49,010 nucleotides of DNA, from the NCBI GenBank assembly GCA_031281265.1, contig JAITFO010000005.1, forward strand, positions 1 to 49,010, in the 5' to 3' direction. This DNA is from Candidatus Fibrimonadaceae bacterium. Its GTDB lineage: Bacteria; Fibrobacterota; Fibrobacteria; Fibrobacterales; Fibrobacteraceae. Within the stretch, counting starts at the first letter, position 1. Each line of letters starts with the position of its first letter. Below, piece by piece: positions 1-49,010 of this stretch. Below the pieces are notes generated by a model. The model ran no database searches, was not told the origin of the DNA, and was given only the letters and a program-made list of their open reading frames with translations. The translations under genes and the position numbers were made by a program.

Positions 1-2060
1 GTGGCTTTAACGGCTTCTTCACCGGAATCCTGCGTTTGAATGCTCAACATATATTGGTTCTTAGATGTGCCACCTAGTTTGCGAATTGTCGCATCACCTA
101 AGCCGCCTTTGCTAAGAGCACTCTTCAATTCGTCAACATGGTTGTTCTCATCGTCATATTCAACGGAGCGAACCAAACCACCGGTAAAATCTATGCTGTA
201 ATCAAAACCTTTCACAACCGCAAGCCCAATGCAAAGGGCGCATATTGTAATTGAAAGTTTTGACCAAATTCCACGCTTGGAAACAATTTGGAAAGCAGCC
301 TCTTGCAGCCATTTTATTCCCCTGCCCACGTTTATTGTTTTTGCATCGTGCTTGGAAAGTTTAAAGTCAAAAATAGCTCTGGTTACGGTTAAGGCGGAGA
401 ACAGAGAAGCGGCTATACCTATCATCAATGTTAAACCAAAACCTTTTACAGGGCCTGTACCTATTTTGTAAAGTATAAATGCTACCAAGAATGTTGTCAC
501 ATTGGAATCCAAAATTGCGCTGAAAGCCTTTTCATAGCCCTTTGCAATGGCCATCCTCGCCATTTGCCCAGCTCGCAACTCTTCCCTTATGCGCTCGTAA
601 ATTATTATGTTGGCATCCAAAGCCATCGCTGCCGTCAAAACCATGCCAGCAATACCCGGAAGCGTGAGGGTTGCTTTGAATAAAACCAAAGCAGCACCTA
701 TCATCAACACGTTCACAAAAATACCCACATTGGCTACAATGCCAGCAAAGTTGTAATAGAACAACATGAATACAAGGCAAATCGCAAAACCTATTAGAGC
801 AGAGCCAAAACCAGCTTTGATGTTCTCTTCGCCAAGGCTTGCACCTATGTTTCTGAGTTCAATTATCTCCATAGGAGCAGGGAGCGCACCAGCTCTCAAA
901 ACAATTGCGAGCCGCGTTGCTTCTGCATAATCTGCGAGTCCAGTGATTTGAGCTTCGCCATTTGGAATACGGTCTTGAATGGTTGGGGCGCTTATCACCT
1001 GCCCGTCTAAAACAATTGCCATCTGCTTACCGATGTTATTCCCGGTGACGGAGCCGAATTTCTTTGGGCCCATGCCTTTAAAGCGAAGGGACACGGCAAC
1101 CTGCCCAGCGGTGAGGCCGCCGGAGATTCTGTTTGCTTTTGCTGTTGCAATTTCCTTGCCATCCATCTCTGCGCGGCGTTTTAGGATGTAGAGCCTTTTC
1201 AGCTTGTTCCCGTTTTGCAACACCTCATAGTCGCGCCCCCAGGCAAAAGCTAAGTCTCTTGAAAACAGAGCTTGCACTCCCGGCATATCCAAAATAGCCT
1301 GAACTCTTGAAATATACTCTTGTGGAACAGCTAAAGTTGAATTGTAATTTGTCAAAAATCCTGTGAAGGGTTTTTCGGGGTCTATATAGTTGGCTACAAC
1401 TGCCTCATCGCCTTTTGGTTGTTCGGCTTCAATTTTGTCTTCTGGCAATAGCAAATCTTCGTCATCTTGGCTCATGGTTTTGGCAGCTACTAAAGCTGAA
1501 TCTATTTTGGGTGTTGCTGTAGAGTCCGCTTTGGTCACTGCGACTGAATCCGCATCAATTGCGGTTGAATCTACGTTTAGCCCGCGGCCTTTTAAGTAAT
1601 TGTCTATTAAGTTTAAAACCTGAGCTGCCTTCTCTTGCTCTGCAACAATTTTGAATTCGAGTATTGCCGTGCCGCCAACCAACTCGCGGGCGTCATCTAT
1701 GCCTATGCCTGCAAGGTCTGCCACAATGCGGTTGGTGCCGCTTGGGTATATCTGTGGCTCGGAGAGGCCGTACTGGTCAACTCTGTTGCGGATAATTTCC
1801 AAAGAGCGTTCCTGAACGTCAGAAGCTTCGTCTGGTTTAAGACCGCTTTTGTCAATTTCCAAAATTATGCTAGTTCCGCCGGCTAAATCCAAGCCAAATT
1901 TTACGGAGTTACTCACAACTTTGGAGTTTTCTTCGGCAAACTTTACTTTTTCCGCGCCCTGTTTAGTGTGATATTGAATAGATGGCCATAGGCTATAGGC
2001 AGACCCTATAACGATAGCCAAAATTATCAATTCGCGAAGTCCAAATTTTTTTTTTGTCAT
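1..2060 (-). CDS. secDF: SecDF fused protein-export membrane protein (3' end beyond window)
   Basis: SecD and SecF use the proton gradient to help pull secreted proteins through SecYEG. The frame is open from ATG at 2060 to the window edge, giving 686 visible residues. Residues 12-28 form a first membrane segment. GLDLAGG at 56-62 is the SecD hallmark. MALDANIIIYERIREE near 479-494 is the conserved SecD membrane motif. The SecF motif DFTGG appears in the same frame at 624-628, so the two proteins are fused, and the SecF membrane half is missing because of the edge. Residues about 160-205 are a low-complexity stretch rich in Ser, Asp, Thr and Ala inside the first periplasmic domain, which I do not expect in the family. 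The gene has its own promoter and a leader of about 33 nt with only a weak GAG before the start. It diverges from tRNA-Gln. Confidence 0.95.
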   Translation of the reverse strand, partial: MTKKKFGLRELIILAIVIGSAYSLWPSIQYHTKQGAEKVKFAEENSKVVSNSVKFGLDLAGGTSIILEIDKSGLKPDEASDVQERSLEIIRNRVDQYGLSEPQIYPSGTNRIVADLAGIGIDDARELVGGTAILEFKIVAEQEKAAQVLNLIDNYLKGRGLNVDSTAIDADSVAVTKADSTATPKIDSALVAAKTMSQDDEDLLLPEDKIEAEQPKGDEAVVANYIDPEKPFTGFLTNYNSTLAVPQEYISRVQAILDMPGVQALFSRDLAFAWGRDYEVLQNGNKLKRLYILKRRAEMDGKEIATAKANRISGGLTAGQVAVSLRFKGMGPKKFGSVTGNNIGKQMAIVLDGQVISAPTIQDRIPNGEAQITGLADYAEATRLAIVLRAGALPAPMEIIELRNIGASLGEENIKAGFGSALIGFAICLVFMLFYYNFAGIVANVGIFVNVLMIGAALVLFKATLTLPGIAGMVLTAAMALDANIIIYERIREELRAGQMARMAIAKGYEKAFSAILDSNVTTFLVAFILYKIGTGPVKGFGLTLMIGIAASLFSALTVTRAIFDFKLSKHDAKTINVGRGIKWLQEAAFQIVSKRGIWSKLSITICALCIGLAVVKGFDYSIDFTGGLVRSVEYDDENNHVDELKSALSKGGLGDATIRKLGGTSKNQYMLSIQTQDSGEEAVKA

Positions 2061-2099
2061 CTCTAAACCTTTATTTTATAACCTTCAAGGTGGTTCTAA

Positions 2100-2128
2100 A
2101 ATATAGCAAAAAAATTTTGCGGCGTCAA
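2100..2128 (-). promoter_or_regulatory. sigma-70-type promoter of secDF
   Basis: On the minus strand TTGACG (2128-2123) is followed after exactly 17 bp by TATATT (2105-2100). The start codon is 40 bp further on, leaving room for a short leader that contains an imperfect hairpin (AACC...GGTT, about 2079-2095). This is one of the best full promoters in the window and anchors the reading of TATATT as a -10 box. Confidence 0.75.
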
Positions 2129-2146
2129 GTAGTTTCACTTTTACCC

Positions 2147-2175
2147 TTGAAAAAAAGCCCAAAAATTTCTATATT
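2147..2175 (+). promoter_or_regulatory. sigma-70-type promoter of tRNA-Gln
   Basis: TTGAAA (2147-2152), a 17-bp spacer and TATATT (2170-2175) lie just ahead of the tRNA. Transcription about 7 nt after the -10 would start near 2182, four bases before the mature tRNA end. Because the tRNA end is fixed by structure, this promoter calibrates the -10 to start distance for the other TATATT motifs in the window. Confidence 0.8.
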
Positions 2176-2185
2176 TAGCAGACTT

Positions 2186-2257
2186 TGGGGTATCGTCAAG
2201 CGGTAAGACAGCGGGTTTTGATTCCGCCATTCGTTGGTTCGAATCCAGCTACCCCAA
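2186..2257 (+). tRNA. tRNA-Gln (anticodon TTG)
   Basis: The sequence folds as a full cloverleaf. The acceptor stem is TGGGGTA paired with TACCCCA, the anticodon loop is TTTTGAT with TTG at the centre, and the T loop is GTTCGAATC. The 5' end closely resembles Escherichia coli tRNA-Gln. CCA is not encoded; the sequence after the discriminator A is TGA. Confidence 0.95.
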
Positions 2258-2297
2258 TGAAAATTTTGTAGGTTTTAACGAGTAAAACGGAGAAATT

Positions 2298-3008
2298 ATG
2301 CAGCTAACAACCCTTAAGGCACAACTGCGCACAGCAGGTTCCTCGCGAGATAGCGGTCGCATTCGCAAAACAGGCAACATACCTGCCGCTTATTACGGCA
2401 AAGGTTCCGAATCTGTTTCCATAAGCGTTTCGGAAAAAGATTTAGAAGCTGTTCTTGCACCCGGCAAAAGATATACTTTGCTGGACTTGGTCATAGATGG
2501 CAAGGCTGGGAACCCCGCCATAGTTTATCAATATCAAAAACACAGCATCTCACAAAAAATAATCCACGTGGACTTTTTAAAGATAGATGAGAATACGCCG
2601 GTTTCCGTGCGCATTCCTATTCGCCTCTCCGGCATACCCATAGGTGTTAAAAATCAGGGCGGCAACCTTTCACAGGAAAGTCGCTACCTAAAGCTCTCCG
2701 CAAAACCAGCAGACATACCCGCAAGCATAGAGCTGGACGTTTCCGAGATGCCCAACAACACCACCTACTATGCGGAAAAACTGGATTTAGGCAAAGCCTC
2801 TTTGATTTCCCCAAAGCGCACGGTTATCTTTACCATAACCAAGGGACGCGAAGCTGCCGAAGCTGCTGCCACTGCCGCTCCTGCGGCAGCCGCTGCGCCA
2901 GCAGAAGCTGCAGCTCCTGCGGCAGCAGGTAAAGGTGCTCCAGCAGCCAAAGGAGCACCTGCAGCAGCCAAAAAAGAAGAGCCTAAAAAGGATGCTAAAA
3001 AGAAATAG
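2298..3008 (+). CDS. rplY: Large ribosomal subunit protein bL25, Ctc form, with Ala/Lys-rich tail
   Basis: bL25 binds 5S rRNA in the large ribosomal subunit. The protein has 236 residues. The N-terminal RNA-binding domain (about 1-90) contains RKTGNIPAAYYG, and the TL5-type beta domain (about 95-185) contains HVDFLKID. Residues from about 186 to the end are an Ala/Pro/Gly stretch closing in Lys-rich blocks, typical in kind for Ctc proteins but long. A GGAG Shine-Dalgarno sequence sits before the ATG. The gene follows tRNA-Gln by 40 bp and may be read from the same promoter. The long Ala tail produces meaningless open frames on the other strand. Confidence 0.93.
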   Translation: MQLTTLKAQLRTAGSSRDSGRIRKTGNIPAAYYGKGSESVSISVSEKDLEAVLAPGKRYTLLDLVIDGKAGNPAIVYQYQKHSISQKIIHVDFLKIDENTPVSVRIPIRLSGIPIGVKNQGGNLSQESRYLKLSAKPADIPASIELDVSEMPNNTTYYAEKLDLGKASLISPKRTVIFTITKGREAAEAAATAAPAAAAAPAEAAAPAAAGKGAPAAKGAPAAAKKEEPKKDAKKK

Positions 3009-3025
3009 CCCTGCGATGAGCGCCA

Positions 3026-3817
3026 ATGCCTAATGTAACTATTCGTGAAGACGATGTTATGATAAAGCTCCGCAGCTTGCGAAAGAGTTTTGGCAATCAG
3101 GATGTTCTTTTAAATGTGAATTTGGATATTCGCCGCGGAGAGACTATGGTAATCATAGGGCAATCCGGCGGTGGAAAGTCGGTTATATTAAAACACATGA
3201 TTGGGCTTTTACAGCCGGATGGCGGCGAAGTGAGCGTTGACAATGTGGTAATTTCCACCCCAAAATCTTTTGACACGCACACAATACGCAGAAAGATGGG
3301 AATGCTCTTTCAGATGGGAGCGTTGTTCGATTCCATGAACACAGGCGAAAACATAGCCTTTGCCCTGCGCGAGCACCACCCAGAGCTAACCGAAAAGCAA
3401 GTCCAAGACAGCGTAACCGAAAAGTTAAAGCTGATAAATCTGGTGCCGGAGTTCCGAACCAAAATGCCCAACGAACTCTCCGGCGGCATGAAAAAGCGCG
3501 TAGCCCTTGCAAGAGCCATAGCCCTAAGCCCTGAAATACTTTTATACGACGAACCTACCACAGGGCTAGACCCAATAACCTCCGACGTTATAAACGATTT
3601 GATTTTGGATATGCAGTCAAAGCTGGGTGTGACCTCGGTTGTGGTAACCCACGACATGGCAAGCGCGTTCAAGGTGGCAGACCGCATAGCCATGCTTTAC
3701 AAAGGGCGCATAATTGAGGTTGGAACGGTAGATGAAATAAAAAACACCACAAATCCGTTTGTAAAACAGTTTATCACGGGGCAAAGAAATTTGCCTACAG
3801 GTACTGGCACACGTTGA
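3026..3817 (+). CDS. mlaF: ABC transporter ATP-binding protein, MlaF type
   Basis: This is the ATPase of an Mla/Mce-type phospholipid transporter of the cell envelope. It has 263 residues: Walker A GQSGGGKS at 45-52, signature LSGGMKKR at 151-158, Walker B ILLYDEP at 171-177, and an H-loop in VVVTHDM. The signature with Met after LSGG and the following VALARA are characteristic of MlaF. No permease (MlaE) or MCE-domain gene lies beside it, so its partners are elsewhere. An alternative ATG at 3059 would remove the first 11 residues, and neither start has a strong Shine-Dalgarno sequence. It follows rplY by 17 bp. Confidence 0.87.
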   Translation: MPNVTIREDDVMIKLRSLRKSFGNQDVLLNVNLDIRRGETMVIIGQSGGGKSVILKHMIGLLQPDGGEVSVDNVVISTPKSFDTHTIRRKMGMLFQMGALFDSMNTGENIAFALREHHPELTEKQVQDSVTEKLKLINLVPEFRTKMPNELSGGMKKRVALARAIALSPEILLYDEPTTGLDPITSDVINDLILDMQSKLGVTSVVVTHDMASAFKVADRIAMLYKGRIIEVGTVDEIKNTTNPFVKQFITGQRNLPTGTGTR

Positions 3818-3832
3818 TTTTCTACTTTAGCC

Positions 3833-5242
3833 ATGATGTCTCCTTTTATAATTCTAGACTGCATCTTTATACTCCTGCCTTTTTTGGTTTTAGGCGTTGG
3901 GTTGCTTTCAACAAGGTATTCCAATGCTTTAGCCAATGCCGGCTCTGCGGCTCTGTTTTTGCTCTATGCCGGTTTTTCGCTCTACGGGCTAGAAGACGGG
4001 AAGGTGAGCGTAAGCATATTGACTTGGAGCATAAACGGTCTTGGAATTTTGACAAGAGAACTTTTACTTTTGTCTTTCTTTTTAGCTTCTGTTTTGAGCA
4101 ACAGCTATAACTTGAGGAATAAACCGGAATTTTTAAGCGCAATGCTATTCGTGGCTGTTGGCGGAATGTTGGTGGTTTCTGCCAATGAGCTTTTATCCCT
4201 ATTCATAGGCTTGGAGCTTGCAACTATGCCTATGTACTTTTTGGTGGCTTGGAATAAAGTTTCATCCCAAGGCTCGGAGGCTGCCCTTAAATATGTGCTT
4301 ATGGGTTCGGTAGCTACGGCAACTCTGTTATTTGGCATGGGTTATCTATACGGCTTTGCCGGCTCGCTCTCTTACGCCGACATTTACAATGCGGTGTATA
4401 ACACAGTGGGCACAGATTTAAAGCTATTGCTGATAGCAATGGCTTTTATAGTGATGGGAGTGGGCTTTAAACTGACTCTATTCCCCTTTCACACTTGGGC
4501 TCCAGACGTCTACGAAGGTGCTCCAACCCCTATAACAGCCTATTTGTCCGTAAGTTCAAAAGCGGTTGCGCTTGTGTTCTTGGGTGTTTTGGTGTATGGC
4601 CCCTTGGCAGAAGCAAACCTTGTGTTCAGGCTCATATTTTCCATGCTCGCTATGGCAACCATTCTCATAGGCAATTTAGGAGCGTTAAAGCAGAGCAGAT
4701 TGCGCAGATTCATGGCTTATAGCTCCATAGCACAAGCGGGTTATATCTTGATAGGTTTATGCGGAGATGCTCGCCTTGGCGTTTCGTCTTTTGTCTATTA
4801 CCTTTTTCTTTACGCATTTTCAAACTACCTGATGTTCTTTTTAATAGGCATAATCGGCAAAAACCGCATGGAGAGTTTTGCTTCCCTCTCTGGCCTTTCA
4901 AAGCAAAATCCGTTGCTCGCCGTTCTGTTTGCAATCAGCGCGTTTAGCTTGGCTGGCATTCCGCCGCTTGCAGGTTTTATAGGCAAGTGGATGGTATTTG
5001 CAAGCGCGGCCTCTGTGGGCAATTATGCGCTTGTGGGCTTTGCCGCCATAAACAGCGTAATAGCTCTGTATTACTATTTGCAAATAGTAAAAGCCGCTTG
5101 GGTAAACGATGTTGATGAAAATTTGCCACCTGTGCAGATATATGTTTGGCAAAAAGTAAGCCTAGCTTTTTTGGGCATAGCTGTTCTGTTCTTTGGCATA
5201 GCCCCGTGGCTACATTCTTATATATTCAAAATGGCTCTGTGA
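3833..5242 (+). CDS. nuoN: NADH-quinone oxidoreductase subunit N
   Basis: NuoN is one of the antiporter-like proton-pumping membrane subunits of complex I. The 469-residue product is almost entirely hydrophobic, with about 13-14 membrane segments. It carries the family motifs LKYVLMGSVATA, the lysine-bearing GFKLTLFPFHTWAPDVYEGAPTP, and SIAQAGY. The start is ATGATG. A TTTTCTACTTT motif begins right after the mlaF stop. The second ATG (3836) is 7 nt from that -10-like box, the spacing of the other leaderless candidates, so translation may begin there. No other nuo gene is adjacent, which is unusual. The stop codon faces the convergent GH2 gene 11 bp away. Confidence 0.93.
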   Translation: MMSPFIILDCIFILLPFLVLGVGLLSTRYSNALANAGSAALFLLYAGFSLYGLEDGKVSVSILTWSINGLGILTRELLLLSFFLASVLSNSYNLRNKPEFLSAMLFVAVGGMLVVSANELLSLFIGLELATMPMYFLVAWNKVSSQGSEAALKYVLMGSVATATLLFGMGYLYGFAGSLSYADIYNAVYNTVGTDLKLLLIAMAFIVMGVGFKLTLFPFHTWAPDVYEGAPTPITAYLSVSSKAVALVFLGVLVYGPLAEANLVFRLIFSMLAMATILIGNLGALKQSRLRRFMAYSSIAQAGYILIGLCGDARLGVSSFVYYLFLYAFSNYLMFFLIGIIGKNRMESFASLSGLSKQNPLLAVLFAISAFSLAGIPPLAGFIGKWMVFASAASVGNYALVGFAAINSVIALYYYLQIVKAAWVNDVDENLPPVQIYVWQKVSLAFLGIAVLFFGIAPWLHSYIFKMAL

Positions 5243-5253
5243 AGCAGCACTGA

Positions 5254-7929
5254 TTACTCAGTGACCAGCTTAACAATTTTTGCGAATACGCTGTTTGTAA
5301 GGGCGTATGCTTCCAAGCCTTCTATCATGTTCAGCGAGCTGAAAATAATCTTGCCTTTGCCGTGTTCTATGAACTGCAAATCCACGCCTTCTTGCAAATG
5401 GCCGTCTTTTAAGGAAACGGAATGCACAAGGCTTTTCGCATTTTTAATTTCTGGCATGGAAAGGCCGGGCGCAATGGCGGAACAAGTTTTATCCAAAACG
5501 TCTTTGCCAAAAAATTCCTCTTTAAGAGGGGAATCCTTTAAGATATAATGCACTGCCGTTCCTCCGGCTCCAGAGGAATAAGAGTATTCCAAAGAACAGC
5601 CAAAAGAAGAGCAGCCGTTAAACATCTTTATATCCTCTGGGTCAATATCCGAGATGAATAGAATTTTCCCGCCTTTTACCGCATCTGAGATAGATGTGAG
5701 AATGGAATTGTCTGCCCAAGAGCTGAGAGCCGCTGTGAACATTATAGGCTTTTCGCCATTTATCATTTTGATTATTTCCGCAGAATTTTCCGCAGTGTCC
5801 AAAAACTCGGTTTTAGCGAGCGCGCTTTTTATATCGGGAGCATCGATAATCTCTACGGGTTCTTCTGTGGAGTAAATTTCCTCTTCTGAATCCAAGAGCG
5901 TGAGCTTTAATGTATAAGAGCCTGTTTTTTGCGGTGCTTTTAGGCTCAGTTCCCCTATGGAAGCGAGCGCAAGTTTAGGCATCGGAAATTTTTTGCTCTG
6001 CGAAACCACGTCGTGCCCTGCTTTGTCTAAAAGCTGTGCGGATACGCTAACCTCGTCCAGCCTTTTTTCATTTAAAACATTCAGCTGAAACGAGATTACT
6101 TCATTTTTTGCCACCACCCTTTCCAAGCCGCTCACCAATAATTTGGTGGAAGCGGTTATCTGCTTTATGCTCTGTTCCAAACCCTTGCTCGCGCCGGATT
6201 CGTCCACAACTCCGCAAAGGTTGTTTTTAAAATCTGCCCATTCCTCAATAAAGTAGCCGCTCACAATAGGGCTGCTCTGCAAGCATTGGATATTTTGCTC
6301 AAGCCCGGATATTGCAAGCTCGTTTATATCCTTTGTTTCGCTGCCTGTGATTTTTTTGATTTTTTGCGCCACGCTTTGCAAGCCGGCATTGTTTTTTAAA
6401 GAACCGAACAAGCTGTAATTTTTTATGGATAGCAAAACCTTCCCGTTTTTGTTTATATCATCTGTGAACTGCTTGTAGTTATCCTGCAGCCAAGCGTCTC
6501 CAAAGAATGGGTCTGGTATAATAAAATCTTCGTCTTCGCCAATGCCATAGCGGGATAGAAATAGCGTAAAAGGAACCCCGCCAAAAATTTTAAGGGCAAG
6601 GCGATGCGAGGAATACGCTACAATATTTCCGTCTGTTACGCCCATAACTTTTCCAGTTGCTCCAAATGTCTTTTCGCGCCCGTGTTTAAAGGTTTGGTCG
6701 TTATCTATAAAAACGTTATTCACATTGCTTATTGCCGCGTGGCAGCTTTCCAACGTGTTTATGCGTTCCAAGAGCTTTGCCCCATTCTCCAAAATTAACC
6801 TACCGTTGTCCGAGCCTAAAACCCACATAGCCAAACACGGGTGACTTACGCTTTCGCATACTATCTCTTTTGCGATGTCTTTTACGGCTTCTAAACCCAT
6901 CTTGCTGGATTGCTCATCGCAAATGGGAAATTCCTGAAACACCAAAAGCCCAAGTTCATCGCATATCTCCAAAGCCTCTTTGTTAAAAGGGGAGCCACCG
7001 GTACGGACTGCGTTAAAGCCCAATTCCTTTATGTTCTCCAAATCTTTTTTTATGGAAAAGCCCTTGCGTTGGCTGTACACTATGCCCTGTATTTTGATTA
7101 TTGAATCGTTGAAGAAAAAATCGCCTTGTTTGCAGTCAAATTTTTTAAAACCGAAGTTTGAGGCTACGCTTTTTGAACCTTCCACGCTCACTTCCAAAGC
7201 GTATGTGCTAGGTTCCTCCATTGTCCACAACTTTATCTCTTTAAACCCCAGTTGCAACGTTACATTTGCGTTTTCCTTTTCGAGTTTAACCTCTTTTTGC
7301 ATAAACGAAACTTCGTTCTTAGGGTTGCGAATGCCTATTTTCAGCTTAACTGCGCAATTACGCGCATTGTTGAAAGATACTTTTGCGCTTATCTGCTTTC
7401 TATCGCAATCCGTGGCTATTTCCAAAGCGGAAATCACAGCTCTTTCTCCACTCACTATGGATACTTTGCCAGAAAGCCCCGCAAACGGGAAACGCTTCCA
7501 GGTCAAACCAAGAGGCATGGTCTCTGCGGGTACAGGCTCTCCGCCGGCCATAAGCTCAAAATCACTGTTTTTTGAAACTGTGGACACTTTAACGCACAGC
7601 AAATTCTCAGTTCCGCTTTTCACATAAGACGAAATATCAAATTCAAAAGCCGTGCTTGCACCAAAATGATTGCCCGCAAATTTACCGTTCACCCATACAA
7701 CCGCATAAACCGCTACCTGCTCAAAACGCAGGATGCACCTTTTATCTTTGTTCATAGCGGAAAACTTTTTGTAATAAAAAGCCGTTGTAGCTTCATTTTC
7801 GTTCCAAATATGCGGAACAGTTATATTTTTAGCGTTATCCGGAATGTCTGTGAACCTGCGGTTGGCCACGCCTTTGTTCTCCAAATCCCAAACCAATTTC
7901 CATTCGCCATTTAAATCTATCTCATGCAT
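5254..7929 (-). CDS. GH2-family glycoside hydrolase-like protein with altered catalytic residues
   Basis: The 891-residue protein has the GH2 layout. A sugar-binding jelly-roll spans 1-160 (WVNGKFAGNHFG near 79-90), an immunoglobulin-like sandwich about 160-265, and a TIM barrel from about 266, including RTGGSPFNKEALEICDELGL at 309-328. GH2 enzymes hydrolyse beta-galactosides, beta-mannosides or beta-glucuronides. Here the usual acid/base Asn-Glu after the WxLG motif reads Ser373-Asp374, and the usual nucleophile motif SE(F/Y)G reads SRYG with Arg460. Both catalytic glutamates therefore seem lost, so the protein may bind rather than cut glycans. There is no signal peptide, so it would be cytoplasmic. 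The C-terminal third is not recognised. The gene is monocistronic and divergent from the OmpA-family gene. A TAGATT box lies 8 nt before the ATG. Confidence 0.8.
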   Translation of the reverse strand: MHEIDLNGEWKLVWDLENKGVANRRFTDIPDNAKNITVPHIWNENEATTAFYYKKFSAMNKDKRCILRFEQVAVYAVVWVNGKFAGNHFGASTAFEFDISSYVKSGTENLLCVKVSTVSKNSDFELMAGGEPVPAETMPLGLTWKRFPFAGLSGKVSIVSGERAVISALEIATDCDRKQISAKVSFNNARNCAVKLKIGIRNPKNEVSFMQKEVKLEKENANVTLQLGFKEIKLWTMEEPSTYALEVSVEGSKSVASNFGFKKFDCKQGDFFFNDSIIKIQGIVYSQRKGFSIKKDLENIKELGFNAVRTGGSPFNKEALEICDELGLLVFQEFPICDEQSSKMGLEAVKDIAKEIVCESVSHPCLAMWVLGSDNGRLILENGAKLLERINTLESCHAAISNVNNVFIDNDQTFKHGREKTFGATGKVMGVTDGNIVAYSSHRLALKIFGGVPFTLFLSRYGIGEDEDFIIPDPFFGDAWLQDNYKQFTDDINKNGKVLLSIKNYSLFGSLKNNAGLQSVAQKIKKITGSETKDINELAISGLEQNIQCLQSSPIVSGYFIEEWADFKNNLCGVVDESGASKGLEQSIKQITASTKLLVSGLERVVAKNEVISFQLNVLNEKRLDEVSVSAQLLDKAGHDVVSQSKKFPMPKLALASIGELSLKAPQKTGSYTLKLTLLDSEEEIYSTEEPVEIIDAPDIKSALAKTEFLDTAENSAEIIKMINGEKPIMFTAALSSWADNSILTSISDAVKGGKILFISDIDPEDIKMFNGCSSFGCSLEYSYSSGAGGTAVHYILKDSPLKEEFFGKDVLDKTCSAIAPGLSMPEIKNAKSLVHSVSLKDGHLQEGVDLQFIEHGKGKIIFSSLNMIEGLEAYALTNSVFAKIVKLVTE

Positions 7930-7937
7930 GGTAACCG

Positions 7938-7972
7938 AATCTAGAAAAATGAATTTTACTATTTACTATATT
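7938..7972. promoter_or_regulatory. Paired divergent -10 boxes between the GH2 and OmpA-family genes
   Basis: Only 50 bp separate the two start codons. On the minus strand TTTTTCTAGATT ends 8 nt before the GH2 ATG (box 7943-7938). On the plus strand TTTACTATATT ends 7 nt before the OmpA-family ATG (box 7967-7972). Neither gene has a Shine-Dalgarno sequence in this space. No clear -35 hexamer is visible for either. Confidence 0.6.
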
Positions 7973-7979
7973 AATATAT

Positions 7980-10094
7980 ATGAATTACATCCCCTTTTTA
8001 AAAAAAATCAAAGTTTTGGCTTTGTCTGTAGCAATGTTTGCAAGTTTTGCGATGGCAGGCGAGGGAAACCTCAACTACTACGGCCAGCTCGGTGTGCATA
8101 AAACGCAGAGTGCGCAGGCCCTTGGGCACGGTCGCTTGGGGATTGGCTTCTTTCTAGAAGGCGCGGGTCTAAATGGCACCCTTGTAGAAGATGACCATTT
8201 TTATATTGAGAACCAACCACATACAGAATTTTACTCCACATCCAAATTTCTTGGCTTAAATCTCTACTCGTTTCTATCTCTTGGGCTTTCTGACTATTTT
8301 GATTTTTCAATAGGTATTCCGGCTTACGGCGAGCTTTTTCAAGTGGATTCCGCTGGGGGGAGAACGGGAATAGATGTAAGCGCGGTCGGGCAGGGGAATT
8401 TATTTCTCTCCTTAAAATTTAGGGCTCCTTTTGACAACTCCTTTCCCCTTGACTTTGCAATTATCCCAAGTTTTGGCTTTAACACCGGCAGAGAAAATGC
8501 GAATAGACTGAATGACTACGGCCCCTGGATTCGCGACCCTATGTTTCTCTACGACCCCAACATAAACGAACCCTATCGTGTAGGCTCCGGTGCAGGGTCT
8601 TCTTACACCAATGCCAATGGTTATTTTAAATTCGGGATTGCGACTACTTTTGATTTTAACAGAATAGGAGCTAACATCCCGCTTTTGTTTCACCTGAATT
8701 ACTCAAATAGAAGAACTCTTGGAACAGAAGGGTCAAATTATCCAATAGTTCAGAGTTTCTCCTCGGCTTTGGAATGGACTCCCATGCAATATGTATCCCT
8801 TTACTCGGAATACTATACCGAGTGGTTGCCCTCAGACAAAAACATTGACGTGGATTTGAATACAGTTTCTGTAGGCGGCTCCTTCCATTTGTCAAAACAT
8901 GTGGATCTGCATCTAGGCGCGCAGATATTCGTGGGAGATAAAGGAAAATACGTAGACCATTTAGCCGTAAATTTTGACAATGAAGGCAATAAAATTAATT
9001 ACAGCGCTAGGCTTATCCCAGACTACGTGGCATTTGGAGGCTTCACCATCAAATTATTCACTATGGATCCTATAGTGGAAGAGGTGGAAGAAGAGGAAGA
9101 GGAATACCGCAACCCCGATACAGACGAAGACGGAGTGTGCGACCCGTGGGTATCGGAAGCAGGAAGGCAACGCGAGTTTAAGAAAACATGCTCAGGCATA
9201 GATCTATGCCCTTATGAAGAAGGCCCTACGTCAAACAAGGGCTGCCCAGAAAAGCAAGCGGAAGTGGCACCCGCTCCAACAATTTTGTTCACCGTAAGCC
9301 CAGATGTTGTAAGCAAAGGGCAGTCCGTTACCCTCACTTGGCAGGTGTCCAACGCCTCCTCGATTGAAATAGAAGGCTTAGGAAAGGTTGAAGCGAGCGG
9401 CTCAAGGAAAGTTAAGCCCACAGCGAACACCACCTATACCCTAAGTGCTACAGGCGATGGCGGTACGCGAGAATCTTCTGTGGAAGTTGAGATAGCGGCA
9501 GGGCCTGTTCCTATTATTCTGTTCAGCGCAAACCCCGAATCCGTACAGACCGGACATTCCGTCTCGCTGAAGTGGGAAGTGACCAACGCTACCGAAGTGA
9601 ACATAGACAACGGCATAGGCAAAGTTCAACTCAAAGGTTCCAAGCAGGTTAAACCCACGAGCAGCATTGCGTACACCTTAACCGCAACAGGAGAAGGCGG
9701 CACTAAATCAGAAACGGTTGAGATTGAAGTGACAGAGCCACCCCCCATTGAAGCAAGGGTGAACCTGCAAGGTGTAACATTTGGCAGCGGCAACGCTACA
9801 TTGACGCCTAATGCCAAAAAAGTTCTTGACGGAGTTGCGGAACAGCTTTTGGCAAACCCAAAAGTCAAAATTGAAATTCAAGGGCACACGGACAATCAGG
9901 GCAAACCTGCGGCAAACCAAGATCTATCCCAGCGCAGAGCAAAATCTGTTGTGGGTTACTTAGCTACCAAGGGTGTTAGCACCAGCCGCATGAAGGCCGT
10001 TGGCTACGGGCAAGATGTACCTATAGCGGACAACAAAACTGCCGAAGGCCGTGAGTTGAACCGCCGTATAGAGATGGTAAGAGTAGATGATTAG
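7980..10094 (+). CDS. OmpA-family outer-membrane protein with TSP3-like linker and two Ig-like repeats
   Basis: The protein has 704 residues. A signal peptide ends at AMA (residue 26). Residues about 27-385 are rich in aromatic, alternating segments and look like an outer-membrane beta barrel. An acidic run then leads into DTDEDGVCDPW and further Cys/Asp residues, resembling a calcium-binding thrombospondin type 3 repeat. Two similar Ig-like repeats of about 80 residues follow (about 430-510 and 515-595), each with GQSVTLTWQVSNA or GHSVSLKWEVTNA and a TYTL(S/T)ATG strand. The C-terminal OmpA domain (about 600-704) has the peptidoglycan-binding GHTDN...LSQRRA...NRRIE pattern. It probably links outer membrane and cell wall. 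The start codon follows the -10 box by 7 nt with no Shine-Dalgarno site. Confidence 0.87.
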   Translation: MNYIPFLKKIKVLALSVAMFASFAMAGEGNLNYYGQLGVHKTQSAQALGHGRLGIGFFLEGAGLNGTLVEDDHFYIENQPHTEFYSTSKFLGLNLYSFLSLGLSDYFDFSIGIPAYGELFQVDSAGGRTGIDVSAVGQGNLFLSLKFRAPFDNSFPLDFAIIPSFGFNTGRENANRLNDYGPWIRDPMFLYDPNINEPYRVGSGAGSSYTNANGYFKFGIATTFDFNRIGANIPLLFHLNYSNRRTLGTEGSNYPIVQSFSSALEWTPMQYVSLYSEYYTEWLPSDKNIDVDLNTVSVGGSFHLSKHVDLHLGAQIFVGDKGKYVDHLAVNFDNEGNKINYSARLIPDYVAFGGFTIKLFTMDPIVEEVEEEEEEYRNPDTDEDGVCDPWVSEAGRQREFKKTCSGIDLCPYEEGPTSNKGCPEKQAEVAPAPTILFTVSPDVVSKGQSVTLTWQVSNASSIEIEGLGKVEASGSRKVKPTANTTYTLSATGDGGTRESSVEVEIAAGPVPIILFSANPESVQTGHSVSLKWEVTNATEVNIDNGIGKVQLKGSKQVKPTSSIAYTLTATGEGGTKSETVEIEVTEPPPIEARVNLQGVTFGSGNATLTPNAKKVLDGVAEQLLANPKVKIEIQGHTDNQGKPAANQDLSQRRAKSVVGYLATKGVSTSRMKAVGYGQDVPIADNKTAEGRELNRRIEMVRVDD

Positions 10095-10103
10095 GAGAGT
10101 TTT

Positions 10104-10844
10104 ATGATAAGTCTAAAAGGCAAAAACGCCATAGTCACGGGAGCTACTCGTGGCATTGGCTTGGAAATTTCAAAAGTTTTAGCCGAGAACGGTGCGAACG
10201 TAGCTATACTGGACATCCAGCTAGGCGATGGTTCCGCCATAAAAGAAGTTGAGGCACTGGGAGTTACCTGCAAAGGCTATGCTTGCGACGTGTCTAACCC
10301 CGAAGCTGTTGACGAAGTGTTCAAACAGATTTTAGCGGACTTTAGCAAGGTGGATATTCTGGTGAACAACGCCGGCATAACCCGCGACAACCTGCTTATC
10401 CGCATGAAGCAGGAAGATTTTGATTCCGTTCTGAATGTGAATTTGCGTTCTGCCTTTATATGCACAAAGGCCTTAAGCTCGCACATGATGCGCAACCGCT
10501 CAGGGCGCATAATAAACATGGCTTCTATAAACGGCATCCGTTGCCAAGCCGGACAAGCTAACTATGCAGCCTCCAAAGCTGGCATAATAGGCTTAACAAA
10601 ATCCAATGCTATGGAGTTTGCGGCACGTGGCGTAACGGTTAATGCCATAGCCCCAGGCTTTATAAAAACCGCCATGACCGAGAAGCTAGCCCCGGAGGTT
10701 ATAGCCAAATACAAAGAGGCAATACCCCTAAAAGATTTAGGCAACCCTCGTGACGTGGCTAATGCCGTTGCATTTTTGGCCTCGGATGAAGCTGCTTACA
10801 TAACAGGTCAAGTACTTGGTGTGGATGGCGGATTAGGGGCTTAA
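10104..10844 (+). CDS. fabG: 3-oxoacyl-[acyl-carrier-protein] reductase
   Basis: FabG reduces 3-ketoacyl-ACP with NADPH in fatty-acid elongation. The 246-residue short-chain dehydrogenase has the cofactor motif TGATRGIG at 12-19, NNAG at 88-91, and the catalytic Ser141, Tyr154 and Lys158. It ends in the family pattern ITGQVLGVDGG. A strong TAGGAGAG Shine-Dalgarno site precedes the ATG, and the gene begins 9 bp after the OmpA-family stop, so it can be co-transcribed with it. acpP follows after a hairpin and a separate promoter. The fabG-acpP order is common in bacteria. Confidence 0.95.
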   Translation: MISLKGKNAIVTGATRGIGLEISKVLAENGANVAILDIQLGDGSAIKEVEALGVTCKGYACDVSNPEAVDEVFKQILADFSKVDILVNNAGITRDNLLIRMKQEDFDSVLNVNLRSAFICTKALSSHMMRNRSGRIINMASINGIRCQAGQANYAASKAGIIGLTKSNAMEFAARGVTVNAIAPGFIKTAMTEKLAPEVIAKYKEAIPLKDLGNPRDVANAVAFLASDEAAYITGQVLGVDGGLGA

Positions 10845-10847
10845 AGT

Positions 10848-10869
10848 CCCCCCGCTACCCTGCGGGTGG
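10848..10869 (+). repeat. CCCCCCGYTA hairpin element (copy 1)
   Basis: The element CCCCCCGCTACCCTGCGGG folds with a CCCGC/GCGGG stem and lies between the fabG stop and the acpP -10 box. A close relative lies at 31054-31078 just before the nuoA -10. Its first half also occurs at 13049-13061, inside the coding sequence of the PEGA-like gene. It may act as a terminator for fabG. Confidence 0.55.
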
Positions 10870-10872
10870 AAA

Positions 10873-10884
10873 ATTTTCTACATT
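10873..10884 (+). promoter_or_regulatory. acpP promoter -10 region
   Basis: TTTTCTACATT contains a TACATT box (10879-10884) directly after the GC-rich hairpin. The start codon is 35 nt further on, leaving a leader with AAGGAGA, so this promoter gives a conventional leadered mRNA. Confidence 0.55.
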
Positions 10885-10919
10885 TACAACACAAACATAT
10901 TTCTTTAAGGAGAAAGACG

Positions 10920-11156
10920 ATGGCTAATGAAATTGCTGATAAAGTGAAAAAAGTTATCCTTGACAAATTGGACGTTAAGGAAGAGCAAATTGTTGAAGGG
11001 GCTTCCTTTACAACAGATTTGGGAGCCGATTCTTTAGACCGCACCGAGCTTATAATGGGTTTGGAAGACGAGTTCAAAGTTGAAATTCCCGATACGGTTT
11101 CGGAAAAATTCCAGACCGTTGGTGATGTTATAAAGTTCCTAGCTGAGAAGCAGTAG
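10920..11156 (+). CDS. acpP: Acyl carrier protein
   Basis: ACP carries growing acyl chains on a phosphopantetheine arm. It has 78 residues, is acidic, and has the attachment site GADSLDRTEL with Ser38. The ATG at 10920 is chosen because it gives the standard MANEIADKVK start and is preceded by AAGGAGA; an in-frame ATG at 10866 would add 18 unrelated residues that overlap the promoter. It lies between fabG and rnc, a familiar arrangement. Confidence 0.97.
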   Translation: MANEIADKVKKVILDKLDVKEEQIVEGASFTTDLGADSLDRTELIMGLEDEFKVEIPDTVSEKFQTVGDVIKFLAEKQ

Positions 11157-11211
11157 TACAGAAGCTGGGTTAATTAATACAGAAACTGGGGTTAATTAAT
11201 GCAGAAACTGG
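11157..11211 (+). repeat. Imperfect tandem repeat of about 22 bp leading into rnc
   Basis: The unit TACAGAAGCTGGGTTAATTAA (11157-11177) is followed by a second copy with one substitution and one extra G (11178-11199). A partial third copy (11200-11211) encodes the start of RNase III. The rnc ATG is created at the junction of copies two and three. Confidence 0.7.
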
Positions 11212-11924
11212 AGCAAATTTTAAATTGCTCCTTTAAAAACAAAGACTTGCTAAAACAAGCCTTTACCCATAGCTCTTGCAAGCAAGAGCATTCTGTTTTG
11301 GATTACGAAACCTACGAGCGTTTGGAGTTTTTGGGAGATTCCGTTGTTGATTTTTTGACAACGGAGTTTTTGTATTTGAAATACGGCAGAGAAGACGAAG
11401 GGTTGCTCTCAAAAAAGAAATCTGCCATTGTGAGCGGCACAGTACTTGCGACCGTAGCTAAAAACTTAAAGTTATATTCCTATTTGATAGTCGCTAAAGA
11501 AGTGGATAAAAAGAACCCTGCGCTTTTGGCAGATGTTTTTGAAGCGCTTGTTGGTGCTGTATATCTGGACATGGGCATTGAAAAATGCAGGGAAATCCTC
11601 TCGGAGTTTCTCTTTTCTAAAGAGGACGAGATTTTGCAAAGCGAGGTGTTCCAAAACCCCAAGGCACTTTTAAACGAAAAAACCCAAGAGCTGGGGCTTG
11701 GCACGCCTGTGTACGAAACTTTGGAGGAATGGGGGGAAGTTCACAAAAGAAAGTTCAGGATGGCGGTTAGCGCAGGTGATAAGCTCTTGGGCAAAGGGAT
11801 TGGCTTTTCCAAAAAGGAAGCCGAGCAAAATGCCGCAAAAGAGGCTTTAGAAACTTATGGAAAAACCTACCCCAGCCAAAAGCAGGGAAAGCCCTATAAG
11901 TCCGGCACCAAAAGCCATCTTTGA
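11199..11924 (+). CDS. rnc: Ribonuclease III
   Basis: RNase III cuts double-stranded RNA in rRNA processing and mRNA decay. The 241-residue protein has the catalytic signature ERLEFLGDSV at 40-49, a second acidic site in DVFEALVGAVYLD, and a C-terminal double-stranded RNA-binding domain (about 160-225) with KxAEQNAAKEAL. The start lies inside a tandem duplication, with GGGG as the only Shine-Dalgarno-like run. The last 78 bp overlap the 3' end of the convergent PEGA-like gene on the other strand, so the Lys/Ser-rich tail PSQKQGKPYKSGTKSHL is overprinted and may be a late extension. Confidence 0.95.
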   Translation: MQKLEQILNCSFKNKDLLKQAFTHSSCKQEHSVLDYETYERLEFLGDSVVDFLTTEFLYLKYGREDEGLLSKKKSAIVSGTVLATVAKNLKLYSYLIVAKEVDKKNPALLADVFEALVGAVYLDMGIEKCREILSEFLFSKEDEILQSEVFQNPKALLNEKTQELGLGTPVYETLEEWGEVHKRKFRMAVSAGDKLLGKGIGFSKKEAEQNAAKEALETYGKTYPSQKQGKPYKSGTKSHL

Positions 11925-13085
11925 ATTGCCAGCTTTTATCGCTTTGTGGTTTTCTTCCACTCTGGCTTGAAAATTCCTCCCGCCAAAGGCTGGAATTTCC
12001 AGTTCTCTTTTTATATCCCTTGCCTCTTTGTAATCGTATTGAGCAAGAACAAAAAGCGTGGAACCCGCTATGAAAGGGCCTATGCTCCCGCCTAAAAGCC
12101 CCAAGCCTACATCTCTTTTTAGCTGGCTTTTCACAAATAAATTCTGCTCGTAAATTTTTTGCGGGTCTGTGATAGGGGTCAACTGCACGTGCTGAACCTG
12201 TTTTTCCACTGCGTCAATTTTCACGTTCAGCAATGTATCGTTATAACCTTTGTGAAAAATCCGGACTTGTGTCTCCCCTGGGATGCCCCGCAAATCGTGA
12301 GGGGTTTTGCCAAGCGCTTTTAAATTCACATCCAAAAGCCCTGCCGGAAAAACCAAAGCTCCGCTGGGATATGAGTTTATCTCCGTGCTGGGGAAGGAAC
12401 GTTTTAATTCCAAAGCTATTCTTACGGTGTCTTTTGGGATTAGCGTTTTTTTTGCCGACCATATATTATCGCCGGAACTCCAATAGGCAGAAACTTGCGC
12501 AACGGAACTGTTGTCCGAGAATTCGCACGGAGAATGGCAAACTGCCTCTCCGTTAAGCATAACTACTGCATTGTCGGGATTGGTCTCAACTTTTATGATG
12601 GCTTTTCTGTCTTTAGAAGGCTCAAAATGCAAATTTTTCCCCGTTATGCCGGCTAACAATTTCAACACAACTCCGCTTCTAATTACCTCGTCCCATGCGA
12701 GCGGTGCAACTATTTTCACATCTGTCTGCGGGGTTGTGTTCCCTGCAAGCCAGTCTATGCGAAACCGTATGCTCACGGAATCTTTGCCCTCTGCCTTTAA
12801 TCGCCCTCTGAACAAGCCCTGCGCACCCAACGCCCGCGCCGAGGATACTGCGCATTCTATGGTTGCACATTCGGCAAAACGCCCCTGATCAACTTTTTTA
12901 GGATCAAAGCTCGCTTCCTTCAAAATTTGCATAACCGATTTTTCCCATAAAACCGTGATATTGCTATCTATATCGGATTCCAGCGGCAACATCAAAAGAG
13001 GCGCCGAATTTGCGATATTAAAGAGAAAGAACAGGGCTAATAGTAGCCTCCCCCCGTTAGCTAATTTACCATGTTTCTTACCCAT
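11847..13085 (-). CDS. Secreted/envelope protein with PEGA-like domain
   Basis: Unrecognised beyond domain type. The 412-residue protein has an N-terminal hydrophobic segment (about 13-28) ending near NSA, probably a signal sequence. The middle has beta-rich stretches such as VETNPDNAVVMLNGEAVCHSP and SYPSGALVFPAGLLDV...GKTPHDLRGIPG, which follow the PEGA pattern of surface and lipoprotein domains. Two hydrophobic helices near 325-345 and 388-408 suggest membrane association at the C-terminus. It is third in an operon after two lipoproteins; its ATG overlaps the preceding gene by 25 bp. Its 3' end overlaps rnc. A direct role is unknown. The operon is divergent from an ECF sigma factor, so stress or envelope control is possible. 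Confidence 0.65.
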   Translation of the reverse strand: MGKKHGKLANGGRLLLALFFLFNIANSAPLLMLPLESDIDSNITVLWEKSVMQILKEASFDPKKVDQGRFAECATIECAVSSARALGAQGLFRGRLKAEGKDSVSIRFRIDWLAGNTTPQTDVKIVAPLAWDEVIRSGVVLKLLAGITGKNLHFEPSKDRKAIIKVETNPDNAVVMLNGEAVCHSPCEFSDNSSVAQVSAYWSSGDNIWSAKKTLIPKDTVRIALELKRSFPSTEINSYPSGALVFPAGLLDVNLKALGKTPHDLRGIPGETQVRIFHKGYNDTLLNVKIDAVEKQVQHVQLTPITDPQKIYEQNLFVKSQLKRDVGLGLLGGSIGPFIAGSTLFVLAQYDYKEARDIKRELEIPAFGGRNFQARVEENHKAIKAGNSKMAFGAGLIGLSLLLAGVGFSISF

Positions 13086-13795
13086 ACGCTTCTAATCTCC
13101 GAATAAAATGCGGTGTCTTGGTTAGACAGTTTAACTCCCCAATAATAAGCCTGTTTGTTTAACGGAGGTTTCAAAGTTTTATTCTCCAAAGCTTTTCCCT
13201 CTATCCAAAGCAAGGTTTCGTCTTCCAAAACTTTTGCATCTGAAGAAACATAAACGGTGTCTTCCCACGTTTCCCATGTATCTATACCGCTTATACGGTA
13301 CTCAAATACAAGCGTTTCGCTTCTCTGAGCCTCGTAACCGTCCACCGGAGAGAGCATGGTGACTTTAAGCGGCTCGTCTATTCTAAGACGTGCGCTTTCG
13401 CTGATGGAGTCTCCAAAAACATCCACAAAAACCAGTTTTACAAAATGCTCGCCGAAAGTCACTTTATTAAATTCATCAGATGAATGAATAGTGTCTTTGT
13501 CCACAATCCAAAGATAATCCTTTATGTAGCAAACATCCAAATTCTTCAAGGAAAAATAAGCATGTCTACTGTTTATCACCCAACAATTATTGACGGTGCA
13601 ATCTCCAAAATTCATATAAAAAGCGCAATTCTTTATCCCAGTTTCTATAAACCCAATCAAATACACTTTATTGAGGTATGTTTCGTAATCAATTGCATCT
13701 ATCCAAATATGCCGATTACTTTCATTGCTGGCTTTATCGCTATCGGAACAGGAGATAGCGAGCAGAAAAGCAGCCAATAACGCAAACCATTTCAT
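13061..13795 (-). CDS. Lipoprotein of unknown function
   Basis: The 244-residue product starts with a lipoprotein signal, LLAAFLLAISC, giving a lipidated Cys at residue 16. The ATG at 13795 overlaps the stop of the preceding lipoprotein as ATGA, which favours it over a GTG 12 bp upstream. The mature part is beta-rich, with LWIVDKDTI and a C-terminal fibronectin-like strand pattern (LSPVDGYEAQRSETLVFEY, YYWGVKLSNQD). A similar LWIVENKNSL occurs in the upstream lipoprotein, so the two may be distant paralogues. I recognise no enzyme motif. Confidence 0.7.
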   Translation of the reverse strand: MKWFALLAAFLLAISCSDSDKASNESNRHIWIDAIDYETYLNKVYLIGFIETGIKNCAFYMNFGDCTVNNCWVINSRHAYFSLKNLDVCYIKDYLWIVDKDTIHSSDEFNKVTFGEHFVKLVFVDVFGDSISESARLRIDEPLKVTMLSPVDGYEAQRSETLVFEYRISGIDTWETWEDTVYVSSDAKVLEDETLLWIEGKALENKTLKPPLNKQAYYWGVKLSNQDTAFYSEIRSVWVRNMVN

Positions 13796-14418
13796 GGCAA
13801 ACTCCACGTGGAATCCAAATGGGTTTCAAACCCATATTTATTTGTGGCTACTAAACGTATTACGTCATTTTTCTGCAAAGCATAGCCCAGTTGCAGGGAA
13901 TCTTTAGTTAAAGTTGTATCCATAACCAAAAAACCATATTTACTGAACAGCGAAAATTTATAGGTTAAAGAATCGCCGATGTTAGTGCTGTCTTTATCCA
14001 TGCAATTCCATTTAAAAATCGGAGAGCCTTGAAAAATTTTTACGCTAAGGCCTTTGCAAACAGGAAGGCTAGAAACTCTCAGGAGCAAACTATCTCTGTA
14101 TATATCAAAAAAATGATCCTGTACATAAAACTTAATATTGTAAAGCCCGTTCTCATTAAAGCTTCTCTTAAATTCCAAATCGGGATAGAAAAGCGGATAG
14201 TTTAGAGAATTTTTATTTTCTACTATCCATAAATATTCCACATAGTCTGGCGAAGGGGTTATCACAGCTTGGAAACTCACCTCTTGACCTACCAAAACAG
14301 TATCGGAATTGTTTAAAATCTTAAAAAATATACGCGGGGCTGCTTCGTTATATACAACATCATCAGAGCAAGATATTAGGAATAAAAAGAAGAATGGCAG
14401 GAATGGCAGGAACAACAT
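13792..14418 (-). CDS. Lipoprotein with PKD-like fold, unknown function
   Basis: The product has 208 residues and begins MLFLPFLPFFFLFLISC, a lipoprotein signal with Cys17. The frame stays open upstream to 14643, but that extension crosses the sigma-factor gene and its control region, so I take ATG 14418. The mature protein has a PKD-like pattern (VLVGQEVSFQAVITPSPDYVE, followed by Y-WIVE and GLYNIKFYVQD). It is the first gene of a three-gene operon with tight stop-start overlap to the next lipoprotein. No binding partner can be named from sequence. Confidence 0.65.
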   Translation of the reverse strand: MLFLPFLPFFFLFLISCSDDVVYNEAAPRIFFKILNNSDTVLVGQEVSFQAVITPSPDYVEYLWIVENKNSLNYPLFYPDLEFKRSFNENGLYNIKFYVQDHFFDIYRDSLLLRVSSLPVCKGLSVKIFQGSPIFKWNCMDKDSTNIGDSLTYKFSLFSKYGFLVMDTTLTKDSLQLGYALQKNDVIRLVATNKYGFETHLDSTWSLP

Positions 14419-14454
14419 AAGTAAAAAGTAGAAAATCGCAAAAACGTCAACACT

Positions 14455-14500
14455 TGTTTGCAAAATGCAATTTTGTGCAAACAGCTGTTTGCAAAATGCA
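14455..14500. promoter_or_regulatory. Operator-like repeats between the ECF sigma gene and the lipoprotein operon
   Basis: TGTTTGCAAAATGCA occurs twice in direct orientation (14455-14469 and 14486-14500). Between them ATTTTGTGCAAACA (14470-14483) is the inverted form of the first copy with one extra base, so the first two arms make a near-perfect palindrome. The cluster lies in the 126-bp gap between two divergent start codons, which fits a regulator-binding site. Confidence 0.55.
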
Positions 14501-14544
14501 GCCCAAAGGGCAAAAAAAGCAAAAAACAATATAACTTTGGCAAA

Positions 14545-15006
14545 ATGAACATACAGACTATTTGGAAAGAATATGCGGATTTTGTGCTCAAAATATGTTT
14601 GCGCCATGTGGACAACATGGCAGAAGCAGAAGACATTCGCCAAGAAGTTTTTTTGAAAATTTGGAACAGCAAAAAAAAATTCAAAAAACAGTCCTCCGTC
14701 AAAACATGGCTCTATTCAATAGCGCGCAACTGCTGCATAGATTTTTTTAGAATAGCGGGCAGGCATAGAAACATGGTTTACGAATTTCTGCGGGAAGAGA
14801 AACTTTGCCTGCGAGACTGCCATTCGCCCCTTTGGAAGGTAGGCAGAATTTCCGAAATGCCCTGCCCCATTTCGCAGCTATTTATTGAGCTTCATTTTGG
14901 GGAAGGCTGGAGCAAAGAGGAAATCGCGCAAGTTTTTGGGTTTACCCCCGACCACGTAAATAAACGTATACAAACAGCCGTACAACATTTACAGAAAATT
15001 CTGTAG
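14545..15006 (+). CDS. ECF-family RNA polymerase sigma factor
   Basis: The 153-residue protein has region 2 at about 10-80, with AEDIRQEVFLKIW and KTWLYSIARNCCIDFFR, and region 4 at about 115-150, with WSKEEIAQVFGFTPDHVNKRIQTAVQHL, the helix-turn-helix that reads the -35 box. The ATG at 14545 is chosen because it begins at region 2; the frame extends upstream only through the repeats at 14455-14500. No anti-sigma gene follows. The likely targets are the divergent lipoprotein/PEGA-like genes, but that is inference from position. The stop codon TAG lies in the first bases of a hairpin repeat. Confidence 0.85.
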   Translation: MNIQTIWKEYADFVLKICLRHVDNMAEAEDIRQEVFLKIWNSKKKFKKQSSVKTWLYSIARNCCIDFFRIAGRHRNMVYEFLREEKLCLRDCHSPLWKVGRISEMPCPISQLFIELHFGEGWSKEEIAQVFGFTPDHVNKRIQTAVQHLQKIL

Positions 15007-15031
15007 GGGCGACCGCAAGGGTCGCCCCTAC
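15003..15031 (+). repeat. GTAGGGGCGACC hairpin repeat (copy A)
   Basis: A perfect 12-bp stem, GTAGGGGCGACC with GGTCGCCCCTAC, and a 5-nt loop. The sigma-factor stop codon is formed by its first bases. It is followed at once by GGAATTTTC and the TACATT box of the next gene. Relatives lie at 22094-22123, 25836-25864 and 45678-45699. Confidence 0.75.
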
Positions 15032-15052
15032 GGAATTTTCTACATTTTATAC

Positions 15053-16867
15053 ATGCGAACAGACGAATTGTGGGTTGGGGTGGACGTAGGCTCAACCACG
15101 GTGAAAATTGCCGTTGTAAAGCCGGAAACGGGGAAATTGTTGCACAGCCGTTATCAAAGACATAACGCAATGCAGGCAAAAACAGTCCGCGAATTGCTGG
15201 ACGAAGCGCATAAATTATTCGAAAACAAACATTTCACAGTCTCTTTTTGCGGCTCCGGCGGGCAACCCTTTGCGGAAAAAACTGGCTCATTCTTTGTGCA
15301 GGAAGTTGTCGCAAATTCCCTAGCGGTACGCGAAATGTACCCAAAAACCCGCGTTGCCATAGAACTCGGCGGGCAAGACGCCAAGGTTATATTTTTTGAA
15401 AAGGACAAGACCACGGGAAAGCTCCTAGCAAGCGATATGCGCATGAACGGTGTTTGCGCAGGCGGAACCGGAGCGTTCATAGACCAGGTTGCGGAGCTTT
15501 TACGCATAAAAACAGAGAATTTTGAGGATTTTGCATCAAGGGGCGAAAAGGTATATGAAATTTCCGGCAGGTGCGGGGTTTTTGCCAAAACCGATATTCA
15601 GCCCCTTTTGAACCAAGGCGTTTCCAAAGAGGACATTGCGCTTTCCAGCTTTCACGCCATAGCAAAACAGACCATTGGCGGGCTTGCTCAGGGAATGGAG
15701 ATAAAGCCCCCCGTGCTTTTTGAGGGTGGCCCTTTGACTTTTAACCCTTCGCTGGTGAGCGTGTTTCAGCAACGTTTGGGGCTTTTAAGCTCGCAGGTTT
15801 TGGTTCCGCAGCACTCCGAGGTTTTGGTGGCATGGGGAGCCGCGCTCTCCGCTGGAACTATGTACAAAGGCAAAAAATGCGGCTACAGCAAGGAAAAAAG
15901 CCTCCGCGCGCTCGAAAATTTTTCCGCTGGCAACGAGAACAAGAGCGAAGAAATGCCTCCATTTTTTAAAAACGAAAAGGAAAAACACGACTTTTTGCGC
16001 AAACATCTGCTTTTTGACGGCAATTACCCCGAACCTAAAAAAGGCTCGGTCATAAAAGCGTATTTGGGAATAGACGCAGGCAGCACAACCACAAAATTCG
16101 TGCTCCTGAGCGAAAAAGAGGAAGTTATAGACAGCTTTTACTCCGGCAATCAGGGCGACCCTCTTGTTGTTCTGAAAAGTGCGTTGATACAGATGAACGA
16201 ACGTTATAAAGAAGCGGGTGCCAAGTTAGAAATTTTGGGCGTTGGAACAACGGGCTATGGCGAACTCCTGTTCTACCGTGCGCTCCACGCCGACTACCAC
16301 ACCGTAGAAACAGTCGCGCACGCAAAAGCAGCTCAAAAAGTATGCCCCGATGTAAGTTTTATTCTAGACATAGGCGGGCAAGACATGAAAGCCATCTCCG
16401 TGGCAAACGGCGTGGTCACGGGCATAATCCTAAACGAGGCCTGCTCAAGCGGTTGCGGTTCTTTTATAGAAACTTATGCCCGCAGTTTGGGCATTAAAAT
16501 GGAGCAAATCGCGGACATGGCATTCCGCTCAAAAAATCCTTCAAAGCTGGGCAGCCGCTGCACGGTGTTCATGAACAGTTCCATAATAACGGAGCAAAGA
16601 GACGGCAAAAAACCCGAAGACATAATAGCCGGAATTTGCCGCTCCATAATAGACAACGTTTTTACAAAAGTTATCCGTTTGCGCAACTTGGACACACTTG
16701 GCAAAAAAATTGTTGTGCAGGGCGGCACATTCAAAAACGATGCCGTGTTGCGCTCCTTTGAACAGCACACCGGCTTAACGCCCATACGCCCGGAACGCCC
16801 CGGAGAAATGGGAGCCATAGGCATTGCGCTTTTGACCAAAGAACGCATGGAAAAGGGAGACAAATGA
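15053..16867 (+). CDS. Two-domain BadF/BadG/HgdC-type ATPase (CoA-dehydratase activator family)
   Basis: Members of this ASKHA family use ATP to inject an electron into 2-hydroxyacyl-CoA dehydratases or benzoyl-CoA reductases. The 604-residue product has two activator domains: DVGSTTVK at 11-18 opens the first and DAGSTTTK at about 341 opens the second. The iron-sulfur ligands of the family are visible in domain one (Cys135 in NGVCAGGTG, Cys174 in SGRCGVF) and again in domain two (NEACSSGCGS, GSRCTVF). Long homologues of this type usually continue into dehydratase-like domains, which are absent here and not encoded nearby. The substrate is unknown. A TACATT box ends 6 nt before the ATG, and no Shine-Dalgarno sequence is present. 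aroE overlaps by 4 bp. Confidence 0.85.
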   Translation: MRTDELWVGVDVGSTTVKIAVVKPETGKLLHSRYQRHNAMQAKTVRELLDEAHKLFENKHFTVSFCGSGGQPFAEKTGSFFVQEVVANSLAVREMYPKTRVAIELGGQDAKVIFFEKDKTTGKLLASDMRMNGVCAGGTGAFIDQVAELLRIKTENFEDFASRGEKVYEISGRCGVFAKTDIQPLLNQGVSKEDIALSSFHAIAKQTIGGLAQGMEIKPPVLFEGGPLTFNPSLVSVFQQRLGLLSSQVLVPQHSEVLVAWGAALSAGTMYKGKKCGYSKEKSLRALENFSAGNENKSEEMPPFFKNEKEKHDFLRKHLLFDGNYPEPKKGSVIKAYLGIDAGSTTTKFVLLSEKEEVIDSFYSGNQGDPLVVLKSALIQMNERYKEAGAKLEILGVGTTGYGELLFYRALHADYHTVETVAHAKAAQKVCPDVSFILDIGGQDMKAISVANGVVTGIILNEACSSGCGSFIETYARSLGIKMEQIADMAFRSKNPSKLGSRCTVFMNSSIITEQRDGKKPEDIIAGICRSIIDNVFTKVIRLRNLDTLGKKIVVQGGTFKNDAVLRSFEQHTGLTPIRPERPGEMGAIGIALLTKERMEKGDK

Positions 16868-17649
16868 TTGAGATAGACGGCAAAACAAAAATCTTAGGGG
16901 TGTTTGGAGATCCCGTTGAACACACAAAATCGCCTTCCATCCAAAACGCGCTGTTAAAAGACCGCGAGATAAACGCGGTTTATGTGCCCTTGCCCGTAGC
17001 AAAGGATAATTTAAAAGACGCCATCGCAGGTTTCAGGGCTATGGGCTTTGCGGGCGCGAATGTCACCATCCCGCACAAAGAGCAGGTTATTCCCTTTTTG
17101 GATTACATATCGCCTGTGTCCAAAGCGACCGGCAGTGTTAATACGCTTTACTGGGATAACGGCAAGCTGTGCGGCACAAGCACCGACGGGCTGGGTGCCT
17201 TGAGGAATTTGGAAGAATCTGGAATGGATATAAAAAACAAAAACATAGCGTTGCTCGGCAGCGGAGGCGCGGCAAAAGCCCTCGCTTACGCTTTTATGGA
17301 AATTGCCGGAGCAGCGAGCCTAAAAATTTTCAGCATAGAGCCGGAGCTTTGGAATTTGGAATTGAAGAACAGTAGCCTGCACGATTTTGACGAGGTAAAA
17401 AAATACAGGGATAGCATAGACCTGCTCTGCAACGCAACGCCGCTTGGGATGCACCCGAACGTGAACCAAAGCCCCGTTGACAAATCAATCCTAAGCAAAA
17501 ACATGATGGTCTTTGACATTGTTTACAACCCGCTCCAAACAAAACTGCTGCAAGAAGCGGAAGAGGTGGGCTGCAAAACCCTGGGCGGGATAGGGATGTT
17601 GATGCATCAGGGCTTGGAAAGTTTTAAGCTGTGGTTCCCCGATTCGTGA
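16864..17649 (+). CDS. aroE: Shikimate dehydrogenase
   Basis: AroE reduces 3-dehydroshikimate to shikimate with NADPH in aromatic amino acid synthesis. The 261-residue protein has GDPVEHTKSPSIQN near the N-terminus, the catalytic Lys72 in NVTIPHKE, the substrate-binding NTLYW...GTSTDG, and the nucleotide loop LLGSGGAAKA. The start overlaps the previous stop as ATGA and has GGGAG upstream. No other aro gene is nearby, so the gene travels in a mixed operon with mnmG. Confidence 0.95.
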   Translation: MIEIDGKTKILGVFGDPVEHTKSPSIQNALLKDREINAVYVPLPVAKDNLKDAIAGFRAMGFAGANVTIPHKEQVIPFLDYISPVSKATGSVNTLYWDNGKLCGTSTDGLGALRNLEESGMDIKNKNIALLGSGGAAKALAYAFMEIAGAASLKIFSIEPELWNLELKNSSLHDFDEVKKYRDSIDLLCNATPLGMHPNVNQSPVDKSILSKNMMVFDIVYNPLQTKLLQEAEEVGCKTLGGIGMLMHQGLESFKLWFPDS

Positions 17650-19520
17650 ATTTAGACATAGTTGTAATAGGTGGTGGGCACGCCGGCATTGAGGCGGCAA
17701 ACGCAGCTTGGAAAATAGGCGCAAAAACCGCAATGCTCGTCTTGAGCAAAAAGAGCATAGGCCGCATGAGTTGCAACCCGGCCATAGGCGGCGTTGGCAA
17801 AGGGCAGATGGTGCGCGACATAGACGCGATGGGCGGGCTTATGGGTGCGCTGGCAGACGGAGCCGGAATAATGTTCCGCGTGCTGAACGCGAGCAAAGGC
17901 CCCGCCGTTTGGGGCAACCGCGCCCAATGCGACATGGATTTATACAGCGAGCTTGCGCAAAAAACTTTGGAAAATCTAGACGGCTTGCAAATAATAGAAG
18001 GCGAAGCGACCACGCTGGAAAAAGAAAATGAAAATTGGAAAATAGTCACCCAAAGCGGGCTGCAAATACTTTGCAAAGCGGTAATAATTGCGAGCGGCAC
18101 CTTTTTAAATTCAAAGATGTTCACGGGCTTGGATAAAATCAGCATTGGCGGCAGGATAAATGAACCCAGCTCCGACTTGCTTCCCTTGTCTTTGCAAAAA
18201 CTGGGAATAAAAACAAAGCGGTTAAAAACAGGAACGCCCAGCCGCTTGGACGCCGCAAGCGTAGATTTTTCAAAATGCGAAATTCAGCACGGAGATGCAG
18301 AGCCGTGGGCTTTCAGCGGCAAAAGCGATGCCGCAAAACTTTGCAACTCCGCAAACTGCTACCTCACCAGAACCACAGAGCAAACCCACAAAATTTTGGA
18401 AGCCGCCTTTGAAAAAAGCCCCCTATTCACCGGAAAAATTCAGGGGCTTGGCCCGCGTTATTGCCCCAGCATAGAAGACAAGATAAAACGCTTTGCGGAT
18501 AAAGAGAGCCACCAACTGTTTTTGGAGCCGGAGACAAAAGACGCAAAGAGGATATACATAAACGGCTTTAGCTCAAGCCTGCCAGAAGAGACGCAGATAG
18601 AAGCGATACGCACCATACCGGGCTTGGAGAACGCGGTGGTGCTGCAAATTGGCTACGCGGTGGAATACGATGCCATAAACGCCACGGATTTGCACCAAAC
18701 CCTTGAATGTAAAAAACACGCAGGCCTTTATTTTGCGGGGCAGGTATGCGGAACAAGCGGCTACGAAGAAGCGGCGGCGCAGGGCATAGTGGCGGGCATA
18801 AACGCTGCATTGAAGATAAAGGGCAAGCCGCCGTTTATACTTTCTAGGGCGGATAGCTACATAGGCGTTTTGATAGATGACATAACATCCATGGAATGGA
18901 ATGAACCATACAGGATGTTCACGAGCCGTGCAGAATACCGCTTATTTTTAAGAGCGGACAATTCCGAGCAGAGGCTTTGCGAAAAAGCGCATGACGCGGG
19001 GATGCTTACGCAAGCCCAGTGGGAGAATTACAAGCAAGAAAGCGAGAGGATAAAAAAAGCTAGGGAATTTTTGAGCGAAAATTCTGGAACGCCAGAGCAG
19101 ATTGCGCCCATCTTGGCGGGCAGCGGCCAAGCGGCCATAGCGGAGAAAACGAGGTGGCTTTCTGTGTTAAAGAGGCCGGGCATAAAAGCCGAAACTTTTT
19201 TTAGCGTGGCTTGCCCGCAGCTCCCCTTGACAAGAAAAGAGAAGTTGCACATACTCTCCGAGGAGCTTTACAGCGGCTTTTTTGTCCGCGCTGCGGAAGA
19301 GATTGCGAATCTGCAAAAGATGGCAAACCTCAAAATCCCCGAAAATTTTGATTATTCAAAGCTCAACGCTTTGAGCATAGAAGCGCGGCAAAAACTCTCC
19401 GCCGCCATGCCCCTAACTTTGGGCGCGGCGGCAAAAGTCGCGGGCGTCCGCGCCGGGGATATTGTTGTTTTGGGGCGGTACGTTGGGGCTGCCCCAAATT
19501 TCTATATTCCCTTACAATGA
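17631..19520 (+). CDS. mnmG: tRNA uridine-5-carboxymethylaminomethyl modification enzyme MnmG (GidA)
   Basis: MnmG, with MnmE, modifies the wobble uridine of several tRNAs. The product has up to 629 residues. The FAD-binding loop GGGHAGIEAA is near the N-terminus, followed by the family signature CNPAIGGVGKGQMVRDIDAMGG, a GTPSRLD motif, and CGTSGYEEAAAQG before the C-terminal domain. A GTG at 17646, overlapping the aroE stop as GTGA, is an alternative start that removes five residues. The 3' end contains a small GC-rich inverted repeat and a TATATT box that serve the next gene. Confidence 0.95.
   Translation: MVPRFVNLDIVVIGGGHAGIEAANAAWKIGAKTAMLVLSKKSIGRMSCNPAIGGVGKGQMVRDIDAMGGLMGALADGAGIMFRVLNASKGPAVWGNRAQCDMDLYSELAQKTLENLDGLQIIEGEATTLEKENENWKIVTQSGLQILCKAVIIASGTFLNSKMFTGLDKISIGGRINEPSSDLLPLSLQKLGIKTKRLKTGTPSRLDAASVDFSKCEIQHGDAEPWAFSGKSDAAKLCNSANCYLTRTTEQTHKILEAAFEKSPLFTGKIQGLGPRYCPSIEDKIKRFADKESHQLFLEPETKDAKRIYINGFSSSLPEETQIEAIRTIPGLENAVVLQIGYAVEYDAINATDLHQTLECKKHAGLYFAGQVCGTSGYEEAAAQGIVAGINAALKIKGKPPFILSRADSYIGVLIDDITSMEWNEPYRMFTSRAEYRLFLRADNSEQRLCEKAHDAGMLTQAQWENYKQESERIKKAREFLSENSGTPEQIAPILAGSGQAAIAEKTRWLSVLKRPGIKAETFFSVACPQLPLTRKEKLHILSEELYSGFFVRAAEEIANLQKMANLKIPENFDYSKLNALSIEARQKLSAAMPLTLGAAAKVAGVRAGDIVVLGRYVGAAPNFYIPLQ
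19503..19508 (+). promoter_or_regulatory. -10 box for the aminotransferase gene, inside mnmG
   Basis: ATTTCTATATT lies in the last codons of mnmG; its TATATT ends 8 nt before the aminotransferase ATG. Just upstream, TTGGGGCTGCCCCAA (about 19483-19497) is a short GC-rich palindrome, as at other promoters here. Confidence 0.5.
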
Positions 19521-20824
19521 AAAATAATATCTCGGAATTGGCAAATGTCCTGAATGTGAATTTGGGATTGGAGAAGTGTGTTGCGTACCGCGTGCTTTCG
19601 GAGCGGGGGCGCAAAATTTATTTCCCGCATAAGGGGATACTGGGGCAAAGCGCGGAAGCTAGGGGCATGGAGATTAATGCCACCATAGGGACTGCGTTTG
19701 AAGAGGATGGTACGCCGCTCGCGTTGCCAACTGTTCAAAAATCCTTTGCCATGCCAGAAAAGGTAGTCCAAGCCGCTTTTTTATATCAGCCCAGTTTTGG
19801 CAAGGCGCAACTGCGCAAAAAATGGGGCGAAAAATTATTGCAAAAGAATAAGAGCCTCGCTGGGGTTAAATTCAGCGAACCTGTTGTGACTTCTGCGCTC
19901 ACGCACGCGCTTTCCGTCTCGGCTAGCTTATTCATAAATCCGGGCGATACGGTGATTATACCAGATTTATATTGGGATAATTACGATTTGATTTTCTGCG
20001 AGAGCTACGGGGCAAACATTAAGACATTCAATACATTCGTGAACGGGAAATTTGATGTGGCATCACTTGCCAAAGCCATGGACACAGGTAATGGCAAAAA
20101 AATAGTGCTCTTGAACTTCCCTAACAACCCAACGGGCTATACGGTCACGAACGGCGAGGCAAAGGAAATCTGCGAGCTGCTTACATCCTGCGCGGAGAGG
20201 GGCAGTGATGTGGTTGCTCTTTTGGACGATGCCTATTTTGGCTTGGTCTATGAAAACGGGATATACGAGGAGTCGCTGTTTGGGCTTTTGGCAACCGCTC
20301 ACCAAAATTTGCTGGCGGTGAAGATGGATGGCCCAACAAAAGAGGATTATGTTTGGGGCTTTAGGGTTGGCTTTATAACATTTGCGTTTAAGGATGCGAG
20401 TGATATTCAGCTCAAGGCATTGGAAGACAAGGCAGCCGGAGTGGTGCGCGCAACAATATCAAACGCGGCAAGCCCATCGCAAGAAATTCTGTTCAACGTT
20501 TATAGTAGCGAGAGCTACGAGAGCGAGAAGCAAACTAAATACAATACTTTGAAAACCCGCTATGAAAAGATAAAAGAGGTTTTGGCGGCTCATAAGGAAT
20601 ACGCGGAGTCGTTTTCTGCAATGCCGTTCAATAGCGGCTACTTTATGTGCGTTAAAATAAACGGTGCGGAGCCGGAAGCGGTGCGGCAGGAGTGCCTTAA
20701 GAACGGGCTTGGGGTTATAATGCTCTCCGGCCTTATACGCATAGCTTTTTCTGCGGTGCCTTTGAACAAAATCGAAGAGCTTTTTGAGAGACTTCATAAA
20801 GCAGTGAAAAACTGTCGCGACTAG
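19517..20824 (+). CDS. Pyridoxal-phosphate aminotransferase, class I/II fold
   Basis: The 435-residue protein has the fold-type I layout: NFPNNPTGY for cofactor and substrate contact, DDAYFGLVYE with the Asp that holds the pyridine nitrogen, and TKEDYVWGFRVGF, matching the SK-x5-G-x-R-xG lysine motif that forms the Schiff base. It probably acts on an amino acid, but the substrate cannot be read from these motifs. The ATG overlaps the mnmG stop (ATGA), so it can be reached by translational coupling as well as from the internal promoter. Confidence 0.82.
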   Translation: MKNNISELANVLNVNLGLEKCVAYRVLSERGRKIYFPHKGILGQSAEARGMEINATIGTAFEEDGTPLALPTVQKSFAMPEKVVQAAFLYQPSFGKAQLRKKWGEKLLQKNKSLAGVKFSEPVVTSALTHALSVSASLFINPGDTVIIPDLYWDNYDLIFCESYGANIKTFNTFVNGKFDVASLAKAMDTGNGKKIVLLNFPNNPTGYTVTNGEAKEICELLTSCAERGSDVVALLDDAYFGLVYENGIYEESLFGLLATAHQNLLAVKMDGPTKEDYVWGFRVGFITFAFKDASDIQLKALEDKAAGVVRATISNAASPSQEILFNVYSSESYESEKQTKYNTLKTRYEKIKEVLAAHKEYAESFSAMPFNSGYFMCVKINGAEPEAVRQECLKNGLGVIMLSGLIRIAFSAVPLNKIEELFERLHKAVKNCRD

Positions 20825-20898
20825 CTTAGTTGAGAATTGAGACACCCATGCGCTACTTACCCGCTGGTGAACAGCCGAAGGCTGGTAGTTGAGAGGGA

Positions 20899-20961
20899 GC
20901 AGCTAGTTCTCTGAGCAAACAATTGAGCGAAGCGAACCGTTTGCGAAGGGAAGCTAGCTGC
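20899..20961. repeat. Imperfect 63-nt stem-loop containing a 36-bp repeat
   Basis: GCAGCTAG (20899-20906) pairs with CTAGCTGC (20954-20961), and the inner GCAAAC pairs with GTTTGC. The right part, 20925-20960, is an exact reverse complement of 25790-25825. The element lies between the convergent aminotransferase and mqnE genes, next to a smaller hairpin (CAGCC gaa GGCTG, 20872-20884), and may terminate transcription in both directions. Confidence 0.65.
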
Positions 20962-20968
20962 GACTGAG

Positions 20969-21997
20969 TTATATCGGCTTGTAAAATGCGTTTCTTTCTA
21001 CTGGAATTAAATTCTGTTCTTTGATTAGTTGTTGTAGGTGGGTTGCGGTTAGTTCGCTTGGGCTGTTTGCGCCGGCGGAGCGCGAGATTTTTTCTTCCAT
21101 GACAGTGCCGTCTAGGTCGGAGGCGCCGTAGTGCAACGCTTTGAGGGCGGTTTCTATGCCGAGTTGTACCCAGTAGGCTTTTATGTGGGGGATGTTGTTT
21201 AAAAAAAGCCGTGAGATTGCTATGGTTTTTAAGATGTCTTCTTCGCTGGTTCTGTTTTTGACTTGCCTGCCAAGGGCGTTGTTCTGCGGCAAGAACACGA
21301 GAGGCAAAAAAGCTAGGAAGCCGTTGGTTTCTGTTTGCAGGTCGCGGAGCATTTGCAAGTGAGCAATTCTGTGTTCCACATTTTCTATGTGCCCAAAGAG
21401 CATTGTTGCGTTTGTTGGGATGCCAAGTTTGTGCGCTGCTCTGTGGACGGAGAGCCATTGTTCGCCGCTTTCTTTTTGCCCGCAAATTTTTTCCCTTATC
21501 TCCGGCACTAGAATTTCCGCGCCACCGCCGGGCATTGTGTCTAGCCCTGCGTCTTTTAATTCCGCTAAGATGCTTTCGATGCTTCTGTTCTGCTGTTTTG
21601 CGAAGTGGCAGATTTCTACGGCGGTGAAGCATTTTAAGTTTACTTTGGGGAAGTTTTGCCTGAGCGTTTTGAGCATGTCTGTGTAATAAGAGAATGGGTT
21701 GTCTGGGTGAAGGCCACCTACTATATGCAGTTCGCGAGCACCTAAGTGGACGGCTTCTTTTGCCTTTGCCGTGATTTCTGGCAGAGCCATGTTGTAGGCG
21801 GTGGGGCTATCTTTTTTTATTTTTGAGAACGCGCAAAAGCTGCAATGGAGGCAACATACATTTGTGTAATTTATTTGCCTGTTGCAAACCCAGTAAACAT
21901 TTTTGCCGTGGAGTTCTTTTTTGTAGTCGCTTGCAAGGGTTGCCAGTTCGTGTAAAGGCAAGCGGAAAAGTTCAAGGGCTTGAGCGGCGGTGAGCAT
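20969..21997 (-). CDS. mqnE: Aminodeoxyfutalosine synthase (radical SAM)
   Basis: MqnE joins 3-[(1-carboxyvinyl)oxy]benzoate and SAM in the futalosine route to menaquinone. The 342-residue protein has the radical-SAM cluster motif C-x3-C-x2-C in CCLHCSFCAF, then LHIVGGLHPD, GLDTMPGGGAEI and NATMLFGHIE, which fit MqnE better than MqnC. The ATG at 21997 sits one base after the glycosyltransferase stop, favouring translational coupling; the open frame extends 27 codons upstream into that gene without merit. Other mqn genes are not in the window. The gene implies menaquinone-based electron transport, consistent with the nuo genes. Confidence 0.9.
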   Translation of the reverse strand: MLTAAQALELFRLPLHELATLASDYKKELHGKNVYWVCNRQINYTNVCCLHCSFCAFSKIKKDSPTAYNMALPEITAKAKEAVHLGARELHIVGGLHPDNPFSYYTDMLKTLRQNFPKVNLKCFTAVEICHFAKQQNRSIESILAELKDAGLDTMPGGGAEILVPEIREKICGQKESGEQWLSVHRAAHKLGIPTNATMLFGHIENVEHRIAHLQMLRDLQTETNGFLAFLPLVFLPQNNALGRQVKNRTSEEDILKTIAISRLFLNNIPHIKAYWVQLGIETALKALHYGASDLDGTVMEEKISRSAGANSPSELTATHLQQLIKEQNLIPVERNAFYKPI

Positions 21998-21998
21998 T

Positions 21999-23135
21999 TT
22001 AATTTTTCCACCTGTACAATCCCAACATGCCGAGCGGGACGGCGGCGGCGAAGAGCGGGATTTGAATGAGTTCAACAAAAGGAAAGCACCATAGTAGGAG
22101 CAACCCTACGTGGTTGCCCCTACTGTGGTGCCGAAAGCGGAGAGCGCCGGTGAAGAGCAGTAGAAAATCTGCAAAGAGTTTTGCGGCGAAGGGGAGCAAG
22201 AAATAATTGAGCGGCAAGATGTTTGCAAGCACGAGCCACGGTGAAATTAAAAGCCATAAGAAAAATGCGTATATGCAGAACAGAAAAGCGGAATAAATTT
22301 TGCTCTCGTATTTTGTGCCGTTGCTCCCCCATCGCGCTCTTTGCTGCAAAAGCGCTTTCCACGAATCTACCGGAGCGGTTGGCATGATGGCACTTGTGTC
22401 CCAGTTGTAGGCAAACGTTGTTCCTTCTATCTTTGCCATTTTGTGTATGAGCATATCGTCATCGCCGGAGGCTAGGTTGTAAAGGTCTTCAAAGCCACCG
22501 CACTTGAAAAAGAGAGCCTTACTATAGCCAAGGGAAGCGGCACTCGCCACAAGGGGTTTATTGCGATTATACCCAGCGGCTTCTATCAAAGTAAATCCGA
22601 GGGTCTCTAATCTTTGATATGCGTGCAAAAAATTTTTGCCACCGGTGTTCACCTTTGAACCTTGTACCACAGACGCTCCGTTTGCAAAACAGAGAGCCAT
22701 TGAGTTAAGCCAGTTGGGTGGCGGGGTGCAGTCGGCATCCGCAGTTAGCAGAAATTCCCCTTTGGCTGCCAGAAAACCGGTGGTCAAAGCCCTTTTTTTG
22801 GGCGAGGCGATTTGGGGAGCGTTTTGCGGAATGTCTATGAGCGAAAAATTGGGGTGGGTTTGGCAGAAATTGTGGACTATTTGCGGGCTGCTGTCCGTTG
22901 AACGGTCGTTTACTATGATGGCTTGCCACTCGCCGGCATATTTTTGGGCGTTTATGGCATCCAGCGTGTTTTTTATGAAAGCCTCCTCGTTGCGCATTGG
23001 GATTACCACGGAAACGGAGGGGAGCGTTGCAGCCACGGTTGCCCGCGGGCGCCCTTTTTTAAGCAAGCCCAGCCATAAATACAGCATTAAGCCGAGGTAG
23101 GCGGTAGCTAGGGTGGCGGGTAGAATCTGGAGCAT
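21999..23135 (-). CDS. Membrane glycosyltransferase, GT2 family
   Basis: The 378-residue protein has one N-terminal membrane helix (about 5-24), a GT-A domain, and three or four C-terminal helices from about 280. The GT2 motifs are VSVVIPMRNE at 41-50, the metal-binding DAD at 133-135, an acidic DDD at 225-227 and QQRARW at 264-269, as in processive or polyprenyl-linked GT2 enzymes. The sugar is unknown. A dispersed hairpin repeat (22094-22123) lies in frame and encodes residues about 337-347, between two membrane segments. A TTGAAT/17 bp/TATATT promoter places the start site close to the ATG. Confidence 0.85.
   Translation of the reverse strand: MLQILPATLATAYLGLMLYLWLGLLKKGRPRATVAATLPSVSVVIPMRNEEAFIKNTLDAINAQKYAGEWQAIIVNDRSTDSSPQIVHNFCQTHPNFSLIDIPQNAPQIASPKKRALTTGFLAAKGEFLLTADADCTPPPNWLNSMALCFANGASVVQGSKVNTGGKNFLHAYQRLETLGFTLIEAAGYNRNKPLVASAASLGYSKALFFKCGGFEDLYNLASGDDDMLIHKMAKIEGTTFAYNWDTSAIMPTAPVDSWKALLQQRARWGSNGTKYESKIYSAFLFCIYAFFLWLLISPWLVLANILPLNYFLLPFAAKLFADFLLLFTGALRFRHHSRGNHVGLLLLWCFPFVELIQIPLFAAAVPLGMLGLYRWKN
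22086..22131. repeat. GTAGGGGCAACC hairpin repeat (copy B), inside a coding sequence
   Basis: The core 22094-22123 is a 12-bp stem with one mismatch and a 6-nt loop. The flanks GCACCA and TGGTGC extend the pairing to about 20 bp. It lies within the glycosyltransferase gene, unlike copies A, C and D, which are at gene borders. Confidence 0.7.
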
Positions 23136-23141
23136 TAGGGG

Positions 23142-23170
23142 AATATATGAACTTCTTTTTCTATATTCAA
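23142..23170. promoter_or_regulatory. Divergent promoters of the glycosyltransferase and rpsO
   Basis: Minus strand: TTGAAT (23170-23165), 17-bp spacer, TATATT (23147-23142), then only 6 nt to the glycosyltransferase ATG. Plus strand: TTTTTCTATATT with its box at 23162-23167, giving rpsO a leader of about 30 nt. The -35 of one overlaps the -10 of the other, so both polymerases could not bind together. Confidence 0.7.
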
Positions 23171-23203
23171 AATCAACACAATAATCAGAAAGGAAAGAAG
23201 GTA

Positions 23204-23482
23204 ATGGCTACCATAACCAAAGAGAAGACTGCCGAGATTGTCGCTAAGTTAGGCAAAAATGCCAGCGATTCCGGCAACGTGCGTTCGCAAATAGGAATTT
23301 TAACGGAGCGCATAGCTAGTTTGACCGAACATTGCAGTAAAAACCGCAAAGACGTGCATTCACTGCGCGGCTTGCAGATGCTGGTGTCTAAACGCAAAAG
23401 ATTGCTCAAATACTATGCCCGCAAAGACTTGGAAGGCTACCGCGCTTTGCACAAAGAACTCAATTTACGTGGCGGCAATTGA
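23204..23482 (+). CDS. rpsO: Small ribosomal subunit protein uS15
   Basis: uS15 binds 16S rRNA early in small-subunit assembly. The 92-residue product shows the family features SGNVRSQIGILTERIASLTEH and SLRGLQMLVSKRKRLLKYY. ATG 23204 is preceded by AAGGAAAGAAGG and gives the standard length; the upstream in-frame ATG at 23147 includes the promoter itself. It is followed by pnp, the arrangement common to many bacteria. Confidence 0.96.
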   Translation: MATITKEKTAEIVAKLGKNASDSGNVRSQIGILTERIASLTEHCSKNRKDVHSLRGLQMLVSKRKRLLKYYARKDLEGYRALHKELNLRGGN

Positions 23483-23500
23483 GCCGTTTAAGGAGTTTTT

Positions 23501-25660
23501 ATGCAAGAATTTAAAATGCTTAAAGCCGAAGAGGCTACCGCTAAATTGCCAGACGGAAGGGAAATTGTCTTTGAGACAGGCCGTTTGGCTAAACAGGCCG
23601 CAGGTTCTGCGGTTGTAAAAATGGGCGATGCCTTTGTGCTTGCCACCGTGTGCTTTGGCCCGGAAAAAGATGCGGATTTTTTTCCGCTTACCGTTGAGTT
23701 CAGGGAAAAGGCTTATGCCGCAGGCCGCTTGCCGGGCGGTTATAAAAAGAGAGAACCGCCCCCTGGCGATGACGAGACACTCAAAGCAAGAATTATAGAC
23801 CGCCCTATTCGCCCTATGTTCCCAGAAGGCTTTAGCCGCGAGGTGCAGATTATAGTTCAGATATTGAGTGCAGACAAAAATTTTGACGCGGATATTCTTG
23901 GAGTTAGCGCTGCGAGCATTGCCGTTGGGCTTTCTGAGCTTCCGTTTGAGGAGCAGGTTGCCGCTGTTAGGGTTGCCGTTGTTGAAGGCAAGCCCGTTAT
24001 AAACCCAACCTTTGCGCAGCTGGATGTTTGCGAGCTGGATATGGTGGTTGGCGGCACGGCAAACAGCGTGTGCATGGTTGAAGGCGGTGCTTACGAAGTT
24101 TCTGAGCAGATAATGATAGATGCTATTCAGGCAGGTCATCAGGCTATAAAGGATTTGTGCAAGGCACAGAGCGAATTGGTTGCGCGCTTTGCAAAGCCAA
24201 AAATGGTTTTGACACCAAAGACGGAAAACGAAAGTGCGGCGAAAATTGCCGGGGCTGTTAAAGCCGCGATATACGATGAGCTTTATAAAACGCTCCATAC
24301 GCCTATGGTTAAAACCGAGCATTACCCTGCTATGGCGGCTCTTGAAGAAAAAGCTGTTGCAAGCGAAGCTGTTGTGGCAATCACAGGCGAAGATGCGGCT
24401 CTGAAAGCACTTGCAAAAGCGGCATTCAAAGAGATTGAGCGCGACACAATGCGCAATATGATTTTAAACGAAGGTGTGCGCATAGATGGCCGCAAAACCG
24501 CTGATATACGCCCAATTGAAATTCAGCTGGGAGTTTTGCCGCGTTCCCACGGTTCCGCGATTTTCCAGCGCGGCGAGACGCAAGCACTTGTGACTTGCAC
24601 GCTCGGTACAAAGAACGATGAGCAACGTGTTGAAACTTTGCAGGGCGAAGTGGCAAAGAGCTATATGCTTCATTACAATTTCCCTCCGTTCTCCGTTGGC
24701 GAGGTTAAAAAACTCGGCACATCGAGGCGCGAGATAGGTCACGGGCATTTGGCGGAACGCTCGCTTAACGCAGTGCTTCCAACGCCGGATGGCTTTCCAT
24801 ATACTATAAGAGTTGTGTCTGAGATACTTGAGTCGAATGGTTCTTCTTCTATGGCTTCTGTGTGCGGAGGCTCGCTCTCTTTGATGGATGCGGGTGTTCC
24901 CATAAGCAGTCCGGTTGCTGGAATAGCAATGGGTTTGATATCTGAGAAAGGTTCTGTGAACGAGGGTGGGAAAATTGAAATTCTCTCCGACATAACGGGC
25001 ACCGAAGACCACCTTGGGGATATGGATTTTAAAATAACCGGAACGGAGAGTGGAATTACCGCATTCCAGATGGATATTAAAATAAAAGGCATAACACCTG
25101 AGCTTATGGCTAAGGCTCTTGAGCAAGCAAAGCAAGGGCGTTTGCACATAATAGGGAAAATAAAAGAGACCATCACAGAGCCACGCGCAAAACTTTCAAG
25201 GCTTGCGCCGGTTATGATACAGATGCGTATTCAAACAACAAAGATTCGCGATGTTATAGGTTCTGGTGGCGCGGTGATAAAGAAGATTCAAGCGCAGACA
25301 GGATGCAAGATTAACATTAGCGATGATGGTAATTTGGAGATTGCAGCCCCGAGCGCAAAGGCGGGTTCAATGGCAAAGCAAATGGTGGAGGACATCACAA
25401 GCGAGCCGGAGCCGAACAAAATCTATAAGGGAAAAGTGAAATCCATTCAGCCCTTTGGTGCTTTTGTTGAAATTTTGCCGGGCAGAGATGGCTTGATTCA
25501 CATTTCCGAAATTTCAGAGCAACGTTTGGATAAGGTGGAAGATTCCGGTTTGCACATTGGGGATGAGGTCACCGTGCTGTGTTTGGGCGTTGACCCAAAA
25601 GGCAAGGTGAAACTTTCCATTAAGGCATTGAAGCAGCGCCAAATAGAAAATGCGGAGTAG
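23501..25660 (+). CDS. pnp: Polyribonucleotide nucleotidyltransferase
   Basis: PNPase degrades RNA from the 3' end using phosphate. The 719-residue protein has two RNase PH domains (about 8-230 and 320-560, including FSVGEVKKLGTSRREIGHG), a KH domain (IRDVIGSGGAVIKKIQAQTG) and a C-terminal S1 domain (KGKVKSIQPFGAFVEILPGRDGLIHISE). An AAGGAG site precedes the start and the spacing to rpsO is 18 bp. The stop codon abuts the 3' end of tRNA-Ser on the opposite strand. Confidence 0.96.
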   Translation: MQEFKMLKAEEATAKLPDGREIVFETGRLAKQAAGSAVVKMGDAFVLATVCFGPEKDADFFPLTVEFREKAYAAGRLPGGYKKREPPPGDDETLKARIIDRPIRPMFPEGFSREVQIIVQILSADKNFDADILGVSAASIAVGLSELPFEEQVAAVRVAVVEGKPVINPTFAQLDVCELDMVVGGTANSVCMVEGGAYEVSEQIMIDAIQAGHQAIKDLCKAQSELVARFAKPKMVLTPKTENESAAKIAGAVKAAIYDELYKTLHTPMVKTEHYPAMAALEEKAVASEAVVAITGEDAALKALAKAAFKEIERDTMRNMILNEGVRIDGRKTADIRPIEIQLGVLPRSHGSAIFQRGETQALVTCTLGTKNDEQRVETLQGEVAKSYMLHYNFPPFSVGEVKKLGTSRREIGHGHLAERSLNAVLPTPDGFPYTIRVVSEILESNGSSSMASVCGGSLSLMDAGVPISSPVAGIAMGLISEKGSVNEGGKIEILSDITGTEDHLGDMDFKITGTESGITAFQMDIKIKGITPELMAKALEQAKQGRLHIIGKIKETITEPRAKLSRLAPVMIQMRIQTTKIRDVIGSGGAVIKKIQAQTGCKINISDDGNLEIAAPSAKAGSMAKQMVEDITSEPEPNKIYKGKVKSIQPFGAFVEILPGRDGLIHISEISEQRLDKVEDSGLHIGDEVTVLCLGVDPKGKVKLSIKALKQRQIENAE

Positions 25661-25743
25661 AGGAAGAAGAGGGATTCGAACCCTCGGTTCTTGCGAACAG
25701 CGGTTTTCGAGACCGCCCCGATCGACCACTCCGGCATTCTTCC
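25661..25743 (-). tRNA. tRNA-Ser (anticodon CGA)
   Basis: The reverse complement folds as a class II tRNA: acceptor GGAAGAA with TTCTTCC, anticodon stem GCGGT/ACCGC with loop CTCGAAA (CGA), a long variable arm TGTTC-GCAA-GAAC, and T loop GTTCGAATC. CCA is not encoded. The base at the discriminator position is U, while G is usual for bacterial tRNA-Ser. It is convergent with pnp and touches its stop codon. Confidence 0.93.
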
Positions 25744-25789
25744 TAAATAGTGCGATAATATATAAAATAGTAGGACCTTGCTCCTAGAG

Positions 25790-25825
25790 CAGCTAGCTTC
25801 CCTTCGCAAACGGTTCGCTTCGCTC
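25790..25825. repeat. 36-bp repeat, inverted exact copy of 20925-20960
   Basis: All 36 bases match the reverse complement of the element near 20.9 kb. It lies between tRNA-Ser and hairpin repeat copy C, in an intergenic stretch. Only one side of the larger stem-loop is present here. Confidence 0.8.
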
Positions 25826-25835
25826 GGAGAAAAAA

Positions 25836-25864
25836 GTAGGGGCAACCGCGAGGGTTGCCCCTAC
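25836..25864 (+). repeat. GTAGGGGCAACC hairpin repeat (copy C)
   Basis: A perfect 12-bp stem with a 5-nt loop, immediately followed by TTTTTC and TATATT. The T-run after the stem resembles a terminator tail, and the same T-run is the upstream part of the next gene's -10 motif. Confidence 0.75.
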
Positions 25865-25870
25865 TTTTTC

Positions 25871-25876
25871 TATATT
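25871..25876 (+). promoter_or_regulatory. -10 box of the 25883 gene
   Basis: TTTTTCTATATT ends 6 nt before the ATG at 25883, with no Shine-Dalgarno sequence between (ACCCTT). No -35 hexamer is evident, as that region is the hairpin. Confidence 0.6.
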
Positions 25877-25882
25877 ACCCTT

Positions 25883-26377
25883 ATGAATAAAAAGAATCTC
25901 TTTCTCGTTTCTGTGATCGCCAATATAGGTCTGATTGCACTGATATTTCTTGTGAAGAAAAATGCGACTGCTCAAGCACAGGAATTTGTTAAGCCCAGGC
26001 TGGAAAAAGCGAGCTACCAAATAGCGCAGGTGAAAGACATCACCGATAATAACAACGTGCTGTGGACACTCATAGACAGCACTTGGAAAAGCCCAGACAA
26101 GTCAAAGGCTTTTGTGAAAAAACTCGCCGAGACGCAAAAAGTGCCTCGCTGCGGTGGCAAAGACTGCACTGGCTCAGAAGACGAAGCTAAACTGAAAACG
26201 GTTATCTCCGATAAACCCACAGACCGTAGCATAAAGGTAGGTTGGGGCAGCGGAAAAGATAAAATTAAATACTTTTTCAAAGTTTTTTATGACGACAAAG
26301 GTAAATTTGTCACCATAGACGCAAACGACCTTTTGGGTAAGAGCATTTCTCAAGATTCAGACGAAAGCGCGGAGTAG
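25883..26377 (+). CDS. Membrane-anchored protein of unknown function
   Basis: The 164-residue product has one N-terminal membrane helix (about 6-24, LFLVSVIANIGLIALIFLV) and a soluble remainder that would face the periplasm. It contains one Cys pair in PRCGGKDC and ends in acidic residues. I do not recognise a family. The ATG at 25883 is chosen over an upstream in-frame start because the upstream part is repeat sequence and because it fits the -10 spacing rule. pheT follows after 34 bp with its own promoter. Confidence 0.65.
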   Translation: MNKKNLFLVSVIANIGLIALIFLVKKNATAQAQEFVKPRLEKASYQIAQVKDITDNNNVLWTLIDSTWKSPDKSKAFVKKLAETQKVPRCGGKDCTGSEDEAKLKTVISDKPTDRSIKVGWGSGKDKIKYFFKVFYDDKGKFVTIDANDLLGKSISQDSDESAE

Positions 26378-26411
26378 CTTGCTATAATCAGCGTTTGCTA
26401 TATTTCCCTCT

Positions 26412-28796
26412 ATGAAAATTAGTTTGAATTGGCTAAAAAGGTACCTAGATGTAAAGGTACCTGTAGAGGAAATTTCGTCAAAGCTCACGAGTTTGGGCTT
26501 TGAGGTGGAAGGTGTTGAGGAATTTGGAAAGATTTACAGCGGCCTGCTGGTGGTGGAAGTTTTGGAATGTAGCCCGCACCCCGATAGCGACCATTTGAGC
26601 ATCACAAAAGTTTTTGATGGCAAAGAGAATTTGCAAGTTGTGTGCGGCGCACCCAACGTGAAAGCTGGCATAAAAGCGGTTCTTGCTCCCATAGGCGTTG
26701 AGTTGCCGATGCCAGATGGCAAAAGTTTGAAAATGAAAAAATCTAAAATCCGCGGGGTGGAGAGTTTTGGAATGCTCTGCGCGGAAGATGAGATTGGATT
26801 ATCACAGAACCACGATGGAATTTTGATTTTGCCAAGTGATGCCCCTGTGGGCAAGCCGTTTGCAGAACTGGGTTTTTACGATACTGTTTTTGAAATAAAT
26901 GTTACCCCCAACCGCCCCGATGCTCTTTCGCACTTGGGGATAGCGAGGGAACTAGCGGCGGCATTCGATTTGCCGCTGAAATTGCAACAGCAAAAGCCAC
27001 TTGAAGTTGCCTCTGCAACCTCTATGAAATTGAGCGTTGAGGCACCCACTGCTTGCCCGCATTATGTTGGCAGGGTTATAAACGGCGTGAAAATTGCGCC
27101 CAGCCCCGAATGGTTGCAAAAATTGCTGAGGGCTGTTGGGATGAACCCCATAAACAATGTTGTTGACATTACGAATTTTGTTTTAATGGATATTGGGCAG
27201 CCGCTCCACAGTTTTGATTTAGGTAAGTTGAAAGGCGGAGAGGTGAAAGTTCGTTTTGCAAATGAGGGCGAGAAGTTCAAAACGCTTGACGGCAAAGACC
27301 ACGTTTTGCAAAGCACTGATTTGGCTATCTGCGATGGGAACAGCCCAGCCTGCCTTGCGGGCGTTATGGGCGGTTTGGAATCTGAAATAACGGACGATAC
27401 CAAAGATGTTTTTTTGGAAGCGGCGTTCTTTAACCCAACCGTTGTGCGCAAGCAAGCCAAGAGGCTTGGGATATCGAGCGATTCGAGCTACCGTTTTGAG
27501 AGAGGCGTGGATTTTGAGTTGCAGAATTTTGCAAATGATTATGCGTGTTCTTTGATAGCGGAACTCGCTGGTGGCAAAGTCGCGGAGAAAAAAGAGGAAT
27601 TTATGTCTGCGGAAAATTTGCCCAAACGTAACCCCGTGCCTTTGCGCGAGGAGAGGATTGAAAAACTTTTGGGTTTAAAGGTTCCCTTGGAGCAAGCGAA
27701 AAAACTATTGGCTGGAATTGGGATAAAAGAGACTTCTGAAAATTCAGGGGCTTATAATATTCCGAGTTATCGTTTTGATTTGGGGAGAGAGGCGGATTTG
27801 ATAGAGGAAATAGCTAGGTTGGTTGGCTATGACAATATCCCTTATGATATTCCGAGTTTTAAAGCGGAGCCAAACGAACTGCCTTTGCAGGAGAAAATAA
27901 ATAGAAAAATCCGCACCTCGCTTTCTGCGCTTGGTTTGCACGAGTGCCTGTCGCTCCGCTTTACCAGCAAAAAGAAAACCGAATGGGTGTTTGGGGCAAG
28001 CGAAGACAAAAGGGCAAAGCCCGCGGAGCTTTTGAACCCACTCAGCGAAGAACTTGGAGTGTTGCCAACGAGTTTGTTGCCAAATTTGCTATTCAGCGCG
28101 GCGGAGAATGCAAAGCATCAAAAGTCTGTGCGGCTTTTTGAGGTTTCTAAGGCGCAGTTTCCAACGCCGGAGACCGCAAGCGAAAAAGACCCCGGGTTCA
28201 AGGAAATTCCCATGCTCGCCATAGTTTATGCGGAGCCAAAAGCGGAATTCTTTGCGTTCAAGGGATTACTCGAAGCGTTTTTTAAAAGGTTACACGTTTC
28301 CGTGAACTTTGAAGCTCCAGAAAATGCAGAAACGTTTTTGCATCCAGGATGTTCAGCCACGCTTAAACTTGGCAAAAAAATAATTGGCTCGTGCGGGGAA
28401 CTTCATCCCGTTGTTCAAAATAAATTCGATTTGAAATTCAACACATTCGTCTGTGAAATAGATTTATCCATTTTGGAGAGCGCGTTTTTAGCTCCTGTTT
28501 CTTTCAAGGAATTTTCTAAGCAGATGATTATTGAACGCGATGTTTCCATCGAGGCGGAAGAAGCTATTTCCCATGCGGAATTGCTTTCAAAGTTCAAGGG
28601 CTTTAACCCAAAGTACTTGACCAGCATTGAGCTTATGAGCATTTACCAAGGCGATAAAATTGCGGCGGGCAAAAAAAACCTGCTCTACCGTTTTTATTAC
28701 CAAGCCCCAGACCGCACCTTGACGGATGATGAGATAAACGCTATTCATACAAAACTACGCGAAAAAATTGTCGGGGCTGGGTTGGTGTTGAGATAG
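26412..28796 (+). CDS. pheT: Phenylalanyl-tRNA synthetase, beta subunit
   Basis: PheT with PheS charges tRNA-Phe. The 794-residue protein has the full domain series: B1 start MKISLNWLKRYLDV, an EMAP-type tRNA-binding domain (about 40-150, with HPDSDHLSITKV), B3/B4 editing domain, B5, catalytic-like core and a C-terminal anticodon-binding FDX-ACB domain ending in LREKIVGAGLVLR. pheS is not adjacent, although pheST is usual. TATATT (26399-26404) ends 7 nt before the ATG and there is no Shine-Dalgarno site. Confidence 0.95.
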   Translation: MKISLNWLKRYLDVKVPVEEISSKLTSLGFEVEGVEEFGKIYSGLLVVEVLECSPHPDSDHLSITKVFDGKENLQVVCGAPNVKAGIKAVLAPIGVELPMPDGKSLKMKKSKIRGVESFGMLCAEDEIGLSQNHDGILILPSDAPVGKPFAELGFYDTVFEINVTPNRPDALSHLGIARELAAAFDLPLKLQQQKPLEVASATSMKLSVEAPTACPHYVGRVINGVKIAPSPEWLQKLLRAVGMNPINNVVDITNFVLMDIGQPLHSFDLGKLKGGEVKVRFANEGEKFKTLDGKDHVLQSTDLAICDGNSPACLAGVMGGLESEITDDTKDVFLEAAFFNPTVVRKQAKRLGISSDSSYRFERGVDFELQNFANDYACSLIAELAGGKVAEKKEEFMSAENLPKRNPVPLREERIEKLLGLKVPLEQAKKLLAGIGIKETSENSGAYNIPSYRFDLGREADLIEEIARLVGYDNIPYDIPSFKAEPNELPLQEKINRKIRTSLSALGLHECLSLRFTSKKKTEWVFGASEDKRAKPAELLNPLSEELGVLPTSLLPNLLFSAAENAKHQKSVRLFEVSKAQFPTPETASEKDPGFKEIPMLAIVYAEPKAEFFAFKGLLEAFFKRLHVSVNFEAPENAETFLHPGCSATLKLGKKIIGSCGELHPVVQNKFDLKFNTFVCEIDLSILESAFLAPVSFKEFSKQMIIERDVSIEAEEAISHAELLSKFKGFNPKYLTSIELMSIYQGDKIAAGKKNLLYRFYYQAPDRTLTDDEINAIHTKLREKIVGAGLVLR

Positions 28797-28799
28797 TTT

Positions 28800-29795
28800 A
28801 TGCTCATAACCCTTGACAAGACCATTCTCGATTTGCACGGAGTTTTAGAGCCTTATTTTTCTGTACAGTATTTGGACTCAAAAGATATTTCCAAAGAAAG
28901 TCTCAAAGACTCAGCTGCTTTGATAGTTCGCTCAACGAGAAAGTATGGGGCAGAAACTTTGGAAGGCACAGGCGTTAAATTCATAGGAACGGTCACATCC
29001 GGGTTTGAGCATATAGATACCGAGTTTTGCGAAAGGAGCGGTGTTTTTTTGGCAACCGCTCATGGGAGCAATGCGGAGTCTGTTGCGGAATATGTATCTG
29101 CCGCTTTAGCAGAAATCTCAAAAAAAACAGGCAAGCCGTTAAACGAGTTCTCGCTTGGGATAGTTGGTGTGGGCGCGGTTGGCGGGTGTGTTAAGAGAGA
29201 TGCGGAAAAGTTTGGGATGAGAGTTTTTTTATGCGACCCACCTAAAAATTTGAACGATGATATTTTTGAAGCGGATATAATAACGCTCCACACCCCGCTT
29301 GAAAAACGAGGGAAATACCCCACTTATCACTTGGCAAACGAGGATTTTATTAAGAAGATGAAATGTGGTACGTGGCTCATAAACACCGCTCGTGGTGCGG
29401 TGTGTGATAGCGAGGCTTTGCGGAGAGCTTTGCAGAATAAGCACTTGGGTGGAGCGGTTGTTGACGTGTGGGAAAACGAACCGAATATAGATACTTCGCT
29501 TTTGCCCCTGATTGAAATTGCAACCCCGCATATAGCTGGTCACAATATAGAAGCAAAGATAAATGCGAACAAGATGATAGTGAACTCGCTTGGGAATTTT
29601 TTTGGGATTGAGGGTCTAAAAAGATGGGAAAAGAGCCAAATTGAGAGCGATGAGCCGGCAAATGGCGATTTAAGCTACCCTATTCGCACAGACGATGCGA
29701 ATTTTCGCAAAAATCCGGGGGATTTTGCCAAAATTAGGAACGGATACAAGCGAAAAAAATTTGCGGTATCACTTTTGCCCGGTTCGGGTGTTTAA
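28800..29795 (+). CDS. pdxB: Erythronate-4-phosphate dehydrogenase
   Basis: PdxB oxidises 4-phosphoerythronate in the DXP-dependent route to pyridoxal phosphate. The 331-residue protein has the D-2-hydroxyacid dehydrogenase plan: VRSTRKYG, GTVTSGFEHID, the nucleotide loop GIVGVGAVGG, WLINTARGAV with catalytic Arg, and the general-base His in ATPHIAGHN. The GHN(I/L)E stretch is characteristic of PdxB rather than SerA. The last 40 residues are Lys/Asp-rich and not typical. It follows pheT by 3 bp and precedes an ECF sigma gene by 5 bp. Confidence 0.82.
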   Translation: MLITLDKTILDLHGVLEPYFSVQYLDSKDISKESLKDSAALIVRSTRKYGAETLEGTGVKFIGTVTSGFEHIDTEFCERSGVFLATAHGSNAESVAEYVSAALAEISKKTGKPLNEFSLGIVGVGAVGGCVKRDAEKFGMRVFLCDPPKNLNDDIFEADIITLHTPLEKRGKYPTYHLANEDFIKKMKCGTWLINTARGAVCDSEALRRALQNKHLGGAVVDVWENEPNIDTSLLPLIEIATPHIAGHNIEAKINANKMIVNSLGNFFGIEGLKRWEKSQIESDEPANGDLSYPIRTDDANFRKNPGDFAKIRNGYKRKKFAVSLLPGSGV

Positions 29796-29800
29796 GTAGT

Positions 29801-30289
29801 ATGAACCAAAATCTAAACGCACAGCAGTTTTACACGCGTTATGCACCAATGGTGTTCAGGCGTTGCAACAAGCTGCTAGGCGACAAAAACTCTGCGGCGG
29901 ATATTGTCCAAGAGCTTTTTGCAAAGGTTTGGGAAAAGCGAAACTCTCTGAATTTAGATTACCCGTCCAGTTTATTGTGGCGAATGGCAACCAATATGTG
30001 CCTGAACCATATAAGGGACAGGAAGCGCAGGGGCGAAAACATCAGTTGCGATGAAGCTATTGCGCAAATAGCCTGCACGGAAAATTTTGAGAGGGAAACG
30101 GAGAACAGAGACATTTTGGACAGGCTCTTTAAAAGGCATCCGGAGAGCAGCCGAACCATAGCGGTTTTGCACTTCATAGACGGCATGACTTTGGAAGAAG
30201 TAGCTGTGGAGGTAAAGATGTCTGTTGCCGGAGTTCGCAAAAGGCTTAAAACTCTTAAAAATTCTTTAACCAAATTGGAGGCTGTATGA
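29801..30289 (+). CDS. ECF-family RNA polymerase sigma factor
   Basis: The 162-residue protein has region 2 (AADIVQELFAKVWEKR, LLWRMATNMCLNHIRDRKRR) and region 4 (FIDGMTLEEVAVEVKMSVAGVRKRLKTL). The overlapping next gene (ATGA) encodes a membrane protein fitting an anti-sigma factor, so the pair would answer an envelope signal. Lying directly after pdxB, it may be transcribed from the pheT promoter. Confidence 0.88.
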   Translation: MNQNLNAQQFYTRYAPMVFRRCNKLLGDKNSAADIVQELFAKVWEKRNSLNLDYPSSLLWRMATNMCLNHIRDRKRRGENISCDEAIAQIACTENFERETENRDILDRLFKRHPESSRTIAVLHFIDGMTLEEVAVEVKMSVAGVRKRLKTLKNSLTKLEAV

Positions 30290-30993
30290 GCATACCTAAC
30301 TGGAAATTGGAGCGCTATCTGCTTGGGGAACTCCCCGAAAGAGAAATGGCTGAATTAAAAACTCTGGAGAACAAAAACATAGAGTTTTGCTCTCAGCTCG
30401 CATTGCTGAGAAACAGCAATGAAGAATTGCTGGCGGAATATCCCGCAAAGGAATTTGCGGAGAAGACGCAGGCGGCTAGGTGGCTTATGCCGCTCTCCGC
30501 CTGCGCTGGCTTATTGATAGCGGCAACGGTTTTGATAAACATATTCCCAGACGAAAATAATTATGCGCAAAACGCTGTGATAAACGAAGACGGAACCAGG
30601 GTGAAGGGTTTAAAAACGGATTTGGAAATTTGGCGCAAAACCACAGATTCCGTTGAGAAACTCTCTAACGAGAGCGAGGCTAAGGCGGGCGATCTGTTGC
30701 AGATGCGCTACATAGCGGAGGAAAAATGCTACGGTGTTCTTTTGAGCATAGATGGCAATAAGGTTTTGACCATACATCTCTCCGGCAAAAACGGCAGGGC
30801 AAAAGAACTTGAGGCCGGAAGAATAATCTCTTTGGAAAACTCTTACGAGCTGGACAACGCCCCAAAATCCGAGACTTTTTACCTTTTCACCTCTAAAAAT
30901 GAATTTGCCCTTGCACCCATCGCAGAAGCCTTGTTGAGCGGCAAAATGCCAAAAAGCCTGCAAGTTTCGCAAATTACGATTAAGAAGAGGTAA
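30286..30993 (+). CDS. Probable anti-sigma factor, single-pass membrane protein
   Basis: The 235-residue product has a short cytoplasmic part (1-65) beginning MSIPNWKLERYLLGELPE, the pattern of zinc-free anti-sigma domains, then one membrane helix (about 66-87) and a periplasmic domain. The latter includes KAGDLLQMRYIAEEKCYGVLLSIDG and FYLFTSKNEFAL, which resemble DUF4384-type sensor domains. It overlaps the sigma gene by 4 bp, which fits a sigma/anti-sigma operon. The assignment rests on topology and position more than on sequence signature. Confidence 0.7.
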   Translation: MSIPNWKLERYLLGELPEREMAELKTLENKNIEFCSQLALLRNSNEELLAEYPAKEFAEKTQAARWLMPLSACAGLLIAATVLINIFPDENNYAQNAVINEDGTRVKGLKTDLEIWRKTTDSVEKLSNESEAKAGDLLQMRYIAEEKCYGVLLSIDGNKVLTIHLSGKNGRAKELEAGRIISLENSYELDNAPKSETFYLFTSKNEFALAPIAEALLSGKMPKSLQVSQITIKKR

Positions 30994-31095
30994 GGTTACG
31001 GGGGGTTTACTATAAAGTAGCCACTAATTAACTCTGAATTTCGTTGTGGCGTTCCCCCCGTTAGCCCTGCGGGCGGGGTTTACTATATTACTGTT
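30994..31095 (+). promoter_or_regulatory. nuoA leader region with hairpins and -10 box
   Basis: GGGGTTTACTATA occurs twice (31002-31014 and 31075-31087). ACGGGGGG (30998-31005) can pair with CCCCCCGT (31054-31061), or the latter can fold locally with CGGG downstream. The second GGGGTTTACTATATT contains the -10 box (31084-31089), with TTAGCC 17 bp upstream as a weak -35. The start codon is 6 nt after the box. Confidence 0.5.
31054..31078 (+). repeat. CCCCCCGYTA hairpin element (copy 2)
   Basis: CCCCCCGTTAGCCCTGCGGGCGGGG folds into a short strong stem and is a near copy of 10848-10869. Both copies lie directly before a -10 box. Confidence 0.6.
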
Positions 31096-31488
31096 ATGGA
31101 CACTTTTGAAATATTTTTCGCGGTATTTGTGCTGGTGTTGCTGGCGGTGGCGGTTCCCTTTGGGATGATGTTCGCAAATTGGCTGCTCTCTCCGCAGACC
31201 CAGTTGAAAAATAAAGTTAAAACCGATGCCTATGAATGTGGGCTTTCAAAAGTTGTGGGCAATGCCTCGGAAAGATTCCCAATAAAATATTATATAGTGG
31301 CTATGCTTTTTTTGGTGTTCGATTTGGAAGTGGCTTTTCTATACCCACTGGCTGTGGGGTTTAAAAATGGCGGCTGGGAAATGCTCGCTTTTCTGATGAT
31401 ATTTTTGCTGATTTTGGAAGCTGGATATCTTTACATTGTGCGGAAAGGCGTTTTGAACTGGTCAAAAATCAGCGACAACATCAATTAG
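31096..31488 (+). CDS. nuoA: NADH-quinone oxidoreductase subunit A
   Basis: NuoA is a small membrane subunit of complex I. The 130-residue protein has three hydrophobic helices and the family motifs YECG and KYYIVAMLFLVFDLEVAFLYP, whose acidic residues lie in the second helix. The gene stands alone, not followed by nuoB; its stop is 3 bp from the stop of the convergent secreted-protein gene. Its start follows TATATT by 6 nt with no Shine-Dalgarno sequence. Confidence 0.93.
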   Translation: MDTFEIFFAVFVLVLLAVAVPFGMMFANWLLSPQTQLKNKVKTDAYECGLSKVVGNASERFPIKYYIVAMLFLVFDLEVAFLYPLAVGFKNGGWEMLAFLMIFLLILEAGYLYIVRKGVLNWSKISDNIN

Positions 31489-31491
31489 CTT

Positions 31492-32484
31492 TTATTTACC
31501 CGATATAGCCCAGTCCACACGTCCCCAAGGATCCGTTTTTGAGCGACCCCGCAAATGGTAGATTTCCCCACCTTTGGCACTGATAGCAATTTTTGGAATA
31601 CCGAGGCTTGCCAAAAGCGGGAACTTCTCCTGATAGGCTGCGGCAAAAGAAAACGGAGGAATTTCTTCTCTGTTCCATTTGATTTCCACATTGCCGGGGA
31701 ATTTTTTTGGGTTATAATTAGAGCCGTTATCCAAAATCTGAATAGGCATTACAGTCTCTGCTAACGCGCCCTCTATGACGGGAACCGCATAGCCAAAAAG
31801 CGTACCTTTGGGGCTAACATTTACCCGCCCAGATATCTTATTCACATTTTTTTCCAAAGTTGTTGTGGTGAAAATAAAGGAACGAGAAATCACGTTAGTC
31901 GTTTCGGTGCCGGTCCAGGAATGGTCCATATATCCGTAACCCTTAACCGCCACTGTATCGCCGTTTATGCCTACGCGCCCTTCAACACGCCCATAAGGTA
32001 TGTGGATATAAAGCCCACATACTTGCCCGTCCACATTAAAAAGACCATTGTTGGGGATTTTCGCGGTCTGAGCACTTGTGAATTTCAAATCGAGAAAGAA
32101 TTTGCCGTTTTTATCTGCGGTAAAGAGAACACGATGGTCTTTGCCGGGCAGGTTCTCCATTTTGTATTCGTCTTTGATGCTTATGACGTTTGTGGTTCTA
32201 TTTTCGCTATATCTCTCTTTGGGGTATATACGCCCTACATTTGCGCTTTTGTTCCTAAAATTCCATATTGAGAACTGAGTTCCCACTTCATTGGAGGAAT
32301 TTAGCCACGTATACGTTACGTACGCCTTAGCTCCGTTATCCAAAACAAAGACATAGTCCCAAGATTCGCTGTAGTTTTTAGCACTGCTTGGATGCCTGAA
32401 AAAATCTGCGCTTGAAGACCCAACCTCACCTGTAGGCTCGGCAAAAGCAAAGGAAATTAAAAAAAGTAATGGTAGTATATACAT
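31492..32484 (-). CDS. Secreted lipocalin-like protein (CrtC/AttH-like)
   Basis: The 330-residue product has a short signal peptide ending after AFA (residue 15). The mature part is beta-rich and contains GYGYMDHSW, close to the GxGYxDHxWG motif of CrtC/AttH/Svf1 lipocalin-type domains, where it marks the second half of a double barrel. Some relatives hydrate carotenoids and others have unknown roles. With a signal peptide it would act in the periplasm. Family assignment is tentative. It is divergent from a small lipoprotein with 34 bp between the start codons, and its TATATT box ends 7 nt from the ATG. Confidence 0.55.
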   Translation of the reverse strand: MYILPLLFLISFAFAEPTGEVGSSSADFFRHPSSAKNYSESWDYVFVLDNGAKAYVTYTWLNSSNEVGTQFSIWNFRNKSANVGRIYPKERYSENRTTNVISIKDEYKMENLPGKDHRVLFTADKNGKFFLDLKFTSAQTAKIPNNGLFNVDGQVCGLYIHIPYGRVEGRVGINGDTVAVKGYGYMDHSWTGTETTNVISRSFIFTTTTLEKNVNKISGRVNVSPKGTLFGYAVPVIEGALAETVMPIQILDNGSNYNPKKFPGNVEIKWNREEIPPFSFAAAYQEKFPLLASLGIPKIAISAKGGEIYHLRGRSKTDPWGRVDWAISGK

Positions 32485-32491
32485 GGAAGGG

Positions 32492-32512
32492 AATATAGAA
32501 AATTACTAAGTT
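32492..32512. promoter_or_regulatory. Back-to-back -10 boxes in a 34-bp divergent gap
   Basis: Minus strand TTTTCTATATT has its box at 32497-32492, 7 nt from the start at 32484. Plus strand TTACTAAGTT has its box TAAGTT at 32507-32512, 6 nt from the start at 32519. Neither gene has a Shine-Dalgarno sequence. Confidence 0.55.
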
Positions 32513-32518
32513 TCCCTG

Positions 32519-32722
32519 ATGGGCAAATTTTACCTACTTTTTATAGCTCTTATGATAATTTCCTGCAAAAAAGAGGAAGTGCTTGTTCCAAAGGTCGCTG
32601 AGGAAGAGGTTGCCGATTCCAGCGGAATTTTGATAGAAATGGCTAAGGAAGCGGAGGCGGTTTTGCAAAAACAAGCAGATTCTATTGTTCGCCAATTCGA
32701 TTCGCTAGGAGTACCTAAATGA
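32519..32722 (+). CDS. Small lipoprotein
   Basis: The 67-residue product has a lipoprotein signal LLFIALMIISC (Cys16), followed by KKEE and a mostly helical, acidic mature part of about 50 residues. No family is recognised. It overlaps the NfeD-type gene by 4 bp (ATGA), so the two are probably translated together; it could be a small envelope partner of that protease. Confidence 0.7.
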   Translation: MGKFYLLFIALMIISCKKEEVLVPKVAEEEVADSSGILIEMAKEAEAVLQKQADSIVRQFDSLGVPK

Positions 32723-34170
32723 TTCGCCTTTTCTTTTTGGCTTTGATGGTTTTTTCCATCGCTTTTGCAAATCCGGTAGAGCCAGAGCTTGGCAATAACC
32801 CTACTGGCAAAGTTGCGGCGTGGATAACTTTAGACGGCGATGTTGACCCAGGCATGAGCGATTATGCCAACCGAGCCATAGCGGAAGCCATTTCTAAAAA
32901 TCCAGATTTGATTGTTTTTGAAATAAACACTTTTGGAGGGCGTCTTGATGCCGCCTTTGCCATTGTGGATACCATAACGGCGTTGAAAATCCCGACTATT
33001 TCCCTTGTGCAAAAAAAAGCGATAAGCGCGGGGGCTTTAATAGCTCTCTCCAGCAATACTCTGTATATGCTGCCCAGCACAACCATAGGCGACTGCGCCC
33101 CTATTGTGCAAAGTGCTGACGGGCAACCGCAAATTGTAGGCGAAAAAATACAATCACCTTTGAGGGCTAAGTTCCGCAACTTGGCAGAGCGGAATGGGCA
33201 TCCCCGCTTGCTTTCGGAAGCGTTTGTAAGCCCCGATTTAGGTGTTATTGAACTTTCCAACAAAGATACCACAATTTATGTGAACACCGTGGAGTACGAT
33301 GATATGCCGGAGGCAGAACAGAAAAAGTGGACAAAAAAGACTTTGGTGAGAGCCGGCGAGCTTTTAACCATGACAAATGAAGAAGCGCAGCATTTGAAAT
33401 TTTCAAAGGGAACACCGGAAAATATAGAGGCATTTAAAAAGGAGTTGGGCATAACAAAGACCATAAGTATTGAAATTTCATGGGCGGAAAAATTGACGAG
33501 ATTTATAGGTGCGATATCAGGTTTGCTTATGATTTTAGGTTTTGGCTTGCTCTACATGGAATTTAAAACACCTGGCTTTGGAGCCTTTGGAGTCATTGGC
33601 ATTGCGCTAATTGCGATAGTGTTTTTGGGGCAATATGCTAGCAGCCTGCACGATAAACTCCCGCTCATCTTGCTGTGCTTGGGTATTGCGTTGATGCTCC
33701 TTGAAATTCTCGTTTTGCCCGGGCTTATGATTTGCGGGATGCTGAGTATAGTCTGTTTTATAGCAGCTCTTGTGATGTCTTTTGATATTTCCAGTTTGCC
33801 AGCCTTTGCGCCTGAGTTTGGCTCTCTTTCTAATTGGCAGTACGGTTTGATGTATATAATGCTATGCGCAGTGCTCGCTTTGTCTTTGCCTATTTTAGTT
33901 TCAAAATATTTGTTCCCAATTTTACCCGATTCCGTGACTCCCATCAACAAAATTGATTTATCTTCGGCACATTCTCCAGTTGAGGAATTTGTGGAGGAGA
34001 TAAAAAAAGGAGATACAGGGGTTGCCTTAACGGACTTACGCCCAAGCGGCCACGTTAAAATAAAAGATAAAATGTTTGATGCTCAGTCCAGAAGCGATTT
34101 TATAGTAGCTGGCACAGATGTAAAAGTTGACTTTGTGGAAGCCGGAAAGGTTTGGGTTGTTAAAGCCTGA
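32719..34170 (+). CDS. NfeD-family membrane-bound serine protease
   Basis: Long NfeD proteins combine a ClpP-like serine protease domain, a membrane domain and an OB-fold domain, and are often partnered with a stomatin. The 483-residue product has a signal peptide (cleavage near AFA, 17), the protease domain (about 30-230) with FEINTFGG at 67-74 and the nucleophile Ser103 in AISAGAL, four or five membrane helices (about 255-410), and the C-terminal OB part with GVALTDLRPSGHVKI and FIVAGTDVKV. No stomatin gene is adjacent. The 3' end overlaps the convergent lptG by 11 bp. Confidence 0.88.
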   Translation: MIRLFFLALMVFSIAFANPVEPELGNNPTGKVAAWITLDGDVDPGMSDYANRAIAEAISKNPDLIVFEINTFGGRLDAAFAIVDTITALKIPTISLVQKKAISAGALIALSSNTLYMLPSTTIGDCAPIVQSADGQPQIVGEKIQSPLRAKFRNLAERNGHPRLLSEAFVSPDLGVIELSNKDTTIYVNTVEYDDMPEAEQKKWTKKTLVRAGELLTMTNEEAQHLKFSKGTPENIEAFKKELGITKTISIEISWAEKLTRFIGAISGLLMILGFGLLYMEFKTPGFGAFGVIGIALIAIVFLGQYASSLHDKLPLILLCLGIALMLLEILVLPGLMICGMLSIVCFIAALVMSFDISSLPAFAPEFGSLSNWQYGLMYIMLCAVLALSLPILVSKYLFPILPDSVTPINKIDLSSAHSPVEEFVEEIKKGDTGVALTDLRPSGHVKIKDKMFDAQSRSDFIVAGTDVKVDFVEAGKVWVVKA

Positions 34171-35257
34171 ACGATTTCAGCAACATGGTCAGGGCAACCG
34201 AGCCGTAAATAATGTGACCGAGCCACGCACCGAGCCACGGGTCTAAGATTCCATTTTCACCCATTTGCAAACCTACCCTAACAACTATATAGTAACTGAA
34301 TGTAAGAATTATCCCTATGCCAAATTGATGGCTCAAAGAACTACCCCGCTTATACTTATGCGAGAGCGAAAGCGCAATTATCAGAGTTACCAAAGCCGTC
34401 ACCGGCCCTGAATATTTAAAATGCCACTGAGTTTCCATTTTTTTTGTATCTTCGCCGCTTCGTTTTAACAATTCAATTCTGCGGCTTATCTGCTTTGTGT
34501 TCATCTCCTCATGGCTTTGTCTTTCGTTTATTATGTCTTCTGGTAAAACGCTGGTCTGTTTCCCTATATCCTTTCTTTTAAATTTATATGCCTTTAAACC
34601 TTTGTCATCTGTGAAAAACCGTGCCCAACCTTCCGATAAAATCCAAGAGCTATCGCCCCACTCTATTTTTTGCGCATCGTAGCGGGCAACAGGGTTGCTT
34701 CTGTTATGCAAAACCAAAGAAACCATATCCCCTCTTTTTGCTATACCGTTATAATATTTAAAATACCAATCCGAATGGTCGGAGCCTATAAATACAAATT
34801 GATGTTTTTCCTTTACCCTTGGATTTTTTCTCTGCTCCATCCTAGTTTCTGCAATTTCCAAGCGGCGGTAATTTGCATCTGGCAAAAATATCTCGCCAAT
34901 GCCAAATAGCAACGCAGTTATAATTATGCCAGCAGAAAAAATGGGGAGGAGTATTCTAAACGGGCTTATGCCTGCACCCTGCATCGCCGAAATTTCCAAA
35001 TGCCTAGTCATTGCACCAACACTGGCTATTGCAGTCAACATTATTGCAACAGGAGAAACCAAGTAAATTATATATGGCAAATAGTTTAAATAGTATTCCC
35101 CTGTTTGGTCCATTCCCTTTGCAAGCCACATTTTTATATTGCTCACAAAATCTATTATTATGAATACCACAATGCTGCCTACCATTATCAAGGCAAATAA
35201 TCTCAAAAAATTTCCTAAAAGATACTTGGGGAATCTCATAGTTTTGCAACTCGCCAT
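34160..35257 (-). CDS. lptG: LPS export permease LptG
   Basis: LptF and LptG form the inner-membrane part of the LPS extractor with the LptB ATPase. The 365-residue product has the YjgP/YjgQ plan: membrane helices at the N-terminus, a periplasmic beta-jellyroll (about 125-260, with the family's LPDANYRR before it) and three C-terminal helices. It overlaps lptF by 22 bp. F and G are similar; the second position and shorter length suggest LptG. Confidence 0.85.
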   Translation of the reverse strand: MASCKTMRFPKYLLGNFLRLFALIMVGSIVVFIIIDFVSNIKMWLAKGMDQTGEYYLNYLPYIIYLVSPVAIMLTAIASVGAMTRHLEISAMQGAGISPFRILLPIFSAGIIITALLFGIGEIFLPDANYRRLEIAETRMEQRKNPRVKEKHQFVFIGSDHSDWYFKYYNGIAKRGDMVSLVLHNRSNPVARYDAQKIEWGDSSWILSEGWARFFTDDKGLKAYKFKRKDIGKQTSVLPEDIINERQSHEEMNTKQISRRIELLKRSGEDTKKMETQWHFKYSGPVTALVTLIIALSLSHKYKRGSSLSHQFGIGIILTFSYYIVVRVGLQMGENGILDPWLGAWLGHIIYGSVALTMLLKSFRL

Positions 35258-36579
35258 GTTAAGAATAAACCGACTGTTCCAATTAACGCATTACAAGCCC
35301 ACATTGAAATTGCAGGAGGAACTATCAAACGGTCTGCCAAATTTTCGCCGCCAATTAAGCATACCCAATAAATGGTAAAAAAGCCAAGACTATAGACTGT
35401 TCCTGGCCCAATGCCACCACGCTTAGCTATTATACCAAGCGGAGCACCTATAAGGGCAAATATGATGCACGCAACAGCCGTGCTTATCTTTTTGTGAATT
35501 TCAACCCTGTATATGGCAATTCGCTTTAAAAAAAGTTCACCTCTCGTATCCATCCTCTCTATCTGCCTTGAAATTTCCATTTCCTCTTTTTTTACATTTT
35601 CCACAGCTATACGGCGGTTTTTTGTGTTTTTCAAAATCTCCTTGCTTTTTAGTTCATCCGGTAAAATAGAATCTCTTTTCATAAACGCAATTAACATATC
35701 TGCCCTTTGCCAAACTATAGGTTCAAATTCAGCTACCAATTTTCGCATTTCACCCTGGGTTTCCCATATCGTTTCTTGTAAATCATTTATTGGCAGCTCG
35801 CGCTGTCCTCGATTTTTCCTGTCCGTGCGTTCAAACCGGTCGTCGATATTTTGAATGGCAAAATCCTGGTTTGCAAAGAGAATTCTAAAATAACGCTCAG
35901 GGTCTTTGGGGTCAACAAAATGATTTTCTCCATTTCTCAGATGGAGCATCAGGGTTGTGCCCATATCCACGTATTCCATCGAAGCGCTATCCGCTGTTAT
36001 CACACGAGGGTAACTCCCGCCTATTTCAAAAATTTTTATGCCGTAAAGCATGGCGTTTTGGTTATCTATGTGAGAAACCCAAAGCTGAATACCGGGGAAT
36101 TGGTTTATGAGCTTGCCCTCGTCTATCATGGCGTGCGGCCTTTTGCGGGTTATGGACTGCATGAGCATTGAGCTGCGGTAGTTCGCTTCTGGCAAAACCC
36201 AGTTGTTAAAAGCTATTAAAAGTACCATGAGCATAACAGAAACCACAATAACCGGACGCATAAGCGAAAACGGGGAAATTCCAGCAGCTTGCATAGCTAC
36301 AATCTCTTTATCCGAAGAAAGCCTGCCAAAAGTCATCAAAGTAGAAGCTAACACAGACATCGGGGCGGCAAACCCTACCATCCAAACCACATTAAGCCCA
36401 AAAATCTCCAAAACAATGTGCATTGGAATCCCTTTTGAGAGGATTTTATCCAGCACTTCTACCAAAAAATTTATAATAAACAGGAAAGTAGTCACAAAAA
36501 GCGCTGCAAAAAACGGAGCGATATGCTCTTTAAGCACATAACGGGTTAAAATCATTACAAAAAGAATATAGTAATTCAT
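35236..36579 (-). CDS. lptF: LPS export permease LptF
   Basis: The 447-residue membrane protein has the same YjgP/YjgQ layout as its neighbour: SVLASTLMTFGRLSSDKEIVAMQAAGIS, LPEANYRS, a periplasmic domain, then GAPLGIIAKRGG and two or three terminal helices. It is somewhat long for the family because of a charged stretch (about 265-350) with predicted helical, coiled-coil-like sequence. The upstream region shares a TA-rich box with the divergent gene at 36624. Confidence 0.85.
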   Translation of the reverse strand: MNYYILFVMILTRYVLKEHIAPFFAALFVTTFLFIINFLVEVLDKILSKGIPMHIVLEIFGLNVVWMVGFAAPMSVLASTLMTFGRLSSDKEIVAMQAAGISPFSLMRPVIVVSVMLMVLLIAFNNWVLPEANYRSSMLMQSITRKRPHAMIDEGKLINQFPGIQLWVSHIDNQNAMLYGIKIFEIGGSYPRVITADSASMEYVDMGTTLMLHLRNGENHFVDPKDPERYFRILFANQDFAIQNIDDRFERTDRKNRGQRELPINDLQETIWETQGEMRKLVAEFEPIVWQRADMLIAFMKRDSILPDELKSKEILKNTKNRRIAVENVKKEEMEISRQIERMDTRGELFLKRIAIYRVEIHKKISTAVACIIFALIGAPLGIIAKRGGIGPGTVYSLGFFTIYWVCLIGGENLADRLIVPPAISMWACNALIGTVGLFLTWRVAKL

Positions 36580-36586
36580 TTTTTAC

Positions 36587-36593
36587 TATATTA
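36587..36593. promoter_or_regulatory. Overlapping divergent -10 boxes between lptF and the 36624 gene
   Basis: On the plus strand TTTTTTACTATATT has its box at 36587-36592, about 30 nt before an SD-led start. On the minus strand TACTAATAT has TAATAT at 36593-36588, 8 nt from the lptF ATG. The same few base pairs would serve both directions. The minus-strand box is a weaker match. Confidence 0.4.
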
Positions 36594-36623
36594 GTACCAT
36601 TAATCACAGCAAGGAGAAAGGCT

Positions 36624-36884
36624 ATGGCTACTACTGCTACTAATAAACCGATCATCAATGAAGAGATGCAGAAAAAGGCATTGGAGCAGTATAATGCTGA
36701 AGTTGCCTTTCGCTCTGATGCTTACTGGGATGCTGTAGAAAGTGATAACCCCCTTGTGCAGGGATTCCGCTACATAATGAAAAACTATGAAATATCCTTT
36801 GAGAAGCAGGAGAAACTCGGGAAACGAGGCGAAGGTTACCGTATATGCGTGAGCAGAAGAAAACGGCCAAGGATTGATTTATGA
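36624..36884 (+). CDS. Small protein of unknown function, coupled to lpxK
   Basis: The 86-residue product has no signal or membrane segment. It is charged, with a conserved-looking middle AFRSDAYWDAVESDNPLVQGFRYI and a basic end RICVSRRKRPRIDL. I do not recognise a family; it is not the omega subunit of RNA polymerase by any motif. It has a good AAGGAGA site and a leader of about 25 nt. Its last 4 bp overlap lpxK (ATGA), so the two are translated together. Confidence 0.7.
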   Translation: MATTATNKPIINEEMQKKALEQYNAEVAFRSDAYWDAVESDNPLVQGFRYIMKNYEISFEKQEKLGKRGEGYRICVSRRKRPRIDL

Positions 36885-37807
36885 GATTTTTTGCTGCGGC
36901 GCTTTGGCGCTTCGGGTATTTGATAGACTCTAAAACAAGGCTTGCCCCAAAAAGAAACGCCAAATTCCATACCCCGCTCATAGGCGTTGGGAGCTTGCTA
37001 GTAGGCGGAGCGGGGAAAACTCCTTATGTAGCTTTTTTGGCACAAAAATTAAAAGCGAAAGGCCTTAACGTTGGAATTTTGTGCAAAGACACCGGTGATG
37101 AAAATTTATGGTTTAGCAAAAAAGGTTTTGAAGCCTTTACAGGGAACCGCTTTGAGCTTTGCAAAAAATTGGACGGCAAGTTTGATGTTTTGATAAGCGA
37201 TGACGGTTTGGAAGACCGCCGCCTTAGCCATGCCTTTTGGTTTTGCCTTACATGGAACGAAGGCGCAAAAAATTTGCGGGACATAATACCTTATGGGAAT
37301 TGCCGTAGTTTATGGAAAGACCATCCCGAAATTGCCTGCGTAAAAAAATGCGCCATGGAATGGGAAAAAAACGCTGAACAAGCAGATATTGTATTTTACA
37401 TGAAGCCGCCTTTGAACACAAGTGGCGAGGTCTTGCCACAAAACTCCAAGATAATAGCCATTGCTGGCATTGCCCGCCCGCACAGATTTTATGAAGGCTT
37501 GCAAAAAAATTATTCCATAGTGGAAAAAATTGACTGCCCCGACCATTTCAATATACAGAAAAAAGTAGAGCAGGCTTTAAAACTGGGTTTACCCGTTGTG
37601 ATAACGGAAAAAAACGCGAGCCGCTTATCGCAGAGCGTTTTGGAAAACAAAAATATTTTTGTGTGTGAGTTAGGGGTTAAACAGCTTTGCCACAACCGCA
37701 GTGACAACCAAATTAACCAAAGCGACGTTCAAAAGGATAATCCACCCCAAGTGCATAACATGGTCATAGCGGAAGCGTGGCAATGTCCAACGGAACCAAA
37801 TCCATAA
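36881..37807 (+). CDS. lpxK: Tetraacyldisaccharide 4'-kinase
   Basis: LpxK adds the 4'-phosphate of lipid A. The 308-residue product has the Walker A-like GGAGKTP, the acidic DDGLEDRRL corresponding to the family's DDG(F/M)Q, and VITEKNASRL near the C-terminus matching V(T/I)TEKDAVK. The conserved part ends near residue 265. The remaining 45 residues lie antisense to the last 138 bp of nuoH, are polar and unlike other LpxK tails, and probably result from loss of an earlier stop codon. Confidence 0.85.
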   Translation: MRFFAAALWRFGYLIDSKTRLAPKRNAKFHTPLIGVGSLLVGGAGKTPYVAFLAQKLKAKGLNVGILCKDTGDENLWFSKKGFEAFTGNRFELCKKLDGKFDVLISDDGLEDRRLSHAFWFCLTWNEGAKNLRDIIPYGNCRSLWKDHPEIACVKKCAMEWEKNAEQADIVFYMKPPLNTSGEVLPQNSKIIAIAGIARPHRFYEGLQKNYSIVEKIDCPDHFNIQKKVEQALKLGLPVVITEKNASRLSQSVLENKNIFVCELGVKQLCHNRSDNQINQSDVQKDNPPQVHNMVIAEAWQCPTEPNP

Positions 37808-39019
37808 CCAGCAGAAAAAGCTCATCTTAAAGAGCAGAACCAAAATTTGAATCATGGCAGCGATTAAAGCGGAAACAAAACTCCCTGCGTTTATATCTTT
37901 AGCAAAATAAAGAGAAGCTACACCCATAACGAGCAAAGCTGGCACTGCAAGCCAACCGAGAGCTTTATACAAAGCCCATTCCTTTAAGCGGGTTTTTCTG
38001 TCTGAGGCCTTAGATTTTCTGTACCAGTTTGCATAACGATGCATCATAAAGAGGAAAGCCAGAGTACCAAGCGCAAACACGCCGCAAATAATAGCCAAAG
38101 CCTGAGCGGAATTGGCCTTTAAAGTTTCTGTGCTAACAAAGGGTATGCTGTAGCCGCCCAAGAACAATGTTGCAAGCAGAGCAGCGTTTATGGCGATGTG
38201 CGCATATTCACCCATATAGAACATGGCAAAACGCATCCCGCTGAACTCGGTGTGAAAGCCGGACACAAGCTCGGACTCGCCTTCTGCAACGTCAAATGGG
38301 GCACGACCAGTCTCTGCCACAAGCGACACCAAAAAAATCACAAAGGCAACGGGCTGAACCAAAATTCCCCAGCCGTGAACTTCTTGCCAAGCTATCATGT
38401 CTTGCAGGTTGAAGCTCCCCACTAACATATACATACCTAACAGGGAAAGCCCCATAGATACTTCGTAACTTATCATCATGGCTCCGGCGCGCATACCGCC
38501 TAAAAGCGAGTACTTGGAATTAGAAGCCCAAGAACCTAGCACCGTTCCATAAATGCTGAGAGACCCAAGAGCAAAGAGCCAAAGCACCCCTATATCCAAA
38601 TTCAGGATGGAGCCGCTGACCTGCACAACTTGCCCGCCCCAGCTAAAAACCATAGGGCCAAACCAGGGAATAACCGCCGGAGATAAAAACACCACCATAA
38701 ATGGAATGGCTGGCGCGAGCTTGAACCAAAAACCGTGAGCTTCACGAGGCTGGAATAATTCTTTTGTGAATAATTTTAAACCGTCTGCCCCATTCTGCAC
38801 AAGACCAAAGAGCCTTATATGCGATAAAAAAGAAAAAAGAGGGATGCCTGTTCTGTTTGGGCCTTGCCTATCTTGTATAAAACCTGCTCCGCGCCTCTCC
38901 AAAGTTATCATAAGCGCAATAAATACTAATGGTATAAATATAAAGGCGAATTTTGCAAGCATAATGCACCATTCAACCGTGGGCTTTTGCGAATAAAAAA
39001 CTGTTAAGGCATCTATCAT
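37670..39019 (-). CDS. nuoH: NADH-quinone oxidoreductase subunit H
   Basis: NuoH joins the hydrophilic and membrane arms of complex I and helps form the quinone site. The 449-residue product has eight or more helices and the motifs LERRGAGFIQDRQGPNR, VAETGRAPFDVAEGESELVSGF and EFSGMRFAMFYMGEY. It is long for the family through an insertion of about 80 residues in the C-terminal third. No other nuo gene adjoins it. Its start has TAAATT 9 nt upstream and TTGAAA 18 bp beyond that, with no Shine-Dalgarno site. Confidence 0.93.
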   Translation of the reverse strand: MIDALTVFYSQKPTVEWCIMLAKFAFIFIPLVFIALMITLERRGAGFIQDRQGPNRTGIPLFSFLSHIRLFGLVQNGADGLKLFTKELFQPREAHGFWFKLAPAIPFMVVFLSPAVIPWFGPMVFSWGGQVVQVSGSILNLDIGVLWLFALGSLSIYGTVLGSWASNSKYSLLGGMRAGAMMISYEVSMGLSLLGMYMLVGSFNLQDMIAWQEVHGWGILVQPVAFVIFLVSLVAETGRAPFDVAEGESELVSGFHTEFSGMRFAMFYMGEYAHIAINAALLATLFLGGYSIPFVSTETLKANSAQALAIICGVFALGTLAFLFMMHRYANWYRKSKASDRKTRLKEWALYKALGWLAVPALLVMGVASLYFAKDINAGSFVSALIAAMIQILVLLFKMSFFCWLWIWFRWTLPRFRYDHVMHLGWIILLNVALVNLVVTAVVAKLFNP

Positions 39020-39027
39020 TTAAAAAG

Positions 39028-39050
39028 TAATTTAGAAAATTTCTAAATTA
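39028..39050. promoter_or_regulatory. Perfect palindromic divergent promoter of nuoH and the HIT gene
   Basis: TAATTTAGAAA, one A, then TTTCTAAATTA: a 23-bp palindrome with a single central base. Each arm contains a TAAATT -10-like box, and each box ends 9 nt from its own start codon (39019 minus, 39059 plus). On the minus strand TTGAAA (39058-39053) lies 18 bp upstream of the box. Confidence 0.65.
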
Positions 39051-39058
39051 TCTTTCAA

Positions 39059-39403
39059 ATGGAAAGCTGTTTGTTCTGCAAAATCGCAAATCATGAGATT
39101 CCGGCGGAAATTCTCTATGAAGATGACCGAATTATGGCTTTTAAGGATATTTCACCGCAAGCACCCGTGCATTTTTTGCTCGTTCCCAAAAAACACATAG
39201 AGAATTTAATGGAAACCGCAGAAAACGATGAATCTCTGCTTGGGCACATACTTTTTTACGCCCAAAAAATTGCAAAGCAAGAAGGTTGCGAAGAAAAGGG
39301 CGCTAGATTTGTTTTAAATTGCAAAACAGACGGCGGGCAAACAGTTAACCACTTGCATTTACACGTGTTAGGAAAAAGAATGCTCTATTGGCCACCCGGA
39401 TAA
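39059..39403 (+). CDS. HIT-family nucleotide-binding protein (Hint type)
   Basis: The 114-residue protein opens with CLFCKIANHEIPAEILYEDD and ends with the histidine triad HLHLHVLG, typical of Hint purine nucleoside phosphoramidases. The CxxC at the start is common in bacterial Hint proteins and may bind zinc. The biological substrate of such proteins is rarely known. The gene lacks a Shine-Dalgarno site and follows the palindromic promoter. recO begins 17 bp after the stop. Confidence 0.93.
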   Translation: MESCLFCKIANHEIPAEILYEDDRIMAFKDISPQAPVHFLLVPKKHIENLMETAENDESLLGHILFYAQKIAKQEGCEEKGARFVLNCKTDGGQTVNHLHLHVLGKRMLYWPPG

Positions 39404-39420
39404 ATTTAAAATAACACTAT

Positions 39421-40170
39421 ATGCGAACGCAAATAATTATCCTTCATCGCTATCCTTATGGTGACACATCTTGGATAGTGAAAGCCATTAGCCCGGATGT
39501 AGGCATACTTTCGCTCCTTGTAAAGGGCGCAAAATCAAAAAATTCGCAGTTCAAAGCGGGAATAGACCCTTTTGCGCACAGCGAAATTGAAATTCGCTAC
39601 AACCGCCATAGAGGAAATTCGTCTCTGATAATCCCTAAAGAGGCATATTTGCAAAATTATTTTCCAAAAATGCGCTCAAACTTGCAAAGTTTGGCTATAG
39701 CGCAACTGATGGCGGAGATTTTGCTGAAATTGGGAAACGGAAGGTCTCACGCTTCGGAAGAATTTAAATGGTTGCTTAACAATTTGGAATACTTAGAGTT
39801 AAATAATACTGTAAAAGAAAATTCTCTCTCACTTTGGTTGCATAAACTGTGCGACATATTAGGTTATGCGCCTACACTTTTGAAGTGCGGGCAGTGCGGA
39901 CAGGAAATTTTGCAAGGTCCGGCGGATTTGTGGCCCGCTTTGGGCGGAGCGATATGCAAAAATTGCCTTGGAAAACGAAAATCCAGCTATGATCCAGTCT
40001 TTTTGCAAGAACTTGGGAGCTTTGCAAACGGAAAAAGCGAGGAAAAACAAATTTCATGGCAGCGTATAGAGAATTTTTTCCTAGGTCACCTAAGAGTACA
40101 CACCGGTTTATTGGACAATTTAAAGTCATGGGAGTGGCTTTTGGAAACAAGAAGGCTAGGAAGTGGATAA
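39421..40170 (+). CDS. recO: DNA repair protein RecO
   Basis: RecO loads RecA on SSB-coated single strands with RecR. The 249-residue protein has the N-terminal OB fold (about 1-80, with YPYGDTSWIVKAISPDVGILSLLVKGAK), a helical middle, and a zinc site CGQCGQ...CKNC. A TAAAAT box (39407-39412) ends 8 nt before the ATG, a weaker promoter candidate; read-through from the HIT gene is also possible. Confidence 0.9.
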   Translation: MRTQIIILHRYPYGDTSWIVKAISPDVGILSLLVKGAKSKNSQFKAGIDPFAHSEIEIRYNRHRGNSSLIIPKEAYLQNYFPKMRSNLQSLAIAQLMAEILLKLGNGRSHASEEFKWLLNNLEYLELNNTVKENSLSLWLHKLCDILGYAPTLLKCGQCGQEILQGPADLWPALGGAICKNCLGKRKSSYDPVFLQELGSFANGKSEEKQISWQRIENFFLGHLRVHTGLLDNLKSWEWLLETRRLGSG

Positions 40171-40903
40171 AAAAGACTTCTATTTGATGAAAAAAAGCGG
40201 AAAAGCTATATCAATGGTGACCGTTTACGATGCTGCTTTCGCCAGAATGGCGGACGCAGCCAAAATAGATATGCTCCTCGTTGGGGATTCCGCCGCAAAC
40301 GTAATGCTTGGGATGAATAGGACTGCCGATATATCGATGGAAGCGATGTGTTTATTCACAAATGCCGTAAAACGAGGTGCATCAAATAGTTACGTTATCA
40401 GTGATATGCCTTTTGGTTCCGATGCAGAACCAAAAACCGCTGTGCTAAACGCAAAAAAATTGTTGGAAGCGGGAGCAGATGCGGTAAAAATAGAAGGACT
40501 TCCGTTAAAATCTCTCGAAGCGATAAGAGAAAATGGTATAGAAGTAGTTGGTCACCTAGGTTTACTCCCCCAAACAGCAAAAAATTTCAAACAAGTTGGG
40601 CAAAATGAAGAAGAAGCGGAGAAAATTTTGGAGCAAGCGCAAATTTTGGACGGTTTAGAACCCTGTGCAATAGTTTTAGAGCACATTCCAAGCTCCCTTG
40701 GGCAGAAAATATCACAGGCTATAAACGCCCCAACTATCGGTATTGGAGCGGGTAAGCACACAGACGGGCAGGTACTTGTGATGCACGACCTACTTAAGAT
40801 GCATCCTTTTAAACTTCCACCCTTCGCAAAATGCTTTGCAAACTTTTGGGAAGCCGGAGTGAGTGCTTTTTGCGAGTATAAGAATTGGATAAATGAAAAA
40901 TAA
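40163..40903 (+). CDS. panB: 3-methyl-2-oxobutanoate hydroxymethyltransferase
   Basis: PanB makes ketopantoate in pantothenate synthesis. The 246-residue protein shows MVTVYDAAFARMADAAKIDMLLVGDS with the metal-binding Asp, VISDMPFGS, the catalytic Glu region VLEHIPSSLGQKIS, and TIGIGAGKHTDGQVLVMHDLL. The N-terminus begins at GTG 40163 overlapping the recO stop; ATG 40187 would be too short for the family. panD lies 4.4 kb away on the other strand. It ends before an AT-rich stretch. Confidence 0.93.
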   Translation: MDKKDFYLMKKSGKAISMVTVYDAAFARMADAAKIDMLLVGDSAANVMLGMNRTADISMEAMCLFTNAVKRGASNSYVISDMPFGSDAEPKTAVLNAKKLLEAGADAVKIEGLPLKSLEAIRENGIEVVGHLGLLPQTAKNFKQVGQNEEEAEKILEQAQILDGLEPCAIVLEHIPSSLGQKISQAINAPTIGIGAGKHTDGQVLVMHDLLKMHPFKLPPFAKCFANFWEAGVSAFCEYKNWINEK

Positions 40904-40955
40904 TTTTACATTTGTAAAAAAAATTAAAAAAAATTAAAAAAAAGTAATTTTTTTG

Positions 40956-40984
40956 TTGCCAAAGTCAAAAAAAAAATCTATATT
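40956..40984 (+). promoter_or_regulatory. Strong promoter of the Lys/Ala repeat gene
   Basis: TTGCCA (40956-40961), 17-bp spacer, TATATT (40979-40984). Upstream, 40915-40955 is an A-tract-rich stretch with repeated AAATTAAAAA units that could act as an UP element. The leader is about 30 nt with an AAAAGGAG site. Confidence 0.7.
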
Positions 40985-41020
40985 TGTCATTGACATTCAC
41001 AAACAAAAGGAGTACTCCTC

Positions 41021-41137
41021 ATGGCAACAAAAACCGTTATCAAAAAAGCAGCCCCTAAGAAGGCCGCTCACAAAAAAGCAGCTCCTAAAAAAGCAGCTCC
41101 TAAAAAAGCTGCTCATAAAAAAGCTGCTAAAAAATAA
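41021..41137 (+). CDS. 38-residue Lys/Ala-repeat protein (histone H1-like tail)
   Basis: The product is MATKTVI followed by six repeats of KKAA with P or H between, ending KKAAKK. It resembles the C-terminal tails of histone H1 and the chlamydial or Bordetella H1-like proteins, which bind DNA without a fixed fold. AAAAGGAG precedes the ATG, a full sigma-70 promoter lies upstream, and a rho-independent terminator follows by 17 bp, so it is a single-gene unit and is likely well expressed. A role in nucleoid or RNA binding is inference from composition. The bL25 tail in this window has a similar composition. It is too short to be found by common gene-length limits. Confidence 0.8.
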   Translation: MATKTVIKKAAPKKAAHKKAAPKKAAPKKAAHKKAAKK

Positions 41138-41154
41138 CGTAACATTGCTCACAA

Positions 41155-41188
41155 GCCTCCAACCGAAAGGTTGGAGGCTCTTTTTTTT
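41155..41188 (+). terminator. Rho-independent terminator of the Lys/Ala gene
   Basis: GCCTCCAACC GAAA GGTTGGAGGC, a perfect 10-bp stem with a GNRA-type loop, then TC and eight T. GTTGGAGGCTATTTTTTTATC at about 41192-41212 repeats the 3' half plus T-run, a local duplication that abuts the lnt stop codon. Confidence 0.9.
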
Positions 41189-41212
41189 ATCGTTGGAGGC
41201 TATTTTTTTATC

Positions 41213-42745
41213 TCATTTCAAGTATTTACGAAAAAGAATTACCGCAACCACCATAACCAGCGAAAAAATAAACAAAACTTGCTCAACATAATCCCCTACA
41301 AAATAATAAGGAGTGGAACGAGTTGTCAAAGGTATGTTGTTGACTATTATTTTTTGGTCAAAAAGCTCGGTTTTCTCTATTATTGTCCCATTTGCCGTTA
41401 TAAACGCACTGATTCCCGTATTTGCCGCCCTAACAACGCCTATTCCGCTCTCCACCGCATGGGCACGCACCAAATTAAAATGCTGATACGGGGCAATACT
41501 TTTATAAAACCAGCCATCATTTGTGATATTGGCTATGAATTTTGCCCCTTTTCGCTTTGCTTCCCTCAAAATACTGCCATAAATGGCCTCGTAACATATA
41601 AGAGGGCTAAAATCCCCGGGTTGCCATATATATATGCTATCTCCGGGCGAAAAATCTCCTCCACCTAAATCCACGTAGTTAATAACCGGAAAAACATTGT
41701 CAAAGGGCATTTTTTCGCTAAAAGGCACAAGATGTATTTTTCTGTACTCCGGCATAGGGTAACCGGAGCCGAATAAAAAAGCTGAATTGTACACGCCATA
41801 CCTTCTATTCCTCTTATTTTCTTTTGCCCTATCCCAAGCTCTGCTCAAAGAGCCTATTACAATAGGCGTTTTATGTTTTTTCGCATAATTTTCCAAAAAT
41901 ACCTGTTCCTTAAAACGTATATCTATAAAGTCTGGAATGGCGGTTTCTGCAAATAAAACTAGAGCCACGGTATCAGGCTCTAATGTGTTGAACAAATCCC
42001 AGGTCTGCTTCATAACAGAATTGTAATAATCCTTGCTCCATTTTTTTGCTTGGGGAACGCTGGGCTGCACTACAGCAACGGTTAAAACCTCTTCTTCGGC
42101 GTCAGATTTATTTTTTTCACAGGCTATAACATTATACCCGCCAATATATAAGATTGTTGCCAATATAAAAGGCATAAAAAAACGAATCTTCTTATTTGGG
42201 GTAGCTGACGCCAAATACATATTTGAAGCTATTATTATGATTGATACTCCAAAAACCCCAAAAAGCGCATAGGATTGTATAAGTTCAAGGCTGTTCCCAA
42301 ACACAAGCCCCAAAGAAAGCCAGGGAAAACTCATATCGCCTTTGGCTCGCAAAACCTCAATGCCTCCCCAGAAAAAAGGAAAGAGACATACAAGCGGGAA
42401 TTTTCCAAAGCGAACTTCTCTTATTTTAACAAAAACATAAGCGCATAAAACCGTGAATAGGCTTAAAAAAGCAACGGCCAAAAAAAGCCCGGAAAATATA
42501 AGAGCTGGTGGTGCTACATCGACAACATGGTAAAGCCAGTATATACTGATAGCGTTGAATAAAAAAGCACCAAAGGAGCTTGCTACCAAGGCTCCCTTTA
42601 AATTTGCCGTTTTTAAAACGTAAAACCAGGGAGCTAGGAATACAAGGGCTCCGGGCCCAAGTGGAAAAGGCGGAAAAGAAAAAGCCATAAGCCCCCAACT
42701 GGCGAGCGAAAGCAGAATGGCTTTTATTGTACTCATTGTACTCAT
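41213..42745 (-). CDS. lnt: Apolipoprotein N-acyltransferase
   Basis: Lnt adds the third acyl chain to lipoproteins at the inner membrane. The 510-residue product has six N-terminal helices, then a nitrilase domain with the triad Glu in LLFAETAIPDF, Lys in RKIHLVPFSEKMPF and Cys in FSPLICYEAIYG, then a final helix. ATG 42745 lies 2 nt after the stop of the TPR gene and is preferred over an overlapping ATG at 42769. The first codons contain a 9-bp duplication, ATGAGTACA twice, giving MSTMST. The triad predicts an active enzyme serving the several lipoproteins in this window. Confidence 0.92.
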   Translation of the reverse strand: MSTMSTIKAILLSLASWGLMAFSFPPFPLGPGALVFLAPWFYVLKTANLKGALVASSFGAFLFNAISIYWLYHVVDVAPPALIFSGLFLAVAFLSLFTVLCAYVFVKIREVRFGKFPLVCLFPFFWGGIEVLRAKGDMSFPWLSLGLVFGNSLELIQSYALFGVFGVSIIIIASNMYLASATPNKKIRFFMPFILATILYIGGYNVIACEKNKSDAEEEVLTVAVVQPSVPQAKKWSKDYYNSVMKQTWDLFNTLEPDTVALVLFAETAIPDFIDIRFKEQVFLENYAKKHKTPIVIGSLSRAWDRAKENKRNRRYGVYNSAFLFGSGYPMPEYRKIHLVPFSEKMPFDNVFPVINYVDLGGGDFSPGDSIYIWQPGDFSPLICYEAIYGSILREAKRKGAKFIANITNDGWFYKSIAPYQHFNLVRAHAVESGIGVVRAANTGISAFITANGTIIEKTELFDQKIIVNNIPLTTRSTPYYFVGDYVEQVLFIFSLVMVVAVILFRKYLK

Positions 42746-42747
42746 CT

Positions 42748-45204
42748 TCAATTTTCCGTATATAACCAATCTGGATTATTCTTGAGTTTTTCGGTAACAG
42801 TTTGCAAAACGTGCTCCGCAACAAAAGAATCACCATCGTTGATCAATTCCAAATTCTTTTTATAAGAATATAGTTCATCTGGAACCCTACGTTTGCCATC
42901 GTCTGCAAACCGCTCCAAAGCGTAATTGCACACCTCAAGAGCTTTTTTAAAAAACTTTTGCAGCACTAAACAGTTCGCATAGGTTTTCCATGTTATAAAA
43001 TAATAGGGACCTTGCACCGCAAGCTCGTATATTTCACAAGCACGTGCATATTCACCTTTATCCGCATAAAGCTCTGCCATAAGGGAATCTATCCTTGCGC
43101 AGTGTTTGGGATTATCTTTTTCCTTTTCCTTTATGGCTTCGTAAAGGTCTAAAGCCTTTGTAAAGTAACTCGCGTTGCTACGCGCAAGACCTGCATAGCA
43201 AAGGGCTACGTTTCGCCAAGTTGCAAAGAAGTAATCCGCTTCCCAATTTATCTCGTTGTAAATCTCAAGAGCTTTTACGTAATCCTGTTTTAAGCGATGG
43301 ATAAAAGCTATAGATTTTTTTGCTGAGGTGGAATATAAATTGTCTTTTTCCATCTCCGCTATTTTTTGGTAATAAACCAAAGACTCGTCTAGCCTTCTCA
43401 TCTGGCATATACAATCCGCAAGGCCGTCGTAAACTTCTCTGTTGTAGTTTTGAGCGCACTTTCTGTAATAACTCTCTGCCTGCTCAAACCTTTTATGAAA
43501 GCGCAAAATATTTGCCATAGTTATATTCAGAGAAAACGAAAGCGGATTTTTATTCAGATAGGATTTTGTGAAATTAACCGCCTGGCTTAGGTTGCCAGCT
43601 CTGCTGTAATTTATGGCGATGGACATTATTGCACGTTCGTTTTCTGGTTCTTTCATCAGTAGCTGCACAAAACATTCGTGGGCTTTTATGTAATCGCCTT
43701 TCTCTTGCCAAACCCTACCCATAGACATCAACGAGTAAGTGTCTTTAGGTTCCTTTTCGAGTAGCTCGCTTAAACACTCGGCGGAATCGTTGTACTTGCC
43801 GAGCTTGCCTAAAAACACAGCGCGCATTTTTTTTGCCAACTGAGAATCCGGTTGTATTTTCAATAGCTGGTCTATAACGCCCAAAGCCTTTTCGTATTCG
43901 CTGTTCTTTGCCAAGCAAGATGCCAGGTTGTGCAGAACGCTGACGGAATTGCCGGATTTTTTTGCAGCAAGCTCAAAGTAAGGAATGGCTATGGAAAAAT
44001 TCCGTTCCTTATGATGTATGCGCCCTATGGTGTTTTCTATTTCCCAAACCTTGTCTGCGCCTTCCGTCTTCTGAGCTTTTTGGAGCATCTCAAGAGCTCT
44101 TTCGGAATCTCCGTTATCCATAACTTTTGATGCCTTTTTAAAAATCTCATAAGCGGGCAATTCAAATCTTGAATCATCTTTTTGATTTACAGCATCCATA
44201 TTTTCCAACTGCTTGCGAGCCGCCATGCTTTCAAAAAAGTTTATAGACTTATTAGCGGAATTTCTGTGTGCAGGGTTTTGGTCTATGGATAATATATAGC
44301 GATACACTTTTAACGCAAGCGGGAACTTTTGCAATTTGGAAAGTACCGTAGCTATTGAATTGTAAAGCGTAAAGCTATAGCTACGCCCTATTTTTCTCGC
44401 TTTGTTATAATGCGCATATGCCCTGCGATAATTCTTTTCGGAAAAGGCGATGATGCCCGCAAGCAAATGCCCTTCCGGTGAATTTGGGGTAAGCGAGAAA
44501 ATTAAATTGCAGCACTCCCAAGCTCCTTTATAATCACCTTGCGTATGAAGAATGGTGCCTTTTAATTTTAAAGCCTTTTCGCTTTCGCTATTCACCTGCC
44601 GCAAAATTTTATTTGCGCACTCCATAGCTTCTGTCAAATTCTTTGAATGAAAAAGCGTATAGCCAAGTGATATAAAAACTTTTTCCACATCCGAGTTTTG
44701 CGGATTTTCGTATTTGAGCACGTCGCAAAGAATCTCGTAAGATTTTTTGAAGTCGCGCTGCATCTGCTTAACAACCGCCATGGATGTAAAGATTTTTATG
44801 TTGTGAGGGCGTAGCGCAAGCGAAGACTGAAAACATTTATAGGCATCGTCAAATAGATTTAGCTCCATATAAGCTATGCCCATGTTGTACCAAACACCAG
44901 CCACATCATTGCTGGAATTGCCACTTGTCTGCGCTAACTTTAGCGAAAGTTGCAACTCTGTGATAGCGGCTCTCTGCTGGTCGGTCTTCAAAAGCATTAA
45001 ACCCAAAAGGGAATGAAGTTCAAAAACCTCATTGTTAGGGTCTTGCTTTTTTAATTCCAAAATCTCCTTTAAGAGATTTTGGAACTCCTTAGCGCGCCTT
45101 TCGCCGGGTAAGTGCGCTGCCTCCGTGATTTGCAAAGAGATGCGTGCGCATTCCTCTTTGAGGTCACTATATGAATTCTCGTAATTGGTATTATTAACTA
45201 CCAT
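42748..45204 (-). CDS. Large TPR-repeat protein
   Basis: The 818-residue protein is built almost wholly of tetratricopeptide repeats, each with the W-LG-A-F-A-P pattern (for example WYNMGIAYMELNLFDDAYKCFQSSLALRPHN, followed by at least a dozen more). There is no signal peptide or membrane segment, so it is probably a cytoplasmic scaffold. A GGGAGGAG site precedes the ATG. It is translated just before lnt, but I see no further clue to its partner proteins. Confidence 0.88.
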   Translation of the reverse strand: MVVNNTNYENSYSDLKEECARISLQITEAAHLPGERRAKEFQNLLKEILELKKQDPNNEVFELHSLLGLMLLKTDQQRAAITELQLSLKLAQTSGNSSNDVAGVWYNMGIAYMELNLFDDAYKCFQSSLALRPHNIKIFTSMAVVKQMQRDFKKSYEILCDVLKYENPQNSDVEKVFISLGYTLFHSKNLTEAMECANKILRQVNSESEKALKLKGTILHTQGDYKGAWECCNLIFSLTPNSPEGHLLAGIIAFSEKNYRRAYAHYNKARKIGRSYSFTLYNSIATVLSKLQKFPLALKVYRYILSIDQNPAHRNSANKSINFFESMAARKQLENMDAVNQKDDSRFELPAYEIFKKASKVMDNGDSERALEMLQKAQKTEGADKVWEIENTIGRIHHKERNFSIAIPYFELAAKKSGNSVSVLHNLASCLAKNSEYEKALGVIDQLLKIQPDSQLAKKMRAVFLGKLGKYNDSAECLSELLEKEPKDTYSLMSMGRVWQEKGDYIKAHECFVQLLMKEPENERAIMSIAINYSRAGNLSQAVNFTKSYLNKNPLSFSLNITMANILRFHKRFEQAESYYRKCAQNYNREVYDGLADCICQMRRLDESLVYYQKIAEMEKDNLYSTSAKKSIAFIHRLKQDYVKALEIYNEINWEADYFFATWRNVALCYAGLARSNASYFTKALDLYEAIKEKEKDNPKHCARIDSLMAELYADKGEYARACEIYELAVQGPYYFITWKTYANCLVLQKFFKKALEVCNYALERFADDGKRRVPDELYSYKKNLELINDGDSFVAEHVLQTVTEKLKNNPDWLYTEN

Positions 45205-45287
45205 ATCTATCTCCTCCCACTCCTTATCACATTAAAACTAAAAAATTTAAAATTTAAAAAACAAATTTATATATAAAATTCTTCTAT

Positions 45288-45650
45288 TTACTCCTTTTTT
45301 TTGATTTTAATCCTATTTTTTTCGTTAACTTTAACAACCTTGGGCTTCCAGCTCCTCGCTTCTTCTGGTGTCATCAATACATACGCTGCTATTATAACCA
45401 AATCCTTTTTTTGCACAAGGCGTGCCGCAGCCCCATTAAGGCATATAATGCCAGATTTGGGCTTGCCTTCTATTACGTAGGTCTCAAAACGCTCTCCATT
45501 GTTCGTGTTCAGCACTTGAACTTTTTCGTGCGGAAATAGCCGAGCCTCCTCCATAAGCTCTTTATCAATTGTTATTGAGCCTTCATAATCTAAACAAGCG
45601 TCGGTTACTGTAGCTCTATGAATTTTACTTTTCAACAATTCTACCAGCAT
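45288..45650 (-). CDS. panD: Aspartate 1-decarboxylase
   Basis: PanD makes beta-alanine for pantothenate, using a pyruvoyl group formed by self-cleavage. The 120-residue precursor has the cleavage site Gly-Ser in YEGSITID, the conserved N-terminal [13 protein letters not shown], and NGAAAR. TTTTCTAGATT ends 9 nt before the ATG with no Shine-Dalgarno site. A hairpin repeat lies just upstream of that box, and rpe ends within its border. The gene has a Lys-rich tail of about 10 residues. Confidence 0.94.
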
Positions 45651-45659
45651 ATTCGTTCT

Positions 45660-45665
45660 AATCTA
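45660..45665 (-). promoter_or_regulatory. -10 box of panD
   Basis: TTTTCTAGATT on the minus strand, box TAGATT at 45665-45660, 9 nt upstream of the start codon. The hairpin repeat occupies the region where a -35 would lie. Confidence 0.55.
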
Positions 45666-45677
45666 GAAAATTTTTAT

Positions 45678-45699
45678 GGGCAGCCACGTAGGGCTGCCC
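45678..45699 (-). repeat. GGGCAGCC hairpin repeat (copy D)
   Basis: An 8-bp stem GGGCAGCC/GGCTGCCC with a 6-nt loop, related to copies A-C but diverged. On the minus strand it is preceded by GTAA, which supplies the rpe stop codon, and followed by ATAAAAATTTTC leading into the panD -10. Confidence 0.6.
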
Positions 45700-46377
45700 T
45701 TACAAAAATTTTTTTGTCTCTTTTTCAATATCTTTTGCGCTGAAAATGGCGGAGCCTATTACAAAGATGTTTGCGCCTGCTTTTTTGGCAAGCGGCATGG
45801 TTTTTAAATTAACCCCGCCGTCTATCTCTATTTGCAAATTCGGTTTTATGGAACGCAAATAGTTGATTTTATCTAGGCAATACGGAATTAGCGATTGCCC
45901 GCCAAAACCGGGGTTTACGCTCATAATCAAAACCAAGTCTGCCAAGTCCAAAACTTCCGCTATTGCTTCCAGCGGAGTAGCTGGATTTATGGAAACACCA
46001 GCTTTGCATCCAAGTTCCTTTATTCTGTTCAGCAAGCGGTCTAAATGTTTTGTTGCCTCTGCATGAACGGTTATATATTGAACACCGGCTTTTGCAAAAG
46101 CCTCAATATGCAGTTCCGGCTGCTCTATCATCAAGTGGCAGTCCAGCGGGAGTTTTGTGCATTTGCGGATTTGCGCTACTATGCCGGGGCCAAATGAGAT
46201 ATTCGGTACAAAATTTCCATCCATTATATCTAAGTGGATCCAGTCTGCGCCGCCTCGTTCAGTAGCTTTTATGTCTGCTTCCAAACGCAGGAAGTTGGCA
46301 TTCAAAACGCTCGGAGCTATTATATAGTTTTTAGATTTCAATTTGGCCTGCCCATGCGCATACGCATCTGCAATCAT
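45700..46377 (-). CDS. rpe: Ribulose-phosphate 3-epimerase
   Basis: Rpe interconverts ribulose 5-phosphate and xylulose 5-phosphate. The TIM-barrel protein has the motifs IIAPSVLNANF, the metal ligands in HLDIMDGNFVPNISFGP and CHLMIEQPE, VNPGFGGQ, and EIDGGVN. The ATG at 46377 gives 225 residues with an N-terminal extension and overlaps the DUF4280 gene by 47 bp. A TTG at 46341 would give the usual MKxKxYIIAPS start. Neither has a strong Shine-Dalgarno site. The exact start is therefore uncertain. Confidence 0.92.
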   Translation of the reverse strand: MIADAYAHGQAKLKSKNYIIAPSVLNANFLRLEADIKATERGGADWIHLDIMDGNFVPNISFGPGIVAQIRKCTKLPLDCHLMIEQPELHIEAFAKAGVQYITVHAEATKHLDRLLNRIKELGCKAGVSINPATPLEAIAEVLDLADLVLIMSVNPGFGGQSLIPYCLDKINYLRSIKPNLQIEIDGGVNLKTMPLAKKAGANIFVIGSAIFSAKDIEKETKKFL

Positions 46378-46639
46378 CCATCAGGGCAGGGTGCCCTTTT
46401 ACCAAGACATCTGTTTTGCCAGGGAGCCAAGGAGCCACTGTATTTGGAACGCAAGGTGCTCCCAGCGTTTTGCATTGCCCAAATGGTTTTATGTTTATCA
46501 TGGGTTTGTGATCCATTATGTTTGCCATCAGTTCCCCGCGCATATACACGGGATTTGACGGATGGGCAACATCCAAAGCCGAACGCTCAGAACCCATGGA
46601 GCATTTTAATTCTGTTCCTTTGCATACATAGTTAGGCAT
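46331..46639 (-). CDS. DUF4280 (PAAR-like) protein
   Basis: The 102-residue product starts MPNYVCKGTELKCSMG, followed by NIMDHKPMINIKPFGQC, the Pro-rich centre and a C-terminal DDCRCVCAW. This cysteine-containing pattern fits the DUF4280 family, related to PAAR proteins that cap contractile injection spikes or carry toxins. No injection-system gene is nearby. The ATG at 46639 has TATATT 9 nt upstream, inside sufD. The gene overlaps sufD by 34 bp and rpe by up to 47 bp, so its ends are shared with housekeeping genes on the same strand. The role is unknown. Confidence 0.78.
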   Translation of the reverse strand: MPNYVCKGTELKCSMGSERSALDVAHPSNPVYMRGELMANIMDHKPMINIKPFGQCKTLGAPCVPNTVAPWLPGKTDVLVKGHPALMDDCRCVCAWAGQIEI

Positions 46640-47208
46640 AGATTGGTAAATATAGAAACTTGTTCCCCGTTTGGGTGTTTTTTTGATATATCCGCTGCGA
46701 AGGCTTGTAGCAAAATTTTCTTTGCCTGTTCTGAATCTATGCCACGGGATTGCAAAAAGAATAGGGAGTCTTCGTCTAAACCGCCGCAGGTGTTGCCGTG
46801 CGAACATTCAACATCATCGCAGTAAATTTTGAGTTCCGGTTTTGAGATTACCTTTGCGTTTGGAGAAAGCAACATACTGTTCACCAACTGCCTTGAACTT
46901 ATGTTTGAAGAGTGCTTGCCAACTTCTATAATCCCGTTAAAAACCGCCTTTGAATTATCGCTCAATATATGCCTTGCAAATAAAAAACTCTTTGTGTTCT
47001 GCGCATTGTGCGCAACTCGTATTTTTTGCTCCGTCTTTTCCTCTTTGCCAAAAATGGAAAGGCTTCTGTACTCAAAAACCGCTCCTTCTCCGCAAAGCTC
47101 AACGCTCAGATCGTTTTGTGAATTAAAAGACAGTATGCTCAGACATTCGTTCTCCGCTAAGGAAAATTTTTTTGAAACATTCTCGGAAATAAACAGCAGG
47201 CTATTCAT
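46606..47208 (-). CDS. sufD: Short SufB/SufD-family Fe-S cluster assembly protein
   Basis: SufB/D proteins form the scaffold with the SufC ATPase. The 200-residue product keeps the beta-helix and C-terminal region, including LLSPNAKVISKPELKIYCDD and CSHGNTCGGLDEDSLFFLQSRGI, but lacks about half the length of usual SufD (roughly 400 or more residues), mainly the N-terminal part. ATG 47208 overlaps the sufC stop (ATGAATAG), as expected for coupling. No sufB, sufS or sufU is in the window. It may be a naturally short form or a shortened partner of a SufB elsewhere. Confidence 0.8.
   Translation of the reverse strand: MNSLLFISENVSKKFSLAENECLSILSFNSQNDLSVELCGEGAVFEYRSLSIFGKEEKTEQKIRVAHNAQNTKSFLFARHILSDNSKAVFNGIIEVGKHSSNISSRQLVNSMLLSPNAKVISKPELKIYCDDVECSHGNTCGGLDEDSLFFLQSRGIDSEQAKKILLQAFAADISKKHPNGEQVSIFTNLCLTMYAKEQN
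46649..46654 (-). promoter_or_regulatory. -10 box of the DUF4280 gene, inside sufD
   Basis: TTTCTATATTT on the minus strand, box TATATT at 46654-46649, 9 nt before the ATG at 46639, in the last codons of sufD. No Shine-Dalgarno site. It gives the DUF4280 gene expression independent of the suf genes. Confidence 0.5.
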
Positions 47209-47932
47209 ATCCCTTTTCTTCCAATTCCAGAGCCAACTCAGACCCACCGCTCCTAGCTATTCTGCCATCCATCAAAACATGCACAAACTTAGGCTTTGCA
47301 TAATCCAGCAACCGTTGATAATGCGTTATCAACACAATGGAGCGTTGCTCATTCATCAAATTATTTATCCCGTTTGCAACTATGCGCAGAGCGTCTATAT
47401 CCAGCCCGGAATCTGTTTCGTCTAAAAAGGCGAGGGCGGGTTCCAGCATGGCCATCTGTAAAATCTCATTTCTCTTTTTTTCACCGCCGCTAAAACCTTC
47501 GTTTAACCCACGTTCCTTAAAGCGGGAATCCATTTCCAAAAGCTGCATGGCATTTTCAAGTTTTTTGTTAAACTCATCATCGCTGAGCTTTGGCAGGTTG
47601 AGCGCTTTGTGCTTTGCATCGATGGCAGCGCGCAAAAATTCCTCATTGCCAAGCCCCGCTATTTCCAAGGGGTATTGAAAGCCTATAAAAAAGCCCGCGT
47701 TTGCCCGCTCAGAAACAGATAGCTCGAGCAAATTTTTTCCCAAAAATTCTATGCTGCCTTTTGTGACTTTGTAACCGGGGTGCCCGGCAATGGCTTTTGA
47801 AAGCGTGCTTTTGCCGGCTCCGTTAGGCCCCATAATGGCATGTATTTCCCCTTTGCCAACAGATAGATTTAAACCTTTTATTATTTCTGTTCCGTCTGCG
47901 AGAGAAACGTGTAGATTTTTTATGTGAAGCAT
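47201..47932 (-). CDS. sufC: Fe-S cluster assembly ATPase SufC
   Basis: SufC is the ABC-type ATPase of the SUF scaffold. The 243-residue protein has Walker A GPNGAGKS, signature FSGGEKKR, the family stretch GFFIGFQYPLEIAG and Walker B ALAFLDETDSGLD, in which Asp-Glu-Thr-Asp-Ser-Gly is diagnostic for SufC. The start follows a TATCTT box by 7 nt, a weaker case of the leaderless pattern. It is coupled to sufD. Confidence 0.95.
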   Translation of the reverse strand: MLHIKNLHVSLADGTEIIKGLNLSVGKGEIHAIMGPNGAGKSTLSKAIAGHPGYKVTKGSIEFLGKNLLELSVSERANAGFFIGFQYPLEIAGLGNEEFLRAAIDAKHKALNLPKLSDDEFNKKLENAMQLLEMDSRFKERGLNEGFSGGEKKRNEILQMAMLEPALAFLDETDSGLDIDALRIVANGINNLMNEQRSIVLITHYQRLLDYAKPKFVHVLMDGRIARSGGSELALELEEKGYE

Positions 47933-47946
47933 CGGGAAAAAGATAG

Positions 47947-48555
47947 TTATTTTATTATCATATAAATTTTTGTATAAGCGCCTGCCATATCGTCGCTTTC
48001 CATGGTTCCAGCCATCAATAATATCTCGTTTGTTCTATCTCTGCTCGCGCTTATATCATTTATAATTTCCTGAAACATCTTTTTATATTCTTCTGCCATC
48101 TTGTCTATGGGAAGGTTATAGCCATACCACAACCCTCTATATGTCATGATAAAACCCGTTTTTTCGTAAATTTCAACTATATCTCCTTTTGAGTCAAATA
48201 AATAGACACGGGCTACCAAGGTGTGGTTCACTCTGGCTTCTGGAACTCCCACAACATGCAATATGAATGTTATGTAGTCGATATTTATAATGTCAAATAA
48301 TTTTCTTTCGGTTCTATCAAAGCTATGGCTGATGTAATAATAGCCCCAGGCATTGGTATCCTTTGATGAGAAGCCTTTTACAATTTTATCCGCAGTTTCA
48401 AGGGTCACGCTGCTTCTATCGTGGAATTTCAACGGCAATATGTTTTGTTCTATATATTGATAAGAAAAGTCCACCGCATTGATGTCAAATCGCTTTGTTG
48501 CGCAGCTGGTCAATAAAAAGCCCATAAAAACGAATATTGCATATTTCTTTTTCAT
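47947..48555 (-). CDS. Lipoprotein of unknown function
   Basis: The 202-residue product has a lipoprotein signal with LLTSC (Cys18). The mature part is alpha/beta with no recognised motif; ARVYLFDSKGDIVEIYEKTGF and YGYNLPIDKMAEEYKKMFQEI are notable stretches. TTTTCTATATT lies 10 nt before the ATG, slightly further than at other genes. It precedes sufC by 14 bp but seems unrelated. Confidence 0.7.
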   Translation of the reverse strand: MKKKYAIFVFMGFLLTSCATKRFDINAVDFSYQYIEQNILPLKFHDRSSVTLETADKIVKGFSSKDTNAWGYYYISHSFDRTERKLFDIINIDYITFILHVVGVPEARVNHTLVARVYLFDSKGDIVEIYEKTGFIMTYRGLWYGYNLPIDKMAEEYKKMFQEIINDISASRDRTNEILLMAGTMESDDMAGAYTKIYMIIK

Positions 48556-48578
48556 TGCGGTATAGAATATAGAAAATT

Positions 48579-48962
48579 TTACCCGCCTAGCCTGCTGTCT
48601 ATGTACTCTTTGTCTTCCTTTTCTAGGAATTTGTTTTTTTCTAGCGTGAAGGTGAGGGCTTCGATTGTGGCGTTCAGATGGGCGAAGTCGTTGGCTTTAA
48701 GCTGGGCATGAAATGCCGCCAGCTTTAAGTCTATCTTTTCGTCCATTGCCTTTAAGAGAGACGATTCCACGCCGTCTATTCGCTTGTTCAAAGACGACTC
48801 CACGCCGTCCACTTTCTTATCCAAGGCGTCTATTCGCTTGCCCAAGGAATACTCCAAGCCTTTTGTTTGGCTTCTCAACAGCACGTACGAGCAAATGATG
48901 GTTGCCATCAGCGCCATCACACGCACGTTTTCTCCAGTTAGCAGCTCCACTATTTTCTCCAT
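48579..48962 (-). CDS. Membrane-anchored coiled-coil protein
   Basis: The 127-residue product has one membrane helix (about 13-30) and then a heptad-rich helix with tandem units such as RIDALDKKVDGVESSLNK and RIDGVESSLLKAMDEKID. The repeats are also seen in the DNA (about 48755-48840). It resembles small coiled-coil or hemolysin-XhlA-like anchors, without clear family. Upstream there is a TAA-rich segment to the window edge, with no further gene visible. Confidence 0.65.
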   Translation of the reverse strand: MEKIVELLTGENVRVMALMATIICSYVLLRSQTKGLEYSLGKRIDALDKKVDGVESSLNKRIDGVESSLLKAMDEKIDLKLAAFHAQLKANDFAHLNATIEALTFTLEKNKFLEKEDKEYIDSRLGG

Positions 48963-49010
48963 AAAATTACCTCGCTTTGAATCTATATATCCTTAGACGC
49001 TTGTCGAGGC

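What the first reader, a model, noticed from the sequence alone, without database searches (positions are those of the whole stretch)
41021..41188. Very small Lys/Ala-repeat protein with its own strong promoter and terminator
A 38-residue product made of KKAA(P/H) repeats has a full sigma-70 promoter, an A-tract upstream region, a strong Shine-Dalgarno site and a perfect terminator. The set-up suggests abundant expression of an H1-tail-like nucleic-acid binder that ordinary gene calling misses.
Basis: partly seen in the sequence, partly recalled or inferred. Interest (0 to 1): 0.58.

Follow-up and report, generated by a model that had tools for sequence, protein, structure and literature searches.

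The report
Conserved tiny lysine-alanine repeat protein
A very short, strongly positively charged repeat protein that looked like a possible fluke is a real gene kept next to the same neighbour across a whole family of bacteria, probably made to coat DNA or RNA much as histone tails do; related kinds of protein are known from other bacteria.

Summary
The ORF at 41021-41137 (38 aa, KKAA(P/H) repeats, no Arg) is real and coding. All 12 of 12 searched genomes of its genus (Candidatus Fibrimonadales, Fibrobacterota) carry it between panB and a convergent lnt, with an invariant MATKTVI start showing only synonymous changes, in-frame length variation (38-97 aa), a near-invariant leader and a strong terminator. 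Outside the genus, 70 of 84 family genomes with a PanB hit have an intact KA-rich ORF (62-137 aa) downstream of panB, usually followed by an unknown ORF and a Ppx/GppA gene. The window copy is the shortest I found. Not supported as stated: the -35 box and upstream A-tract are not conserved; expression and 'missed by gene calling' are untested. Best explanation: a stand-alone, disordered, H1-tail-like polycation that neutralises and bundles nucleic acid, working like the repeats of chlamydial Hc2, BpH1 or AlgP; the window protein does not reach the Hc2 family cut-off. A polyphosphate role is a rival, weakened because four near-complete genomes carry the gene without PPK1. There are no binding, transcript or peptide data.

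The parts
41021..41137 (+). KA-repeat protein gene, 38 codons plus TAA stop
   Evidence: orthologues; synonymous-only changes in first 7 codons
40956..40961 (+). -35-like TTGCCA; clear in most but not all same-genus relatives (weak or missing in L030, L032, L033, L052)
40979..40984 (+). -10 TATATT, preceded by an A-run in the spacer; A8 and TATATT invariant in 11 aligned genomes
40991..41020 (+). near-invariant 5' leader TGACATTCACAAAC..AAAAGGAGTAYTCCTC with GGAG Shine-Dalgarno (41009-41012) inside AGGAGTACTCCT, a perfect palindrome here (41008-41019); its first 22 nt occur once in the own genome at up to 3 mismatches
   Evidence: hairpin weak, z -0.24
41154..41188 (+). intrinsic terminator: 11-bp GC-rich stem, GAAA loop, C, T8
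   Evidence: strong hairpin after the stop in 11 of 11 complete same-genus copies
40178..40903 (+). panB (ketopantoate hydroxymethyltransferase), the conserved upstream neighbour; exact start (40163, 40178 or later) not resolved
41213..42745 (-). lnt (apolipoprotein N-acyltransferase), convergent; neighbour in the genus and in g11 (G021)

Best explanation
A genuine, vertically kept gene for a small, disordered, lysine-only polycation. SHOWN (sequence): coding frame under protein-level selection, KK doublets spaced mostly 5 (or 5-6) residues apart, no Arg, no aromatic residue, calculated charge about +15 on 38 residues, no predicted fold, own start signals and own terminator, conserved place behind panB. 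INFERRED: the protein is made in quantity and binds nucleic acid through its evenly spaced KK pairs, without base specificity, neutralising and bundling DNA and/or RNA in addition to the HU-family proteins that the cell also has. Repeat number sets valence and can grow or shrink in whole units without breaking function, which would explain lengths of 38 to 137 aa.
For: 12 of 12 same-genus genomes have the gene (11 complete, G001 cut by a contig end). First 7 codons of 11 complete copies: variable sites 0, 0 and 4 of 7 at codon positions 1, 2, 3; all 11 end KK-TAA; four Ala, four Pro and two Lys codons are used. 70 of 84 other family genomes with a PanB hit have an intact KA ORF downstream. 0 Arg and 0 aromatic/Cys in 671 and 7033 codons. 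KK-to-KK spacing of 5 in 75% (same genus, n=106); 6 or 5 in 46% and 41% (other genera, n=1138); in shuffled copies spacings 4 and 5 make about 5% each. pI 11.1, charge +14.7. AlphaFold single-sequence model: no secondary structure, pTM 0.16. Pfam HC2 hits at E up to 1 in 11 of 11 members; 46 bits in one (cut-off 40), and two residue-shuffled copies give no hit. Three HU-family hits in the own genome. KPAA-repeat peptides of AlgP bind DNA, as stated in PMC9239181 (passages); Hc2 pentamers, PMC2848022 (passages).
Against: No expression, binding or localisation data. The window protein itself scores only 11.2 bits (E 0.41) against HC2, and all six other-genus members scanned score below the cut-off or not at all, so similarity to Hc2 may be convergence. 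G077 and G098 (99% and 96% complete) have the panB region without the gene and none was found elsewhere, so it may be dispensable. 38 residues may be too short to condense DNA well.
Confidence: 0.55

Rival explanations
1. Polyphosphate (or other polyanion) partner: the KA protein decorates or tethers polyP granules, as AlgP does, and the neighbouring Ppx/GppA gene reflects that link.
For: The KA gene is followed by an unknown ORF and a Ppx/GppA gene in 67 of 70 intact other-genus loci, including 58 of 58 of genus g2 (PF02541); in G120 the KA gene has left panB but keeps the unknown ORF and ppx. AlgP's KPAA tail is needed for polyP granule spacing (PMC9239181 passages). PPK1 is in the own genome.
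Against: PPK1 found in only 23 of 41 genomes; missing in G012, G014, G015 and G022 (98-100% complete), which all have the KA gene. PPK2 not tested. Terminator-like hairpins follow the KA stop in many loci, by eye. In the window's genome the ppx link is absent: its ppx is on another contig.
Confidence: 0.15
2. RNA or ribosome binder: a small basic protein that acts on mRNA/rRNA (translation or RNA compaction) rather than on the nucleoid.
For: Size and charge fit; Hc2 is reported to bind RNA and repress translation more than Hc1 (PMC2848022 passage).
Against: No ribosomal-protein match in Pfam or NCBIfam; composition fits DNA equally well.
Confidence: 0.2
3. Not a protein gene: the locus is a regulatory RNA or leader, or a slippage-prone DNA repeat, and the frame is incidental.
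For: Near-invariant 5' leader and strong terminator; short ORF; tandem repeats at DNA level.
Against: Variation confined to third codon positions in the N-terminus, in-frame length changes, conserved KK-TAA end; the downstream gene is convergent, so there is no attenuation target; no Rfam match at this place.
Confidence: 0.03

Closest known systems
Chlamydial Hc2 (HctB; Pfam PF07382 HC2) and Hc2-like proteins such as Bordetella BpH1
   Same: Protein built largely of lysine-rich pentamers (two basic plus three mostly Ala, also Val/Thr/Pro); length varies by whole repeats without loss of frame (PMC2848022 abstract and passages); one orthologue passes the Pfam cut-off and shuffling abolishes the match.
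   Different: Far shorter (38-137 vs 165-237 aa); no Arg at all, whereas Hc2 pentamers use Arg and Lys; the window member fails the Pfam cut-off; different phylum and gene neighbourhood.
AlgP and PhaF C-terminal KPAA tails (Pseudomonas)
   Same: Disordered Lys/Ala/Pro repeats compared to the H1 tail; DNA binding reported (PMC9239181 abstract and passages).
   Different: There the repeats are the tail of a protein with a helical N-terminal domain; here only about 7 fixed N-terminal residues precede them. The unit there is KPAA with single Lys; here KK doublets.
Lysine/alanine-rich stretches of other bacterial proteins (NCBIfam Rv3852 family; SigA/HrdB sigma factors)
   Same: Weak matches through Lys/Ala-rich sequence.
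   Different: No folded domain here; matches are low-complexity only.

Membership tests
HC2 / histone H1-like Hc2 (PF07382) | Score over the curated Pfam cut-off (40 bits) | tested here: not met
   Window protein 11.2 bits, E 0.41; one 95-aa orthologue 46 bits, a 97-aa orthologue 34.7 bits
HC2 / histone H1-like Hc2 (PF07382) | Tandem pentamers with two basic residues | tested here: met
   KK spacing 5 in 75% of same-genus intervals; description from PMC2848022. Mixed Arg/Lys use not met: 0 Arg
HC2 / histone H1-like Hc2 (PF07382) | DNA and RNA binding, nucleoid condensation | not testable with these tools
   needs biochemistry
Burkholderia-type histone H1-like protein (NF038053) | NCBIfam cut-off 80 bits | tested here: not met
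   window protein 14.2 bits, E 0.038
AlgP/PhaF-type granule tethers | KPAA tail attached to a helical N-terminal domain | tested here: not met
   only 7 fixed N-terminal residues; no fold predicted
HU/IHF (PF00216) | Bac_DNA_binding domain | tested here: not met
   no PF00216 match; the genome has 3 separate HU-family hits

The most novel reading that the evidence does not exclude
A family-wide, possibly abundant, arginine-free minimal linker-histone-tail protein of Fibrobacterota that works with no folded domain at all, whose repeat number tunes chromosome or RNA condensation, and which in most of the family sits beside a Ppx/GppA phosphatase gene and so may respond to polyphosphate or (p)ppGpp.
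Probability: 0.2. Interest if true: 0.65.

Novelty: new member of a known kind. Interest (0 to 1): 0.42.

Why it matters
If confirmed, it gives one of the smallest natural H1-tail-like proteins in bacteria, kept in one family with a natural series of repeat numbers (38 to 137 aa) behind the same gene. That series is a ready test of how the valence of a lysine-only disordered chain controls nucleic-acid condensation. It would also show that very short polybasic genes can be conserved and worth adding to annotation rules.

Tried and rejected
Chance ORF: rejected (simulation; conservation). Attenuator leader peptide: rejected because the next gene is convergent. Alternative overlapping frames (TTG 40953-41291 +, GTG 40997-41152 -): rejected because variation follows the ATG frame. 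SD-sequestering hairpin in the leader: the palindrome is conserved but the fold is no better than shuffles (z -0.24, -0.33, -0.74), so I do not claim it. Rfam: only two tRNAs in the window. The own-genome second hit (G000:C103) is the Lys-rich tail of a larger protein. PDB profile search: only weak SigA/HrdB low-complexity matches. Searches with low-complexity queries miss orthologues: the 38-aa query found 15 of 41 genomes and the profile 27 of 111, far fewer than synteny shows, so absence in such searches means little.

Literature: I searched the held library for AlgP/polyphosphate/nucleoid, lysine-rich/H1-like/KAP, Fibrobacter with histone-like/lysine-rich, HctB/AlgP/H1-like, Fibrobacter succinogenes with histone, the string AAKKPAAKK, Fibrobacter with polyphosphate, Fibrobacter with nucleoid-associated and a small-basic-protein set. 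No listing showed a report of this gene; only listings were seen, plus passages of PMC9239181 and PMC2848022. Most subscription journals and genome-record annotation were not searched.

Full report
WHAT IS THERE. The ORF 41021-41137 (+) encodes 38 residues, 15 Lys and 13 Ala, in KKAA(P/H) units. It lies 117 bp after the panB stop and 75 bp before the end of the convergent lnt gene (families). Simulated windows never gave an ORF near this composition (maximum K+A 0.50 in 200 simulations, against 0.74).

HOST. The two named PanB matches of 82% identity are Candidatus Fibrimonadales MAG contigs (L052, L053), placed by the taxonomy tool in Fibrobacterota, class Fibrobacteria. That such genomes come from termite guts is recalled and comes from no call. 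Genus labels g1, g2 and so on are the tool's; that g2 is Fibrobacter is my inference, not tested.

IT IS A GENE. Synteny through lnt recovered the ORF in all 12 of 12 genomes of genus g1: 11 complete copies, 38-97 codons, and one (G001) cut by the contig end. Over the first seven codons (MATKTVI) of the 11 complete copies, variable sites at codon positions 1, 2, 3 are 0, 0, 4 of 7; all end in KK-TAA. The 5' leader is nearly invariant in 11 aligned genomes (A-run, TCTATATTT, TGACATTCACAAAC, AAAAGGAGTAYTCCTC), while the -35 box and the upstream A-rich run are not. The 22 nt TGACATTCACAAACAAAAGGAG occur once in the own genome at up to 3 mismatches. A strong hairpin (-19.1 to -27.4 kcal/mol) follows the stop in 11 of 11, with differing sequences.

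FAMILY-WIDE. PanB was found in 96 of 111 family genomes. For all 84 outside g1 I fetched the stretch downstream of panB. Intact KA-rich ORF on the same strand: 70 of 84 (G092 counted once, by its second PanB fragment). Present but broken by an assembly gap or contig end: 5 (G048, G049, G062, G070, G121). PanB contig ends first, KA ORF found on another contig: 3 (G050, G054, G119). KA ORF away from panB: 1 (G120). Not found: 5 (G077 and G098 with the region intact; G013, G016, G118 with the contig ending soon after panB). The 15 family genomes without a PanB hit were not surveyed by synteny. The panB-to-KA distance is at most 600 bp in 65 of 70. A promoter-like pattern (TTGA.. then 15-19 nt then TATTTT-like) is present in 68 of 70; I wrote that pattern after seeing the sequences, so it is descriptive only.

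NEIGHBOURS. In 67 of 70 intact loci outside g1 the KA gene is followed by an ORF of about 115 aa without Pfam match and by a Ppx/GppA gene. In g1 and in G021 (g11) a convergent lnt follows instead.

WHAT THE PROTEIN IS LIKE. Across 671 and 7033 codons there is no Arg and no aromatic residue or Cys. KK doublets recur mostly every 5 residues in g1 and every 5-6 elsewhere. The predicted model has no secondary structure. Eleven of 11 g1 members hit Pfam HC2 at E up to 1, best 46 bits against a cut-off of 40, while the window member reaches only 11.2; one residue-shuffled copy each of the two longest gives no hit, so repeat order, not only composition, drives the match. Outside g1, HC2 scores are below cut-off or absent in all six members scanned. 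Shared ancestry with Hc2 is therefore unproven and convergence is likely.

MECHANISM. I infer a valence-tuned polycation for DNA and/or RNA, added to the three HU-family proteins of the host. The polyP alternative is attractive from the Ppx neighbour and from AlgP (PMC9239181, passages), but G012, G014, G015 and G022 (98-100% complete) have the KA gene without a PPK1 hit. PPK2 was not tested. The Ppx/GppA gene could instead act on pppGpp (recalled property of the family).

VERDICT. Real, conserved, and of a known kind: a new member of the lysine-rich H1-tail-like bacterial proteins, unusual for its minimal size, its Arg-free composition and its family-wide place behind panB. Function and abundance remain inferred.

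Noticed in passing
L155:1728-2084 and equivalents in 67 of 70 loci: An ORF of about 115 aa (MISEKDL...) between the KA gene and ppx/gppA, conserved in most of the family but with no Pfam match at E 0.1.
   Followed up: partly
L260 (G120): The KA gene is away from panB but stays upstream of the unknown ORF and ppx, so the KA-ppx block may move as a unit.
   Followed up: partly
window 41008-41019: The Shine-Dalgarno sits in a 12-bp palindrome AGGAGTACTCCT, AGGAGTATTCCT in most relatives; conserved in the genus but with no stable fold. A regulator site is possible.
   Followed up: partly
L002:363-1886 (-), own genome C103; similar in L010 and L016: A larger pentapeptide-repeat-like protein with a lysine-rich C-terminal tail (by eye); the only other weak hit of the KA query in the own genome.
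   Followed up: no
L004 and L015 (family f4), L275 (family f2): Stand-alone KA-rich ORFs in other families of the class at other gene neighbourhoods; orthology not shown.
   Followed up: partly
L190 (G049), L214 (G048): Assembly gaps (runs of N) fall inside the KA repeat, so assemblies may misreport repeat number.
   Followed up: no
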